Shown here: one piece after another, positions 1 through 64,000 of the stretch
Numbering within the stretch: position 1 is the stretch's first letter
How the letters are laid out: each line of letters starts with the position of its first letter
Source: Porphyra umbilicalis
Lineage: Eukaryota > Rhodophyta > Bangiophyceae > Bangiales > Bangiaceae
Reading direction: 5' to 3'
NCBI GenBank assembly: GCA_002049455.2
Contig: KV918763.1
Coordinates: 558,001 to 622,000, forward strand
Length of the DNA stretch: 64,000 nucleotides
Notes under the pieces: generated by a model
Seen by the model: only the letters and a program-made list of their open reading frames with translations
Database searches by the model: none
Told to the model about the DNA's origin: nothing
Position numbers and translations under genes: made by a program

Positions 1-204
1 ACCCCGCTGCCATGGGCTCTACGCCACTTTTTCTTACCTCTTCTGATAGAGGACGTCAGTACGACCACGATCGGCGCGACACACGTGAACGCAACGCCCA
101 TGGCAGTGGGGTTGTCAAGCATTTTCTGTTTTTTGACAGACGACCCTCGTTTTTTACTCAGGGGGACGTGTCAAGCAGGCTACTGTGCGAGAATCCGGTG
201 GTGC

Positions 205-257
205 GTGACAAGAATTTCCGGGTTGTCACGAGCCTGGTGTTAGTGAGCACTGCGCAG
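205..257 (+). repeat. Direct repeat, copy 1 of 2
   Basis: About 52 bases here recur at 1142-1192 in the same orientation. The shared core is GTCACGAGCCTG, three variable bases, then TTAGTGAGCACTGCGCAG, preceded by a diverged GACAAGAA segment. The copies are 937 bases apart. They could be ends of a degraded element or two short dispersed copies; nothing between them identifies a family. Confidence 0.6.
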
Positions 258-860
258 CCTCCACCTGCTGAATCATGCTGGTGCCTCAACAGGCAAAGTG
301 TCTGGCGCCTTATTCTTGTCACTGCAGCAAGCACGGTGGTACTGCCCCCCCCAACAAGCCAGAAAAGATACTGTGCTCGCCCATACGCGGACCATTACTT
401 GACATGAGCGTGCGAGAAGGAAAGTAAGGAAAAGATGAACGTTCTCAATCGCAGGACAGACTGTGGACTGGAAATCCTGTAGAAGCTGTACCTACGCAGT
501 GTGAACAACACCAGCATCCTCACTGCCACCCTCGGACATCAAACCCAATAAATGCGTCTGCAGGTCAGCGACCGCAATGCCGATGCCCACCACATCGGCC
601 GAGTGTGCACCACACCAGCCCCGAAAGGCAGCGGAGCGTGTGCGGCGCATAATCATCTCAATCACAGTTAGCGCCTCCCACACCAACGCCTGTGACACAA
701 CGGTGGGTGCGTCGGAAGACGCTCCGCCGCTACCACCACCGCCAGTAGCCGAACCGCCCCCCCAGCAGGAGCGACACCATTGGCCGGCGCGCCGCCCCCG
801 CCCCTATCACTGGTCGAGCCGTAACCGACGCGGCGGCCCCGCCATCACCTCCGCCACCAG

Positions 861-945
861 AAAAAGCGCTCGCGACGGGGATCGAACCCAGGCCATTCGC
901 TATCTCGCATCCGAAGCAGGCACTGTAGACCGGCCACGGGGAGTT
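861..945 (-). pseudogene. tRNA-like remnant with B-box and T-run
   Basis: Read on the minus strand, this segment has a near-consensus Pol III B box (GGGTTCGATCCC). Upstream is a possible anticodon arm with loop TTCGGAT, and a T run follows the 3' end like a Pol III terminator. The 3' acceptor half (CGCGAGC) has no matching 5' half, and the T-stem has one mismatch. It is therefore not an intact tRNA. It could be a tRNA pseudogene or the head of a tRNA-derived SINE. Confidence 0.3.
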
Positions 946-1141
946 CTTGTTGCAGTTACTCATGCTACTCCAAGACTTGCAGCGCTCTGTTCCGTTTGTC
1001 AGTTTGCCTTAGTTATGTATTTAAACGTACTTCTTTGTCGATTTAGAGACATTGGTAGGTCGATAGGCTAGTGGGGGCGGCAGCTGTCTTCTTGTCGTGA
1101 CAGAGCCGTGACAAGCCGTGACAGATTCTCACATGGACGGA

Positions 1142-1192
1142 GACAAGAAATCGGCCCTTGTCACGAGCCTGCCTTTAGTGAGCACTGCGCAG
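1142..1192 (+). repeat. Direct repeat, copy 2 of 2
   Basis: Second copy of the repeat at 205-257. The core match is uninterrupted apart from a three-base difference. The 3' flanks of the two copies differ. Confidence 0.6.
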
Positions 1193-1817
1193 AGGGCTTC
1201 TGTTGGCGATGCCCACCAACCACGATGCAGTCGGCAATGGTCGGGCGACGGTCCAGAGGCCTGCCGATCCCTGGCTTCACAATCTGCTATCACGTGCGGG
1301 GAGTCAGGCGAGTGTCTCCGGGGGCGCCCGCGGCAGCACGAAAAGTTGTCAAGAAGCAGAGCAAGCCGCACAAGCAACAGGACGGCCAGCGTTCTCATAC
1401 GGTCATCTCTCCATCAGAAGTTGCAAAATGACGTGCAGTGCGTACCTCTCCGTCGCCTTCCTGTCGTGGTGACAGTCCCGCCGCGTGGGATGGGGCGCCA
1501 GTTTGCTTCCAGTGTGCTACACGCGGCAAGGCGCCGAGCGCCAACACAGGGTGATGGCAAAGGACCCGGCTGAACAGGAGAAGCAGGTACCCAATTGACA
1601 GACAGGCAAGCTAACGCAAGAAGGAATGGTGGGGCAGCGAGGCAGCGACATACTACACGAGAGTAGGGCACGCTGATCAGCTCATGTCTCGGGTGGCCAA
1701 CCTCGCACTGGCGTAAGAATAGGAGGCGCAAAACAAACAAAAACAAAGAAAACACGGGCCGTGCCGCAGCCCATGAGCACAACTGCCCGAGAACAGAGAA
1801 AATAGAGCACGTTCTGG

Positions 1818-4503
1818 GTGTGCGACCACCCCGCCTTGAAAAACGAAGGGGCGGTGCCAGGCACGCGTGCTGCCGACCACGCCCCTGCAGGGGCTATCCA
1901 GCAGGACGCGTCTCCGTCGGCAGGGTCGACGGGTCGGACGGCACTGCCTGCACAGGGCGCACGCGACGGCCCAGCCGGCCCGCACGGCGGCGGCCTGTCA
2001 CCGCGCGAGGGGAGAGGACGCAGCCGTGGGCGGCGGGGCCGCCCCCGGCGGCAGCGACGGCCGCCCCGCGGCACGGCTGTGCGCCCGCCGCCGCTGCGAC
2101 GGCACGTCTGCCGCCCGCACCACGCCGCCACGATGCGTCCCGTGGTGCGGGCGGCGGCGGCGGCGGCCCCCACCGCCGCCACCGCCGCCGCCACCCCCGC
2201 GTCGGCCCGCCGTCCCGGCGGCGGCGCCCGCGACGCGCGGCGCCGAGGCGTCTGACCAACACGCCACCCGCGGGGCGCCGCACCCTCGCGGCGGCCGAGC
2301 CGCCGCACGGCCGCGGCGGCGGCGGCGGGGGCCCCCACGGGGGCCCCCCCCGCCCCCACCCCCGACGCGCACCGCCGGTCGGGGGCGGCAGCGGGCGCGG
2401 CGGGCGGCCCGCGGGGGGCTCCCCCGGATGCGGGCGGCACCCCGGGGGGCGGCGTGGCCCAACGCACCCGCCCAGCCGACGCGCGCGCGCGTGGCGGCGG
2501 CCAGCAGCAGGGGCGGGCGGGGTGCCCCCTGGTCGGGCTCCACCCGTAGCCGCCGGCGCCGCCCCCACGCGGGTGGCGGCGGCGTCGAGCCCCCCGCCCC
2601 CGCGGCGGGTCGTCCCCACCGACGCGCTGCGTCGCCACCGCGTCCCCGCCGCGCCGCCGCCGCGTCGCCGCCCCGACGCCGCCGGGGCACCGTCACGACG
2701 CCGCCGCGTCGCCGCCGCGTTGCGCCACCCACGCCGCGAGCGCGCCGCACCGCCCGCCGGCGGCGCGGCCACGGCGGCGCGCGTCGGCCGGCCGGCCGGC
2801 CGCACCCCCCCCACGCGCCCGCCCGCCCGCCGCGCAGCAGCAGCAGACTGCCGTCGTTGCTAGCGGCCGCGGGCGCGGCGCGCGCGCGCGCGCGAGGCCG
2901 GGCAGCCGCCCCCCCGTCGGCGGCGGCCCGCCGGCCAGACGCGGCGGCCGCCGTCGCCGCCACTCGCCGCCAACGGCACCGCCGGCGGCGGGGAGGGGCC
3001 GCGGACGACCCGCGGGCGCTCGCGGGCGCAGGCCCCCCCGCGCGGCGCGCCGGCACGACCTGCGCCCGTCGACAGAGGCGACGCGGGGGGGGTCGCCGCA
3101 CCGTCCCTCCCCCCAGACGCGTGAGCCCGCCGGCGGCGGACGCAGTGGGGCGTGGCGGGAGCCGCGGCGACCGCCCGCGGGGCGGGTGGTCGGGTCGGGC
3201 GTCCCGCCGGCCGCTGGGGGGGGGGGCGCCCCCGCCGCCTCATCACGCGCACGGCCACCGCGCGGCGCGGCGTCCATGGGGACGGGCCGCGGCGGCGGCG
3301 GCGGCGGTGCCGGCACGCGCTGGCGTGCCCGCCAACAAGAAAAGGACCGTCACGGGGCCGGGCGCCGTCGCGGCCACGTCACTCCCGCGGATCTGCGCGG
3401 CGTCCACGACAACGGTGTCTGGCCAAGTGCCGTGGGGCGGCGACCAAAAGCGCCACGGCCGTGCGGTGGTGGCGGCCGCCGCCGCAGCGCCCGGCCCCGC
3501 GCCGCGGCACGTGGGCGCTCCCCGCGCCGACGGTGGGCACAGCGGCCGCCACCACCCCCTGCACTGCGGCCGGCGGTCATCCGGCAGCGGCGCAGCGGGC
3601 GCGCTCGTCGGCAGCCACCCGCCCGGCCCAGGGTCGGTCGCCGACCGGCGGTGGCGTCGCCGGCAGGCGGCCGGACACGCGCGCGGCGGCCGCCGGTGTG
3701 TGCTGCCGCCGCCGTCGCAACGGCATGGGGCGGCACGCTACGTGGGGGCGCGGTCGTTCTCTGTGTGCCCGGGTGCGGGCACGGGTAGGGGGGGGGGTGG
3801 CGCCAGCGGCGGTGGCAGCCACCGCAGCGGCTGCGTTTTCTTTTTTTTCTTCCCTGCCGCCAGCAGACGGCGACCGCGCCGCCGCCGCCGCCGCCCCCCA
3901 GAGGGACGGTCGGCGGCGGCGGCGGTGGGGGCGCCGCTCCCGGGCCGCGTCGCCACCGCCGCTGCCGTGGCCGTGGCGGCCGTGGCGGCGCTTCCCGCGA
4001 CCGCGACGGGTGGTCCCCGCCCGGTCGCGCCAGCAGTCACCCTGCCAAAGCAGGCAGTGACGCCGCTGCCAGCACGCGCACGGGTGGCACGGCGCCCTCC
4101 CCCCCCCCCCGCCCTGCCCCCGCCTCCACCGCCCGCCGCGCGGCGCCACCCGCCCGCCCGTCCGCGGCACCCCCACCGGCGGGTACCGGCAGCGCAACCG
4201 CCCCCGCCGCCAGCCACGGCGCCGCACCGGCGGCGCCGCCGACGTGGCGCCGCTCGCCGGCGGCTGTGAGGAGAAGGGGGGGGGGGCGCCGCGGTCAGAC
4301 CCGGGTCGTCGGCCGGCGGCGACGGCGGCGGGGTGGGGGGGGGGCAGGCGCCCGTGGCGGTGAGGGATAGAGGGGGGGGGGGAGCCGCCGCCGCCGCCGC
4401 GGGGGGCGTGGCGGCCGACCCGTGTGCGACCGCGCCACCGGCGACCGCCGGCGGGACGTTGGGGTCGCCGCCTGCTGGGCCAGCGCCGCCCGCATCGTCT
4501 CCC

Positions 4504-4563
<60 letters not shown>

Positions 4564-4980
4564 CCACGGTCGACCGCCGACGCCGTCGGCGGGCGGCGGC
4601 GGGGGGTGGTCGTCAGCGACCGGGGCGGGCGGCGGTCGGGGCGGCGGCGGGTAGCGCCCGCGGCGGCAGCAGGTGCGGGGTGGCGGCGGGCCGCCACGGG
4701 CGCGCCCGCCGACCGCCGACGGCGGCGGTCGGCGGCGGCGGCGCGGCAGCCGACCGGCGTGGCGGCGGCAGCGACGCCGACTGGCGGGGCGGTCGCGGCC
4801 ACCGCGCCAGGGGCGGCCGGCACGCCCGTGCAGCCGCCGACGGTGCCACCGCCCTCCACGCCGCTCGCACGTGCTGTCACCGCCCGGGGCGCCCCGTGCC
4901 GTCGCGCCAGCCGCCGACGCGGCGGCGGCAGCGGCGCCGCTGCCCGCCGCGCGCGTCGCCCGCCGAGGTGCTTGGGAGAC
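1818..4980. other. Extremely GC-rich low-complexity block, no supported gene
   Basis: Runs of CGG, GCC and poly-G/C dominate, and ORFs of hundreds of codons stay open on both strands and in several frames. Their products are Arg/Pro/Ala/Gly-rich with no domain. In DNA this poor in A and T, stop codons are rare by chance, so ORF length is not evidence of a gene. A real gene split by homopolymer frame changes cannot be excluded. Confidence 0.6.
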
Positions 4981-5230
4981 TGGCTGTACACTGAGGACTG
5001 GCTCATATACAGCCGTTCTCCCAAAAGTCCCGCACTCCAACCGTTGCAAAAGAGTTCCAAATCGGCCTCTACGACCCCGCAGAGGCCGATTTGGAACTAT
5101 TTCGTGACAGTTTGAGTGCGGGATTTTTTGGAGAACGGCTGAACATATTTAATTACAGCTGCTCTCGCAAAAATCTCACTCTCCAACTGTTGCAACACTG
5201 GTGCAAAACGGCCTCCACGAGGGCGTAGAC
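4969..5230. repeat. Nested inverted-repeat element (MITE-like)
   Basis: A 130-bp inverted repeat spans 5011-5140. The left arm starts AGCCGTTCTCCCAAAA, the right arm ends with the complement, and the arms of about 60 bp meet around 5071-5080. The outer end recurs a third time just left (4969-4988, inverted) and the whole left arm recurs as a diverged direct copy at 5157-5230. The AT-richer element sits at the edge of the very GC-rich block. No coding capacity or clear target duplication is seen. Confidence 0.75.
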
Positions 5231-5427
5231 GGCAATCCATTTATACACCCTTGCACGCACTGACTTGTAAACTATGAATCGTTTCATCACACCTAAAATA
5301 TTCATCCATCCAGGCTTCAGACTCAAGGCGATGGTCAATTCACAGGCCCACGCTGTGGATCACGGGCGCGCCGCCCGCTCGTCCGCGGGCACGAGTGTCG
5401 ATAATGCCAGGGTTCGGATCTGATTAG

Positions 5428-5514
5428 GTAGGGTTTGTCCTGGGTTACAGGGTTTGTCCTGGGTTAGGGGGGGTTTGTCCGGGGTTAGGGGGGGTTTGTC
5501 CGGGGTTAGGGGGG
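5428..5514 (+). repeat. Tandem repeat with telomere-like units
   Basis: About four units of 20-23 bp read GGGTTTGTCC(T/G)GGGTTA followed by a G run. Each contains GGGTTAGG- or GGTTTG-like blocks resembling TTAGGG/TTTAGGG telomere repeats, but the unit is longer and degenerate. It is interstitial, with no array extending away from it. It could be a telomere-derived patch or an unrelated G-rich minisatellite. Confidence 0.7.
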
Positions 5515-5519
5515 TGCGT

Positions 5520-8500
5520 CAGTGATGGGTTTGGATGGGGGGAGCTGACAGTTCTGACTGCATGGGGCGCAGGGGGTGCTTTTGAACGCTGGCTCGGGAT
5601 GCGGGCGGCCTGACCAGGATTCAAATTTGGATCCTCACGTGCCTCGTGTGGCTGTCCGCGACCAGGGACGTCGCCGCGATGGGCCGCCATCCCCGTCCCA
5701 CCCCTCCGATCGGCGACTCTTATCATCGTCGACGGCCGCCGTCCGGGTGTCGCCGACCCGGCTGCTACACCAGCACCATGTCGCGTGGCGGACAGCTGGA
5801 CAGGGCCTCGTCCGTGGTCCACGGCCAACCGCCAACAACCTCCCTGCCGACCGCCTCCCTCCCCTCGCGGTGGGCATGACCACAATGCTTCGGGAGCAAA
5901 GGTTCTTGCGTTGGTCGAGCCAGCAGTAAAGTCGGAAACTGGGGGGCGTACTCAGCCTGCCAGGCGTTCTGGCCCGCATGTGCGACCCAGTCATGGCCAA
6001 AACTGTGTCCAGCTGAGGCACTCGGCAGTACACTAGGCAAGATGGCCCAAACCAAAGTGTGTGCAGTTTCGAAACTGTGTGAAGCCGGGATGGGCCGACG
6101 GCGGCGCGGGGCGTCGGCGGCGGAGCGATGCCCGCGCCACGGCGCCGCACACGCGGCGACAGGGAGGAGAACCGCGCCTCCCATCGGGCGGCGCGGCAGC
6201 CCGTGGCGGGGGTCGGCCCCCCCGCCGCGCCCGCAACCACCCCGCCCGCTGCCGCCAACCTGCCGAGTGCGCGGCGGCGCCGCGGGTGTTGGCGGCACCG
6301 AGGTGGCGCGACCGACCCGCCAACCGGTGGGTGTTGGCGGCGGGTGGCGGCGGCGGTCGGCGCCGACCAACCGGTGGCACACGGCGCGTGATGAGAACAG
6401 CGGGGAGGGGTGGAGGGGGGGGCGCAGCTGCCTGCCGCCCACGCGCGTTCCGGAAGCGGTACTGCTGGCAGCAATGGCGGAGCAGCGGTGCGCGCCCGTT
6501 CCCGCGGCAGCCGCGGCTGTGGGGCCACGCTGCGGCCGGCACGGCCTCTGTGGCGGCTGCCGCGGCCGGCGCGCGCCTCGCTGGGTTGGCCGACGGCTGG
6601 CGGTAGCCCGGCGGGCGGCACAAACCGCTGTCGGCGCCGCCGCCGCCTTTCCTGCGGCCCGCAGCCGCTGCGGCAGACGCGCGCGCTGCGCGCGGCGACG
6701 AGGCGACGGCGGCCGCACGGGTGGACAGCGGAGGGGCGGTAGTCAGCCCCGGCCGCGACGCACGATGTCGTCGGCACCGCCGCCGGCGTTGGAGTGGCGT
6801 GGCCGCCGCATACCGTTGGCGGCTTGGCGGGTCGGGGGTGACCACTCAGTGCGACGGTATTGCCGCGGCGGCCGCAAGCGGCAGGAGCGTCGCACGTGCG
6901 GTCGTCCCCGCACGTGCGGCCGCCGGCCGCAGCAACAGCGGGGCGCGGTGGGCTGGGGGGGTGGGAGACGGGGGATGGCGTGGGGGGGGGCGGGTGCCTG
7001 CGCGCACTGGCGGTCAGCAGCTCGTGCCGCCGGTTGGGACCGGATCGACGTGTCTGCCGCGTGCCCCGCGCGGGCGGTCTGGCGGGTGGCAGGCCGGGCA
7101 GGCCGGCAGGCGGGCAGGTGGGGAGGCAGTCGAGCCCCGGTGCCATGCACTGTCATGGCAGAGCGGGCGACGGGCGATGGGGGGCCCCCTCGTCGCGCGC
7201 CTCGTCACCCGCCGTCCTTTTCCCGTTGCCGCCAGCGCGGCGTCTGTGCGCCGCGGCCGCGGTGGGCGCGTTGGGGCGACGGGGTTCTGAGGGCTCGTCG
7301 ACTGCTGCGCTCTCGTGGGGGGGGCGCCCCGCAACGAGGCAGTGGCGACGGCTCGACCGCTGCGCACGCGGTGCGCCGCGGACATCGCGTGGGACTCCGG
7401 GGGGGGTGAGGGTGCCGCTGGTGGGGGGATAGCCCCAGGCGATGGGGCAAGTGCGTCGCCGCCGCCCCGCGTGGCTGGCGACGCAGAAGCAGCCGACGGC
7501 AGCGGAAGAGCAGGGGGGTGGCGGTTGTGGCGAGTCTGACGGGGGGGGGTGCGCTGCGCTTCTAAGGCAGTAGCGCCTCTGCACGGTTGCCTTGTTGCTG
7601 TTTACTTCTTTTTGACATTCCCTTTTGCAACACGTTTTGAGGAGGCACGCGCCGAGGCTGTTCGTTGCGCTTTGCGCCGTCTTTAATATGCACCTGTGTG
7701 CGTGTGTATAGTTTCGGACCTATACGACAGTTCGCTTCAGCGGTCGATGCGGCGGCGCGTCGCTCCGCAGCCTTGTGGAATCCGGCCGGCGGGACCGTCG
7801 GGCACCGACCGCCCGCCGTGCCTGCCGCGGTCGCACGGCCGTCCCCCCCCCCCCCCCCCCCCGCCCCCGCCGCCGAAGCCACCCATCCCCCCCTCCCCCC
7901 GCCACCGCCGCCGCCGGCCGTCAACGACCCAGCGTCGCCAGCTGTGGCGCTCCGCCGCCCCCACCCACGCCGGCGACGGGAGAGGTGTCGGCGTCGCGGC
8001 CGGCGGGACACCCTCCTCCCCCCCCCCCCCGCCCTGCGGCTGAAGCGCACGGTGGCGGTGCGGCTCGCTGCGTCGGCTGCCGTCGCGGTGGCGACTATAT
8101 GCGTCCACGGGGCCGCCACGTCGCGGTCGGCGGCCGCCGCCGCCGCCGTGGCCCGTGTGGTCGTCGTGTGGGGTGCGCCGCTCCAGCGGTGATGGAAACC
8201 TCATCGGCGGGGACATCAGGGTCACGGTTGGGGCGATGGCCACCGCGGTGGCCATCCCACGCGCGGATCGGCGTCTGGTGGCGCGCGGATCAGGTGCGCG
8301 GGGGGGGGCGTCGCGGCCGACTACGGCCGCGACGCGCCGCCGTGAGGTTGCGCCCTGCCCGTGCCGCCGCGCCGCGCGGGGGTATGGACACTGGCGTCGG
8401 CTGCGCGGGGGTGTGGCCAGTGGCGTTGGCCACGCGGGGGCCTGTGACCACTGGCGTCGGGCGCGCGCTCGGCACGCACGCGCGCGCCATCGCCGTCGAG

Positions 8501-9340
8501 GCCACCGTTGCGACCGCTGCCTGTCTGGGCGGGCGTCGGCGACGCGGCCACTGTCGGCCAGAACCACCACCGTGGCTGGCGGCGGCGCCAAGGACAGGGC
8601 CGCGCGCGGTGCAGCAGCGGGCGGTCACAGGGGGGGGAGGGCGGGGGGTGGTGGTGGCGCCCCCCCGCCCGTACCCGTGGCGTCAGCGGCGCGTCTGCCC
8701 CTGGCGGGGGCGCGTCGCCTGGCACAGGCGCGCGGGCGACGGCGCGGGCGGCCCGCCGCCGGGGGCGAGCGTCGCCGCCGCCGCGGACTCCGGTGAATGA
8801 CCACTAGCCGGCGACGGCGCGGCTTGGGGTCCTGCAGCCGACGCCGCCGCCGACGCTGCAGAGCGCAGCGTGTCCCCCCCATTTGTCACTGGGCAGCCAC
8901 GGCCACGCCACGGGGGGGGGCGGGGTGAGACACGCGCACCACACCTGCGGCAGCATGCGCGTCGGTGGCGCCGCTCGCGCCGTCTGGAGGCGCGGCGCGG
9001 GGCGGCCGCTCACCCTCGGGCGCCGCGTCGCCGTCTGGCGGCGGTGCCATCCGCACCCCCTTCCCTCCCCACCCCTCAATCCTCCCCCCCCCACCGCACC
9101 GCGAGTGGCGCTGCATCGGCGGCGATGCCGCTGCCGTCCCCGCCGGCATCACCGTCACCGTGGCAGCCGCCGGCATCGCTGCACGGCGACAGCAGCGGCT
9201 GGGGGTACGGCGTCAGACGCGTCGGACGGCAGGCGGTCGGGCGTCGGCTGTTCCGGCGCGTCGAGTGCGACCAGCCCGCCGCCGGGGCGGGCCGTGCCGC
9301 TTCGCAGCAGCCGGTGGCGCATCGGCGGCCGGTCGCGCTC
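5520..9340. other. GC-rich stretch without a recognised gene
   Basis: Long overlapping ORFs occur on both strands, with Arg/Ala/Pro/Gly-rich products and no motif. A short AT-richer interval near 7.56-7.75 kb separates two GC-rich blocks. No RNA gene, splice-defined exon or conserved domain is visible. The reading frames cannot be told from chance. Confidence 0.5.
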
Positions 9341-9348
9341 CCGCACGA

Positions 9349-10546
9349 TCAGCGGGGGCGGGGGCGCGTGGACCCCCCCCCCCCCCCCCACCCCGACCGC
9401 AGCGCCGTCCCGCCGCCGGCCGGCGAGCGCCCGGCCGCCGGAGAGGGCGGCGTCGCGCCCGGCCCGCCGTCGCGCCCGCCGCGGCGGTCGGCGGACCCGC
9501 CGGGCGACGCGTCGCCGCCGCCCAGTGAAGGCCGCGAGGAGGCGTACCCGCCGCCGCCGCCGCAGCGGGGGGGGCGGCCCCCGCGCCACCCGCCGCTGCT
9601 GGCAGGCGACGCGGGCGGCCACGGCCGCCCGTCGACGGCCGCTGCCGCCGCCGCCGCCGAGGCGGCCGCCGAGAGGTAGAGCGGCGCCGGGCCGCCACCG
9701 CCGCCGCTGTCGGTGGTGTAGCGCGGTGGGGGTCCCCCGCTGCGGCCCCCCCCGCCCCCGCCGGCGCCCCCACGGTCCCACCCCCGCTCCCCCCGCGGGG
9801 GGGAGTGGGGCGACGCAAAGCCGCCGCCACTGCCACAACTGCCGCCGCTGCGCGGCCGCCGGCCGACGGGGCTGATGCTCCGCCGCCGCCCGCCGCTGCG
9901 CGGAGAGAAGAGGGGCGGCCGCCCCGCGCTGCCGCTCGCCGATAGCGCAGGCGACGCGGGGGCGGGGGGCAAGGGTGGAACCGCACCCGAACACGCGCCG
10001 GGCGGCCCCCCCCCCCCCCCCCCCGGCGTCGACGGCCCGCCGCGGGCGACGGGGTAGTCGGCCCCGCTGCCGGCGGGGCGCCTGTCGGGCCACCCGCGAG
10101 CGCGGGCGAGCAGCGACGGCCCGCCGCCGCCGCCGCCACCCCCGCCGTCGCCATACTTGCCCGGGGTGGGGTAGGCGCGGCCGCGGGTCCCCGCCGGCGG
10201 CGGCGGCAGCGACAGCAGCGGGGGCGGTGACAGCGGGCGGCGCCCCCCGCCCCCCCCCCCAACGCGCCCCCCCCCCCCCACCGTCATACGATCGCGCGTG
10301 TCAGTACACGTCGCCCGGCGGCAGGGGCGGCGGTCCGCGCTCCCCCCCCCCTCACGACCGCGGTCGCCGCCGCCGCCGCCGCCGCCGTCCCCACACCGCC
10401 GCGGGGACGGCGGCGTCGGCCGCCGCGGCGCGCTTGGCCGCGGCGGCCGCACGGGCAGGCCAAAAGAGGCGGGGGGCACGGGCGGGCCGCCGCCGCTGGC
10501 AGACGCACCCCCCCCCCCTCCATCCCCCCCCCCGCCGCCCCCCCCC

Positions 10547-10578
<32 letters not shown>

Positions 10579-10646
10579 TGGGCGCCCCCCCTCAAACGCC
10601 CGCCGGTGCGGGTGCATCCATTCCACCGGGTGGGCCCCCGCCGGCA

Positions 10647-10678
<32 letters not shown>

Positions 10679-11209
10679 TGCGGCGCGAGCATTGGCGGCG
10701 GCGGCGGCAGCGGCAGCGCGTGGCCGCGCGGCGACGGGTGGGCGGCCGCCCGGCGGGGGCCGCCCCCCGCCGCGTGGGGCGGCGTACGCGGCCGCCGCAG
10801 CGGGCCACCGCCGCCGCCGCCGCCGCCGCCCGCCCCCGACGAGGCAGACGGGGGCGGCGGCGGGGGCGGCGGCGCCGACGGCAGCGGCGGGGAGCACGCC
10901 CGCGGATACCCCGCCGCGTTGGCGGTGCGGTGGGGGGGGCGGCCGGGTAGGCCGCCCCGCCGCCCCCGACCGCCGCGGCGGGCCGCCGTGGCGCCCGCCG
11001 TCGGCGCCGCCGCCGCGGATCCGTCGCTCCCCGGCGGGCGCGTCGGCGCCCCCCCCCCCCCCCCGCCCGGCCGCTCGGCGGGCGCGCCGCCGCCGCGGTC
11101 GGCGGCGCCCCCGCCCCCCACCGCCGGCGGGCGGCCGGGCAGCAGCGGCGGCGGGCGGCCGCCGCGGACGACGGGTGGCGACGGCAGCGGCGGGCCACCC
11201 CGTGGCGGT

Positions 11210-11240
<31 letters not shown>

Positions 11241-11510
11241 GCGGCGGCATGCCCCCACCCCCCGGCGTGCCGCCCGACGCGTGGCGGCAGGCGTCCCCAT
11301 ACGGGCCGTCCCCCCCACCCCCCCCGTCGGCGCCCCGGTGGTGCCGCCCCCGCCGAGGTCGCCCCCGCGGTCTGGGCCACGGGCGGGGCCGGGGCCGCCC
11401 CGCTCACGGCGGTCGTCCCCCCCCCCCCGAGGCCGCGGCGTGCGCCCCCCCCCCAAAGCGGTCGCCGCGCCCGCCGCGGTCGCGCTCGCGCTCGCGCTCG
11501 CGGGCGGGGT
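9349..11510 (-). CDS. Probable Arg/Glu/Asp/Gly-rich low-complexity protein
   Basis: On the minus strand one frame is open from an ATG at 11250 to a stop at 9349. It is rich in Gly, Pro and Ser but includes Tyr, Trp, Phe and Asp in patterns unlike a random GC-rich reading. Upstream, the same strand encodes an alternating Arg-Glu/Arg-Asp tract (near 11471-11510) followed by Gly-Arg-Gly-Asp-Arg-Phe, then Asp/Arg/Gly-rich blocks. Changes of frame are needed at poly-G runs to join these pieces. RE/RD plus RGG-like tracts are typical of RNA-binding or splicing-associated proteins, but no RRM or KH domain was found, so the function is unknown. The N-terminus is not located. The plus strand is also open here as a Pro/Gly mirror. 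Confidence 0.38.
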
Positions 11511-11514
11511 GGGG

Positions 11515-12540
11515 GTGGCCCCCCGCCCGTCCCGTCGTTGCCGGCGGCGGCGGCGGGGGGGCGGGGGGGGGGCGGCGGCCGGCGGCGGCGGCGGCGGCGG
11601 GGGGGGGGGGGGGGGGGCGGCGGCGGCGGTGCCATCAAGGCGGCACCAGCGGCGCGGCGGCGGTAGGCGGCCGACGCACCCGGCGCTCATGCGCCCCGCC
11701 CCGCGGTCAGCGGCGGCGGTGGGGTCGGCGGCGCGCCCCCCCCCCCCCGGCCACACGGCCGCGCGTGTCGGCCGCCGACGTGGCGGGTGCGCGCCCCACC
11801 AAAAAAAAAAACAAAGCAGTCGTGTGCGGTGCGTGCCGACCGTACCGTGGGGCGTGACACGCGGGTCACGCGGCGCGCGCGGCCGGCAGCACGGGCAAAG
11901 GGAACACCAAAAACAAAGGCACCGTCGCCGTCAGCGACGCGGTGCGCGGCGCGGCGAACAAGAAGCGCGCGAGGCGCCACCGTTTGCGTGCCACAAAGCG
12001 CCCCCCGTGGCGTGCGCCTGCCAGCCGCCGCGCCCACCCGCGGTGGACCGCCGGCTGCCGCGGGGGCGGCGGCAGCAGCGGCAGGCGGGGCGGGGGGGGG
12101 AGCGCCCCCGCCCTGCCGCCGCGTCTGCGGTGGTGATGGAGGGGACGGCGACGCCGCCGGCGACGGCCGGCGGCAACCCACGTCCGTGGCGCACCGGGTG
12201 GCGGCGGCGGGTGCGGCGGGCGCGGCGACCGTCGGTAGCGCCACACGGTGCCACGACGGCAAGAGCGAAGCTCTGGGGACTCGTGAGCGGGCGGCCTGTG
12301 CCGGTGGTGGGGGGGTGATGCGCCGAAGAGGGCAGCGGCACAGTGATGCAGCAGCGCGCCGAGCAGCCCATCATGACGTCATCCCGCATTTCAAACGGTG
12401 GTCCAGTTCAAACCGCTGAGCGTTCAAACTGAGGGGTGCTGCGAAACAGGAGGAGCACCCATATGGGAGGGCTACATTCTCGTCGGCGCTAATCGGAGGA
12501 GTCTTAAGGAGGCTCGGGGAGACACGGCAGATGATGATCT
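11515..12540. other. GC-rich flank, no recognised gene
   Basis: Upstream of the Arg/Glu-rich minus-strand reading. It includes long poly-G and poly-C runs (for example near 11540-11630 and 11739-11749) and an A11 tract near 11811. Possible N-terminal coding of the neighbouring gene cannot be excluded. Nothing is identifiable. Confidence 0.4.
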
Positions 12541-12804
12541 GGCTCTCACAATCTTGAATTGATTGGGGCTGCAAAAATATATCGCAACCAATCAGATGAG
12601 GCGCTGGGGGGGTTTGTCGGAGAGCCGTTGCAACAAACCCCCCATCCCAACCCTGGCATTATCCGTGTTGCCGGCGCGGACGCGCGCGCGCGCGCGCAGC
12701 GCGCGCGGCGCGCGGCGGTGGCGGTGGTGGCTCGCGGCGGCGGACGTTGGTGGACGCTCCTCGCCGGTGGCGGTTTGAACGTGTGGGCGATGGCACGGGT
12801 TTGA

Positions 12805-13210
12805 ACTGAAAGCGCGTACGCGAAAACACCCTGGCCTGGAGTTGTGCTGTGATCGAAGACAATCTATACGAGTAAGTTCTGGAGCATTATTTATGGCGCG
12901 TCGCCAAAGAATGATCGGATCTGAGAAACGCTCTCACAGCAGTTCACAGCAGCTCACAGCACAGAATTTAAAATTGCTGTGATCGTCCTTGCCTCTCACA
13001 GAGCCATCCCGGAGCCCTCAGCATGCAATTTTATTTCAAAGCACAGTCACAGCACGGTCACAGCATGCTGCAACTTGCTGTGAAACTTGCTCGGATCCGA
13101 TCATTCTTTGGCGACGCGCCATAGACTTGAAGCATGCCGCGTCGCGCTTCACTTGGCACGTGGTTATATTTTTCATGCACTGCATTGGTTTTTATTTTTA
13201 TGTCATTGCG
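12805..13210 (+). repeat. Dispersed repeat A, copy 1, interrupted by a MITE
   Basis: Bases 12805-12893 and 13122-13210 match an uninterrupted sequence at 43720-43862 on the opposite strand. Shared blocks include CTGAAAGCGCGTACGCGAAAA and CGCGCTTCACTTGGCACGTGG. The interruption is exactly the TIR element at 12894-13121. The family of the host repeat is not known. Confidence 0.85.
12894..13121. mobile_element. 228-bp MITE with TA target duplication (Tc1/mariner-type)
   Basis: Perfect 28-bp terminal inverted repeats start TGGCGCGTCGCCAAAGAATG and end with the complement. The element is flanked by TA on both sides (12892-12893 and 13122-13123). The paralogous sequence near 43.8 kb reads straight through with a single TA, so the empty site is visible in this same window. 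The interior is non-coding and rich in CACAGCA repeats. TA duplication and short length point to a non-autonomous Tc1/mariner-superfamily element. Identical TIRs suggest a young insertion. Confidence 0.9.
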
Positions 13211-13329
13211 GGCGTCCACGGGCAGGCGCGCGCGCCAGAGCCGTCCGCCCCGGAGCGCGCCGGCCCCCCACCCAGGCGACGCCGTGCTTGCGACAGTCCC
13301 AAGCCACGCACGGCTCGCCGACAGCCTCA

Positions 13330-14223
13330 GGCCCTTTCTTAGCAGTTCCTTCGTTCATGTGACGCTTCGTGTGACGAGCTCTCAGCTTAGAAAGGTCGCA
13401 GTGGGTTGTCCCTTCGTGTGACAGTGTGAGGCGGAATTTTTTCGATGAATTTAACGTAAGTGATTGTCGGTCAAAGGGCTGACTTCGAGCGCTCGGTTGC
13501 TGGGCTCGGCACGGGCGCACACCGATGGTGTAAAACACCGTGGTCCAACATATGCCATGAGGGCGACGCCTTCGTCGCCCTTCCCTCGTTGCCGGCGCCG
13601 CGTTGCCGAGCCAGACAGCCTGAAATTGAACCCTTGGCGCCACGTTCGCCGAACCAGGATAGCCTCCCTGGATGGTCCATGCAGCAGGCTGTGCACAGCC
13701 GGGAAAGAAGTCCGTTCGGGGGCGCAGCTTGGGCCCACCATGATACCCGCAGCGTACGCTCGTATCGCGCTGCGGGCGTACTGAGGAATCCTCGAATTTG
13801 TGCTGTCGTACAGAAACGGCGACGGAGAGGCGGCCATCTGCCACAGGGCAGCGTAGGGGGCCAGCTGGTCATTCGGACAAGGCTGGGGGCCGTGGGGCGT
13901 CGCCGCCGAAGGGGGAAGACGTGGCCCGACTCGACTGTGGCGTCGCTTTCGGCTGCAGCCAGCAGGAGCCGACGGACTCGAATGTCCATCACACCAGTCG
14001 ATTTGGAATTGATTGTTTCCAAATTCGCACTTGAAACCGTTCCACAAGACCAGCACGCCGCAAGGTCGATGTGATCACATGAAGCAACGTCGGAAAGTTC
14101 TTTTCCGACGTTGCTTCGTGTGATCACATGTGATCACATTGTTTCGCGTTGCAGACAATAGCTGGCCGCCCCACATCGTCACATGAACCGTCACACGAAC
14201 CAAGCCGCAGCTAAGAAAGGGCC
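13330..14223. mobile_element. 894-bp TIR element, PIF/Harbinger-like, non-autonomous
   Basis: The ends are inverted copies beginning GGCCCTTTCTTAGC, with the similarity continuing, diverged, for about 40 bp through GTGTGACG-type subterminal repeats. A 3-bp duplication TCA flanks it (13327-13329, 14224-14226). A second internal inverted repeat of about 28 bp per arm centres near 14098. Internal ORFs show no transposase motif. GGCC-type ends with a 3-bp target duplication fit PIF/Harbinger; CACTA also makes 3-bp duplications but has different ends. Confidence 0.8.
14066..14131. repeat. Strong hairpin inside the TIR element
   Basis: The arms read TGATCACATGAAGCAACGTC and the complement, separated by a few bases around 14098. 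GTGATCACATGTGATCACAT follows directly. As RNA this would fold into a near-perfect stem of about 28 bp. It lies at the right-hand subterminal part of the Harbinger-like element. Confidence 0.75.
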
Positions 14224-14229
14224 TCACCC

Positions 14230-15710
14230 CCCCCAGCCCACCGGCCTCACACCCACGTCCGCCTCCGCCGCCGCTACCGCGCAGTCCACCCGCCCCCTGG
14301 GGCAAACGCCACGCCACTCCCGCCCCCTCTCCATGATGGCTAGGCTTGTTGCCAGTAGCAAGCCTATCGCAGCAGGGGGCGCGGGCGCAGGGTCCGCCGC
14401 CGCCGCCGTAGGGGCTGCCACCGGCTAGCCAGCGGCGTCTTCACCCCTCCCTCCCTCCAGCCCCACGGCCCCTCAACCCCTCCACAGCCCCCCGAACGTA
14501 CCCCCCTGTCCTTTCTCCTCCCCCCACGACGTACCGCGCGGTCAGTTGTGCGACATCCCGCACGGCCGGATCCGCCACCGCGACACCACCACCCCCTCGC
14601 ACGGGCCACACGCACGACGCCGCCCTCTCCTCGTCACAGGTCCGCGCACAGAAGCACGCGGGCAGCTGCGTCACGCCACTCGCGACTGCCCGCTTCAGTC
14701 ACTGCGCGCCACGGTCACACCACATTCCACGACTCTCGGCCGTCCCCGATCTTGGCCCTCTCCTGCGCGTTCAAAATTTTGAAGAACAAAAACACCGTCC
14801 AGAGCATCTCAGGGGCATGTTTCACCAATTACGTCTTCAATTCCTCACCCGACGCGGTCATATGCAGCACGCATCCTCGTTTCCAGCTCGTCTGAAGCAC
14901 AGACCCCCCGTTTCAAGCCATCTGAATGAGAAAAAAACCCTCTTTCTACATGGTTGGACCTCACAAACGCCCAACGTACGGCCATCGTGCAAAAATACAT
15001 GTACGGATAGTGTGCAAGTTGACGCTTCTAACCATGTCGGACTCAACGTACGGCGACGTCCGCCCGAGCCGTACCAGGTCTCTCCGCGTACACCCCGCTT
15101 TTTCGCAAGTACTCCCGCAACGTGCACTAGCTCGGAAAAAAATTAGAATGGGGGCCCCTATGCGCATGTTGGATAGTACCCTGTCCTAAAGGCCAGGGGA
15201 CTGGGGGATGCGTTTCTTTTTTTTGAACTGGGCGATGGGACTGCTTCTTGTTGGTGGGATCAAGTGTGGCGCACGGGGGTGGAATCCTGGGCCAACTATT
15301 TACTTGGACCGTGAGCCCCGGGTGGCAGCTCGTGTCTGCGCCGTCGAGGTGGGCCGACGCGAAACCGCTCTGCCTGCTGCGGGGATCACCGCGCGGTCAC
15401 ACGCGCTCCGCGTCGCGGCCGGTCGGCCGCCGCGCACCCACCCCGCGCCCCACGCCCCGCGCCCCACGCCCCGCGCCCCACACCCCGCTCGAGCGGTGCG
15501 GCACCCCCCCCGCCGACCGCTCCGCCCCGCTTTCCGCCCGCCTCCCCTCGGTGCGGTCGCTTCTTCTGCCCCCTTGCCGCATCTTGTCCCCGCCGCCGTC
15601 TGGCCGGCTCGGTGTGCCGCGCGTGTGCCAACGGCCGCCGCTCGCTGCCGCCTTGCCGCGCGACCCCGTTTCCCTGCCTCGCCCCTTCCCGCGTGCCCCC
15701 CCCCCCCCGC
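14230..15710. other. Intergenic stretch, nothing recognised
   Basis: GC content varies, with an AT-richer part at 14.75-15.25 kb. Short ORFs have no domain. The last few hundred bases (15.4-15.7 kb) are C-rich and probably contain the 5' leader of the KH-Smr gene. Confidence 0.4.
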
Positions 15711-15714
15711 CGCC

Positions 15715-16569
15715 ATGGGCCAAGCCCAATCCCATGCGCCCTCCCCCCCGGGGCCCCCCCCCACGCGGCTGGCGCCACGTCCGCCGCCCTCCCCGTCCCC
15801 AAGGCGCAACACGGGCGCGTCATTGGCCCCGGCGGGGCGACGATTGCGGCGCTCCGCCGCGAGACGGGCGCCGCCATTGAGGTGCCGCCCAAAGCGTCGG
15901 CCGCGTCGACCATCACGGTGCGCGGCAGCGCCGCCGCCGTTGCCGCCGCCGTCGACCGCATCACCGCCCTCGTCGCCCCCCCCGCCGCGTCGTCGGCGGG
16001 CGACCGCCTGCGCGACGAGGCGGGCGACGCGGGGGCGGAGCGCGGGCGCCTCGCCGCCGCCGCGTCGGCGGCGTATGCGCGGGGCGACAAGGCCGCCGCC
16101 CACACCCTCTCCGTCGCGTCCAAGGCGGCGGGCGCGCGCGCCGACGCGGCGCACGGGCGCGCCGCGTCGGCGATTTTTCAAGCCGCCAACGCGGGGATGG
16201 GGCGGGGGGAGGTTGACCTCCACGGCTTGACCGTGCGGGAGGCGCTCGGCGTCGCGTCTCGGCGCGTCGACGCGCTGCGGCCGGGGGAGCGCCTGCGGCT
16301 GATTACGGGGGCGGGGCGGCACAGCGGGCCGGGGGGGCCCAAAGTGAAGCCCGCCGTGGAGGAGCTCCTGCGCGCGCGCAGGGTGCGCTACGTGGCCGAC
16401 GGGCCGGGCGCGTTTGTGGTGAGGGGGGGGGGGGGGGGGGGGGGGTCGGCTCCTGGCTCGACGGCTTGCTGGGGCGGGGGGGGGGGGGGGGGACGCGCGG
16501 CGGGTGCGCGTCGGCCTCGGCCGCTCGTTTTGGCGGTGGGTCATGCGCCTGCTATCGGGGCTGTTTTGA
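15715..16569 (+). CDS. KH-DUF1771-Smr domain protein
   Basis: The start is the ATG in GCCGCCATGGG; the N-terminus (MGQAQSH) fits an N-myristoylation signal. Next comes a single KH domain with its GXXG loop (IGPGGATI) and an alternating beta/alpha pattern. DUF1771 follows (LRDEAG...AAAYARGD...AHTLS...IFQAAN), then a complete Smr domain with DLHGL and TGAGRHS followed by a basic/helical end. DUF1771-Smr proteins act in RNA or DNA cleavage and ribosome-linked mRNA surveillance; a KH domain would add RNA binding. The frame changes at a C run near 15745-15770 and at G runs near 16423-16443 and 16479-16492, yet motifs stay intact on both sides. The chosen end gives a plausible C-terminus (VRVGLGRSFWRWVMRLLSG). 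No intron is needed. The KH and Smr calls are firm; the exact start and end are inferred. Confidence 0.82.
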
Positions 16570-17970
16570 AGCGACGGCGTCGGAGGGTGGTGGGTGGGGC
16601 CGCGTGGCGCTGGCCAGCGCGCTGCTGTGTCTTGCGTTTTGGTGGTGGTCGTCTGGTTGCCACACGCTTCGTTCTTGCCCTCGCTGCCAGCTGCATTGGT
16701 GGTCCCAACTGGCCCGGTGGCGCCTGCGAGCCCTGCGACCCGGACCGCCGCTCGGCCGACCCGAATGGCGCTCTTGTCACCCGACGCGCGCGGCTCTCCA
16801 CCCCGCTGCTTGTGGCTCGCTTGATAGCCATCCCCCGCCAATGGCCCCGCCGCACCCCCGCGCCCGTGGCGCGTGACACGGGGGATGACAAGCGCACCAC
16901 ACGTACACGTCTCCCCACACGCCGCACACGGTTGCCAGGCACAACTCCCCGCGCAGCGGAAACGGAGCCAAGCGCGGGTCGTCGGCGCCATGCAGCCGCC
17001 GCGCGGGCCGGGCGTGTGGCATGCGGCGGTGCGCGCGGTGCCGGGCACGCGTGGCGCCCCGTGTGCAGACGGTCGCTCGGCGTGTGCGGCGGGCCTCCGT
17101 GCTGCGCGTTGTTCAAGGTGTGCCCGCCTCCATAGCAGTAGCCGTCAGCTGTCGGTGTCGGGCGTGGGGGAGGGGGCGGCGCGATGGCGGCTGATTCGGG
17201 AATGGTGTATAGCAAACGTGCGGACATCGAGGCCGTTCTTCTTTTGTATCGCGCGTCTCCTCACATGGAGGCTGCTTGTCATGGCACCAGACGCACGCAC
17301 CGGCATCGTGACCAAACATCGAGTGCATGGCCCACTTGGCCGCACAAGCGAGGCACGCACTCAACGGCCTGCGTCGTGGGGGTACTCGTTGGGCTGCCAG
17401 ACATGCAAACTCAAGCGGCTGCTGGTGCGCCCTCCCTTTGTCCGCCCCAAAAGTCGGTTTTCCGGCCTGTTCAACCCGGGACCGACGAGCCCGGTTCTGG
17501 TCCGCGGCGTCCCGCAATCTCCAACAATGCTGTCGCATCATGGCCGTGGCCGCCGTGCGGGTGTGCGGACCACTGAGAGCAAGATCCTCTACGCCGCGCG
17601 TCTGCGTGAGGGTATATACATGGATGTCAACTAGCTCTAGGGCAAAGAAAAAAAGAAGGCACACACTCAAGACACGAGACGTCGACGAGGAGGGGCTGAA
17701 AGCAAGGATACCGTCCAAACGGAAACAGATACAGGCCGTGGTGCGCCTCGCCACGCGCACGAGTGATGGGTCGAAACACGGTGACGGTCGGCGCGACCAC
17801 GCCGCGTTAGCGGCGCCGTCGGAGCGCCACAGCTTGCCAAAAACGGGACCAAACCAAGGACGTCGGTGGTTGGTACCAACGCACCCCTCCCCTCCCTCCC
17901 TTGGTTGTGTGACTCGTTGAGGAACACCTGTAGGCCAACGCCGGGGGAACGACACGGCCTCTGCGCTTTG
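16570..17970. other. Convergent intergenic region
   Basis: Lies between the 3' ends of the KH-Smr gene and the tyrosinase-like gene. ORFs on both strands (up to 280 codons) have mixed composition and no motif. It probably contains the two 3' untranslated regions. Confidence 0.4.
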
Positions 17971-17975
17971 ACCGC

Positions 17976-20342
17976 TTAAGTGCGGATCCCCCGGTCCCTG
18001 CCCCCCCTGCGTTCACCGCCACCGCGACCACCTCTGCGGCCGACCTTCTTGACGTTGTTGCCGTCGTTGCCGTCGTTGCCGTTGTTGCCGTTGTTGCTGT
18101 CGTCATTGTCGCCGTCGTCGTCACCGCCGGAGGCGCCGGCCTCCTTGTCGGCTGCCGTGACGGTGACAGCCACCGACATGCCCTCGACAACCGCCTCAAT
18201 GGCAGCTTTTTCTACCGCCTTGAGGCCCTTGTCTGCCGCCTGCTTCGACACGGGGGAGGCGGCAACCCACTTGGCCAGCCGTGCCGCCCTGTTAGCCCGC
18301 GCCCGCTTCACCGCCACCACCGCCGCGCCGCGGCTGATGCGGCCGCCGCGCACCGACCGCGACTCCCGTGTCGACCGCCCGGCGCTTGCACCTGCATAGG
18401 CGACGCACGGGAGGTTGAACGTTGCCGACACGGCTACGCCAAACGGCGCCAGGGTGTCAGACGCTGCTACCTTGCGCCCGTTTTGCTCCCCGCCATACCC
18501 CGTCGCGCCGTTTTTTCCCTGCCAGTCGGCCCAGATCTTGTCGACAAACGCTTGATGCACAAACGAGATTGGGTCGTTGGCTGACGTCCGCGCAACGCCC
18601 ATGTCGCCAATCGACGAGCCCAGGACCCCGCCGACGCCGAGGTTGACAAAAGCCGCTGACATTTCCAGCGCACCCTCGAAGTCGGCATACTCGAGGTCGA
18701 GGAACTGGGCGAGCACGCCCGCCTCATCAAAGATGATGTCGTCCATGCCCAACTGCTCGCGGGCGTTGAATTCGCGTCGAACACAGTGGTCATCGGGTAC
18801 GTTCGCGCGGAGGTCGGCAAAGGGGCCGTCGGGAATGCACTTGCCTACCGCAGCGCCGCCAAACAGGTCCTTGCCAAAGATGGGGTCCAACGCCGGGTCG
18901 TCGAAGTTTTCTGTCCACTGCCAGTAGGGCAACACGACCGACGGGTTGACCGATCGGAGGGCGTCCTCCAACTCCAACAGGAATAGCCGGTGCCACGGGA
19001 GGAACTGTGCGCCGCCAAAAGCCTGGTCGACGTTGTTAAACAGCCGTGACGAGATGTCCGCGTACACCCCGTTGGCGATAATCGCCTGCCACGCAGTCGT
19101 CAGGGCGGTCCGCTCTGCTGCCGAGAGCTGGGTGACCTCCTTCCGCGTCCGCCGGTTTGTGGCGTTGCAGTTGCGGAAGCCGTCGCCAAAGGTCCACGTG
19201 GCGGGGGGGGGGGACGGCGCCACTGTCGAGGGAACAGGCGTAGGAGCCCGAGTTGGTGCCGCCGACGGTGGCGCTGTTGACGGAACGGTCGTCGGCGCAC
19301 GAGTCGGAGCCACCGTGGGTGGCGCCGTCGATGGAATGGGCGTCGGCGCGCGAGTCGGAACTACCGTGGGTGGCGCCATCGACGGAACAGGCGTGGGGGC
19401 CTTGGTTGGCGCCCTGGTTGGCGCCTTGGTCGGCGCCTTGGTCGGCGCTTTGGTCGGAGCTATGGTTGGCACTTTCGTCGGAGCTTTGGTAGGAGCCTTG
19501 GTCGGAGCTTTGGTCGGAGCTTTGGTCGGAGCTTTCGTCGGAGCTTTCGTCGGAGCTTTGGTCGGAGCTTTGGTCGGAGCTTTGGTCGGAGCTTTGGTCG
19601 GAGCTTTGGTCGGCGCCTTGGTGGGAGCTTTGGTCGGAGCTTTAGTCGGCGCCTTGGTCGGAGCTTTGGTCGGAGCTTTGGTAGGCGCCTTGGTTGGTGC
19701 CTTGGTTGGTGCCTTGGTCGGTGCCTTGGTCGGCTCCTTGGTCGGCGCCTTGGTCGGCGCCTTGGTTGGCGCCTTGGTTGGTGCCTTGGTTGGTGCCTTG
19801 GTTGGTGCCTTGGTTGGTGCCTTGGTTGGTGCCTTGGTTGGTGCCTTGGTTGGTGCCTTGGTCGGCGCCTTGGTTGGTACGGGCGTCGGCGTCACTGTCG
19901 GCACGGGCGTGTACCCCCCCCCCCGAACCGGTGTTGGCTTGGGCGTGATCATGGCCACCCCCGTCGGCGTCGCCGACAGGCCACACAGCATCCGCCCGCA
20001 CCGCCGGGGCCGACACTCCTGCACGCGCTTCCACGTCGTCGCGCACGGGTTGTACGCGCCCCGCCGGCCGCGGGGCGCCACCCACGTGTTGGGCGGCGGC
20101 GACGGGCAGTAGCCGACGGTGACGCGGCGCCACGGGTTGTAACACCTTTCCCCACACTCGGTTTGGACCCAACAACAAAAATCGGTGCGGCCGGCGCCGC
20201 CGTAGGAGGTGCCGCCCCAGCAGGAGGGCACCAGCCGCTGCGCCGAGCCGATTGCCGCGACGGCGGCGAGCGACACGGCAGCGGCGGCGGCGGCGGCGGC
20301 GGCCGTCAGCCGCCGGCCACCAAAAGACACACAGGGCGCCAT
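17976..20342 (-). CDS. Secreted tyrosinase-like protein with APTK-repeat stalk; copper ligands mostly lost
   Basis: Predicted 788 aa, single exon. The ATG at 20342 gives a signal peptide (Arg-Arg, then an Ala/Val-rich core). Domains in order: a domain of about 85 residues with 10 Cys; a Thr/Pro/Lys stalk of about 40 tandem Ala-Pro-Thr-Lys units, then looser Ala-Pro-Thr repeats; a tyrosinase central domain; a basic segment; and an Asp/Gly/Asn-rich tail. The tyrosinase fold is clear (FLPWHRLFLLELEDALRSVN, VVLPYWQW, NDPISFVHQAFVDKIWADWQ). However, aligned to bacterial tyrosinase, five of six copper-binding His are replaced: two of three in CuA (only the WHR His remains) and all three in CuB (Ala, Asn and Gln, the last where LHH becomes VHQ). 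It is therefore probably not an oxidase. A structural wall or extracellular-matrix role is a guess. Confidence 0.85.
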   Translation of the reverse strand: MAPCVSFGGRRLTAAAAAAAAAVSLAAVAAIGSAQRLVPSCWGGTSYGGAGRTDFCCWVQTECGERCYNPWRRVTVGYCPSPPPNTWVAPRGRRGAYNPCATTWKRVQECRPRRCGRMLCGLSATPTGVAMITPKPTPVRGGGYTPVPTVTPTPVPTKAPTKAPTKAPTKAPTKAPTKAPTKAPTKAPTKAPTKAPTKAPTKEPTKAPTKAPTKAPTKAPTKAPTKAPTKAPTKAPTKAPTKAPTKAPTKAPTKAPTKAPTKAPTKAPTKAPTKAPTKAPTKAPTKAPTKVPTIAPTKAPTKAPTKAPTRAPTKAPTPVPSMAPPTVVPTRAPTPIPSTAPPTVAPTRAPTTVPSTAPPSAAPTRAPTPVPSTVAPSPPPATWTFGDGFRNCNATNRRTRKEVTQLSAAERTALTTAWQAIIANGVYADISSRLFNNVDQAFGGAQFLPWHRLFLLELEDALRSVNPSVVLPYWQWTENFDDPALDPIFGKDLFGGAAVGKCIPDGPFADLRANVPDDHCVRREFNAREQLGMDDIIFDEAGVLAQFLDLEYADFEGALEMSAAFVNLGVGGVLGSSIGDMGVARTSANDPISFVHQAFVDKIWADWQGKNGATGYGGEQNGRKVAASDTLAPFGVAVSATFNLPCVAYAGASAGRSTRESRSVRGGRISRGAAVVAVKRARANRAARLAKWVAASPVSKQAADKGLKAVEKAAIEAVVEGMSVAVTVTAADKEAGASGGDDDGDNDDSNNGNNGNDGNDGNNVKKVGRRGGRGGGERRGGRDRGIRT
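19385..19885 (-). repeat. 12-bp tandem repeat encoding Ala-Pro-Thr-Lys
   Basis: About 40 units of 12 bp, in frame within the tyrosinase-like gene. Synonymous differences (GCC/GCT/GCA for Ala, ACC/ACG/ACA for Thr) and rare substitutions (Glu for Lys, Val or Ile for Ala) group into sub-blocks, which suggests expansion of multi-unit segments. The plus-strand reading (Gly-Ala-Leu-Val)n is a shadow. Confidence 0.9.
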
Positions 20343-20344
20343 GG

Positions 20345-22050
20345 ATGGCGCGTAGTGCCTGCAAGCCACGGTGGTAGCGCCAGTGACGCGCGGCCAGCGT
20401 CAGGGGCTTGGTGGCACTCAGCACAGCGGCAGCGGCAGCGGCGGCGGCGTCGACAGCGGCGGCGGCGGCGGCAGCGTCAATGGCAGCCGCTGTGAAGGCG
20501 GGGTCGACAGCGGCGGCGGCGGCAGCTGCATCAATAGCAGAAGTGGCGGCGGCAGCCGCGACGGCTGCGGCGGTACACACAATGGCGGGTCGATGAGGCG
20601 CCGGGTGACGAACGTCGGTCCGCCCCCAACAGTGGCGGCGTCTCAAATACCCCCGCCGCCCGTCGCGCACGGGCCAGGGGGCGGCGGGAAAGGCGACGGA
20701 AGGAAGGAGAGAGGGGCGGGAGGGTGTACCCATACACGGTGGCGCCGGCGCACCTCTTGATTGCCAGCACCCGTGGAGTGAGCGCGCGCGCGCAAAAGAC
20801 AGTGAATGGGGACGCGTGGCAGCTGTTGCGGCTGCCGCCGCCCACGCACCGCCGTTGGCGAGGGGGGATGGGCGCCCATCTCACCCCCAACTCTATTACC
20901 AAGGCTTGGTCGGGCGGCCGCAGGGCAGCCACAACGGTAAGGGCCGCGCGGAGGGGGGGGGAAAAGACGGGAAGGTGGGTGGCTGCGGGGTGGGCGACAC
21001 CCATGGCCGTAGAAATGCACTTCTGTTGGAAATGCACCTCTGGTCGCACGTGGCAAGCGCCGACGGGAGAGAGGGGACAAGTGGCGGGGGCCGGGTGTCC
21101 GCCACGGTGGCCCCCCGTGGACCCACCCGTGGTCGGAGCGCTCGCGGGAGCGCGGCGGGTCCCGCCTGCTACCATCATCTCCCCCCTCATCCCCGTTGCC
21201 GGCTGGCGGCACCGACCCGGCCGCACAACACGGCGTGAAACGGGTCGGGGTGGGGATCATGGCCGCCGCGAGCACCGGGCGCCACCACAAGCCCCAGAGT
21301 AGCACGGCAGCGGCCCTGCGCTGCCATGCCCACTTGACTCCATCCGCGTCCTTCATCGACCACCCCCACGGCAGCAACCCCGGCGGCTGTCAGCCGGCAC
21401 CCCCCGTCGGGCGGCCGCGTGGATGACGGCACCTCTGGGCGTCACGCGTGCATGACAGTGGCACGCGGGCAGCCAGTGCACCGGGGCGGGGCGGGGAGGG
21501 GAAGAGGCGGCCGGCAGCCCGGGGGGCGACGCTCCAAACCCGCCGTTGCAGTGGAGGGATGGGGGATGGGGGACCCGCAGCCCTGACACACGGTCGAGCA
21601 CGCATGGTACGGCGGGGTGCCCACCGCCGCGGCGGCGACGCGGCGGGGCGGGATCCCCCCCAGGGGTGGCGGCGGGCGGCGCCGCGCGCCGTCCATCAGG
21701 TAGCGTGATGCCACCGCGCCGGGGTCGCCGTCCCCCGCCGCACGCCGGCGCCTTGTGGGTCGTCGTGGCCCCGCCTGGTGGCGGCCCGATGGAGGGAACC
21801 GCGGCCACGGACGCCGCAGGGGCGTCCACCTCCCCCCCCCCCGCCCCCCTCTCGAGAGGCACCGCCCGGGGCGTGACGCGGTCAGGGAAGCACCCCCCGC
21901 CCGGCGGCACGTCGTTGACGCGCGGGCGTGCGGGGGTGGGCGCCCACCCCCTCGGGATGCCACAGTCTGCAGAGCGAGACAACCAGCGCGGGGGACCAAG
22001 AAGCGACGGCTCGCCCGTCGCGGCGCGAGGCGAAGCGCGGCGCTGACCAC
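20345..22050. other. Upstream of the tyrosinase-like gene; no firm gene
   Basis: The first few hundred bases contain GCG/GGC triplet-rich repeats (20.41-20.58 kb). On the minus strand one ORF (about 21359 to 20643) opens with a hydrophobic stretch after Gln-Arg-Arg, which could be a signal peptide, but the rest has no domain. Other ORFs are Pro/Arg-rich. No gene is claimed. Confidence 0.35.
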
Positions 22051-22059
22051 GCCTATAGA

Positions 22060-23700
22060 ATAAGGAGGGACATTAGGATCTGGACACGTTTCGTCATTAC
22101 AGTGAACACGTTCTACTTCGTGGCTTTCCACCGACTTCTTGCGCCGTCTGCGCCTGGCCAGTGATCTCTGTCTATGAACCCCCTTCCCCTCCTACCCTGT
22201 CCACCTATTGTGACAGCGAGCCCAGGGAACTTCTACAGAGACATCTACATATACGCTATGGTCTGAGTCGGTTCTACGGGGTCTGTTCGCCCCACAACCA
22301 TGACGTCGACATCGTAGCTGAGTCGCCCACCACTGTGCTCCCTGTTGTACGTGCATGTATGGCAAAAAAGCAACAAAAAAGCATGATCCGATTTCTCTGC
22401 TCTTGAAGGCATAGGCAAGAGTGAACCACAGGGTACACTTGCATGTGAAAAGATAACCGTCGATGACACCTACTTTTCTCGGTATGGTCGCTGAGACTTT
22501 CTGGTGGCACTGCATGCTATCTTAGTGTCTGGCTTTGCACAGTGAATCAGTTTCCGCCCCTCTGCGGTCTTTATTCCCTTGGAAGGACCAGTTCCATGTG
22601 TCCGAAGGATGTCACCGACCCTGTTTGCCGCAGAACGGGGCAACAGAGGCATGGGTGGCGCGACGGGAGGACTGGCTCTTGAAAAAGACAGTGTTGTTTG
22701 CCCACATTTTCAATGGATGGAGCATGAGGCCTGTGCAACGCTGCTTTGATCTAATGGATTGCGCGGGCTTGTCAACGCGCGCAACACGCGCCAGTCTCCC
22801 CAACTAGGAGTCACGATTTTGGGCTTGACTCTGGCACTTTCTGACACTTTCGTGCGAGGTGACCCAGTCCCAGACCCTGTGAGACGTCCTTGCGTGACAC
22901 AGCTGTTGATCGTTGAGACACGGCTGGTGGAAATAAAATATCTTCCGCACAGATATACACGTAAATCGCTTTTGTCTGACACTGAGACTGCAAGCCAATG
23001 GATAGCCGAGAATCCTAATGCCCGCTTTGTTGGGATCTTAACTGGGCGTGTGACGTGGACCGCGTCTGCGGCTCACCGGCCGCCGCACAGGACGGTTGCG
23101 CACACCTACGACGCGCTGCCGTGGTCGCGCGGCGGAACAACCTCGTGCGCCGCGATGGGCAGCAGCGGCGGCCACAACGGCCCCCTCTCCATGTGTTTGG
23201 GACGCGAAAAAATGTTTGAAGAAGACCCAGAAGAACTGTGAATAGGGCCGCGAATGGGGCACAAAGGGGCCACATCTGATCGGAACAATCGACAATACAT
23301 TAGTAGCCCCCATTCCTTCCTAGCCTTTCTTTTTATCGAAAATCATCCCAATCGGTTACAAAAGAGAGGGACCGCTGTGCCGAGAAGACGACAGAAATTG
23401 ATTGATTGAGCCACAAGGAGACACTTTGCCGATCGAGTCATAAACCTTGGGATTATCAGACAGAGAATGCCGTCTGAAAAACCAAGGATGTGCTCCACGG
23501 GAGGTCGCAGAATCAAAGGTGGCGGGCGGGAGCGAAAAACAGCGGACGTACCGAACAATGGGGCGGGAGCGGGGACGCGGCGGCGCCTGCTCATATGCCC
23601 CTCCCCGTGCCCTCGTCGGCGGCGACGCCGGCCGCCGGCGGTGGGGCTGTCAAGGACAGCTGCCCCGGTTCGGTTCCAGGGTAGCACGAGGTCGGCAAGG
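22060..23700. other. Gene-poor stretch where GC content falls
   Basis: From about 22.06 kb the composition becomes balanced and stop codons are frequent. Short ORFs on both strands, such as one at 22515-22192 on the minus strand with a few Cys, show no confident similarity. It probably consists of degraded mobile DNA. Confidence 0.4.
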
Positions 23701-23749
23701 TGGTGGAGGATTGGGAGCAAGTCCAATTCTCAAAGTGGGGCCACTGAAT

Positions 23750-24480
23750 TTTAACCCACAACACAGGCGCCCAACCGAGTGTTGATCTCCGACGCGAACA
23801 TGTCGACAGTCGGCGCCCCATCCCGCAGCTGGTCCAGCCGCGCGTTCACCGCGGCGCACAACGAGAAGCCGTTGCGGTCGCGCATCCGCGACAGGGTGTC
23901 CGCCCACACGTTCGCGACGGATGGCAGCCACGACGCCTTGAGGGAGACGCCGAGAGACGCGACGACCACGTGTACGCGCCGCAGCTCGGACATCTAGGCG
24001 AGGAAGCGGCTCGTAAAGCCGTTGATGACGTGCATCGCGACGCAGTTGTCAACACACACCCGCAACAGTCCACCTGGCCGCAGGAGCGACCGCCCAATGG
24101 AAATGAGGCAGAAACGCACCGCTGTCACTTCCATGAGGTTGACATGCTGCTCCCACTGGGTCAAGGTGAAGAACCCGGCGGCAGGAAGGAGCGAGCAAAG
24201 GTGGCCGCCCCAGACGTACGGCGATGCACTCGTCGTCAGCACCCCCACCGACGGCTGCCAGAGTGCTCGACCGACGTCAGACTCCGTAGCCAGGCCGGAA
24301 AACCAGCGGAGGTCCTCCAGCGCACCGTGCGATAGGCGCGCAAGCCCGTTCAGACGGCGGCAGGGCCAGACACCCTGCAGCACGGCGTGGCTGTCCATGG
24401 ACCCCGCCCGGTCAGCGCCACTCTGCGCGTCGTAGAGCCACCGCAGGAAGAACCTTGCCGTCGGGACCGCTAGAGAGTAC
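23750..24480 (-). mobile_element. Retroelement relic: RT thumb/RNase H region
   Basis: The minus strand encodes, in order, a segment like the end of a reverse transcriptase (RFFLRWLYD, then LSHGALEDLRWFSGL), an RNase H-like part (VLTTSASPYVWGGHL, QWEQHVNLMEVTAVRF, VDNCVAMHVI) and a C-terminal stretch with ADTLSR and TVDMFASEIN. This order and the VDMFAS block are seen in DIRS/Ngaro-type and some Gypsy-type LTR-kin elements. It is a fossil fragment: incomplete at both ends, broken in a few places, with no terminal repeats identified. Divergence suggests it is not recent. Confidence 0.7.
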
Positions 24481-24681
24481 GAGACCGCCGTGCCCGTAAA
24501 CCGCTACAGGAGGCGGCGTCGGGCGCGGTGACCGTCGCGACAGGCCGAGGACAACAACGCCTTGGCACCAGCCACCAGCTTTCCGGGGCAAGCGTCACGT
24601 CTTCGACCACCACGGGCGGAGAGATACTGAGCCCGATGCTGCCGCTGCTGTCGCCCGACCGTGGTGCTCGCCTCCTCAACG

Positions 24682-24888
24682 TATCCGTCCGACCCCAATT
24701 CTTAGAATTTGGCCTCTCATGAAGGCTTCTTCTCATCCCCACCGGAGAAGAAATATATGGCACGCCTCAGGAGGTTCTCCCGGGGTCGGGGTCTTCTCCG
24801 TTTCCGCTGGAGAGCTCCCTTTCTCTTGCTGGAAAATGCACCTAAGAAATTTGTCTGTACGAGTTTTTGACACACTGATTTCTCATAC
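24682..24888 (+). repeat. Dispersed repeat B, copy 1
   Basis: Matches 43502-43708 in inverted orientation across about 207 bases, with small indels. Shared blocks include TATCCGTCCGAC, CTTATCCCCACCGG-like and CATTTTCCAGYAR (complement), ending GATTTCTCATAC. Family unknown; non-coding. It directly adjoins the retroelement relic. Confidence 0.85.
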
Positions 24889-24889
24889 G

Positions 24890-27490
24890 ATTTGCAGAGA
24901 AACGAAGCATGTACATTTGCGTATACAAACATGCACACCCGACCACTGCGAGCATTGACCCGTGCTACGGGGAGTCCCGTGGTATCTCCGGGTGAGGTGT
25001 GACAGATCAAGCAGCCCGACCAGGTTCGCCGGGCCCTTGGGCCGACAACGGCTGACAAGAACTGACAAACCGCATTCTGAGTGACCCGGTGGCAAGTACC
25101 TGCTGACACCCGCGGTGATCTTCGTGACATGATGCCAGAACATGCACGCTGACACCCTAATCAGGAAAAGACTTCTTGAGCCACCGGCCACAGCGGTGCC
25201 GTCAGAAGCGTCCCCCCTAATCGGCCCCTCATATTTGTTCGCAGAGGCTGAGACGGCCTCAAAACATGCATGACGTTTGAGAAGTTGTTGCAATTCTTTT
25301 CTGTCCGTTTGAACCGTTCATTGGCTCTCCGAGCACGTGAGCTTCGTGACCAGCAGATCGCCTTTGTTCATTGACATCGAGATGTGTCACTGACATTCCA
25401 TTGACCAATCACCATCGATGAAGGGTACAGCAGTGACTGGATCCAGCCCACCTGCTGTTCTTCTAAGGCATTCCATGCCAGAGAAGCGCAGTCTCTGTCT
25501 TGTGGACCGTGCAGAGCCGGCTAAAATACTATGAAAGTAGGCCGCCTGACGTAGCCAATGGGCACTTGGTCACATTCATTGAACCGGTATTCCAACAGGG
25601 TTCGGGCAGCGTTCTCGACTTTGAATAATGAGAAGTAATTGGCTGCATGATGAGCCCTCAGTCCCACGTCTTACCATGTGCCAGGGGGTGGCTGTGGCCT
25701 TCGCCGGTGACGCCAGGTGCAATTGCACTTGGGACGCGGTCGGTCCTCTGAAGCCACGTGAGAAACGTTCTGATGGACATCCTCACATCGGTCCATCTCG
25801 GCAAACGTTTACACTCATCAACGTGGATGCTCCATGTCTCAGCAAATCACCATACAAAAACGGCTCGAAATCGCAGATTACAGCAATAGTACTGATTTAA
25901 GAACGGGGGATTTGGTCATCTGGGAGCCCCAGGTTTCATCCTGGTGTCGCCTTCCACAAGACGAAGGTGCTTGTGCATAGCGCAAGGAGCTCGCAAAGCA
26001 CAGAACGCTTTGCAGAGGAGGGGCACATGAGTTGCTGAAGGACCGCTGGTAGCATAAGGAGACACAGAATGTTGCTGAAACCACCGTTTTAGCAGGGGGC
26101 CAGGACGGGGGGGAGGACTGCAGGCCAAGGAGAGCCGAGGGAACGGAGGGTGAACGCGTGGGGAAGGAAAGGGGGCGGATGGGAGGGGAGAGGATGGCTG
26201 CAGTGCGGTGCAGGCGCTATCAGCTGGATGACAATACGATGTGTAAGGCTGTGCTGGTACCCACGGCACTGGTACAGAGTTGCGCTGTGGTGGCTTCAAG
26301 ACCAGGGCGTGTGGAGGGCGATGGATAGCCCTGAAAAACCCGCACAGAACAACGCGACCACGAACCTCGGGCTAAAAAGAATCTCGGCTGAGATGCTCTA
26401 TATCCCGAGGCATCTGCAGATGTGCTGGTCACACCTCTTTGTCTGCTTGCCCGAGAAACCGGCACACACGGCCACTACGGAGCTCCGGGGTGCGTCGGGG
26501 TGACCGCTCATCCGTGATTCTAGCGGTGAACGATGTCTGGATGAAGAAGGTACGCTTGGAAACACTGCAAGGGCTATGTGAATGCGGCATTGCAGCAATA
26601 CGGTCATGTCACTTTTGCTGTTTTTTCCCAGGGAAACGCGCTTTTCTCGCCCAGGAGTGCTCCGTTGGAGGAGCACAAGGCGTCGTTGGATAGCTGATGA
26701 CCTCACGAGTCCTGTGGTATGACTCAGACTGCCCATGAACTCGTTGTGTATTTTCAATCATAGGTAGCCCCCCAAAGACAAGTGAGCTAGTAGCAAATTT
26801 TCAAATTTTCACCTCGTTGATGGAACTGCTCTGGACCGAAGTGCGTTCAGAATCTTTGCCTCGGGGTGATACAGTACGGGCGTGGGTGCGATGGCCGCGT
26901 TCATAGAAGCAACGTCGCACGCTAGATGATCGTGCGCATCGTCCCCTTCGGACGCCAATCGCATCGTGGCGATTCGATGGGCATCGCCCCATCGCAAAAC
27001 TGGCCTCGCGGATAGCATCAGGAGTCACAACGCGATGGCGGATCGGCTGCCGCGATACGACGCAATTAACCGTTTTACTTTTTTCCGAGAGTGGTGGGTA
27101 GTCCAAAATACCCCAGGACGTGGCTGCAAGGGACGTGACTGTCTGTATGCTTACGCCACGCAGGTGACAGAGCTGACACACTACGTCAAGTCAAAGGAAG
27201 CTGCAGGAAAGGCTGTGAGGGGGGGTGGGCGGAGGACGATAGATGGCCGAGAATCAAAGGAGCTGAGAATCCAAAGGTACATACCACAGCGTGGGAGCAC
27301 CAAGAAACCATTCTTCGGGGCAAGGGCGGACTGGAGAAGTCACCAGCTGCGTGCTCGGAAGCAGCACAAGAGTGTGAGTGTGCTGTCTTCAGGGCGTCTG
27401 CCGAGCAAATAGAATGTGGCCATCGTATGGGGCTTCGATGTTTCCGACGTGCGCCACAAGAATAGAGCTGGCGCACCGGCAGACATGGTC
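24890..27490. other. No gene recognised; balanced-GC intergenic DNA
   Basis: Short ORFs on both strands lack motifs and are broken often by stops. The interval 26.9-27.4 kb has a plus-strand ORF of about 148 codons with no known similarity. No strong repeats were seen by eye. Confidence 0.4.
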
Positions 27491-27498
27491 TGACGCTG

Positions 27499-27720
27499 CC
27501 CCTACTAGAACATCTAACCAGAAATCCCAAGTTTTATGGCCAAAAATACCAGGTGAAGTGGCACAAAAAACGAGGTTGTGTGGCTCAATATCCCAGGTCG
27601 AAGACCTCCACAGCCCTGAAAAAAGGACCTCAAGCTCATGCGGAATACCAGCTTGCGTGGGATATTCGGGCATCGCTGGGGCTCAGAATCCCAGGTAAAA
27701 CCTGGGATTGTATGGACTTT
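27499..27720 (+). repeat. CCCAGGT-rich dispersed repeat, copy 1
   Basis: Starts CCCTACTAGAACATCTAACC followed by AGAAATCCCAAGTTTT. The same end occurs inverted at 33848-33884. The interior and far end contain several AATCCCAGGT/ACCTGGGATT motifs, including the palindrome AATCCCAGGTAAAACCTGGG near 27685. It probably belongs to a small non-autonomous TIR family with subterminal repeats. Confidence 0.6.
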
Positions 27721-28158
27721 GGCTCGCTCACAGGCATCCATGTTGCACAGATGAGTGGCTGAGAGCAATGCTGTCAGACAGCGCAATGGTCCATATTCAA
27801 GCATGAGTGCAGTTGTGACTGCATTGTCTTACACTGGGATACCTTCAAAGAATATTACATGAAAGAGTGAAGTACGGTTGTACGTTCTGGCGTATCAGTT
27901 TCTGCTGTACGCTGTGTTCGAGTATACTTGACAGCTTGCTATAATAGCAATATTCCGTTTAGTAAAGTATTCATTGATTAGACATTGCTTTGAACAGGTC
28001 GGATGGTTGTGTTTATTAACTAGCGATGAGAAGCAAAGAAATCCTCGGCCGACTGGGCACCCGTCGCACTATCAACGGTTGCGTGATCGCTGGCGTTAGT
28101 TCCCGATCTGGCCCGTGCAGCCGGTGACCTCGTCGACGAGGGTCGCACCGACCGATTC

Positions 28159-28259
28159 GGCGGCGGTGGCAGCGGCCGTGTCGGCGGCGGTGGCAGCGGC
28201 CGTGTCGGCGGCGGTGGCAGCCGCCGTGTCGGCGGCGATGGCAGCGGCCGTGTCGGCGA
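28159..28259 (+). repeat. 24-bp tandem repeat
   Basis: About four copies of GGCGGCGGTGGCAGCGGCCG followed by TGTC. One unit carries CCGCCG and one GATGGC as variants. It is open as Ser/Ala-Val repeats on one strand and Pro-Pro-Pro-Thr-Arg on the other, but no gene could be assigned. Confidence 0.8.
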
Positions 28260-28376
28260 CGGGAGCGTTGCCCTACCCGCCGTCGCCGCCGCGGCCGCCA
28301 CCTGCCCGGCCTGCCCCTTCTTTGCGAGCGCCTTGTGATAGGCTGCGCTGTTGTTGGCTACCTTAGAAAGTAGACA

Positions 28377-29230
28377 TCAGGCTCCCCAGCTCCGAACGCA
28401 AACGCCCAGCCGCGGCTCGAACCGCTCCAGGTGCCGGACGGCCACGTCAATTTCCACTCGCGCCTGTGCGCAGAAGAAGACGAGGCGGTCGAACACCTTA
28501 GCGGCCGACTTTGCCAGCCGCTTGACGTGTATCACGTCGGGTCCAGAGATGTTGAGTACGAGAAAAACTGGCAGGCAGTTGACGGCGGCTGCGGGTATCG
28601 CCACCGCACGCCGCGCGGCATCCGGGTCCGGGTGAAGATCAAATCCGCACCGACCGTTCGTGGTGCTGCGGGTCCTGCCCGCCCCACGCGACCTAGATGG
28701 GACGGGCAGAACAACCAGCGGGCACTCCGCAGAGCCGTTCAAAACTGCCGCAGGCCCAGCAGGGCTCGCCGGAACGGCCGCAGCCTCGGCGCTGCCGCGC
28801 CCGGTCGGGCACGCGGAAGAAGCCCCCGTCGCCGAAGAGCTTGGCGCGCCGGCACCGCGAGGAGAGAGACGCGTTCGCACGGAGGGCGGGCGCAACGCCT
28901 CGCGGGGAGAGAACAGCCGACGATTCGGTGGTGGTGGCGGCGTGGCAACAGCCGCGCGCCGGCGTCCCGAAGTTCGATTCGGCTGCGCTAGCGGGAGTGA
29001 CGATGCGTCGTTCGACGCGCTGGGAGCTGCTGCCGGCAGTGCTGTAGCCGCCGCGACGGCGGCGGCCAAATTGCCTGGAAAGAAAACGAAATGGATCGAA
29101 GAGAAGGATATCGAGCGCAAAGAAACACAACGCAAAGGAAAGTTCTCAAGTATTTCGGTCGCGTCAGTCATCATACCAGTGTGCATTCCCCCCGTATGTA
29201 CACCATTCTGTGCCGAAAAAAAGACAGACG
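28377..29230 (-). CDS. Hypothetical ORF, weakly supported
   Basis: One minus-strand frame is open for about 280 codons. Its last 65 residues look protein-like: a hydrophobic strand (LPVFLVLN), then a basic helix (VIHVKRLAKSAAKVFDRLVF) and a further amphipathic stretch ending RHLERFEPRLGV. The first part is Pro/Ala/Arg-rich. No family was recognised, no conserved start is evident, and the plus strand is also open in part. It may be a fragment of a mobile-element protein or chance. Confidence 0.22.
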
Positions 29231-29259
29231 AGAGGACCGGGTGTCCATACAAAGATGGG

Positions 29260-30040
29260 ACAGCATATCACACACATATAACACGTGGCCATACGGACAA
29301 AGGGCATAATAACGCTCAGACCGGGGGATGTTGGGGGGGAGGGGGGGGGTGGGGGCAGTGGATATACATCAGATCCAAAGAAACGAACAACACGTACCGC
29401 TAGCACCACGCGCACGCTTGCGGCCGGCCGCCATGTTACGGGAGCTCGGGAAAGGATCGGTCCAGGGGTATCGGGGAAGGAGCGTCGAGAGTGCGACACA
29501 GATGACAGATGCAAAAGGGGCGGGGAATGTGCGTGCCTTTGTGAGGCGCGTCGGTGAAGGCGACGTTGGATGCGAAGGGGTGGTGCCTGCGACTGCGGTG
29601 ACCGCGCCACTCACACCGTGGTATTCAGTGTGGCCAGGTGTGCGCTGGCATCGTGTGGGCGCTGGCCAGAATACTCCCAGTGCGCAGGCTCTGAGCGCCC
29701 CCCTTCCGTAGAGCGCCCACGAGCACTGGTGGAGGAAGTTGCCGCCGGGCGGTGCTGGTGAACGGGCATCCCCGCCAGAGGCCATTGGAAACCAATGCCG
29801 CCCCCTCGACCGCTCTTCCGAGATCGTGCGGCCCAGAGGCCTCCGTGGGCCCTGGGTCCGGTCGAGATCTGGTTGGCGTAGAAACGTCACTGGAATGAAT
29901 CAGAGCTGCAATCGTTTGCGTGTACAAAGTAAATATGGCACTTGTTCTTGTCTTGGTCACTGCTTTCTATTCTTTTTAGGCAGTTACAAGCTTAATCAAA
30001 TCCAATGACAAGTGGTTTGCGTCCTCTTAGCCCACCCCTT
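29260..30040. other. No gene recognised
   Basis: Includes a G-rich stretch near 29327-29356 and mixed sequence. It lies downstream of the CACTA transposase and may include the element's 3' end, but no CACTA-type terminus was identified. Confidence 0.4.
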
Positions 30041-30046
30041 CTGGTT

Positions 30047-32922
30047 CTACAGGTCCTCAGAAAACGGCTCCCTATTAAACAACACAAAATGGAGGCCCTC
30101 TCTCTCAATTGTGGCGACCACTTCGGCCACGGCGCCGACTGGTACGTATTCGCACGACCCGCCTAGCCCGAGGATACACTCAGTTCCATACTTGGTCGCC
30201 GTGTAACCATACCTGCCGAAGCGGTCCTTAGCCGACTTAACGCGCTCTACGTAGGCGAAGGCCATTACTTGGCCATCAATGAACACGGTCGCGTAGTGTA
30301 AGATGGCCCCAAACGTTGAGACTGAGCGCTCCCCCACGGAGCTGTCAGGGAGGAAGAAATCTTCTCGGGAGTTGATCCGTGCCAAGTAGTTACGGCGCCG
30401 GCGCTTGTCGCAGTCCGACCCGACAGGCCAAGATCCGGCAGTTTTTCCGGACGTCAGATTAGCTCGGCAGTACTTCTGAGCCAGATCATGAAGAGGCACT
30501 TCGTCGGCGTCCTCTTGGATCAGCACTGCCCGCATCCTAGCAAGCTCCGCCCCTCCAAGGCCCACAGGCTCGCTCCTAGGTGGTAGCAGCGCGCAGTCAG
30601 GGCCGACATCCTGAGGTACCTTCAGGCTGCCGCGAGGAAGACCGAGTGCCGTCCAACGTTTCTTAGTTGTTTCTGCCCATTCAGTGGGTACGTATTGCTG
30701 GCCAAAGGAAGTTATGAGGTCGGCCTTGCATTTGCGCGTGACATTCTTGACGAGGGTGGCGTGCGGGCTTGAACTGGAGCGGATCAGCTTTCCCAGCGTC
30801 CCAAATTTCCGTTCCATCGGAAACTGCCAGACGACCCAGGCTGGGCCGCACGCGCCGAGCAGCGGAACAATGTCCAGAAGAGAAGAATTTGTAGACAGGC
30901 AGAGCGGTAACAGCTCGGCCGATCCGCGGTACATCATCGTAGTAGTTTGTCACAAAATACTTGAGGACGTTGTCAATCGACTGGATATCCGCCTCAGATA
31001 CGCCCCAAGGTCGGAATAGCAGACGGCAGGCGCGGCTTAGTGCCATGAAGATCTTGTAGAAGGCTCTTGGAATCCGACTCGCCAGCAGTACTTCTCCGCT
31101 GCACAGGATAAAGTGCATCCAGTCGACCGCCTTGAAGGAATTTTCATGCATGTCGATATTTCTCAGAGATCTGGCCTGGGCCAGGGGCACCGTCTGGCGC
31201 GCCTCCCGCAGCTCCCGGCCGATGAGGGACACCTTCGCCTTCGGTAAGAAGTAGTCTTCGTCCTTCTTGTTGTTTACCAGCTTAAGCCCAGCGAAGAGCT
31301 TCCACAGGTGCGACACAACGTTAAGGAGCACCAAGTGCATGGTATCGTAGGGGGTGGCGGTAGGACCGATTGTCCATAAGTGTTGTAGGTGCGGGTAGGC
31401 GGTGCGCATTGCTGGGCTGGGCGCGAAGAACAGGGAGTAGCCCTTGACGCCACTCTTCTGCTGCAGCCTTGTCTGGTACGCGACCGATCTGCCTTCTGCA
31501 CGCGCGTCCTCCACTTCAGCCCCACTTACGGCGATACTTGCGGCCGTGCGTCGCGGTGCGATGCAGTCATGTACTTTTAAGAGGGACTTGCCGCTTTGAT
31601 CCTTAGGTGGGAAGTAGACATGGCTACTTGCAGGAGCGTGGATTCCCTGGAAGAGAAGAAAGCGGTTGTAAATGTAGCTGCTGACGCCAGTTAGCTGACA
31701 GAGCTTGTCGCCGCCCGGCTGATTCGTCGTTAAGTTGAGCACTCCGGCTCTTAACACGACTGGGGTTCGCGAGTTGGCTACTTTTAGACCGGGAACACCC
31801 TTGGCCAGCTCGTTTAACTCCGCCGCAATGGGGTGTAGAAGCGATTCGAGGTCGGCAGGTTGTCTTGGCCCAGGCGTTACGACCAGCAGTAGATGATACT
31901 TAGTGCGCGTCCGTTGGTTAGGGCTCAGAGTCAGGGGTGTGGCCGTTACCGGCCAGCCTTCGAACCCGTCCTGCCGAAAGAACTGAAAGCCGTCGGTTCC
32001 ACAGTTAACTGGTACGAAAGGGCCGTGATCGAGTAGTACTGCATCGCGGTAGTGACGAAAGTTCGAGCTGTGGGGGTAGTCATGGACCCCGTCGGCCACT
32101 TCATCCACAGCCTTGCGCACCGCAGCCATGTTCTCCATCATTGACTTCCCAATTATGGGGTCGCTGAGAAGGTGAGCCAACCAGGATGTCAAGGACCAGT
32201 ACGTGACCTGTTTGGCCGGCTTGCCGTTGGCTTTGAAGCGCGGTGCTCCGCAAGCGTCGCACGTGGTCTGTTGCGCGCGCGTGTGGGTGAAGGCCACGCA
32301 CCCGTGGACGCAACAGTCGACTAAGCTTGTCTCCAAGTTGACGCTTGCAGCGACGAAACGCTTCGTATGGTGGGGTGTGCAGTACGTGGCCGCGAAGGAG
32401 CTTCATTGAAGGAGAACCGCAATCGACGCTTGCGTCAAATCTTGTTGAACTGTGAAGGTGCAGCGCAAGGTCTGCTCTGCAATCCTTAAACTGGCCCACC
32501 GTCAGACGCACTTCGTTCGTTCTGACGATTGGTTGGTAAATCGGGATTGGAGGAGCCCCAATCTGATCTTATGGCTGGGGATCAGCGATGAAATCCGGTG
32601 GTGGTACGTCGTTTGACCCGTCTGATCCGTCTGATCCGTCGTTTGACGTGGAATCGCTCGATGCCACACTTGCGTCCGGCGTTTCGTCCGCATCGCATCG
32701 GCGCCGGTCCGCCTCGACGGCCGCCTGTGCGCTGGCGCCATCATCCCCTGGCGGTTGTGCTCCCTGGCCGCCCGACGGCACCGAAAGCCCGTCGCCCGCT
32801 GATGGTCCCCCCCCCCCACCATTGGGGAGTAGGGCATTTGCTGGACCGCCACCGTGGCCACCATGCTCCAAACGACGGCGCTTTTCACGCTGTCGGTGGT
32901 TAAAAGAAGTTGACCGACACAC
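30047..32922 (-). mobile_element. CACTA (En/Spm) transposon, tnp2-type transposase, decayed
   Basis: The minus strand encodes a tnp2-like transposase in pieces. The first has a basic/Asp-Ser N-terminus and a helical segment (VGQFKDCRADLALHLHSS). The large central ORF (32336-30681) has CVHGC and CDACGAPRFK zinc-binding pairs, TDGFQFF, the WPVTATPL block and YNRFLLFQGIH. The C-terminal ORF (30937-30047) has WQFPMERKFGTLGKLIRS. A stop at 32569-32571 and frame changes near 32370 and 30900 separate them, so it is probably inactive unless some of these are introns. tnp2 transposases cut and paste CACTA elements. Terminal inverted repeats were not found by eye, so the element limits are unknown. Confidence 0.82.
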
Positions 32923-32924
32923 CG

Positions 32925-33770
32925 AGTTGGGAACACTGCGGCCGTCGTCCGGGCAGGATGGGCATTAACAGGCGTACCGCTCGCCGACGCCAGAGGGTAC
33001 CAGGGACACTGCTGGTGGGGGGTGGAGGTTGGGATGGGGGGGGGAGCTGGAGCAGCAGGTCGATGACGAGGCGGCGAAGAAAGAGCACCGGCGGTGGCAA
33101 TGCGAGTGTCGATGGCTGATGGAACACATCGTCGGTAAGGCCATAGGAGACTCTTTCACAGCCAATCAGGGCGAAGCAGTGCCCAATCAAATGGCAGGAT
33201 TGCACGGCTGACAGTGGAATGCTCTGGAAGCTTCCATCGGCATCTAGATCTTGACGGTGGAAGGCCAGACTGGAAGCAGCTCGCTCGTCATAAGCCTCAA
33301 GTGTTTCGACCAGGTGGTCGCAAGTCTCACTTTTCCCTTCCAGCACGCACGCGAGAGGGGCTCAATGCATCGCTGTGTTGGCCACCTTCCACCCGCTGCA
33401 CCCCCCCCCTCTCCCAGTCTGACAGCTCGAGGCATGCTGGTCGCGATGTCCCCACATGCCGGGATGGTCGCTTGGCGGCGGCCCAGAGCGCCGCCGGCCC
33501 GCTCCACCGGACCTGCTGTATCGGGGCACAGGCTCAGCCGGAGATACGCTCCCTCCCTGAAGCCTGACGTGTCACTGCGCCGCGGTGGCGATGGGGCAGG
33601 CCGAATGTCGGGAATGTATGAGGACACGGCCACTTCACAATTTGTTCAGAGCTGGCGGGGATTGATGGCGTGCGAAGCGGCATGAGCAGAGAGGCTGAGG
33701 ATTCCATCCAGGCCGATCCGCGACATTGGAATCGAAATCTCAGGTCGATCCGCACGGGCCAGGTCGCCGT
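32925..33770. other. Flank of the CACTA element; no firm gene
   Basis: A minus-strand ORF (33346-32900, 148 codons) of protein-like composition but no known domain lies immediately 5' of the transposase. It could be part of the element or chance. Nothing else is recognised. Confidence 0.3.
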
Positions 33771-33775
33771 TGCAC

Positions 33776-33884
33776 GGAGTCCCAGGTAAATCGCTCCATG
33801 GAAGTGGGTTTGGCTCGGTATCCCAGGCGACCTGGGATTCCGAGGCAGAAAACCTGGGATTTTCGGTCAAATGTTCTTGTAGGG
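33776..33884 (-). repeat. CCCAGGT-rich dispersed repeat, copy 2
   Basis: Its right end (33848-33884) is the inverted counterpart of the start of the copy at 27499. It contains the internal palindrome TCCCAGGCGACCTGGGA near 33822 and another AACCTGGGATT. It is shorter than copy 1, so probably truncated or a different subtype. Confidence 0.55.
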
Positions 33885-34419
33885 TGCACCCGCGCGGTGG
33901 GCATTTCAGAGCGGCGGCTTCCCCACCCGCTCCGTCGGCGGCGTGCGCCCCCGTGTCTGTCACACCCCCTGCCCCGCGATATCCGTGGCAAACGCACAAA
34001 GGCTCCATTCGTGCAGAGAGAGACGGTGGAGCCACCGCTGCCACCATGCCGCTTGGCGCGCCCATCGAGGGGCGTCAGCCACGTGACCGCGCGCAACAGG
34101 AGACAGGGAGGCGTTGTTGTTCCAGCTGACATCCAATGCTGTGAGAGATTCGGCCCACCATTTGCGTCAATCATCGCTTATCTTCCGGAGTTGAAAAGCC
34201 GCGTATTTCGACAGCCATCAGTAAGCTTCTCCGATAAAATCGCGTTCATAGCGCCATCGGCGGTTCCCGAGCAATTCCAGGAAGCGTATTTCATACGCAA
34301 AAACAGCGGATTTCCCAAACAAGACGGAGTTGCTAAGAGCGTTTCCACCAATGGATCCAAACACCCAAACGCCTAAACGTGGCACGTTTTTGCCAAATGG
34401 TCATTGGTGGCTGGGATGC

Positions 34420-34840
34420 GATCCAAAACTAGGATGTGATGGTCCAAAGATAGACCATCCTCACATATTCTAGTTGTCTCGACCTCGTGTCCATGACACG
34501 CGATTGCTCTAGTTTTGGATCGTCAACGGCAGGGCCACTCCAAACGGGCCTGTTTCGAGGCACGCCACTCCAACCAGGCCTGTTTGAATGCGCCCCCAAA
34601 CGTTTGGCAATCCCCTGGTTCCACTTTGAGCCAACCTACGCCAATGGAATGCCTGACCCGTGGCATATAAAAAGTGATGCGGCGATCGGCCATCGACCGC
34701 GATTCTTTGAACGGCATCTGTGGATTGTAGGTCCGCCACAAAAGAGGTCCACCCAGAGTGAGCATCCAGGGGAGCCCAAGATTGAGACGTGACCTGTCTA
34801 GTTTTGGCTCGACGTTTGGAGAGCCAGTGGCAGGGCCATA
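34420..34840. repeat. CTAGTTTTGG-family inverted and direct repeats
   Basis: An inverted pair, GATCCAAAACTAG (34420-34432) and CTAGTTTTGGATC (34509-34521), encloses about 76 bases. A third end, CTAGTTTTGGCTCGACG, lies at 34798. After both CTAGTTTTGG copies the text GGCAGGGCCA follows. Between them CCACTCCAA...CCTGTTT is repeated twice. This looks like overlapping copies of a short TIR element. No coding content. Confidence 0.6.
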
Positions 34841-35109
34841 CGTCGGGCACTCGTGATGTTTGTCTTTGGCTTTTGGCTGCATTGGTGGAGTCGCTCTAAG
34901 ACCTTGTACCAGTGTCAAGATCTGTAGTTTCGCCATCTGGCGCACGGATAGATGTGCCAGGGACGTTCGTTTGCGCTGCACTTTCGTCCGGCTGGGCCTT
35001 TTGCAAAAGCAATATTCCTTTCAGTGAGTTGTATCCAACGAATCGAATTATGAGGAGTTGTGGTTCGACTTGCAAGCCAATTGTTAGTAGAGACAGGCAT
35101 GATGGGGGC

Positions 35110-35512
35110 TATTGCTGATCCCTGAACTTTGTCCTGGTGGACAGAGACTGACTTGCGGACCGCCTCTCTCCACAAATCAGATGCACCCCTGGGACCGACT
35201 TGGTGCTTCTGACTGCTTACATGTGCCCAGACAGCATGGAAATGGACTTCAGCTCCTCATTTTTTCAGCACTTCTGGCGAGGAGACAGTAGAAACTATCA
35301 AGATCTCGCCAGGGCAGCTTGCTCCGTGCCAAGAAAAGCGGATCAAGCGCCAATAAACAGTGAGTTCTGCTGGATGCAAGGTCCTGGCACCGAATGCGGG
35401 CGTTCTATTGGCTTCGATGCCCTCTTACTGTCGTTCCAAATCAGTAGAGTACTCTCATTCTGAGTCTTTCTCTGTTTCTGTCCCTCAGGACAAAACTCGG
35501 GGATCAGCAATA
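35110..35512. mobile_element. Approximately 400-bp element with inverted ends
   Basis: The first 39 bases (starting TATTGCTGATCCCTGAACTT) are matched by the complement at 35474-35512 with several mismatches. The interior has no transposase. No target duplication is clear. It is probably a MITE of unknown superfamily with old, diverged ends. Confidence 0.55.
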
Positions 35513-35519
35513 CGGCTAA

Positions 35520-38500
35520 GAACTCGTACCATGGACACAGAAGAACCATGATGCTGAGGAGTATTACTGTCTGATCGTCAACTCCGATATAGTTCACGAC
35601 TGGCTGTCGTCGCTTCCCAAGACGCATTCGCAGCCAATTGTCAAACCAAGTGAGTAAAGGACTGGCCATGGAGAGCCCGTTCATTGCAGCTGAATAATCC
35701 TAATTAAAAATTCAAACAGATTATCTTGCCACGGTCGACGTTCCTATCCGGCTCCGAATCTTTGACAGATGACTGTATGGCAGCGCTGGCCTGAGTAACA
35801 AAGAATGTCAGCTTTCTTTGATTATATTCTTCAAGTGTTCCTTTTTCTGATCATTCTTCTGTTCAATATTGCATTGAATCCATCTCTTTTGCTCAGGGCC
35901 GCAAACAACTATATGTCCTGATGTTCATATTTTCCTGTGGCCATCGACGTCACCTGTGCCAGGCCGCCACTGCCCACCTGACGATGGTTTCCAGAGAGGA
36001 GAGCGCCAGATCTTGCTTTCGACCGCCGTCTTCTCTGCCACGCTCATCATCGGCCGATTGGTAAATAAAATTCTTGGCGAGCAAGTAAACTGAGCAATAC
36101 TGTGCCAAGCGAAGCCCCAAAGGAGCCATCTTACAAATGTTACGTGAACTACGTACTTGATACCGTCGCGGCATTCACGTGTCAACGCCGGTCGGGAAGG
36201 GGCAGCTTCTGATAGCGGCGATGCTGGCAGCCGTGACGGCGCTGCCGACAGCCCGCGTAAAGAGGAGGCACAGCATCTGGTGGCGGCAGTTCGGGCGGCG
36301 GTGGCCGCCCCGCCGTCGGCGGGGGGCGACATGTCTGCGATGGGCGGGTGGGGCGAGCTGCTGTTGGCGGCGCTGTGGGCGGCCATGGCAGTGCAGTAGG
36401 TTCCACCCAGCGGCGAGCTGTCCGTTTCGTTTTGTGTAAGCTCCTCCGTTTTTTTTTGTTGTTGTTGTGTAGACCGTCTACACAACACCGCTCTGTTATG
36501 AGGGCTGTGCAAGCTGACGACAACGAACACCTCGTTTACCGGCAGCGCAATACTCTTGTCAGTCGTACTTCGTGTAGTACTATTGAAACTGCGTGTCGTC
36601 ATACACAATGTCATGAAGCAAACAGGTACATCACCAATATGTTGTGACCCCCACCTATACTACTAATTGGTACACTAAGTCTTCGTGTGAAATCTACGAG
36701 TGAACCTAATGAAAAGAAAGTACAACACGAAGCAACACTAGAAAAACTTTTAACAATTGCTTCGAAGCACGCACTGGCAAGACTATGAGCTCTCCGATGC
36801 ACTGATTGGAGGTGTAGGACATTACGGCAATCATGCAGTCGCTCTTTTCCCCTCCTCCAGGTTGGCGCAAAAACGCTTCCACCTGCCCATGTGCGGACGC
36901 ACACTTTGAAGTGTTTTGTTTCGTTCCTTTGCCCCGATTGGCCGACAAGACCTCTCGACAGACGCTTTTGAAAGTTTCAGCCGGATGTGTAGTAGCCCCA
37001 CTTCTGTTCATCACCGCCGCAATCGAAGTCGAAACCATGTGTGTGCATGGTACGTGGGCCTACGTCGCTCATACGTGATCTTCGCGTGCGGCTCTGGTGC
37101 GATGGCTTGCGGCCCGATCAAACACCGTTGCGCCTGAATCGCACTGTTTCTGATGTCTGGAGATAGTGCAGATCAAGGGAATCTCCCATTGGCGTGTACC
37201 AAATGTTATCTTCCCAACACACGGGGCGCTGGACCAACAATGGAGGCACAGTCAATACCCGCTTATGTCTCGTCCCCACGCACGCACAGTCATGCAGGAG
37301 AAGGTGGGCTGCAAACGTCCGCGCCGCGACCAGAAAAAGCTTCTCACGTGCTCCACAGTGGCAGGAGGGCTGATTTACGATATGACAGCTCTCCTTGCTA
37401 TCTGGCAGGGTGCCATCGTCTGCAAAGTGGGGCGCATGCTGATTTGCTGTACTGGCGCCGGTACCTACAAGTTTCAAAATGCCTCCGAACGCGTCCAGTA
37501 CAGGCTGAAATGGCATGTACTAGGCCATATTCGACCCCCCTCCACACTGCAAAACTTCCAATATAGTATAGAAACGATATTCGCGTTTTAGACCGCGGCG
37601 CTCCTCTGCACGCGCCCAGTAAGATTACACTGCTCCCACAACTCGTCTGGCTGCTACTCCACGGCACCGACACTGCGCAGACATCGCGTACGCGGGGGTC
37701 TTTCCGGCGCTGGGTGAAGACACGTAGAACTCGCAGGACATCCCACAATCAAGAAGCGTAATGCGGCACCTACAAACGGCGATCAATCACGCTTTCCTTG
37801 CGGGCTGTCCTGAGATTGTTTGTTGCTCAGCAGGGCGGCCGTTTATGCCTCGTCTCATGCGTTTGTTCTTTGGCTGCGCTTCCTCTGCAAACACTGCGTA
37901 ACATGTCAAGCAGAATCCAGGCCAGAAAAAAGGACCAAGAATAAAAACTAAAGCAGAGGTCACAACGCCCCGGCTTGAGCACATGCTGGACCCCCGCGTG
38001 CCCTTCTGAGCGCGTCAATGAAATAGAAACGAGTAGACCAGCGTCGAGCGCATAAAAGCCAGAAAGAGATAAACACGTAGCCACTCATGAGAAGCAAAGA
38101 GATCGACGAGGAACACGGAAACGCGAGACGTGGGTCAGTACAATGATGCAAGAACCCAGTACGTCCGTGAGACTCGCACCGGAACCCACCAAGTACGCAG
38201 GTACAACACACCACTGAGTTCCATCACTCTGAGCAGCTGCACGACAAAGCATCCGCCTCACGGCACGTACCGAGGAGCCTGCAGCAGATCAGAGACGGAT
38301 CGAGGGGGTGGCCAACGACGGCGTCGCCGGCGGGGCGTCGGACGACGCCAGGAGGGTGGGCGAGGGCGCCGGTCTCGACCCGACTCGACGACCTGTGGCT
38401 AAGCCTGTGAGACGCCGCCTTCGCGATCACGTTGGCTCTTATGAGGCGAGCGCACTATTTTTCGACCTTCTCAGACGCACCGAGAGGGCACATTGTGCGC

Positions 38501-39530
38501 GGTCCGCCCAGCCTCTTTCGACTCAGTGTGCAGCTGCGCGCTGTCGTTTGCGACTCATGCGTGATGCGTTCCATGGAACACAGCGATAGTCTCCCTGTCA
38601 GCTCTCGACAGCTATGCTGCATCATCAAACTGTGCTCTCGTATCTGATTGGGCAACCATAGCTTTTGGAAAGGAAATTTGACCAGTATCCACCTTCGTTG
38701 CTCGTTTTGATACGTGCTGAACGCTGGTCGCTTCTGGCAGTCCAGGGACGCCCGACACAGATTGATGTGTGACAAAACGTCCTGACCAGCCCTGGCACGC
38801 TGCAAAACGATGACGACACACCCGATTTCCTGTGTGCGCGTCACTCGTAGCGTGCTTCAGCAGGGGCTACAAGCCCACGAATCTGGCCCGATTTACCTGG
38901 TACACCCCACGCGGCCAGCACGTGGGACTTGTAGCCCACGTTTTGGACCCCCCCCCCCTCAGATGACGTGCGTTCGGCCCCCCGCCCACGGCCGCCGTTC
39001 CAAATTGATGCCAGTAAGGCAATCGGGCCTGCAGTACATGAAATTTAGCCTAGTACGCGTCTTAGAACACGTCTAGTATGCGCCCCACTCTCCCGGCGAT
39101 ATGACAGGAGCACATATCAGCGGTACAGAATTGACCGTAATTCGAGGGCGCCGCGTATGTCGCCGTGTACGCCTGTGATTTGGTGTCGAGCTGGGGCGAG
39201 CTCTTTACAAAACTGGTCCACAACTGTTCTGGCCGACCTTATGTATTTGATGAGCAACGGGGGCTACTGCATCAACCGGTGGACGGATTGCGAAGGCGAC
39301 GTTGGCTGGTGCAACCCTGCGAACGCAAGCAACCAGACATCTCGCATCGCCGTGAGAGGAGCGCTGCGTGTCCCCCGCTAGTCGTCGTCATTTGAGCGGC
39401 CGATTGTCCTTCGACAGTCCTCAACTGCAGGACACGCAACCGGTCCTCAGATCCATTTTAGCGTGCATATGCGGTCATTAAGGCGATCCTCCGTCAGAAG
39501 AGAGACACGCTTCAGGTCTCCACGTACCTC
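35520..39530. other. Gene-poor, balanced-GC stretch
   Basis: ORFs of up to about 140 codons occur on both strands, for example 37516-37118 on the minus strand, without recognised motifs. A short hairpin (GGGCTACAAG and complement) lies at 38871-38937. The ACGT-balanced, stop-rich sequence suggests long-decayed mobile DNA. No gene is claimed. Confidence 0.4.
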
Positions 39531-39537
39531 AGAGTGC

Positions 39538-41658
39538 TCAGAGCGCCTTCACCTGATCAAACTTGTGCATTCGGTGGGGGCACTTGACAATGCAGAGATG
39601 CTGCGACGGTGACAACGTCAGCGGAAGTCCGTCGTTGTCGCACGCGCGGAAGGCCTCCATCGCCTCCTGTAGTTTCCGTCGGGTCCGCAGGTCCGCGGGA
39701 GGAGCGTCAGGCCGTTGGAGTGTGCCATACTTGGCGATCAATTCCGCATGTAGGGGGCCTGGTCGGCTCACAGCGGGACAAAACACACACGGGAACCGCG
39801 CCGTGGCCCCCGCATGGCCAACAAAAGCCGACAAAAACGCGAGGTCGCCCGTCCAAATGAGCCGCACAGCACGGAGAGTACCGCCCACCGCCACGACTCG
39901 AGTGAGCGTCCGTTGAGGTTCCATAACCCACGGTCCAATCATCTCATGGAGCCCAGCGTTGTCATCTCGAATGCAAGGCGTTGTTGGAATCAGTATGCTG
40001 TTGGAACGGCTCTGGGGTCGTGCTTGATTAGCCACCGTCGCCAAGAGCTTGGCAGTGGGAGTGCCGCGCCCCCCCTTGTCTAACGCGACACACAGATGTA
40101 AATCTGCTGTCGAATCAGAGTGCGGGGTGTAGGGTTGACCCGGCGGAGTAAGCACGAAAGCCTCGGTGTGCGGAACCTTAGCCCCTGTGCCATCCCGCAC
40201 AAATCGGTCCACCCACTGGTCAGACGACCAAAGCGCTTCCGCAAGGCACTCAAGAGCGCTGCGGAAGTCAACTAAGTGGGCTCCTCGCTCGTCCGTCCGT
40301 ACTTGTCGCCCCGGATCGTTCGATATTGCCGTAGCCGCCGCCCGCATGGCCTCGCGCTTAGCAAAGCAGCTGTCCCGTCCTCCAAAACCCTCCCGTAGTC
40401 GGCTCCATTGCATGCCGCTTATGCTGATCCGCGCCGCAAGTAGTTCTTGTAGACGCGGTGGGAGAGGGCTTGACCCCTGACCGGGGACAACTGCAAGCCC
40501 CTTGCTCTGCCGAGGGTGTCGCAAGAGCCGGATTATGGCCGGTTGGTAGGTGGAGGCCCGGCCAGACGTAATCTGGGCTTGCAGCTTGGACAGAGTCGCA
40601 GCCTGCCTTCGCAGGTGGCGCTCCCCCACAGGCCCGCCGCGACCCTGTGACACCCACACGTAAGTGCGATTGACACCGTTCTTGAACGCGACCGATACCT
40701 CTGGGGGCTTTGTTGTAGCAAGGTGTAGATTAATAAGCTTATCCAAGGACCCCAGCTCAGGCGCCGTCAGCGATTCATACCTGGCCAATAGTGCGGCCAG
40801 GTAGGGCTCAGCGGACACCCACGGTTGGTCCTGCCGGGCGCCAGGGGATGTCCCACTAGCCGATGCCACCCGGAGAGGTCGGGGGTCGTGGAATTGAGCC
40901 ACCGCAAGTGCCCGTGCGTTGGCCTCCCGGCCGTTCTTTGCAGTTGCACAATCAAGGGGCAGTAAGCCACCGAGGTTATTGACCAGTTCCGGGGCCGCCG
41001 GCAAGGCCGGCAGGGCAGGGGTAGCAGGGGGGAGCACCGGAAGGTACTGCGCCGCGGATGACACCACCGCCCATGTAGTTAACGCAGCACTGTGGCGTGT
41101 CTTGGATGCCTGCCCCGCGAGGCGTGCACGCTTTTCATCACGCCCAGCGCCCGTCTTAAAGCCTGAGCACACCTTGGTGCGGTCCGCTGGCGCGGAGGCA
41201 CGCTCTTGGTCCGCCGTGATGGGGATCCAGAGATGGGGTATTGCGCCCGGACCGGGGGTGCACTTAGCGGGGGATGAGCTGGAAGAGGGGTGCCGCCGGC
41301 TGGTGCATGGACCCCACTGCTTCCTTGTCATTGCACGCGGCAGACTGTGGGAGGTGTCGCAAGAGGTGCACACTCCAATCACCACACCGCATGACAGCAC
41401 TCGCGTGCAACGAGTGTCGCGGCTCCGCCCTAGTGCCGCCGCCTCGGAGTGAGAGTCCAACTCGGTGGTTGCATGAGTGATAGTGCTCAAGTACTCATCA
41501 GCGGCGGCGCTAGGAGGGAGGAAGGCGCGTACGCAAACTTCACAAACAAACGGCATAGAAAGCTCCGTGACGAGGTGGATGATACCCTTAACTTTATCTG
41601 CTAGGTCAATCAGAGCACTGCCAGGACAGGACAGAAAAGCGACATAACACAGCGGCAA
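39538..41658 (-). CDS. Large transposase-like protein, superfamily unassigned
   Basis: An open frame of about 700 codons; the first ATG is at 41556, and codons up to 41658 are open without ATG. The N-terminus has Cys pairs (CEVC, then CTRVLSC and CTSCDTS) that may bind zinc. A Pro/Ala linker and a helical middle (GERHLRRQAATLSKLQAQI) follow. Near the C-terminus is a block with a Trp-Thr-Gly-Asp-Leu-Ala-Phe core followed by FPCVFC and an Arg/Lys helix. A Gly-Asp-Leu-x-Phe plus Cys-x-x-Cys arrangement occurs in several eukaryotic DNA-transposon proteins with an RNase H fold, but I cannot assign the superfamily. The frame ends soon after this block, so the C-terminus may be missing. The surrounding transposon-rich DNA supports a mobile origin. 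It is the longest intact frame in the AT-richer half. Confidence 0.6.
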   Translation of the reverse strand: MPLCYVAFLSCPGSALIDLADKVKGIIHLVTELSMPFVCEVCVRAFLPPSAAADEYLSTITHATTELDSHSEAAALGRSRDTRCTRVLSCGVVIGVCTSCDTSHSLPRAMTRKQWGPCTSRRHPSSSSSPAKCTPGPGAIPHLWIPITADQERASAPADRTKVCSGFKTGAGRDEKRARLAGQASKTRHSAALTTWAVVSSAAQYLPVLPPATPALPALPAAPELVNNLGGLLPLDCATAKNGREANARALAVAQFHDPRPLRVASASGTSPGARQDQPWVSAEPYLAALLARYESLTAPELGSLDKLINLHLATTKPPEVSVAFKNGVNRTYVWVSQGRGGPVGERHLRRQAATLSKLQAQITSGRASTYQPAIIRLLRHPRQSKGLAVVPGQGSSPLPPRLQELLAARISISGMQWSRLREGFGGRDSCFAKREAMRAAATAISNDPGRQVRTDERGAHLVDFRSALECLAEALWSSDQWVDRFVRDGTGAKVPHTEAFVLTPPGQPYTPHSDSTADLHLCVALDKGGRGTPTAKLLATVANQARPQSRSNSILIPTTPCIRDDNAGLHEMIGPWVMEPQRTLTRVVAVGGTLRAVRLIWTGDLAFLSAFVGHAGATARFPCVFCPAVSRPGPLHAELIAKYGTLQRPDAPPADLRTRRKLQEAMEAFRACDNDGLPLTLSPSQHLCIVKCPHRMHKFDQVKAL

Positions 41659-41659
41659 A

Positions 41660-42915
41660 AAAGGTCGGAATGAACGGTGCGGATGTCAGGAAAACTGCCA
41701 ACGCGTGCAGAGCAAAACGAGAGCGAGTCCGCATATGGTCCCAGACCCAAAATGATCCTCATTCAATGCCCATCCCAACGGTATGCTCAAAAACACGCGG
41801 GGCAGCTTGCTTCACGCTGCTTCACCCGACTCCACCGGAGAGGGCGCAGACGTACCTCAGGCACTCGCTCTCGTCGTTGTGCTCCATGGGGGCCGCGGTC
41901 CACGCAGTGCACGTCCAAGGGTCCAATGGAAGAATCGTACTACCTCAGGAGACCAGGAGACAGCGTAATGTCAACGGGGTGGGGAGGTGGTGGCGCTGTG
42001 GGTCGGCGGCGGTGGTGGTGATGCAGGTGCGTGCGAGATGGAGGGTGGCGTCAGGGCCGCTGTGACGGGTTGAAAGGCGCTTCGCACTGTAATGGTCCAT
42101 CAAACGTGGCGCCGAATGGTCAAAACTTTTTCGACCCAGATGTCCGGTCTTAACTGGGCGTGTCAGCAGGAAAAATGTCGTTTGCGTGCGAACACGATTT
42201 AAGGAGCTCTGCGCTGTGGGCTGTGGTCGTGCAGGGAGGTCTCTGGACTCAAGTCTGTCAGAGAGGCGCCGTTGCGACCAACCAATTCTCCTCTGGGAGG
42301 CTTCAGTGCAGCAGGCTGGGACTTCGGCGCGAACAGAAAATGTGGCTCACTGTAGAGCTAATTCAACCTCACTATCGAACCCTGCTCCCGTAGGGCGGAA
42401 CGTCCGTCAGCGTCAGGGGACGGGGATGAGGGCGGGGGGGGAGCGGCGTCGGCACGGAGGCGGCGGGGGGGGGGCCGGCACCCCGGCGTGGGGGGCCCAC
42501 CCACCGGCCATCCTGCGGGTGCCTCGGCTGGGGTACACGACGCAGGCAGCGGGGGAGCGGGGGGGGGAGTCACACGGGCCAGACGGCGGCAGAGGGTGGC
42601 TCGGCAGCGGCGGCAGCCCGCAGAAAAGAAGGGCGTACCGTCCGACAGCGGCGGGCGCAGCGGGCGGGTTAACAACCCACAGACACACAGACACAGCCGC
42701 GCCGTGCGGACCGACGCTGGGGCGCCAAAAATGGACCTCGCGGCGCCCTCCTGCCATCCCGACATCGGCGACAGACCATCGCGTCGCGCGAAGTGGCGCT
42801 CGGCGCACTTAGAGCGCGCTTGCGCTCGATCGCTAGCAAGTGTCGGACACGGGCATATGATTGGTCAAACAGGCTTGCGTACATTGATCCCCTGTTCGGG
42901 CCTGGGAAAGGCCAC
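41660..42915. other. No gene recognised
   Basis: Mixed composition, becoming G-rich at 42.42-42.65 kb, with poly-G runs and overlapping ORFs lacking motifs. Nothing identifiable. Confidence 0.4.
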
Positions 42916-42918
42916 ATA

Positions 42919-43378
42919 GCGCAGCGGGCCCAAGACCGTCGTCAAGAGCACGTCTGCTTTTGGGTGTTTTGGGACGAACAGATAATCTGCAAACCGCCCT
43001 GGGGCTCTGTCAGGGCTGCTTTTTTCCAGAAAGTGCGCCAAAATCATCTGTTCGCCGGGATAGATGCATCTCCACTCGTAAAAAGAGAGACACAGCATAA
43101 GACGTATACACTTCACCCTTCCAAAAAGAGAGAGAGACGGAGAAGCATCTATGGTTCTGCTAGCAGGCGCGATGTGTGGAGTGAGGAACGATTCCTGTTC
43201 TCGCAAACACAAATATGCAAGGATCTCGCATGGGATGGCCTCTGAGAGCCTGTCAAGGGGGGTCGATATGTTTTTTGCACAGGAATTCTGTTTCTTGAAA
43301 CAGGAACACGGGCCTCCAAGAGGCTCAAAACAGGCAAAAACAGACGTGCTTTTGACGATGGTTCTGGGCTCGCTGCGC
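42919..43378. mobile_element. 460-bp TIR element, non-autonomous
   Basis: Terminal inverted repeats of about 50 bp start GCGCAGCGRGCCCARRACC and continue through GTCAARAGCACGTCTG to TGTTTTG, with roughly ten mismatches. A second inner inverted pair (GATAGATGCATCTCC and GGAGAAGCATCTATG) flanks 43.08-43.15 kb. A minus-strand ORF of 181 codons crosses it but has no transposase motif. No target duplication was identified. Confidence 0.75.
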
Positions 43379-43501
43379 AGCTCCTCCGTGTGTGGTGGAA
43401 GTCGACACAAGGATGGAAACTCGGGGGCTCCAGATGATCAAATACTCCGTTCATACTAAGTTTTTCTGACTGTAGTGTCCGATTCCGAGCTGTTCTCATA
43501 T

Positions 43502-43708
43502 GTATGAGAAATCATTGTGTCAAAAACTGGTGCAGACATTTTCTTGGGTGCATTTTCCAGTAGAAGAACGGAAGCGCTCCAGCGGAAACGGATAAAACCG
43601 CCGACCCCGCCAGACTCTCCTGAGGCGAGCCATATTTTTATTTTCCGGTGGGGATAAGATTAAGCCTTCATCAGAGGCCAGTTGCTAAGAATTGATGTCG
43701 GACGGATA
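43502..43708 (-). repeat. Dispersed repeat B, copy 2
   Basis: Inverted relative to the copy at 24682-24888. It abuts dispersed repeat A (copy 2) on its right, separated by only about a dozen bases. Confidence 0.85.
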
Positions 43709-43719
43709 AGGAGCACTGC

Positions 43720-43862
43720 GCAGGGACATGAAGATAAAGACCAATGCAGTGAATGAATAACATAGCCACGTGCCAAGTGAAGCGCGACGAGGCTTGTTTC
43801 AAGTCTAAATAATGCGTCGGGAGTTACACCAATAGATGATTTTCGCGTACGCGCTTTCAGTC
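43720..43862 (-). repeat. Dispersed repeat A, copy 2 (empty site for the MITE)
   Basis: Inverted relative to 12805-13210. Around 43804 it reads, on the minus strand, GCATTATTTAGACTTGAA without interruption. The 12.9-kb copy has the 228-bp MITE inserted at the same TA. Confidence 0.85.
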
Positions 43863-43977
43863 TTACATCCCTGACAATTGTGGCGAGACGTTGATCCGCG
43901 GCGCTTGAGCCACGCGCGCCCGCCGTGCGCCACCCCCAGCGCGGCGTGACGCTTCGACGCGCACCGCCTCGTGAGAG

Positions 43978-44417
43978 CAAGTCTATCCGTGGGCCATTGT
44001 GCTATCGCCATCTGGCCATATTTTTTGGCTATGGCCAAGAGCATCTCTATCAGTCAATTCTTGTGCTATATGTGCAAATCCAGCTGCTCACCCCCTTCTG
44101 AAGGCCCATACCTCTCGGATGACTCGCAAAGCACCTTCCAGTACAGATGATGGCCTTGTATGGTTCGAAGTCCGCGCACAGAGGGCCTGTGGTAAGGTAG
44201 CCAGAACAATTCCGAACTGGCGCGTTCGAGAGACGCTGTTGCTCGTCGTTCTATTGGTCCACGTCTTTGGCACAAAGGATGGCTATAGCTATCCTTCTGG
44301 CTATCCTGCGCACAATTGGCACGAAGGATAGCAATATGGCACAGGATATGGCAAATTGACCTCCCGATAGAGATGCCGTTGGCCATCGGATGGCAAAATG
44401 GCACACCGATAGACTTG
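43978..44417. mobile_element. 440-bp TIR element
   Basis: The ends are inverted copies starting CAAGTCTATCSGTGKGCCAT followed by TKTGCYATC. The similarity extends, patchily, more than 80 bp inward with GGCCA/ATAGC-type subterminal motifs. The interior is non-coding. No clear target duplication, so the superfamily is open. Confidence 0.75.
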
Positions 44418-44582
44418 ATCTGACGGCTGGCCGCAGCGGGCGGCCGCCCTCGTGTCTGCAAGCGGCCCGCGTCAGGCCTCTGGCCCACGGACAGCGAGAA
44501 GAGCGCCGGCACGTTGTGGCCACCGGGAATGGGCGACTCGACAAGCCCCCCGCCCGAGTACGTTGGGGGGACGCCTCGCCGC

Positions 44583-45717
44583 TAGGGTTGCCCAACTGGT
44601 TTATCGTAATTGGTTAAAACTGGTTTACATTGGGTAAAAATCGGACATCGCTTGCAAACTAGTTTCGGATGCAAAATATTGGTTAAACTGGTTATTTTTA
44701 AATACGGAACAGTTGCGGTCACGTGACCGGAATTGTCCCAGTTCTTGGGCGTTAAGTGCGTGACGAGTCCCAACTTGATGACGCGTGCACGACCAGATCG
44801 GACGACTCGTGTCTTCGTCTCTCACACCGGCCCCGTCGCCGGCGCTTCCCGTGCTGCGAGCCCACCATGGCTCCCGCACACAAGTCGGGCAACCACACCC
44901 CACACGCCCGCACAGGAAAAGGACCGCCACGCACGCATCACGCCGCCGTGCGGGAAGAGTGAAGGTGCATGTACCTAGCAGCCTCGCGTAGATCTGGGAA
45001 AGAAAAGAAACAAGGAGGACCAATGCGCATGCCAAGAACACACCATGCACACAGAAGCAAAAGAGAAGGGAACGCCGCGCAGAGGAGACAGATGCTCGTG
45101 TCAGACGCGCTGCACACAGACAGCATCACATGTACTGGCAGCTCGAGCGACGTCCACATATCACCTACAAACGTTTCACCCACAAACACACACGAGCACA
45201 ATTCCATGTATCATACCATGCGGCTGGACGTGATGATGAGGGATGATGCCACAACCCTATGCGGTGCAGTAGACGGATGCCTACAACAAGTCAAAGACCA
45301 GCGTGGGTACAGCACATGGCACCAATGACCAACCGACGACAGAGCGTTGGGCGGGGGCGCGAGGAGGGAGGTAGACTTGCAACGGGCTCGTTAGGCGTGG
45401 CACCGAGAGCAACAGAGACAACGGAACAGGATAGGGTGGGGGGGGGGACGAGTGTGGCGCTTGGGTCGGCGTGGCCTGGGAGAGTGGATTGCCCATGCCT
45501 GGGATGGGCCAACACGGCTGAAATTGCCGTGCGGGCTGTCCGTGCACCTGTCACCTCTTGGGTGGCTGCGACCCACTCGCTGCGGAGCCACAGACACCCA
45601 GTCTCATTTGTGGCTGGCGCTCGCCCTTGTCCAACTAACTAGTTTAAAAACTGGTTATTGGCTACCGAACACATCGGATGAACTGGTTCGGCCGCGCGAA
45701 CCAATTGGGCAACCCTA
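44583..45717. mobile_element. 1135-bp non-autonomous hAT element
   Basis: The ends are inverted copies starting TAGGGTTGCCCAAYTGGTT, with further ACTGGTT/AACTAGTT subterminal repeats. A perfect 8-bp target duplication, CTCGCCGC, flanks it (44575-44582 and 45718-45725). TAGGGTTGCC-type ends with 8-bp duplications are typical of hAT transposons. The interior has short ORFs but no transposase, so it would depend on an autonomous partner. The intact duplication implies a fairly recent insertion. Confidence 0.92.
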
Positions 45718-45725
45718 CTCGCCGC

Positions 45726-46630
45726 GCCGCGGGGACCACGGGGTCGGCGCCGCCAGGTGACGCTGGTCTAGGTCCTGGTGCTCCAAGCGCCAGCTGACGG
45801 CCGGCGACACGGCACCTGCCCCGCGCGAGCCCCTGCCCCCGCACTTTACGTCGTCCGTCAAGCGCGCAGAGGCGCCTCTGACACCGGCGGCACCGCCTCT
45901 GGCACAGACAAAAAGGTAGGGGGCCACCTACGGCCACGGGCGGGCGCGCACGGGGACAACCGCCACGAACCCTGGCTTGCCGACAGCGGCGGCTTGTTTG
46001 GGTGTGAAACCCTGCCCCTGGCCGTGCCAACAACAGGTGCGGTCCCGCCTGCACAGGCGAGGCGGGGCCCTCGGCGGGCCCGAGAGAGGAGCGGCCCCCG
46101 CGGGGGGCGCGACGTGATCGTGCGTGCGCCAGCAACGGAATACGCGTCGCGGAGCGGCGCGAATCGCGTCACCCGCAGGTCGTCCCCAGATGCCCCAGGC
46201 GGGCGGCGTGCCCCCGTGGCCACGCGGTGCGCCCAGTGTATATCTCGCAGGGGGTGGGGGGAACGGGTCCCCGCACGCACCTGGAAGGGCCCCCACGCCA
46301 GAGCAGACGCACCCCCCCGCCCCCCAGAGTAGCGCCATTCAATGAGCGGGAACCAGCAGCGGGGCTGCCCGCTCCCGCCGCCGCCAGGGGAGCGCGCGCA
46401 AGCCCAAAAGTGGGTGCCGGCACGGCGTCCGTGGCACCGTCGTACCCGCCGTTAGGCGCAGCCACGGGGACTGGCAGCGCGGCACGGGCGCGTTGCGGGC
46501 GACGGGCGAGAACCCGCGGCGGTCGGCGCTGCGGCCGCACGAGTGCGGCGGCCGGCTCCCCCCCCCTACGCGCGGCGGCGGCGGCCGCGGGGGCGGCGGC
46601 GGCGGCGGCGGGTACGCCCCCGGGCAACGG
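45726..46630. other. Upstream region of the homeodomain-like gene
   Basis: GC-rich sequence between the hAT element and the homeodomain-like gene. The frame of that gene stays open upstream to about 46.2 kb without an ATG, so this is treated as 5' leader and promoter. No separate gene is seen. Confidence 0.45.
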
Positions 46631-46634
46631 CGGC

Positions 46635-47898
46635 ATGGCGGTCGACATCCCGTGCGCCGCAGCCAGCAACGGCGCCATGCTCGTCTGGGGCATACTGACC
46701 AACCCCGGCCTTTTCGCGGAGGCGCCTGACTCGCCCGCTCCTGGGGTCCCCCTCGACGGGGTGTGCGATGCCCCCGCGTCGTCGATGCGCTGTCCGCCGC
46801 CCGCGGGCGCGCCGGCCATGGACAGCTGGGGCCTCGTCGACGACGCTGCAGAGCTGCCCCTCGACTTCGTCCAAGACCTGTGTCCGCTCTCGCCGGGCGG
46901 CGTCGAGGCGGCGGCCGGCGACGTGTACCGCGGCGGCGGCGGCGACGGCGGCGACGGCGGCGACGGCGGCGACGGCGGCGACGGCGGCGGCGGCGGCCAT
47001 GACAAGAACGACGGCTGGGCAGACGCGACGCGCGGCGGCAGCGAGTGGTCCGCCCCGACGGTGGTCCATGACGGGGCCGCGTGGGCACTGGCCCCGCCCA
47101 CGCTGGCCCCCACCGCACCCGACCATGACGACCTCGAGGGCGACCCCGCCGCGTTGCTCGACAGCGCCGAGGCCGCCGCCAAGGCGTGCCTCGCCGGCAA
47201 AGCGCCCGACGGGCAGCCCCCGCCGCCCGGCGGCCGCCCCCACGACGGCCACTCGGCCGTCACGTCGCCCGCGGTCAGCGACGGCGGCGGCCCGACCGAC
47301 GGCGCCCGCGGCGGGTGCGTCGACCTCCCCGCGTGGCCGACGTGGCTGCCGTCATCGCTCCTGCCCGACGAGCTGCCGACGGCGCCGGCGCCACCTGCCG
47401 CGTCGCCGGCGGCCGCGCCGCGGGGAGGCACCCCCCCCCCCCCCCCCAGCCCCCCCCGCCGCTTGCCGCGTCACCGGCAGCCGCGCCGCAGGGAGGCACC
47501 CCCCCCCTCCCGCCGACCTCACCGGCACCCAAACGAGCCGCCTCCTCATGGCCTACCTCCGCTTTGCACGCGCCGGCGGGCGCGCGCGGCGCCTGTGCCC
47601 CGGCCCCGCAGACGTGGCGCTCCTCGGCGCGCGCGTCATGCCGTCCGACCCCAACACGGGGAAGGCCAAGGTCGCCCGGTGGTTTGCCAACCGCCGCAAA
47701 AAGGGGCGCTTTGACGCGCTCGTCGCGGCGCTGCCGCCGGGCGTCACCCTCTGCCGTGTGCCGCGGCCAAAGGGGCGCCCGCGCAAGGCGTCGCCGACCA
47801 AGCGGCGGCGGACGGCGGCGGGCGTGGCGGCGCCGCTGTGTGTGACCGACACGGCGGCGCCGGCGCCGGCGCCGGCGCCGGCGCCGGCGGCGCCGTGA
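46635..47898 (+). CDS. Homeodomain-like transcription factor with AT-hook-like motif
   Basis: The ATG at 46635 is the first in the open frame (MAVDIPCAAASNGAM). The N-terminal half is acidic and Gly/Asp-rich (VDDAAELPLDFVQD, a GGDGGD repeat at 46929-46991), like an activation region. A Pro/Ala linker with a duplicated AASPAAAPxGGTPP unit follows. Near the C-terminus is a homeodomain-like fold whose recognition helix reads KVARWFANRRKKGRF, with the WFxNRR signature. The segment between helices 1 and 3 is longer than in standard 60-residue homeodomains. Next is a basic tail with KGRPRK, an AT-hook-like minor-groove motif, and an Ala-Pro run. The frame changes at two C runs (near 47431-47446 and 47500-47507) while the repeat unit and homeodomain remain intact. 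The predicted role is nuclear DNA binding; targets are unknown. Confidence 0.75.
46929..46991 (+). repeat. Short tandem repeat encoding Gly-Gly-Asp
   Basis: GGCGGCGAC units repeat about five to six times in frame within the homeodomain-like gene, giving a flexible acidic tract. Confidence 0.8.
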
Positions 47899-48666
47899 CG
47901 GCCGCGCGGCCGGCATGGGGGGGGCGGACGGGGGTGGGAGGCGCCCGTGCGGGCGGCGGGGGGGGGGGGGGGAGGGGTGGGGGGTGCCCCCGCCCCGTGG
48001 CACGAGCGCACGGCGCGACGCGGGTGACGGCCCGGCGGCGGGCCGCCCGGGCGGTGGAGGGTGGACGAGGCGTCCAGCGCGGGGGCCCGACGCGGCCGGG
48101 GGCGCGACCGAGGCGGCTGCCGCAACAGCCACCAAAAACACAGAGGGAAAACAAATGGGGGTTCCCGCCCCGTCCCCCACCGCGCACGCGCGGCGGCGCA
48201 ACGGCCACTGGCGCCGCGGGACGGCGCTCCGCCGCCCACGGGCAAGCGCACACGTCTGCGCGGGGGCGGCGGCGGCCGCGACCGCGTCCGCAGCGGCGCC
48301 ACGCCGCCGCCCCTGTCAGCCACCCGCCGCCGCACGCAGGCCGCCGCGGCAGCCGCCGCGGCGGCCACATGCGAGCGGCCGGCACCCCTGCCGCCGCGCC
48401 ACACGCCCCCGCAGCGGCGGCGGGGCCCGCCCCGCCCCCGCGTCGCCGCCACCCGCTCGCCCGCCCGCCCGCCCGCCCGCTTGCCCGCCCACCCCGCGCG
48501 TGCGCGCCCGACCGTCGTCGCGGCGCGCACGGACGGGCCGGCCGCCGCGGTTGGGCGCAGCGGGGGGACCCCCCGCCGGCCGCCGCGTCGACCGCCGCCG
48601 CCGCGTGGCAAGCGGGGGGTCCGCGTGCGCGCTCCGACCGCACCCGCGCGGCCGCCGGGCCGCGCG
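47899..48666. other. Convergent spacer between homeodomain gene and CPOX
   Basis: GC-rich, with a G-run at 47958-47971 and open frames on both strands with no motif. It should contain both 3' untranslated regions. Confidence 0.5.
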
Positions 48667-50156
48667 TTACGGGCCGCCGCCCGCCGCCGGCGCATCGGCG
48701 CCTTGCCCACCCCCCCCCACCTCCACCCATGACCGCGGCCGCAGCAGGACGTCGAGCAGCGCCGCCGCGCGCGCGTCGGGCGCCCCCTCCCCCTCCCCAT
48801 CCCACCGCACCGCCGGCGGCGCGGACACCATCAGCCGGCGGGTCGCCCCCCCCCGTCCGCCCCCGGCGCGGCGAGGCCGACCGCCACCCCGCGGTCGGCG
48901 AGGAGGTTAAACTCGACGTAGCGCCCGCGGCGGCGGAGCTGCCACCGCCGCGCCGCCGGCCCGTAGGGCGTCGCGCAGCGGGCAGCGACAATCGCCGCGT
49001 AGCGGCGGAGCGCCGACGCGAGGAGCTCGCCGAGGTAGGCCACGACCGGGTCGCCAGTGACGGCGGCGGCGTCGTCGGCGTCGTCGGCCGCCCCCCCCCC
49101 GCCCCGGGACAGGGACGCCACGACCGGCGGGGAGAGGGGTAGCCCCTCAAAAAAGAGGCCGCCGACCCCCCGGTGTTCCCGCCGCCACGGCAGGTAAAAG
49201 TAGGCGTCGGTCGCCGCCTTGGCGGCCGCGTAATCGACGACGCCCCCCGCGGCGGCGCCCGCCGCCAGCTCCGCGTGCCACCCGCCCACGTCCGCGTCGT
49301 AGAGGTAGGCGGGCGTCAAGTCGGCGCCGCCGCCGCCAATGCCAGCGGTGCCGACGCAAAAGACGCGCACGTCGGCGCGCAGCGTCGGCACGTGGGGGTG
49401 CGCGGGGTGCACGACGAGCGACAGGGCGGCGGCGGTGTAGGGGGTGGGCGCGGCGGCGGGGCCCGCCGCCGCCGCCGCCGCCGCCGCCGTCGCCGCCGTC
49501 GCCGCCGCGGCGCCGCCGTCGCCGGCGGCGGCGGCGGCCGCCCCCAGGTGCGCCGCGAGGGAGGGGTGGCGGGCGGCGAGCGCCGCGGCACGGGCGGGCG
49601 GCAACGCCGCGCCCGTCGTGACCGTCACGTTGACGGCCGCCTTTTCAAACACCCCCCGACTCGGGGGGGATTCGAGGACGCACGACACGCCGCTCGCCCA
49701 CACGTCGCGGACAAAGGTGGGGGCGGCGGCGGTGGCGGCGGCGGTCGCGCCCGTCGCGTCGTCGTCGGCGCCATCGTCGGCGGTGGGGGGGGGGAGGAAG
49801 GCGGATGGGAGGGTGTGGAGGGTGCCAAACGCGGCGACCAGCCGCGCCTGGGCGGTGAGGAGGGCGGCCGCAAAGGGGCCCCCGCCAAACGCGTCGGCGA
49901 CATCGGGTGGGAGTGGGGGGGGGTCTGCAAAGAGACTGGGACGGCCAGAGGGGGTGGGAGTGGGGGGGGGGGGGGGCGGGGCGGGCGGAGGGAGCGCGCC
50001 GTCGCCCGTGGCGGCGGCCGCCGAGACGGTGAGCCGCCGCCGGGCGTGGCCGCTGCGCTGGCGCCTCGTGCAGTACAAGGGGCAGCAGGGACAAGGGGAA
50101 ACAAAGGAGCGAGGTGTGGGGGTGAGCGTTGGGGTGTAGGCTAGCGGTGGCGCCAT
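48667..50156 (-). CDS. CPOX: Coproporphyrinogen III oxidase, plastid-type
   Basis: Oxygen-dependent coproporphyrinogen III oxidase (HemF family), which converts coproporphyrinogen III to protoporphyrinogen IX in haem and chlorophyll synthesis. Family motifs seen in order: RDVWASGVSCVLESP, FEKAAVNVTVT, LVVHPAHPHVPTLRADVRVF, GGGADLTPAYLYD, DAYFYLPWRREHRGVGGLFFEGLPL, the C-terminal RRRGRYVEFNLLADRG and, in another frame, RRLMVSAPPAVRW followed by LLDVLLRPRSWV. The last frame change is at a C9 run near 48846-48854; a stop at 48667-48669 then closes the gene. An Ala/Gly-rich insert separates the early motifs. The ATG at 50156 (MAPPLAYTPT) gives a Ser/Thr/Pro/Arg leader ending near VSAAAA, fitting a plastid transit peptide; in-frame ATGs further upstream are possible starts. 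Divergent from RPN11. Confidence 0.92.
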
Positions 50157-50600
50157 CGTCCGCATCATGGCAGTGCACGAGGGGAAGGTGCCGTCGGAGT
50201 CGATCATCGATGGCGACAAAGCCGCAAAGCTCGAGGAGCTCGCACAGTCAGTCAAGATCTGGATCCAGGGACACGTGGCGGGTTGGTGACAAACTCACAT
50301 AAATCCAGGTCTTGGTTGGGCTTGGGATTGTCACTTCCGAAGCGGTGACAGCACTCTCGCTGCCACTCCAGCTGCAGCGTGGTCTCTGTCGAGCACAGCC
50401 CTTTGCCTTGGTGACGCCGCCGATCCAGGAGCGCCCTTCTCCGTGACAGAGCTTCGATCTCTCCCCGCCTTCCACATCATCCCCGCTCTCTGAACCCGTG
50501 CTCATCCATTTTCTTCCGGCGGCACTCCTTCGTTCCCGTTTGGTAGTGGACATTCCGCGTCACCGACACCCCCGCCGCCGGAGCCCGTCAAACACCCGCG
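50157..50600. promoter_or_regulatory. Bidirectional promoter region, CPOX/RPN11
   Basis: About 440 bases separate the divergent start codons of CPOX and RPN11. No TATA-like element at an obvious distance was found. The sequence contains CACGTGG (a G-box core) near 50272-50278 and is C-rich just upstream of RPN11. Shared promoter use is inferred from spacing only. Confidence 0.5.
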
Positions 50601-51834
50601 ATGGAGCAGCTGCAGCACCTGCTCCATGGCCAGGGCGGCCCGCCCCCGGATACGACGGTGATGGACACTGCAGAGACCGTGTACATTTCTTCTCTGGCGC
50701 TGCTCAAGATGCTCAAGCACGGTACGTTTTTCGAGACGACTGGTGCATTCCCGTGCGGCCGCATCTGGCAATGGGGGTGGCGGCGCCATGCTGCCCCCTT
50801 CTTCTACGGTTTTTGTATCGATTACTCCCCTCGCTGGCATGGCACGCCGGTGGGCTCCGCTGGTGCTGTGCTTTCTTTGCGATGCTGACGTTTTCCGTTT
50901 CTATACATGCTCTTGTGTGCATTGTCGTCCCGTCGCATTTTCGGCTCACTGTCGTTGTCCATCATGTTTTTCCATTGACCTCACTGCCTCGACTGGCTTC
51001 TTCTAACTTCCGTGGCGCTCCTGTGCAGGCCGTGCCGGTGTGCCCATGGAGGTGATGGGCCTCATGCTCGGCGAGTTTGTGGACGACTACACCGTCAAGG
51101 TTGTTGACGTCTTCGCCATGCCCCAGAGCGGCACGGGCGTGTCGGTCGAGGCGGTGGACCCGGTCTTTCAGACCAAGATGCTCGACATGCTGCGGCAGAC
51201 GGGCCGCCCCGAGATGGTTGTCGGCTGGTACCACTCCCACCCCGGTTTTGGGTGCTGGCTGTCGGGCGTCGACGTCAACACGCAGCAGTCGTTTGAGGCG
51301 CTGAACAAGCGCGCCGTCTCCATCGTCGTCGACCCGATCCAGTCGGTCAAGGGCAAGGTCGTCATTGACGCCTTCCGCACCATTGACCCGCAGGCAATGG
51401 TGCTCGCGCAGGAGCCGCGGCAGACAACGTCCAACGTCGGCCACCTGCACAAGCCGTCCATCCAGGCGCTGATCCACGGTCTCAACCGCCACTACTACTC
51501 GATTGCGATTGCGTACCGCAAGAACGAGTTGGAGGAGCACATGCTGCTCAACTTGCACAAGAAGCGGTGGACCGACTCGCTCGGCGTGGACGACTATGTG
51601 GAGCACTCGGAGGCCAATGCCAAGACCGTCGCGTCGATGCTGCACCTCGCCAAGTCGTACCAAGCAGCGGTTGTGGAGGAGCAAAAGTTGTCACCAGAGG
51701 AGCTGGCCGTTGCGCGCGTCGGCAAGCTGGACGCAAAGAAGCATCTTGAGGCGGACGTGGCGGCGCTCATGGCGACCAACATCAACCAGTGCCTCGGCAC
51801 GATGCTGGACACTGTCGTGTTCCGGGCAGAATAA
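50601..51834 (+). CDS. RPN11: 26S proteasome lid deubiquitinase RPN11 (PSMD14)
   Basis: Two exons: 50601-50721 and 51029-51834; the splice joins LKHG to [10 protein letters not shown] as in other eukaryotes. The product is about 308 aa, the usual length. It is a JAMM/MPN+ metalloprotease that removes ubiquitin chains from substrates as they enter the 26S proteasome. The zinc site is complete: the Glu of MEVMG, then HSHP, and the later Ser and Asp ([16 protein letters not shown]). Conserved blocks include [72 protein letters not shown] and the C-terminal LDTVVF. Unlike its neighbours it has no homopolymer frame breaks and moderate GC. AATAAA overlaps the stop codon (GAATAAACC), a possible polyadenylation signal. 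Confidence 0.98.
50722..51028 (+). other. Intron of RPN11
   Basis: Begins GTACGT after CACG and ends TCCTGTGCAG, with pyrimidine-rich sequence upstream. Length 307 bases. It is the only intron in the window supported by both canonical splice sites and protein continuity, so splicing is used here although most genes appear intronless. Confidence 0.95.
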
Positions 51835-52372
51835 ACCTGTACATGTGCGTGGCGTGCGCTGACAAGCGCCTCACCTTCTGTCCCTTGTTTTTCTTCCCGT
51901 TATTGCGCGCCAACTCGCCAGCGCATGGTCGAGCGCACGATGCAAGCACTCCGCGCCCCTTCTGCACTCTCCGTATTCCCCTCGTGTCCACCCTGCCCCC
52001 ATTCCCTTCCTTCTCCAGCTCCACCAGCACCATCCATCCTCCCGCCCCGTCCCACGTGTGACATGAGACGGACGCGGTCACACCGCAGCGAGTCCACGCG
52101 CAGTCCCCGCCGCGCAGTGTCTGCCCCGCGCGTGACGGCGATACCAGTGACGCCACCGCGGCGACGAGGCGGCCGAGACAGCGGCCACAGAGATTCCCTG
52201 CCACTGACCAAGCCTGGTTGCACGGCCGCTGTGGTCCCCACAACCGCTGCTCGGCCCCCGCTCCTCCTCTTCCCCCACCCATGTATGTCCGCTCACGCCG
52301 CCAAGGGCCCAGCACCGCCCGCGGTGGACCCCCCTCGCAGCACGACCGTCCGCCGCCACCCCCCCTTCCCCG
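51835..52372. other. Convergent spacer RPN11/MOG1
   Basis: Pyrimidine-rich 3' flank of RPN11 running into the 3' flank of MOG1. No gene or repeat recognised. Confidence 0.5.
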
Positions 52373-53070
52373 TCAGTCGTCGCAGAACAGGGACCAGTCG
52401 TCCACCCGCAAGGTGCGGAGGGCAAGAGCAAACGCCCCGCCTGCCCCCCCCCCCACCCCCCCCGCGCGCCTGCCGCCGCTGACGACGAGCCCGGCGCAAT
52501 GACCAGCGGGTCATTGACAATGACCAGCAAGTCGGTCGTCACGTGCGGGAGGCGGAAGCACCCGACGCTCACTTCAACGAGGTTGGCATCCGACGCCGCC
52601 TCCCGAAACTTGGCCACGGTGTGGTGGCCAGTCGCCACGGACGCGTCGACGGCGGGCGGGACGCCGCCAAAGGGGCGGGCCCCGCCGCCGCCGCCGCCGC
52701 CGCCGCCGGCTGCTTGCGCGGCGGCCTTGGCCGCCGCCACAGACGCTAGCATGGCCGGCATGTCGCCTGGCGGTAGGGGCGCTTCCCGGCGCAGCGCCAC
52801 CGCGACTGCGTCCGCGTCCGCCGCCAGCTGCCGCCAGTGGAAGGCCGCCGGCGCGGCGGCGGCTGGGATAAGCGACGGGCTGTCGCTGTCGGCCGGCGTC
52901 GATAGGAGCTCGACAATGACGCACGCGTCGGTGGCCGCCGCGTCGGCGTACACCTCCTGGTGGTCGGGTACCTCCCGCAGCGCGCTAACGTCCACGTACG
53001 AGGCGGGCACGTCGACGTGGAGGGCGCCGCCGTAGAGGGCCACCGTCTGGGTGGCGGGGGGGGATGGCAT
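52373..53070 (-). CDS. MOG1: Ran-binding nuclear import factor MOG1/RANGRF
   Basis: A MOG1-fold protein of about 230 aa. MOG1 binds Ran, promotes nucleotide release and supports nuclear protein import. The ATG at 53070 (MPSPPATQTVALYGGAL) is followed by the family core: LYGGALHVDVPASYVDVSAL, REVPDHQEVYAD, CVIVELL, then FHWRQLAADADAV. After an Ala/Gly-rich insert come FREAASDANLVEVSVGCFRL and TDLLVIVNDPLVI. The expected C-terminal strand, ALRTLRVDDWSLFCDD and a stop, lies in another frame, reached across the C-run pair at 52444-52463. Motifs on both sides are intact, so the gene is likely functional with a homopolymer length error. No intron. Divergent from the UBZ4-like gene and convergent with RPN11. 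Confidence 0.87.
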
Positions 53071-53800
53071 TACGACGGGTTTTCGAGGGGGGGGGGGACA
53101 CCCCCACTCGGCTGCCAGCGCCGTCAACCACGGCGGCGGGGAAGAGCGCCGAGCGAGACAAGCGCCGAGCGAGACGAGCGCCAAGCGAGACGATTGCCGG
53201 ACGAGATGATTGCCGAGCGAGACGACGGCTGCTTGGCCTGCCCGTGACCGCTGGCCGCCAACACGGTGTGTATGCACCGGTGTAGTAGTGCTTGTCGTGG
53301 ACGCCACGACAACCAGTATTCAAATACACCTAATTGAATGCTGAACGGAACCCAGTTAACAAGGGGGGATCATCGCATCCCGACTTCTGGCGGGAGCCTG
53401 GCCGTTTCCACGCACGCCCTCGGTGCGTCGCTACGTGGAGGACCACGGAAGCGCCGCGCGGCCCGCGCACGGGCCCCCGCTCCGCCCGCCCAGCCGCCCA
53501 CACCCCCCCCGCCCGGTCGCCGCGTCGACGCCAGCCGGTCGCCGCGTCGGCGCCCGGCGGCCACGCGGCGGCCGACGCGGCGGCGCCCCTTGCCCCGTGC
53601 CACCCATCCCCGTCGCTGCGGGCCGGCCGCCCCGTCGCCACGCGCCGCCCCGTCCGCCCCGGCCCCCGCGGCGGCATGGCGCCCGGCGGCGCCGCGCGAC
53701 CACCCCCGCCCGCGGCAGCAGCGGCGGCGGCCGCCGCCGCCGCTCCCGCCCCCACCTCCACCCCCCCCGCCACCGCCGCCGCTCCATCACCGACGCGCTC
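53071..53800. other. Divergent spacer MOG1/UBZ4-like gene
   Basis: Holds the 16-bp tandem repeat at 53148-53228. Beyond about 53.39 kb it becomes GC-rich and open in several frames. It probably contains the promoters of both genes. Confidence 0.5.
53148..53228 (+). repeat. 16-bp tandem repeat
   Basis: Five consecutive units based on GCCGAGCGAGACRAGC, with variants GCCAAGCGAGACGATT and GCCGGACGAGATGATT. It sits between the divergent start codons of MOG1 and the UBZ4-like gene, about 80 bases upstream of MOG1, so it could carry regulatory sites. Confidence 0.85.
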
Positions 53801-55800
53801 ATGGGCGCGGCGGCCGCGTCGTCGCCGGCCGCGTCGCCGCCGGCGGCCAAGCGGCGGCGGCCCGCCGCCGGCAGCGGCGGCGGCGGCGGCGGTGGCCCGC
53901 CGCGGGCGTCCCCCCCCCGACCAACGACGGCGACGGGGGCGTGCCCCCTGTGTGGCGTGCGCTTCCCGACGCGCATGCTCCCCGCGCACGTCAACACCGT
54001 GTGTGCCGTCGATGAGGGGGGGGGGGGCGGGGGGGTGAAGCGCCGGGGGGGGGGGGGGGGGGCGGGGGGGTGAAGCGCCGGGGGGGGGGGGGGGGGCAGG
54101 GGGGGTGAAGCGCCGGGGGGGGGGGGGGGGCGGGGCACCGCGTCGGGCTACGCTTGCCGCCGCCGCCGCTGCCGCCGTTGCCGGGGGGGGCGGCCACCCA
54201 AACACCCGCCGTTGGCGCGGCAGCCGACGCGGCAGCCGACGACGCGTCGGCTGGCGACGCGGCGGCCAATGACGCGGCGGGGGGCGACGCGGCGGCCGTC
54301 GGCGCGTCGGCCGGCGGTCCCGCTGTTGTGGAAGGGGCCACCGGCGCCGCCGCCGCTGCCGCCGCCACGGCGGCGGGGAAGAAAGCCCCCCCCCCCCCCT
54401 GGCGCTCGTCGTCCAACGCGTCACGACCGCCCACTTTCACCTGCAGTGGGCGGCCAACGGGACGGACCTCATCACCCGCTGGTCGTCCTCCCCCATCGTG
54501 GCGCCCCGCGTCAAGGCGCTTTGCGGCAGTGGCAGCGGCGGCGACCGCGGCGCGCCGCCGTCGCGCCCCTACCGGGAGGTCATCCCCATCAAGTTGTCCC
54601 CCACCACCGCCCTGCGGCTCGTCCTCACCGCCGCGGCGGACGTGCCGGTGACCCCCCCCCCCCCCCCCCCCCGTCGGCGGCGGCGGGGGCGCGCCGACGG
54701 GCGTCTTGGCCGCCCTCGGCGCCCGCCACGGGCGATCCCTCGGGCGCCTCCCGCCGGCCCTCCTCCAATCCGCCCTCCAAAAAGCCGTCCGCCGCCGCCG
54801 CCCACGGGCGGCGGCGGCGGCGGCGCTCGGCCTCGCCGCCCGCTCGGGCGCCGCCGCCGCCCTCCGCCGCCTGACGGTGGTGGTCGTGGAAGACGCGGCC
54901 GTGTCGCCGGCGGCCTACCCGCCGCTCGTGTGGTGTATGGCCGCGGCGGGGCGGCGGGCGGTGCTCGGCGCGGCGGTGGTGGATTGGGTCTTGTACGCCA
55001 CGGCGGTGGCCGCGGCGGTCGATGTGCGGGATGGGCATGGGGGGGGGGGGGGGGGGGGGGGACGCCCCAGTGGCCGCGCCGGCGGCCGCATTGGTGGCTG
55101 ACGGGAGTGGTGGTGCTGCAGGGGGGGGGGGGCAGGGGGCGCCGGCGGGGACGTTACGGCCGCGGCGCCGACTGCCGCGGCGCCGACGGCCGCGGAAGCC
55201 GCCGCCTCCCTCGTCGGCGCCCTGCAGGTGCGGCGGGTGTATGGGGGCTCCCCAGGGGATGTGGCCATGGTCGCCGCCGCCGAGCGGGCGTGGGCGGCCC
55301 GCTTTGCCGCCGCCGCCGCCGCGACCGCCGGTGCGGGCGCCCCCCCCCCCCCGCCGCCGCCGCCATCACCGCCGCCTACGCCGCGGCGGCCGCGTCCGTG
55401 TGCGCCCGTGACGTGTCGCTCCAAGCGCTGGCGCTGCCGCCCACGTCGGGCGCGCCGCTGCTGCCGCCCGGCTCGGTGGCCGTTGAGGCGGTTGACCACC
55501 ACTGCTCGGGGGTGGCGGAGGAGCTCGCCGACGCCCTCCCGCGGGGGGTCGTCCCCCGCCTCGCCGCGCTCCTCGGCGACCACGACGGGCAGCCGGCGGC
55601 GGTGCGGGTCGTGGAGGGCGCCCTCTGGCGCTGCCGCTCGGGCGTGAATGTGCGGCGGCGGTGGGTGGACGGGGGGGGGGGGGGGAGAGGGGCGGACCGC
55701 GCCGGGCGCCGACCCAGCGCTGATGGCCGTGTGGGAGGCGGACGTGCGGGCGCCGGTGGATGCGTGGTGCCGCGAGTACCTCGCCGCGCGGGGCTTGTGA
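53801..55800 (+). CDS. UBZ4-like zinc-finger protein with conserved C-terminal domain of unknown function
   Basis: The ATG at 53801 opens MGAAAASSPAASPP and a basic KRRRP motif (possible nuclear signal). A zinc finger follows, CPLCGVRFPTRMLPAHVNTVC, with the Cys-x2-Cys...His-x3/4-Cys spacing of UBZ4/Rad18-type ubiquitin-binding fingers found in DNA-repair proteins. After a Gly/Ala linker comes a long domain read from pieces in different frames: VVQRVTTAHFHLQWAANGTD, REVIPIKLSPTTALRLVL, LLQSALQKAVRRRRPRAAAA, LRRLTVVVVEDAAVSP, PPLVWCMAAA, YGGSPGDVAMVAAAERAWAA, VAVEAVDHHCSGVAEELAD and a terminal WEADVRAPVDAWCREYLAA. Frame changes all fall at G or C runs (54.01-54.13, 54.39, 54.65, 55.04, 55.34 and 55.67 kb). 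I do not recognise this domain by name. The zinc finger suggests a nuclear ubiquitin-dependent repair or replication role, which is inference. Confidence 0.66.
54014..54139 (+). repeat. Poly-G minisatellite
   Basis: Three to four units of about 35-40 bp, each GTGAAGCGCCGG followed by 15 to 20 G with an interrupting C or A. It lies inside the linker of the UBZ4-like gene, encoding Val-Lys-Arg-Arg-Gly(n) in one frame. Long G runs make both the length and the reading frame here unreliable. Confidence 0.85.
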
Positions 55801-57600
55801 CGGCTTTGGGTGTGGTGGCAGCTCGATGGGACTGGCTGGTTTGTCGGGCAAAGTGGACAGGCACGATGACTGTCAGAGCCGTGACGGCAGCTGCAGGAAC
55901 CGGTCATGGCATCGACTACCCCCCTGCGCGAGTCCCATGCCAGCGCTCACACAGTTGCGCACGTTGACGGCTGCCAGGTCGCTGCCCTTCATTCACGACG
56001 ACGGCAACGCGCCCCGAGCGCATCCTCTGCACGCCAGAACAAGCCGACCGCACGCCCGCCAGTGGCGAGCACACAAACCGCGGGGTGCGAGGCGCCCTGA
56101 ACGGCGGCGGCGGTGGCAGGTTTTGGCGGGATCCCGCCCAATCGGGATCCCCAGTGCCGGCCGCTTTCGAGAGACGCGGGCGGGGCCGGGGGGGTCGGGC
56201 CGACGCCACCGTCGCGACAGCCGCCGGCCCACAGACGGCACCGCCTGTCGCAAGCACCCCCCCCCCCCCCCGATCCGCTAGTGTCGAGCGGCGCGCTTGT
56301 CAGCGGCAACACCGTCCTCGTGGGCGGATCACGCCCGTTTTTTGGCGCGTGTGCGCGGGCTTCCGTTGCTGTCGCTCCCCCCCGCCCCCGCCCGCGCTGG
56401 GCAGCCGGATCCAGTCGCTCACGGACCCGTTCCGACGCGGGCCCGATCCCCGCCGAGTGGCCATCGGGCGGGGGACGGTGATCCAGGGGCCACCCGCGCA
56501 CCCGGCGGTCACCACGCGCCGTGCAGTGGCGGTGCATTTGACGGCGGCGGTGGCTCCACGCGACTGCCGCGCTCGCACGGCAACGTCGAGCGAGGGTCGA
56601 GGCCGTCAGACAGGGGCTGCTGACAGGCGACTCTCCCCCCCCCGCCCGCCTGCAGGCGGAGCCCGCCACCCTGGGGTAGGCCCCTCTCCACGTTGCGCCT
56701 GCGCAGTGCACCTCGTTGCTGGATCCACCATCAGCCTGGTTTTCCCCCAAATCGCTCGTAAACGCTCGTTGAAAACGGGCTAGGGGTCGTCCAAGTTCTG
56801 ACCGAGCAATTTGAGGGACGAGGTGCACTGCGCTGCTTGTTCGGGCCCTCCCCCCCCTCCCTCTGCACACCACCCGACACGGGGGACGGCGGCGGCTCGC
56901 CGCCGGGAGATTTTGCGAGACCCCAGATTGCGGCCGCGCCGCTCCGCCGCGATCGGGCCAGGAGATGCAGCCTTTGCAGCGCGCGCGCAGGAGGCGTGCG
57001 GAACTGCTGTCGCTGCGTGGTGTGGCGTTGGCAACGCCGTCGCGCCTCGGAGGCGATCGGCCACCACCCCGCGCGGCAACAGTCGTCTGTCTGTCCAGGC
57101 CCAACTGGTTGATTTCAAATGCAAGCCTCGGGACCAGGGCAACGGGCAGGAGTGGCGGGTGTATGCCACGAGAATTCAGGACCACCTAAACGCAGACAAG
57201 GGACACGAGAGAACTTTGGCTGCTCGATTTTGTGTTGGATGAGGAATCCGTTTCCTGCCCATATTCAAGAACGGAGACGCATAGACTTCTGAAACCAGTA
57301 ACCACCTCTTCCCGAGGTGAGGAGCAAAGCAAACAATTCACTCCCGTGGAGATGACACTGGTGAACAGTCGACGATTGCCCGCCCGTTGCGGCTCGAGGA
57401 CCAGTGGCCGCCCCACGGCTGGAGGCGAGATAAAGCCAGCCTTGGCTCAGCGGCAATTTGCCGCCAAGGAGGGTTGGCGTTTGGGAGGGTGGAATGGGGG
57501 ATGCGAATGGATAATAAATCCTGTACTGTATTTCATGGAGACTTACTATCACCTGAGATTTCGCTACTTTGAAACGGGGCCAATATCATTTTACTCGATA
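55801..57600. other. Intergenic, no gene recognised
   Basis: ORFs up to about 400 codons on the minus strand are Arg/Gly/Pro-rich without motifs. A short inverted pair, GCAGTGCACCTCGT (near 56703-56716) and ACGAGGTGCACTGC (56819-56832), encloses about 100 bases and may be a tiny MITE. From 57.1 kb the GC content drops. Confidence 0.4.
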
Positions 57601-57879
57601 CGCAGCCGTTGATTCCGTTGGGCTGGGCATTTGACAGGGATGGGCCATCGACGCTGCCGCGCCATGCATGCCGGCCATGCACGACCGCCGCCGCTCGCCG
57701 CCCCACACATGCGAGAGCCACCACCACCGCCGCCAGGCGCTGCTGTCGTTGCTCGTCGTCCCTTCCAGGGGTGGGCGACCACCGCCGCTGATGGGGGCTG
57801 CCGCCTCCCTCCCGTTCCTGACCCAGGTGTCCTTGCCACACCATTCCGTGACTACGGTCGCCGCTGTGGCTGCGCCGAC

Positions 57880-58040
57880 CGGTGGGGGTGGGCAGTACCA
57901 GTGGGGGGGGGGCAGCTCGTGTGGGAGGGGGGCAGCACCGGTCGGGGTGGGCAGTACCAGTGGGGGGGGGGGGGCAGCTCGGGTAGGAGGGGGGGTAGCA
58001 CGGATGGAGGGGGCGTAGCACCAGTGAAGGGGAGGGCAGC
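57880..58040 (+). repeat. Degenerate G-rich tandem repeat
   Basis: Units of roughly 20 and 60 bp built on GTGGGCAGTACCAGTGGGGG, GGGGCAGCTCG and GGGCAGCACCGG recur with variation. The complementary strand reads Pro/Leu/Thr-rich repeats but no gene is supported. Confidence 0.65.
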
Positions 58041-58194
58041 ACCAGTGGGAGGAATGGGTATCAGTTGTGGGGGTCGGAGCCCTGGTAGGGAGGGCCAGAA
58101 CCTGTGACGAAGGGCAGCAGCGAAGAGGGGACGCAGTAGGAAAGGGGGAAGGCCGCAGGAATCGGGGGACGCAACGGGGATGGGGGAGCGCAGC

Positions 58195-58310
58195 AGCGAT
58201 GTGGGGAGGCAGCGGCGGTGGAGGGAGGCAGCGGCGGTGGAGGGAGGCTGATGCACTGGGAGAAAGCAGCGGCAGTGGGGGGAGGCAGCGGCAGTGGAGG
58301 AAAACAGCAG
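58195..58310 (+). repeat. Short GGCAGCGG(C/T)GG-type tandem repeat
   Basis: Units of about 18-19 bp, GGAGGCAGCGGCGGTGGA and variants with AGTGG, repeat several times, interrupted by a TGATGCACTGGGAGAAA spacer. No coding role is evident. Confidence 0.65.
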
Positions 58311-59374
58311 TCGAGGGTAGAGATATAATCATACCACCTCGCAGTGTGAATGGCCACCCTCTGACAGTGTCTCAGATACCGTCGAGTCGGCAGATCGGCA
58401 CAGACACTGCTCAGTCCAGTGGATGACGTGTTTTCTCTGACACTGTTTAATCCAGTGGGATGCGCTCTGCGCTTCTCTTGCTGCCTACAGCAGTTCTGCA
58501 TGTTTTCTTGCGAAAAAAACAGCACAGCACATCTCCTACAGTACCCTGTACCTATTTTGTGCAGCTTTGGTCGGGGTCCGTATAGTCTGGTCATCGCCAT
58601 GTTCCATGCTTCCATCCGGTGCAAGAGGGAGGAGCGAACGACATGTCCAGGCGGAACTTGACCAAAACACCATTTTTCTAAAGAGACTTGTACGCGGTGC
58701 TTTGAAGGGTCCTGGGAACGAAAAAGTGAGTCACTAAGCGTACAGACGCTTCCTTCCTACGATTTTCGCCCCTTCAACTTCACAGGGACCCGATATGCCG
58801 ATACCTCCCCACGGTGCCCTGCCTATCTGCTGGCCAACTTTCTGTGTGCGTTGGCTTTGCTACATCATGTACTCTTAACGGACCCTAAAAACCCACACCA
58901 GCACGGTCGTAGAATGCCCACTGAGCGTAGTGTGCCTCCATACAAGTCAGAACCCCAGTTTCGTGCCTACGAGTCGCCCATAGAGGTAGCACGCAGCCAG
59001 ACAACTCTGTGTTATACCTGGAAGTCGCTATGTTTCCCCCAGACACGCATCCAATCGACCCCACCGCCGACGACCCCCGCCGCCGGCCACCCCCGCCGCC
59101 AGCCACCCCCTCCACTGACCACCCCCACCGCCGGCCACCAGCCGCCTCCCTCACCGACCGCCCGCCCACCCCAGCAATGGCCGTCCCCAGGCACCGAGGC
59201 CGTTCAGCCCCCTGGACGACCGCCCACCCTGACGCCAACCGCTGTGCCCGATCTCCCTCCCCTCCGGCCGCTCCTCCCGCCAGCAGCGGCCGCCGGTCGC
59301 CACCGTCGCCGACCACCCCCCAAAAGAGGTGCCGCCTCCGGCCGCCGCCGGCCGCCCGCGAGGGCAGCGAGGGG

Positions 59375-59932
59375 GCGGGGAGCGGTGCGAAGGCGGGGAG
59401 CGGCGGGGCGGCGGGAAGCGGCGGGGCGGCGGCAAGCGGCGGGGCGGCGGCCAGCGGCGGGGGGGAGGGGAGCAGCGGGGCGGCGGGCAGCCGAGGGGCG
59501 GCGGGCAGCCGTGGGGCGGCGGGCAGCGGCGGGGCGGCGGGCAGCGGCGGGGCGGCGGGCAGCGGCGGGGCGGCGGGCAGCGGCGGGGCGGCGGGCAGCG
59601 GCGGGGCGGCGGGCAGCGGCGGGGCGGCGGGCAGCGGCGGGGCGGCGGGCAGCGGCGGGGCGGCGGGCAGCGGCGGGGCGGCGGGCAGCGGCGGGGCGGC
59701 GGGCAGCGGCGGGGCGGCGGGCAGCGGCGGGACGGCGGGCAGCGGCGGGGCGGCGGGCAGCGGCGGGGCGGCGGGCAGCGGCGGGGCGGCGGGCAGCGGC
59801 GGGGCGGCGGGCAGCGGCGGGGCGGCGGGCAGCGGCGGGGCGGCGGGCAGCGGCGGGGCGGCGGGCAGCGGCGGGGCGGCGGGCAGCGGCGGGGCGGCGG
59901 GCAGCGGCGGGGCGGCGGGCAGCCGCGGGGGA
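59375..59932 (+). repeat. 18-bp GC-rich minisatellite
   Basis: About 23 near-perfect copies of GGCGGGCAGCGGCGGGGC from 59.51 kb, preceded by about seven diverged units. One copy has GACGG in place of GGCGG near 59731. All six frames are open through it: Gly-Ser-Gly-Gly-Ala-Ala, Ala-Ala-Gly-Arg-Arg-Ala and Gly-Gly-Gly-Gln-Arg-Arg on the plus strand. A plus-strand frame from an ATG at 59030 to a stop at 60235 runs across it, but nothing outside the repeat looks like a known protein. Confidence 0.9.
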
Positions 59933-60239
59933 ACGGGGCCAGAAGGGCGAAATCTTCTCGCCCACGAACACGCACATGAACGGAGATGTCGCTATGAGAA
60001 CGTCGAAAGGAAAACAGCAAAGCGTCTATATGGGCGCTCATCTCACCGGCAGTACAGGGAGTTAAAGTCCTCATGGTGGACGGATAGCAGTCCATCACGC
60101 TGCGCCGCTTCTGTCAGCACTCTGTCTGCAAGGGCTGCGGAACGCGCACCTGCACGCATGCACGGGGGGGGGGGGTTGGCTTTTGAGCCTTGGCTTTTGA
60201 ATCTCAGCAGCCAAGGCTGGTATTACCTCACTTGACGGC

Positions 60240-62890
60240 TGGCGCGGGGCCAGCAGCAGCCATCCGGTCGCCATGATGTTGTGGCCCGTCGCAGAGGCTC
60301 ACATGGCGGAGTTTGGCGCCAGGTCGAAGAAGGTAGCGGCCGCCGGGACGGGGCGGAAGCGCGGTCCCGATTGCTTCATCTTGCCGATGTGGCAGTTCGA
60401 GAGGAGCCCGACGTGAACAAGGACTCTGCTGATGTTAATAGGAAAAAGGCGGGGCCTGCCTCGCTGCTTGTGAAAGCGAATGACGCCGCGCTCTGACACC
60501 ACGTCGCATCAGAAAAGAAGCGTAAGGGCATATGAATAATGAAAACACACCGCGTACTCCTGGGATTCTTTGAGTCTTGTTTTGGGGACCGTGCACGACC
60601 TATAGCAGCCCCGTCTGTCTACCTTGAGGGAGGACGGTCAGTCAAAAAAAGTCGGTATCTTTCGGCAGTATTCTGGTATCATGTCAAAAATACTTGAGCT
60701 CGAAGGTACAAAAGTACGCGTGGACATCGAAGTGTAACTTTTGAATATTGAATTCAGGTAGAACTTTGCAGTAGTGATTGATATATGAATATCTGTTAGT
60801 TTCTTCTCTCCTTGTTGCGTTTTTGGGAATATGCGTCAAGCGACGCCCCACAGCTGTTGCGGTTTCACTTGCATTTAACACCGATTCGAGCTCTGGTGGC
60901 GGTCCGCGGTAGGGAACAGAACCACAGCGGACGTGGGACAGCCGCGGGGTGCCCGTTTCAGCTCTCGCACTCGGAGGTGTTGGGGCGGGGTCGTGATTCG
61001 GGCACTCTGTGCCCCTCCCTTGCATTCCTCGAATCGCGGCGTTGTGGCGGCACCTCCTGTGCGATCCTGGCTGCGCAGGGGGGTGTGGCTTGAATAGGCT
61101 GCCCGTGCAGTGGACGAGAGGAGTGAAAGTCGCTCAAGCCAGCCAGGCACTCCCACAGAGCTACCGAACACCGCGGTGTCCTGGGAGCTGGTGACGGGGG
61201 CATCTCAACAGCCCACGCTGCGGGGATCCTTTGAGAGCCGCCTGGATCGGGGGTTGCTGTAACGACTTGCTGGAGGGCTCTCTCAGCACCTGCTGACGGC
61301 GGCGTGGGCTCCTGGGCCCCCACTCAGCGTCACCCCACGTGCCATCCGCCGCTGGGGCCAGCCTTCACACGCCGTGTGGGCTGTGCAGCACCACGCAATC
61401 CCCCCGTTTTGTGGCCCGATACTCGGGACAACCCTGCGCGGGCGAGCACAGCACAGCCCCCCCGTCTGGTGGTCATGCCCACCCACCGCCCTGAAAAAGG
61501 ACACGCACCAGCCGGTGGCGGGCATATTATTTGGGCGACCGACGGGGTTGGCGTGTGCGCGCGGGGCAGCCGAGCGCGAACGCGCGCCCGCCGCCGTCGC
61601 CGCACCACCGCCGCGTTTGCCGCTCCCGCCGTTGCCGCCGCCGCCGGCGACCGCCGCCGGCCGTCGCCGGTCGCTGACGTAGGGGGCTCCCCCGACGGCG
61701 AATGTAGCACCGTCAGCGGCCTGGCGGGTGGGGCGACCACGCTTCCCTGCCAGCGGGCGGGCGCTGCCAGCGTGGTCTTGCGGAGGGGGGTGCGGCTGCA
61801 ACACCAGCGCCGCTCGACTGACGTTGGTCCGCGGCCTGCGACGGTTGCAGACGAGCGGCGGCGCCGGCGCACGCGCGTGAGCCGAGGCGTGGGGCACCCC
61901 CCCGCCAGCCGTGGCCGCCTCGCGTGTTCGGGGTGCGGTGGGCCAGCCGCGTACGCGGCGCCCACCGGCCGGCCGGCTGGGGCGCAACCGCAGCGGGCGA
62001 GAGAGAGAGGGAGCCACTGGAGGCCGGCCTCTCCTGAGGACTGGCAGGGGGGGGGAAGCAGGGGCGGCCACTGCACGCGGACCTCGGCGTTGTGGGTGCG
62101 TCCGTGAGCCAAGCGCGGCCGCGGCGGCCGTGGGACCCCGCGGTCGGTTTGGAGCGGCGAGGTGGCGTCCCGCGCCGAGAGTGTGCCCCTGCCTGCCCGC
62201 CACGCCGCCTGCCGGTGAGAGGGCCAGCGCGGCAGCTGCCGCCGCAGCGGGGGGGGAGTTGGGGGGGCGGGAGTGCAGCCGAGGGGGGGCCAAGGGAGGG
62301 GGGCTGGCGGCCGGGGTGTACACCGATTCGCGCACCCCCTGCCTGACGCACCGGTGCGCTCCCGGAAGAGGTCCCTCGCCGACGCGTGTCGCGGCCCGCT
62401 GGGACCACCTGCGGGCGACGGCGGGGATCGCGGGGGTGCAGGCTGCGGTCACCAGCCGAGCGCCGGCGAGACGTGCGGCGAGACGTGGCCCTGTTGTCTG
62501 CCTCGGTTGTTGTCGGAGCGCCGTCGACGACGCCGCCCCGTCCGCGAGAGCCTGTGTCCGCCCGTCCGCTGTACATTTTCGTGGCACGCGCATCCGCTGG
62601 ACCTTGTCCACGCCTGTCCGACTTGAGTGTGTGCCCGTCGCGGCTTCCCCCGGTGCTGCCTGTGGGCGCTTGGGTGCACGACGGCGTGGTGTGGTGTTCG
62701 TCGGGCGTCGTGCACGTACGGACCGCGTCGGTGCGCGGGGTGTGTGGCGGTCTCTTTGACGACTGGGACGCGGTTTGGGTGTGACGTTGCGTTGACCTTT
62801 TCGGCGAGACGGCTTTCCTTCCTTCATCCCGCCATCTGTTACCGTCCACACCTGTGTGTGGTGGCAGCCTAGTCACAGCGTGACGCGGCA
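60240..62890. other. No gene recognised; upstream of the GATA gene
   Basis: AT-richer at 60.5-60.9 kb, then increasingly GC-rich from 61.5 kb. The minus strand is open for over 500 codons twice with Arg/Pro-rich products lacking motifs. The last few hundred bases probably hold the GATA gene promoter and leader. Confidence 0.4.
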
Positions 62891-62898
62891 TCGACGCC

Positions 62899-64000
62899 AT
62901 GACAACGTCCGCGCCGCCCCCGGCGGCACTACCGCACGTCGCCGCGCCGGCGGCAACGCCGCGGCAGCCGGTACGCGTATGCGTGCAGTGCCAGACTACG
63001 GAGACGCCGCTGTGGCGGGTTGGGCCGGCTGGCCCCAAGACGCTGTGCAACGCGTGTGGTGTGCGCCGCAGCAAGGCGTTGAGGAAAAAGCAGCAGGCGG
63101 CCGCCGCTGCGGCGGCGGCTGCCGCCGGCGAGCCGCCCCCGCCGACGGGGTCGGTCAAGAAAAAGGCTGCCAGCGGCAGCGGCGGCTCGGGCGAGGGTAT
63201 CAAGACGGCGGCGGCCGTCGCTGGTGCGGGCTTTACAAGACCCAAGGCCGGCGCCAGTGACGTTTCAGCAGCGGGCAGACTGCCGCCGGCGTCGTCGCTG
63301 CCGCGCGGCCCCGGCGGGGTAGTCAAGAAGCGGCGGCCCCGCGCGACACCCGACGGCGCGCGGGCGGGGGTGGGTGCGTTGGATAAGACGCGGGACGGTC
63401 ACCCCGTTGCGCTGGGCGGCCATGGCTTGTTGCGGCGGCCCAGTGGCACCTTGGCCGCGGGCGCCGGTAGCGGTTTGGGCGTCAGTGGTGGTGGGGCAGT
63501 GGGCAGCAGCGGTGGTAGCGAGCCGTGTGGCTTCACCGGCGGGTGGCAGTCGCGGTCAAAGGGCGCCCCGCACGGGTGGCTGTCGCAGGGTGAGGCCCGC
63601 GGCGGTGGCGGCAGCCGTCTGTACGCCGACGACCGCTACGCCGGGGGGACCGTCTACGAGGACCCGCTATCTGCCTATGTGCCGCCGTATGCAGATTTGC
63701 GCGCGGAGCCTCGCTACCAGCCGCGGCCCGGCGCAGAGGAGCCCTACCCGCCACTTCCGGTGACATCCTACGCCACGCACGGCGGCCGCCCGTTTTATCA
63801 GCCCCCACCTGGGCCGTTGGGGACGGCTGCGTCTCCTTCTTCGCCGGCCGTCGCCCTCTCGTCAGCCGCTGCTCGCTCTTACACGCACGTTTTTGGGGGG
63901 CGGTTGCCGCCCCCAAGTGCTTACGCGGCAGCCTACCCGCCCCGACCCCGGTCAGGTCGGCGGGTAGAAGCGGAGGGAGATGTGGACTCTGGCGTGACGG
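62899..64000 (+). CDS. GATA-type zinc-finger transcription factor, 3' end beyond window
   Basis: The ATG at 62899 starts [17 protein letters not shown]. At about residues 28-52 is a GATA finger: CVQC, 18 residues including the conserved TPLWR, then [15 protein letters not shown] with the usual basic tail. The 18-residue loop is the plant-type spacing; animal GATA fingers have 17. A poly-Ala run, Lys-rich patches ([15 protein letters not shown], possible nuclear signals) and then a long Gly/Ser- and Tyr/Pro-rich region ([18 protein letters not shown]) follow; this could be an activation or condensate-forming tail. The frame is open without a break to the last base, so at least 367 residues are encoded and the stop lies outside. 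It binds GATA-core DNA; target genes are unknown. Confidence 0.9.

What the first reader, a model, noticed from the sequence alone, without database searches (positions are those of the whole stretch)
17976..20342. Tyrosinase-fold protein that has lost five of six copper-binding histidines
The central domain keeps the fold-defining blocks (FLPWHRLFLLELE, LPYWQW, NDPISFVHQAFVDKIWADWQ). Aligned by eye to Streptomyces-type tyrosinase, only the WHR histidine of CuA remains. The other two CuA His are Phe. The CuB His are Ala, Asn and Gln, the last because LHHAYVD has become VHQAFVD. The frame is intact over 788 codons and the fold is well kept, so this looks like a selected pseudoenzyme rather than a decaying gene. 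With its signal peptide, 10-Cys domain and long repeat stalk it resembles a matrix or wall protein.
Basis: partly seen in the sequence, partly recalled or inferred. Interest (0 to 1): 0.75.

Follow-up and report, generated by a model that had tools for sequence, protein, structure and literature searches.

The report
Tyrosinase-fold protein without its copper site
A probable red-alga gene encodes a probably secreted protein that still looks like the pigment enzyme tyrosinase but has lost nearly all the residues that hold its two copper ions, so it is probably no longer an oxidase and may serve as a binding or structural protein outside the cell.

Summary
The 788-codon minus-strand ORF has a Pfam tyrosinase domain (E 2.1e-22); its predicted model matches bacterial tyrosinases (Foldseek E 1.2e-11, TM 0.75). 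Five of six copper-ligand positions are not histidine: CuA Leu434 (not Phe, as first read), Phe442, His451 kept; CuB Ala563, Asn567, Gln597. The protein has three histidines in all. Of 139 distinct relatives aligned, 134 keep all six ligands; five deviate, none as far as this one.

A type-3 copper site is effectively excluded. Selection rather than decay is supported only indirectly, and the long branch fits either. No algal orthologue could be reached, so dN/dS was not run. A wall or matrix role is inferred from anatomy.

Precedents exist: a millipede hemocyanin relative lost three ligands (PMC6034248), and three bacterial tyrosinase-like proteins found here lost two to four. This is a new, more extreme variant of a known kind, in a lineage (Bangiales, inferred) whose tyrosinase family is reported expanded (PMC7423979).

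The parts
17976..20342 (-). whole ORF, 788 aa plus stop
20241..20342 (-). putative signal peptide, residues 1-34 (arginines, then Ala-rich hydrophobic stretch)
   Evidence: most hydrophobic 15-residue window is residues 17-31; no signal-peptide program was run
19983..20222 (-). ten-cysteine region, residues 41-120; no Pfam or NCBIfam match
19200..19967 (-). Pro/Thr/Lys-rich stalk, residues 126-381; regular PTxx run at residues 148-319 (43 units, mostly PTKA)
   Evidence: PF04886 E 7.4e-26 for the whole protein, no single stretch passing on its own; unit analysis; net charge +43
18378..19190 (-). tyrosinase-fold domain, residues 385-655
   Evidence: the C-terminal limit is judged from alignment to L098
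19041..19043 (-). CuA ligand 1 position: Leu434 (CTG)
   Evidence: gapped
19017..19019 (-). CuA ligand 2 position: Phe442 (TTT)
18990..18992 (-). CuA ligand 3 position: His451 (CAC), the only ligand kept
18654..18656 (-). CuB ligand 1 position: Ala563 (GCG)
   Evidence: gapped
18642..18644 (-). CuB ligand 2 position: Asn567 (AAC)
18552..18554 (-). CuB ligand 3 position: Gln597 (CAA)
17979..18377 (-). C-terminal tail, residues 656-788, with Asp/Asn/Gly-rich and Arg/Gly-rich end; no family match at cut-off

Best explanation
A gene of a high-GC eukaryote, most likely a Bangiales red alga, encodes a probably secreted, modular, copper-free tyrosinase-fold protein. Shown here: the fold family, the ligand substitutions and the module order. 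Inferred: without five of six ligands the domain cannot hold the two-copper, oxygen-binding site, so it is not a phenol oxidase. Inferred, most likely role: the domain acts as a stable non-catalytic module (binding a phenolic or protein partner, or purely structural), held in the wall or cuticle by the strongly positive Pro/Thr/Lys stalk and Arg/Gly tail, which could bind sulphated galactans. It probably arose by duplication of a copper-binding tyrosinase followed by ligand loss.
For: PF00264 E 2.1e-22; model pLDDT 79.0, pTM 0.82; Foldseek best 5z0f E 1.2e-11, TM 0.75. Five of six ligand columns not His and only three His in the protein; 134 of 139 relatives keep all six. Nearest relative found, L098, has all six ligands, is the only one of 139 relatives with Cys at both the Cys502 and Cys520 columns, and groups with the query (98/90 in a clade with L008 and L099; 81/94 as a pair), which favours a copper-binding ancestor. 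Stalk net charge +43, tail +10. In 43 of 43 stalk units the first two positions of the Pro and Thr codons are invariant while third positions vary, pi 0.565 and 0.291. Tyrosinase genes reported expanded in Pyropia (PMC7423979 section 7, read). In cgAUS1, exchange of CuA His gave proteins with one Cu, and the mutations tested abolished diphenolase activity (PMC4364613, abstract in a search listing).
Against: No orthologue, transcript or protein evidence. Selection on the tyrosinase domain itself is not shown. The organism is inferred. Signal peptide and wall location are unproven; the stalk GC3 (0.63) is lower than its GC2 (0.77), and its Lys and Ala positions do change (38 of 43 each kept). 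A second, weaker hydrophobic stretch near residue 717 is unexplained. Query and L099 are long branches, so the grouping with L098 may be partly artefact.
Confidence: 0.5

Rival explanations
1. A released paralogue of an expanded tyrosinase family that is decaying under relaxed constraint; the frame stays open because stop codons are rare in GC-rich DNA.
For: Tyrosinase family reported expanded in Pyropia; the query has the second-longest end branch in the first tree (2.46) and the longest in the second (2.98); long frames that I take for chance are open in this window; 20 of 57 non-ligand conserved columns are also lost.
Against: No stop in 788 codons; GC3 of 0.79-0.87 in three of four modules (stalk 0.63); core motifs kept; losses concentrated at ligands (p 0.03); synonymous-only variation of stalk Pro and Thr codons, although that concerns the stalk.
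Confidence: 0.25
2. A non-catalytic partner or decoy that pairs with active tyrosinase paralogues and regulates or anchors them.
For: Family expansion reported in Pyropia; fold kept.
Against: No second tyrosinase domain in the window and no genome held, so nothing could be tested.
Confidence: 0.15
3. A site rebuilt for another metal or a single metal around His451.
For: His451 and Glu560, invariant in the 29-row alignment, are kept.
Against: The other five ligand positions are Leu, Phe, Ala, Asn and Gln; the two further His lie outside ligand columns. Known zinc binders of the family use the site's own ligands: TYRP1 has two zincs in its active site (PMC7036772, abstract in listing), and for TYRP2 a review passage says that binding is by three conserved His (PMC3658974).
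Confidence: 0.05

Closest known systems
Bacterial MelC2-type tyrosinase (PF00264; 1wx2, 5z0f, 3nm8)
   Same: Fold, WHR and PYW-W blocks, DP...VDxxWAxWQ block
   Different: Lacks five of six copper ligands; NCBIfam MelC2 score 92.4 against a cut-off of 450; adds Cys-rich module, PT stalk and charged tail
Non-respiratory hemocyanin relatives: millipede CleHcBI2 (PMC6034248, section 21 read), hexamerins and cryptocyanins
   Same: Loss of type-3 copper ligands with descent from a copper protein; CleHcBI2 has three of six His replaced (that hexamerins and cryptocyanins lack copper ligands is my recall)
   Different: Arthropod hemocyanin superfamily, not PF00264 tyrosinases (recalled); proposed storage proteins; no Cys-rich module or PT stalk known to me
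Bacterial tyrosinase-like proteins L008, L099, L134
   Same: Tyrosinase-type domains with two (L008) or four (L099, L134) ligands lost; L008 and L099 group with the query, L134 does not
   Different: Different ligands lost; bacterial; no PT stalk in the frames read for L008 and L099
Vertebrate TYRP1 and TYRP2 (PMC7036772 abstract in listing; PMC3658974 passage)
   Same: Tyrosinase relatives with altered metal chemistry
   Different: They bind zinc at the active site; for TYRP2 the source says by three conserved His

Membership tests
PF00264 tyrosinase domain | profile score above gathering cut-off | tested here: met
   81 bits against 22.6
PF00264 tyrosinase domain | tyrosinase core fold | tested here: met
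   model pTM 0.82; Foldseek query TM 0.69-0.79 over the top 41 rows; the input alignment held copper tyrosinases, which helps the model
Type-3 copper protein | three His at CuA and three at CuB | tested here: not met
   one of six; three His in all
Tyrosinase or catechol oxidase enzyme | phenol oxidation | not testable with these tools
   needs assay
Tyrosinase MelC2 (NF047834) | equivalog cut-off 450 bits | tested here: not met
   92.4 bits
Arthropod hexamerin/cryptocyanin family | sequence relation to arthropod hemocyanins | tested here: inconclusive
   the 52 PDB sequences matched are named tyrosinase, polyphenol or catechol oxidase, aurone synthase, aminophenol oxidase, oxidoreductase, DHICA oxidase or hemocyanin; organisms are not listed, and I recall those hemocyanins as molluscan
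Secreted cell-wall protein | cleaved signal peptide and wall location | tested here: inconclusive
   hydrophobic N-terminus only; location not testable

The most novel reading that the evidence does not exclude
Bangiales red algae have recruited a copper-free tyrosinase fold as a non-enzymatic building or binding module of their extracellular coat: a conserved algal counterpart of the hexamerins, evolved independently in the true tyrosinase branch.
Probability: 0.35. Interest if true: 0.6.

Novelty: new variant of a known kind. Interest (0 to 1): 0.45.

Why it matters
Copper loss in the type-3 copper fold is documented in arthropod hemocyanin relatives. A case in the tyrosinase branch of an alga would show that the fold is reused without metal more widely, and would warn that tyrosinase copy counts in red-algal genomes, used to argue for antioxidant functions, may include non-enzymes.

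Tried and rejected
Algal orthologues: no genome is held for the window; viral-contig scans gave no match (domain alone; Cys-rich module) or seven distant loci at 22-27% identity; phages none. Hence no dN/dS and no test for shared substitutions.

Secondary structure is only consistent: L434, H451, A563/N567 and Q597 lie in helices.

The Cys-rich module has no convincing match: a Kelch-design chain at 1.4e-7, with no stretch passing by itself, was set aside.

Literature: the listings showed no report of a copper-less red-algal tyrosinase; one search listed 20 of 121 papers, and the library lacks most subscription journals.

Rows dropped: 10 duplicates before the 139 count. For one search, 28 of 87 relatives were used (three truncated matches left out, then an identity filter). 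The 25 leave out three viral-contig rows. The first tree used 39 of 140 rows (identity and length filter), the second 29 chosen by hand from those 39.

Full report
What is there. The minus-strand ORF at 17976-20342 translates to 788 residues with no internal stop. Its modules are a hydrophobic N-terminus (best 15-residue window 17-31), ten cysteines at 41-120, a Pro/Thr/Lys stalk (PF04886), a tyrosinase domain (PF00264, E 2.1e-22; E 4.1e-24 for the domain alone) and a charged tail. The domain runs to about residue 655: its end (APFGVAVSATFN...VAYA) aligns with the end of relative L098 (PFGVTVASTLD...LGYTY). No second tyrosinase domain was found in the window.

Copper ligands. In the first relatives (80 from genome contigs, and 7 from viral contigs), 84 of 87 had His at all six ligand columns and the other three were matches cut short before CuB. 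In the wider set (149 loci, 10 duplicates dropped, 139 relatives) 134 had all six. That set is not a random sample: 30 loci came from a search seeded with L008, itself degenerate, and 22 from searches with the four-row alignment A3. The five deviants are L008 (four of six kept), L099 and L134 (two of six each), and L145 and L149 (five of six, both differing only at CuA1, where the alignment was not checked further). The query keeps one: Leu434, Phe442 and His451 at CuA; Ala563, Asn567 and Gln597 at CuB. Aligners put a query gap at CuA1 and at CuB1; the placement of Leu434 and Ala563 comes. Since His occurs only at 451, 519 and 596, no alternative alignment can restore the site.

Fold. AlphaFold2 on a 29-row alignment gave pLDDT 79.0 and pTM 0.82. 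Foldseek found 72 PDB chains at E 0.001 or better and listed 50; the top 41 are tyrosinases of Streptomyces or Bacillus/Priestia, one tyrosinase fusion (9pgz, so named) and two chains of an o-aminophenol oxidase, best E 1.2e-11, query TM 0.69-0.79. The alignment contained copper tyrosinases, so this shows compatibility with the fold rather than an independent proof. The low-confidence stretches are domain residues 189-195 and 200-202, between CuB2 and CuB3, and the end of the modelled piece, 270-276.

Selected or decaying? For a functional protein: of columns at least 90% identical in 25 prokaryotic relatives, the query keeps 37 of 57 non-ligand columns but 1 of 6 ligands (p 0.03, relatedness ignored). 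GC at codon positions 1/2/3 in the domain is 0.64/0.46/0.79, not far from RPN11 in the same window (0.64/0.37/0.87); GC3 is 0.87 in the N-terminal and 0.84 in the tail module, but 0.63 in the stalk. In the stalk, 43 of 43 PTxx units have invariant first and second positions of the Pro and Thr codons while third positions vary; the third and fourth residues are Lys and Ala in 38 of 43 each. Against: long branches, 20 of 57 conserved non-ligand columns lost, and GC-rich DNA in which long frames stay open. The question stays open without orthologues.

Relatives and origin. It keeps all six ligands and is the only one of 139 relatives with Cys at both the Cys502 and Cys520 columns. The query groups with L098, L008 and L099 at 98/90, and with L098 at 81/94 in a smaller tree without L008, L099 and eight other rows; both trees warn about the query's long branch. 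Within that clade L008 lost two and L099 four ligands, partly at different positions, while L098 kept all, so separate losses are the simplest reading (inference; the first tree needs three changes for the four rows marked as lost). L098 found no other match at 1e-45 in 35 genomes of its genus; its best plasmid match is the L008 record at 46.5% identity. Searches with A3 at strict cut-offs matched 11 of 346, 4 of 349, 1 of 201, 1 of 199 and 1 of 194 genomes in five phyla (the cut-off was 1e-35 in the first and 1e-30 in the others).

Host. The window holds eukaryotic-type genes: RPN11 (51007-51831 +), Mog1 (52081-53319 -), coproporphyrinogen oxidase (48834-50294 -) and a KH-DUF1771-Smr protein (15315-17132 +), from 10 frames scanned. 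GC in 2-kb steps is 0.51-0.86, which fits Bangiales, whose genomes are reported at 64-68% GC (PMC7423979 section 10, read); [quoted passage not shown] The assignment to Bangiales is inference.

Mechanism and comparison. Without the two-copper site the domain should not bind O2 or oxidise phenols (inference from type-3 copper chemistry; in cgAUS1, CuA-His exchange left one copper and the mutations tested abolished diphenolase activity, PMC4364613, abstract in listing). The positive stalk (+43) and tail (+10) could tie the protein to anionic wall galactans (inference); red-algal protein cuticles are known to me from recall only. The nearest documented parallel is copper loss in a hemocyanin relative: the millipede protein CleHcBI2 has three of six His replaced and evolves about 4.5 times faster than its duplicate (PMC6034248 section 21, read). 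The present case is in the PF00264 tyrosinase branch, loses five ligands, and sits in a modular, probably secreted protein. I rate it a new variant of a known kind.

Noticed in passing
L008:460-1260 (Streptomyces sp. NBC_01006 plasmid, WP_331740866.1): Annotated tyrosinase family protein with CuA intact but CuB ligands 1 and 3 replaced by Phe and Ala.
   Followed up: partly
   Followed up: partly
   Followed up: no
window 15315-17132 (+): One open frame holds KH, DUF1771 and a sub-threshold Smr match.
   Followed up: no
window 30684-32402 (-): Sub-threshold match to Transposase_21 (27.5 bits against 28.6), possibly a remnant of a tnp2-type transposon.
   Followed up: no
window 2001-4000 and 10001-12000: Very GC-rich blocks (0.85 and 0.86) with long overlapping open frames on both strands.
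   Followed up: no
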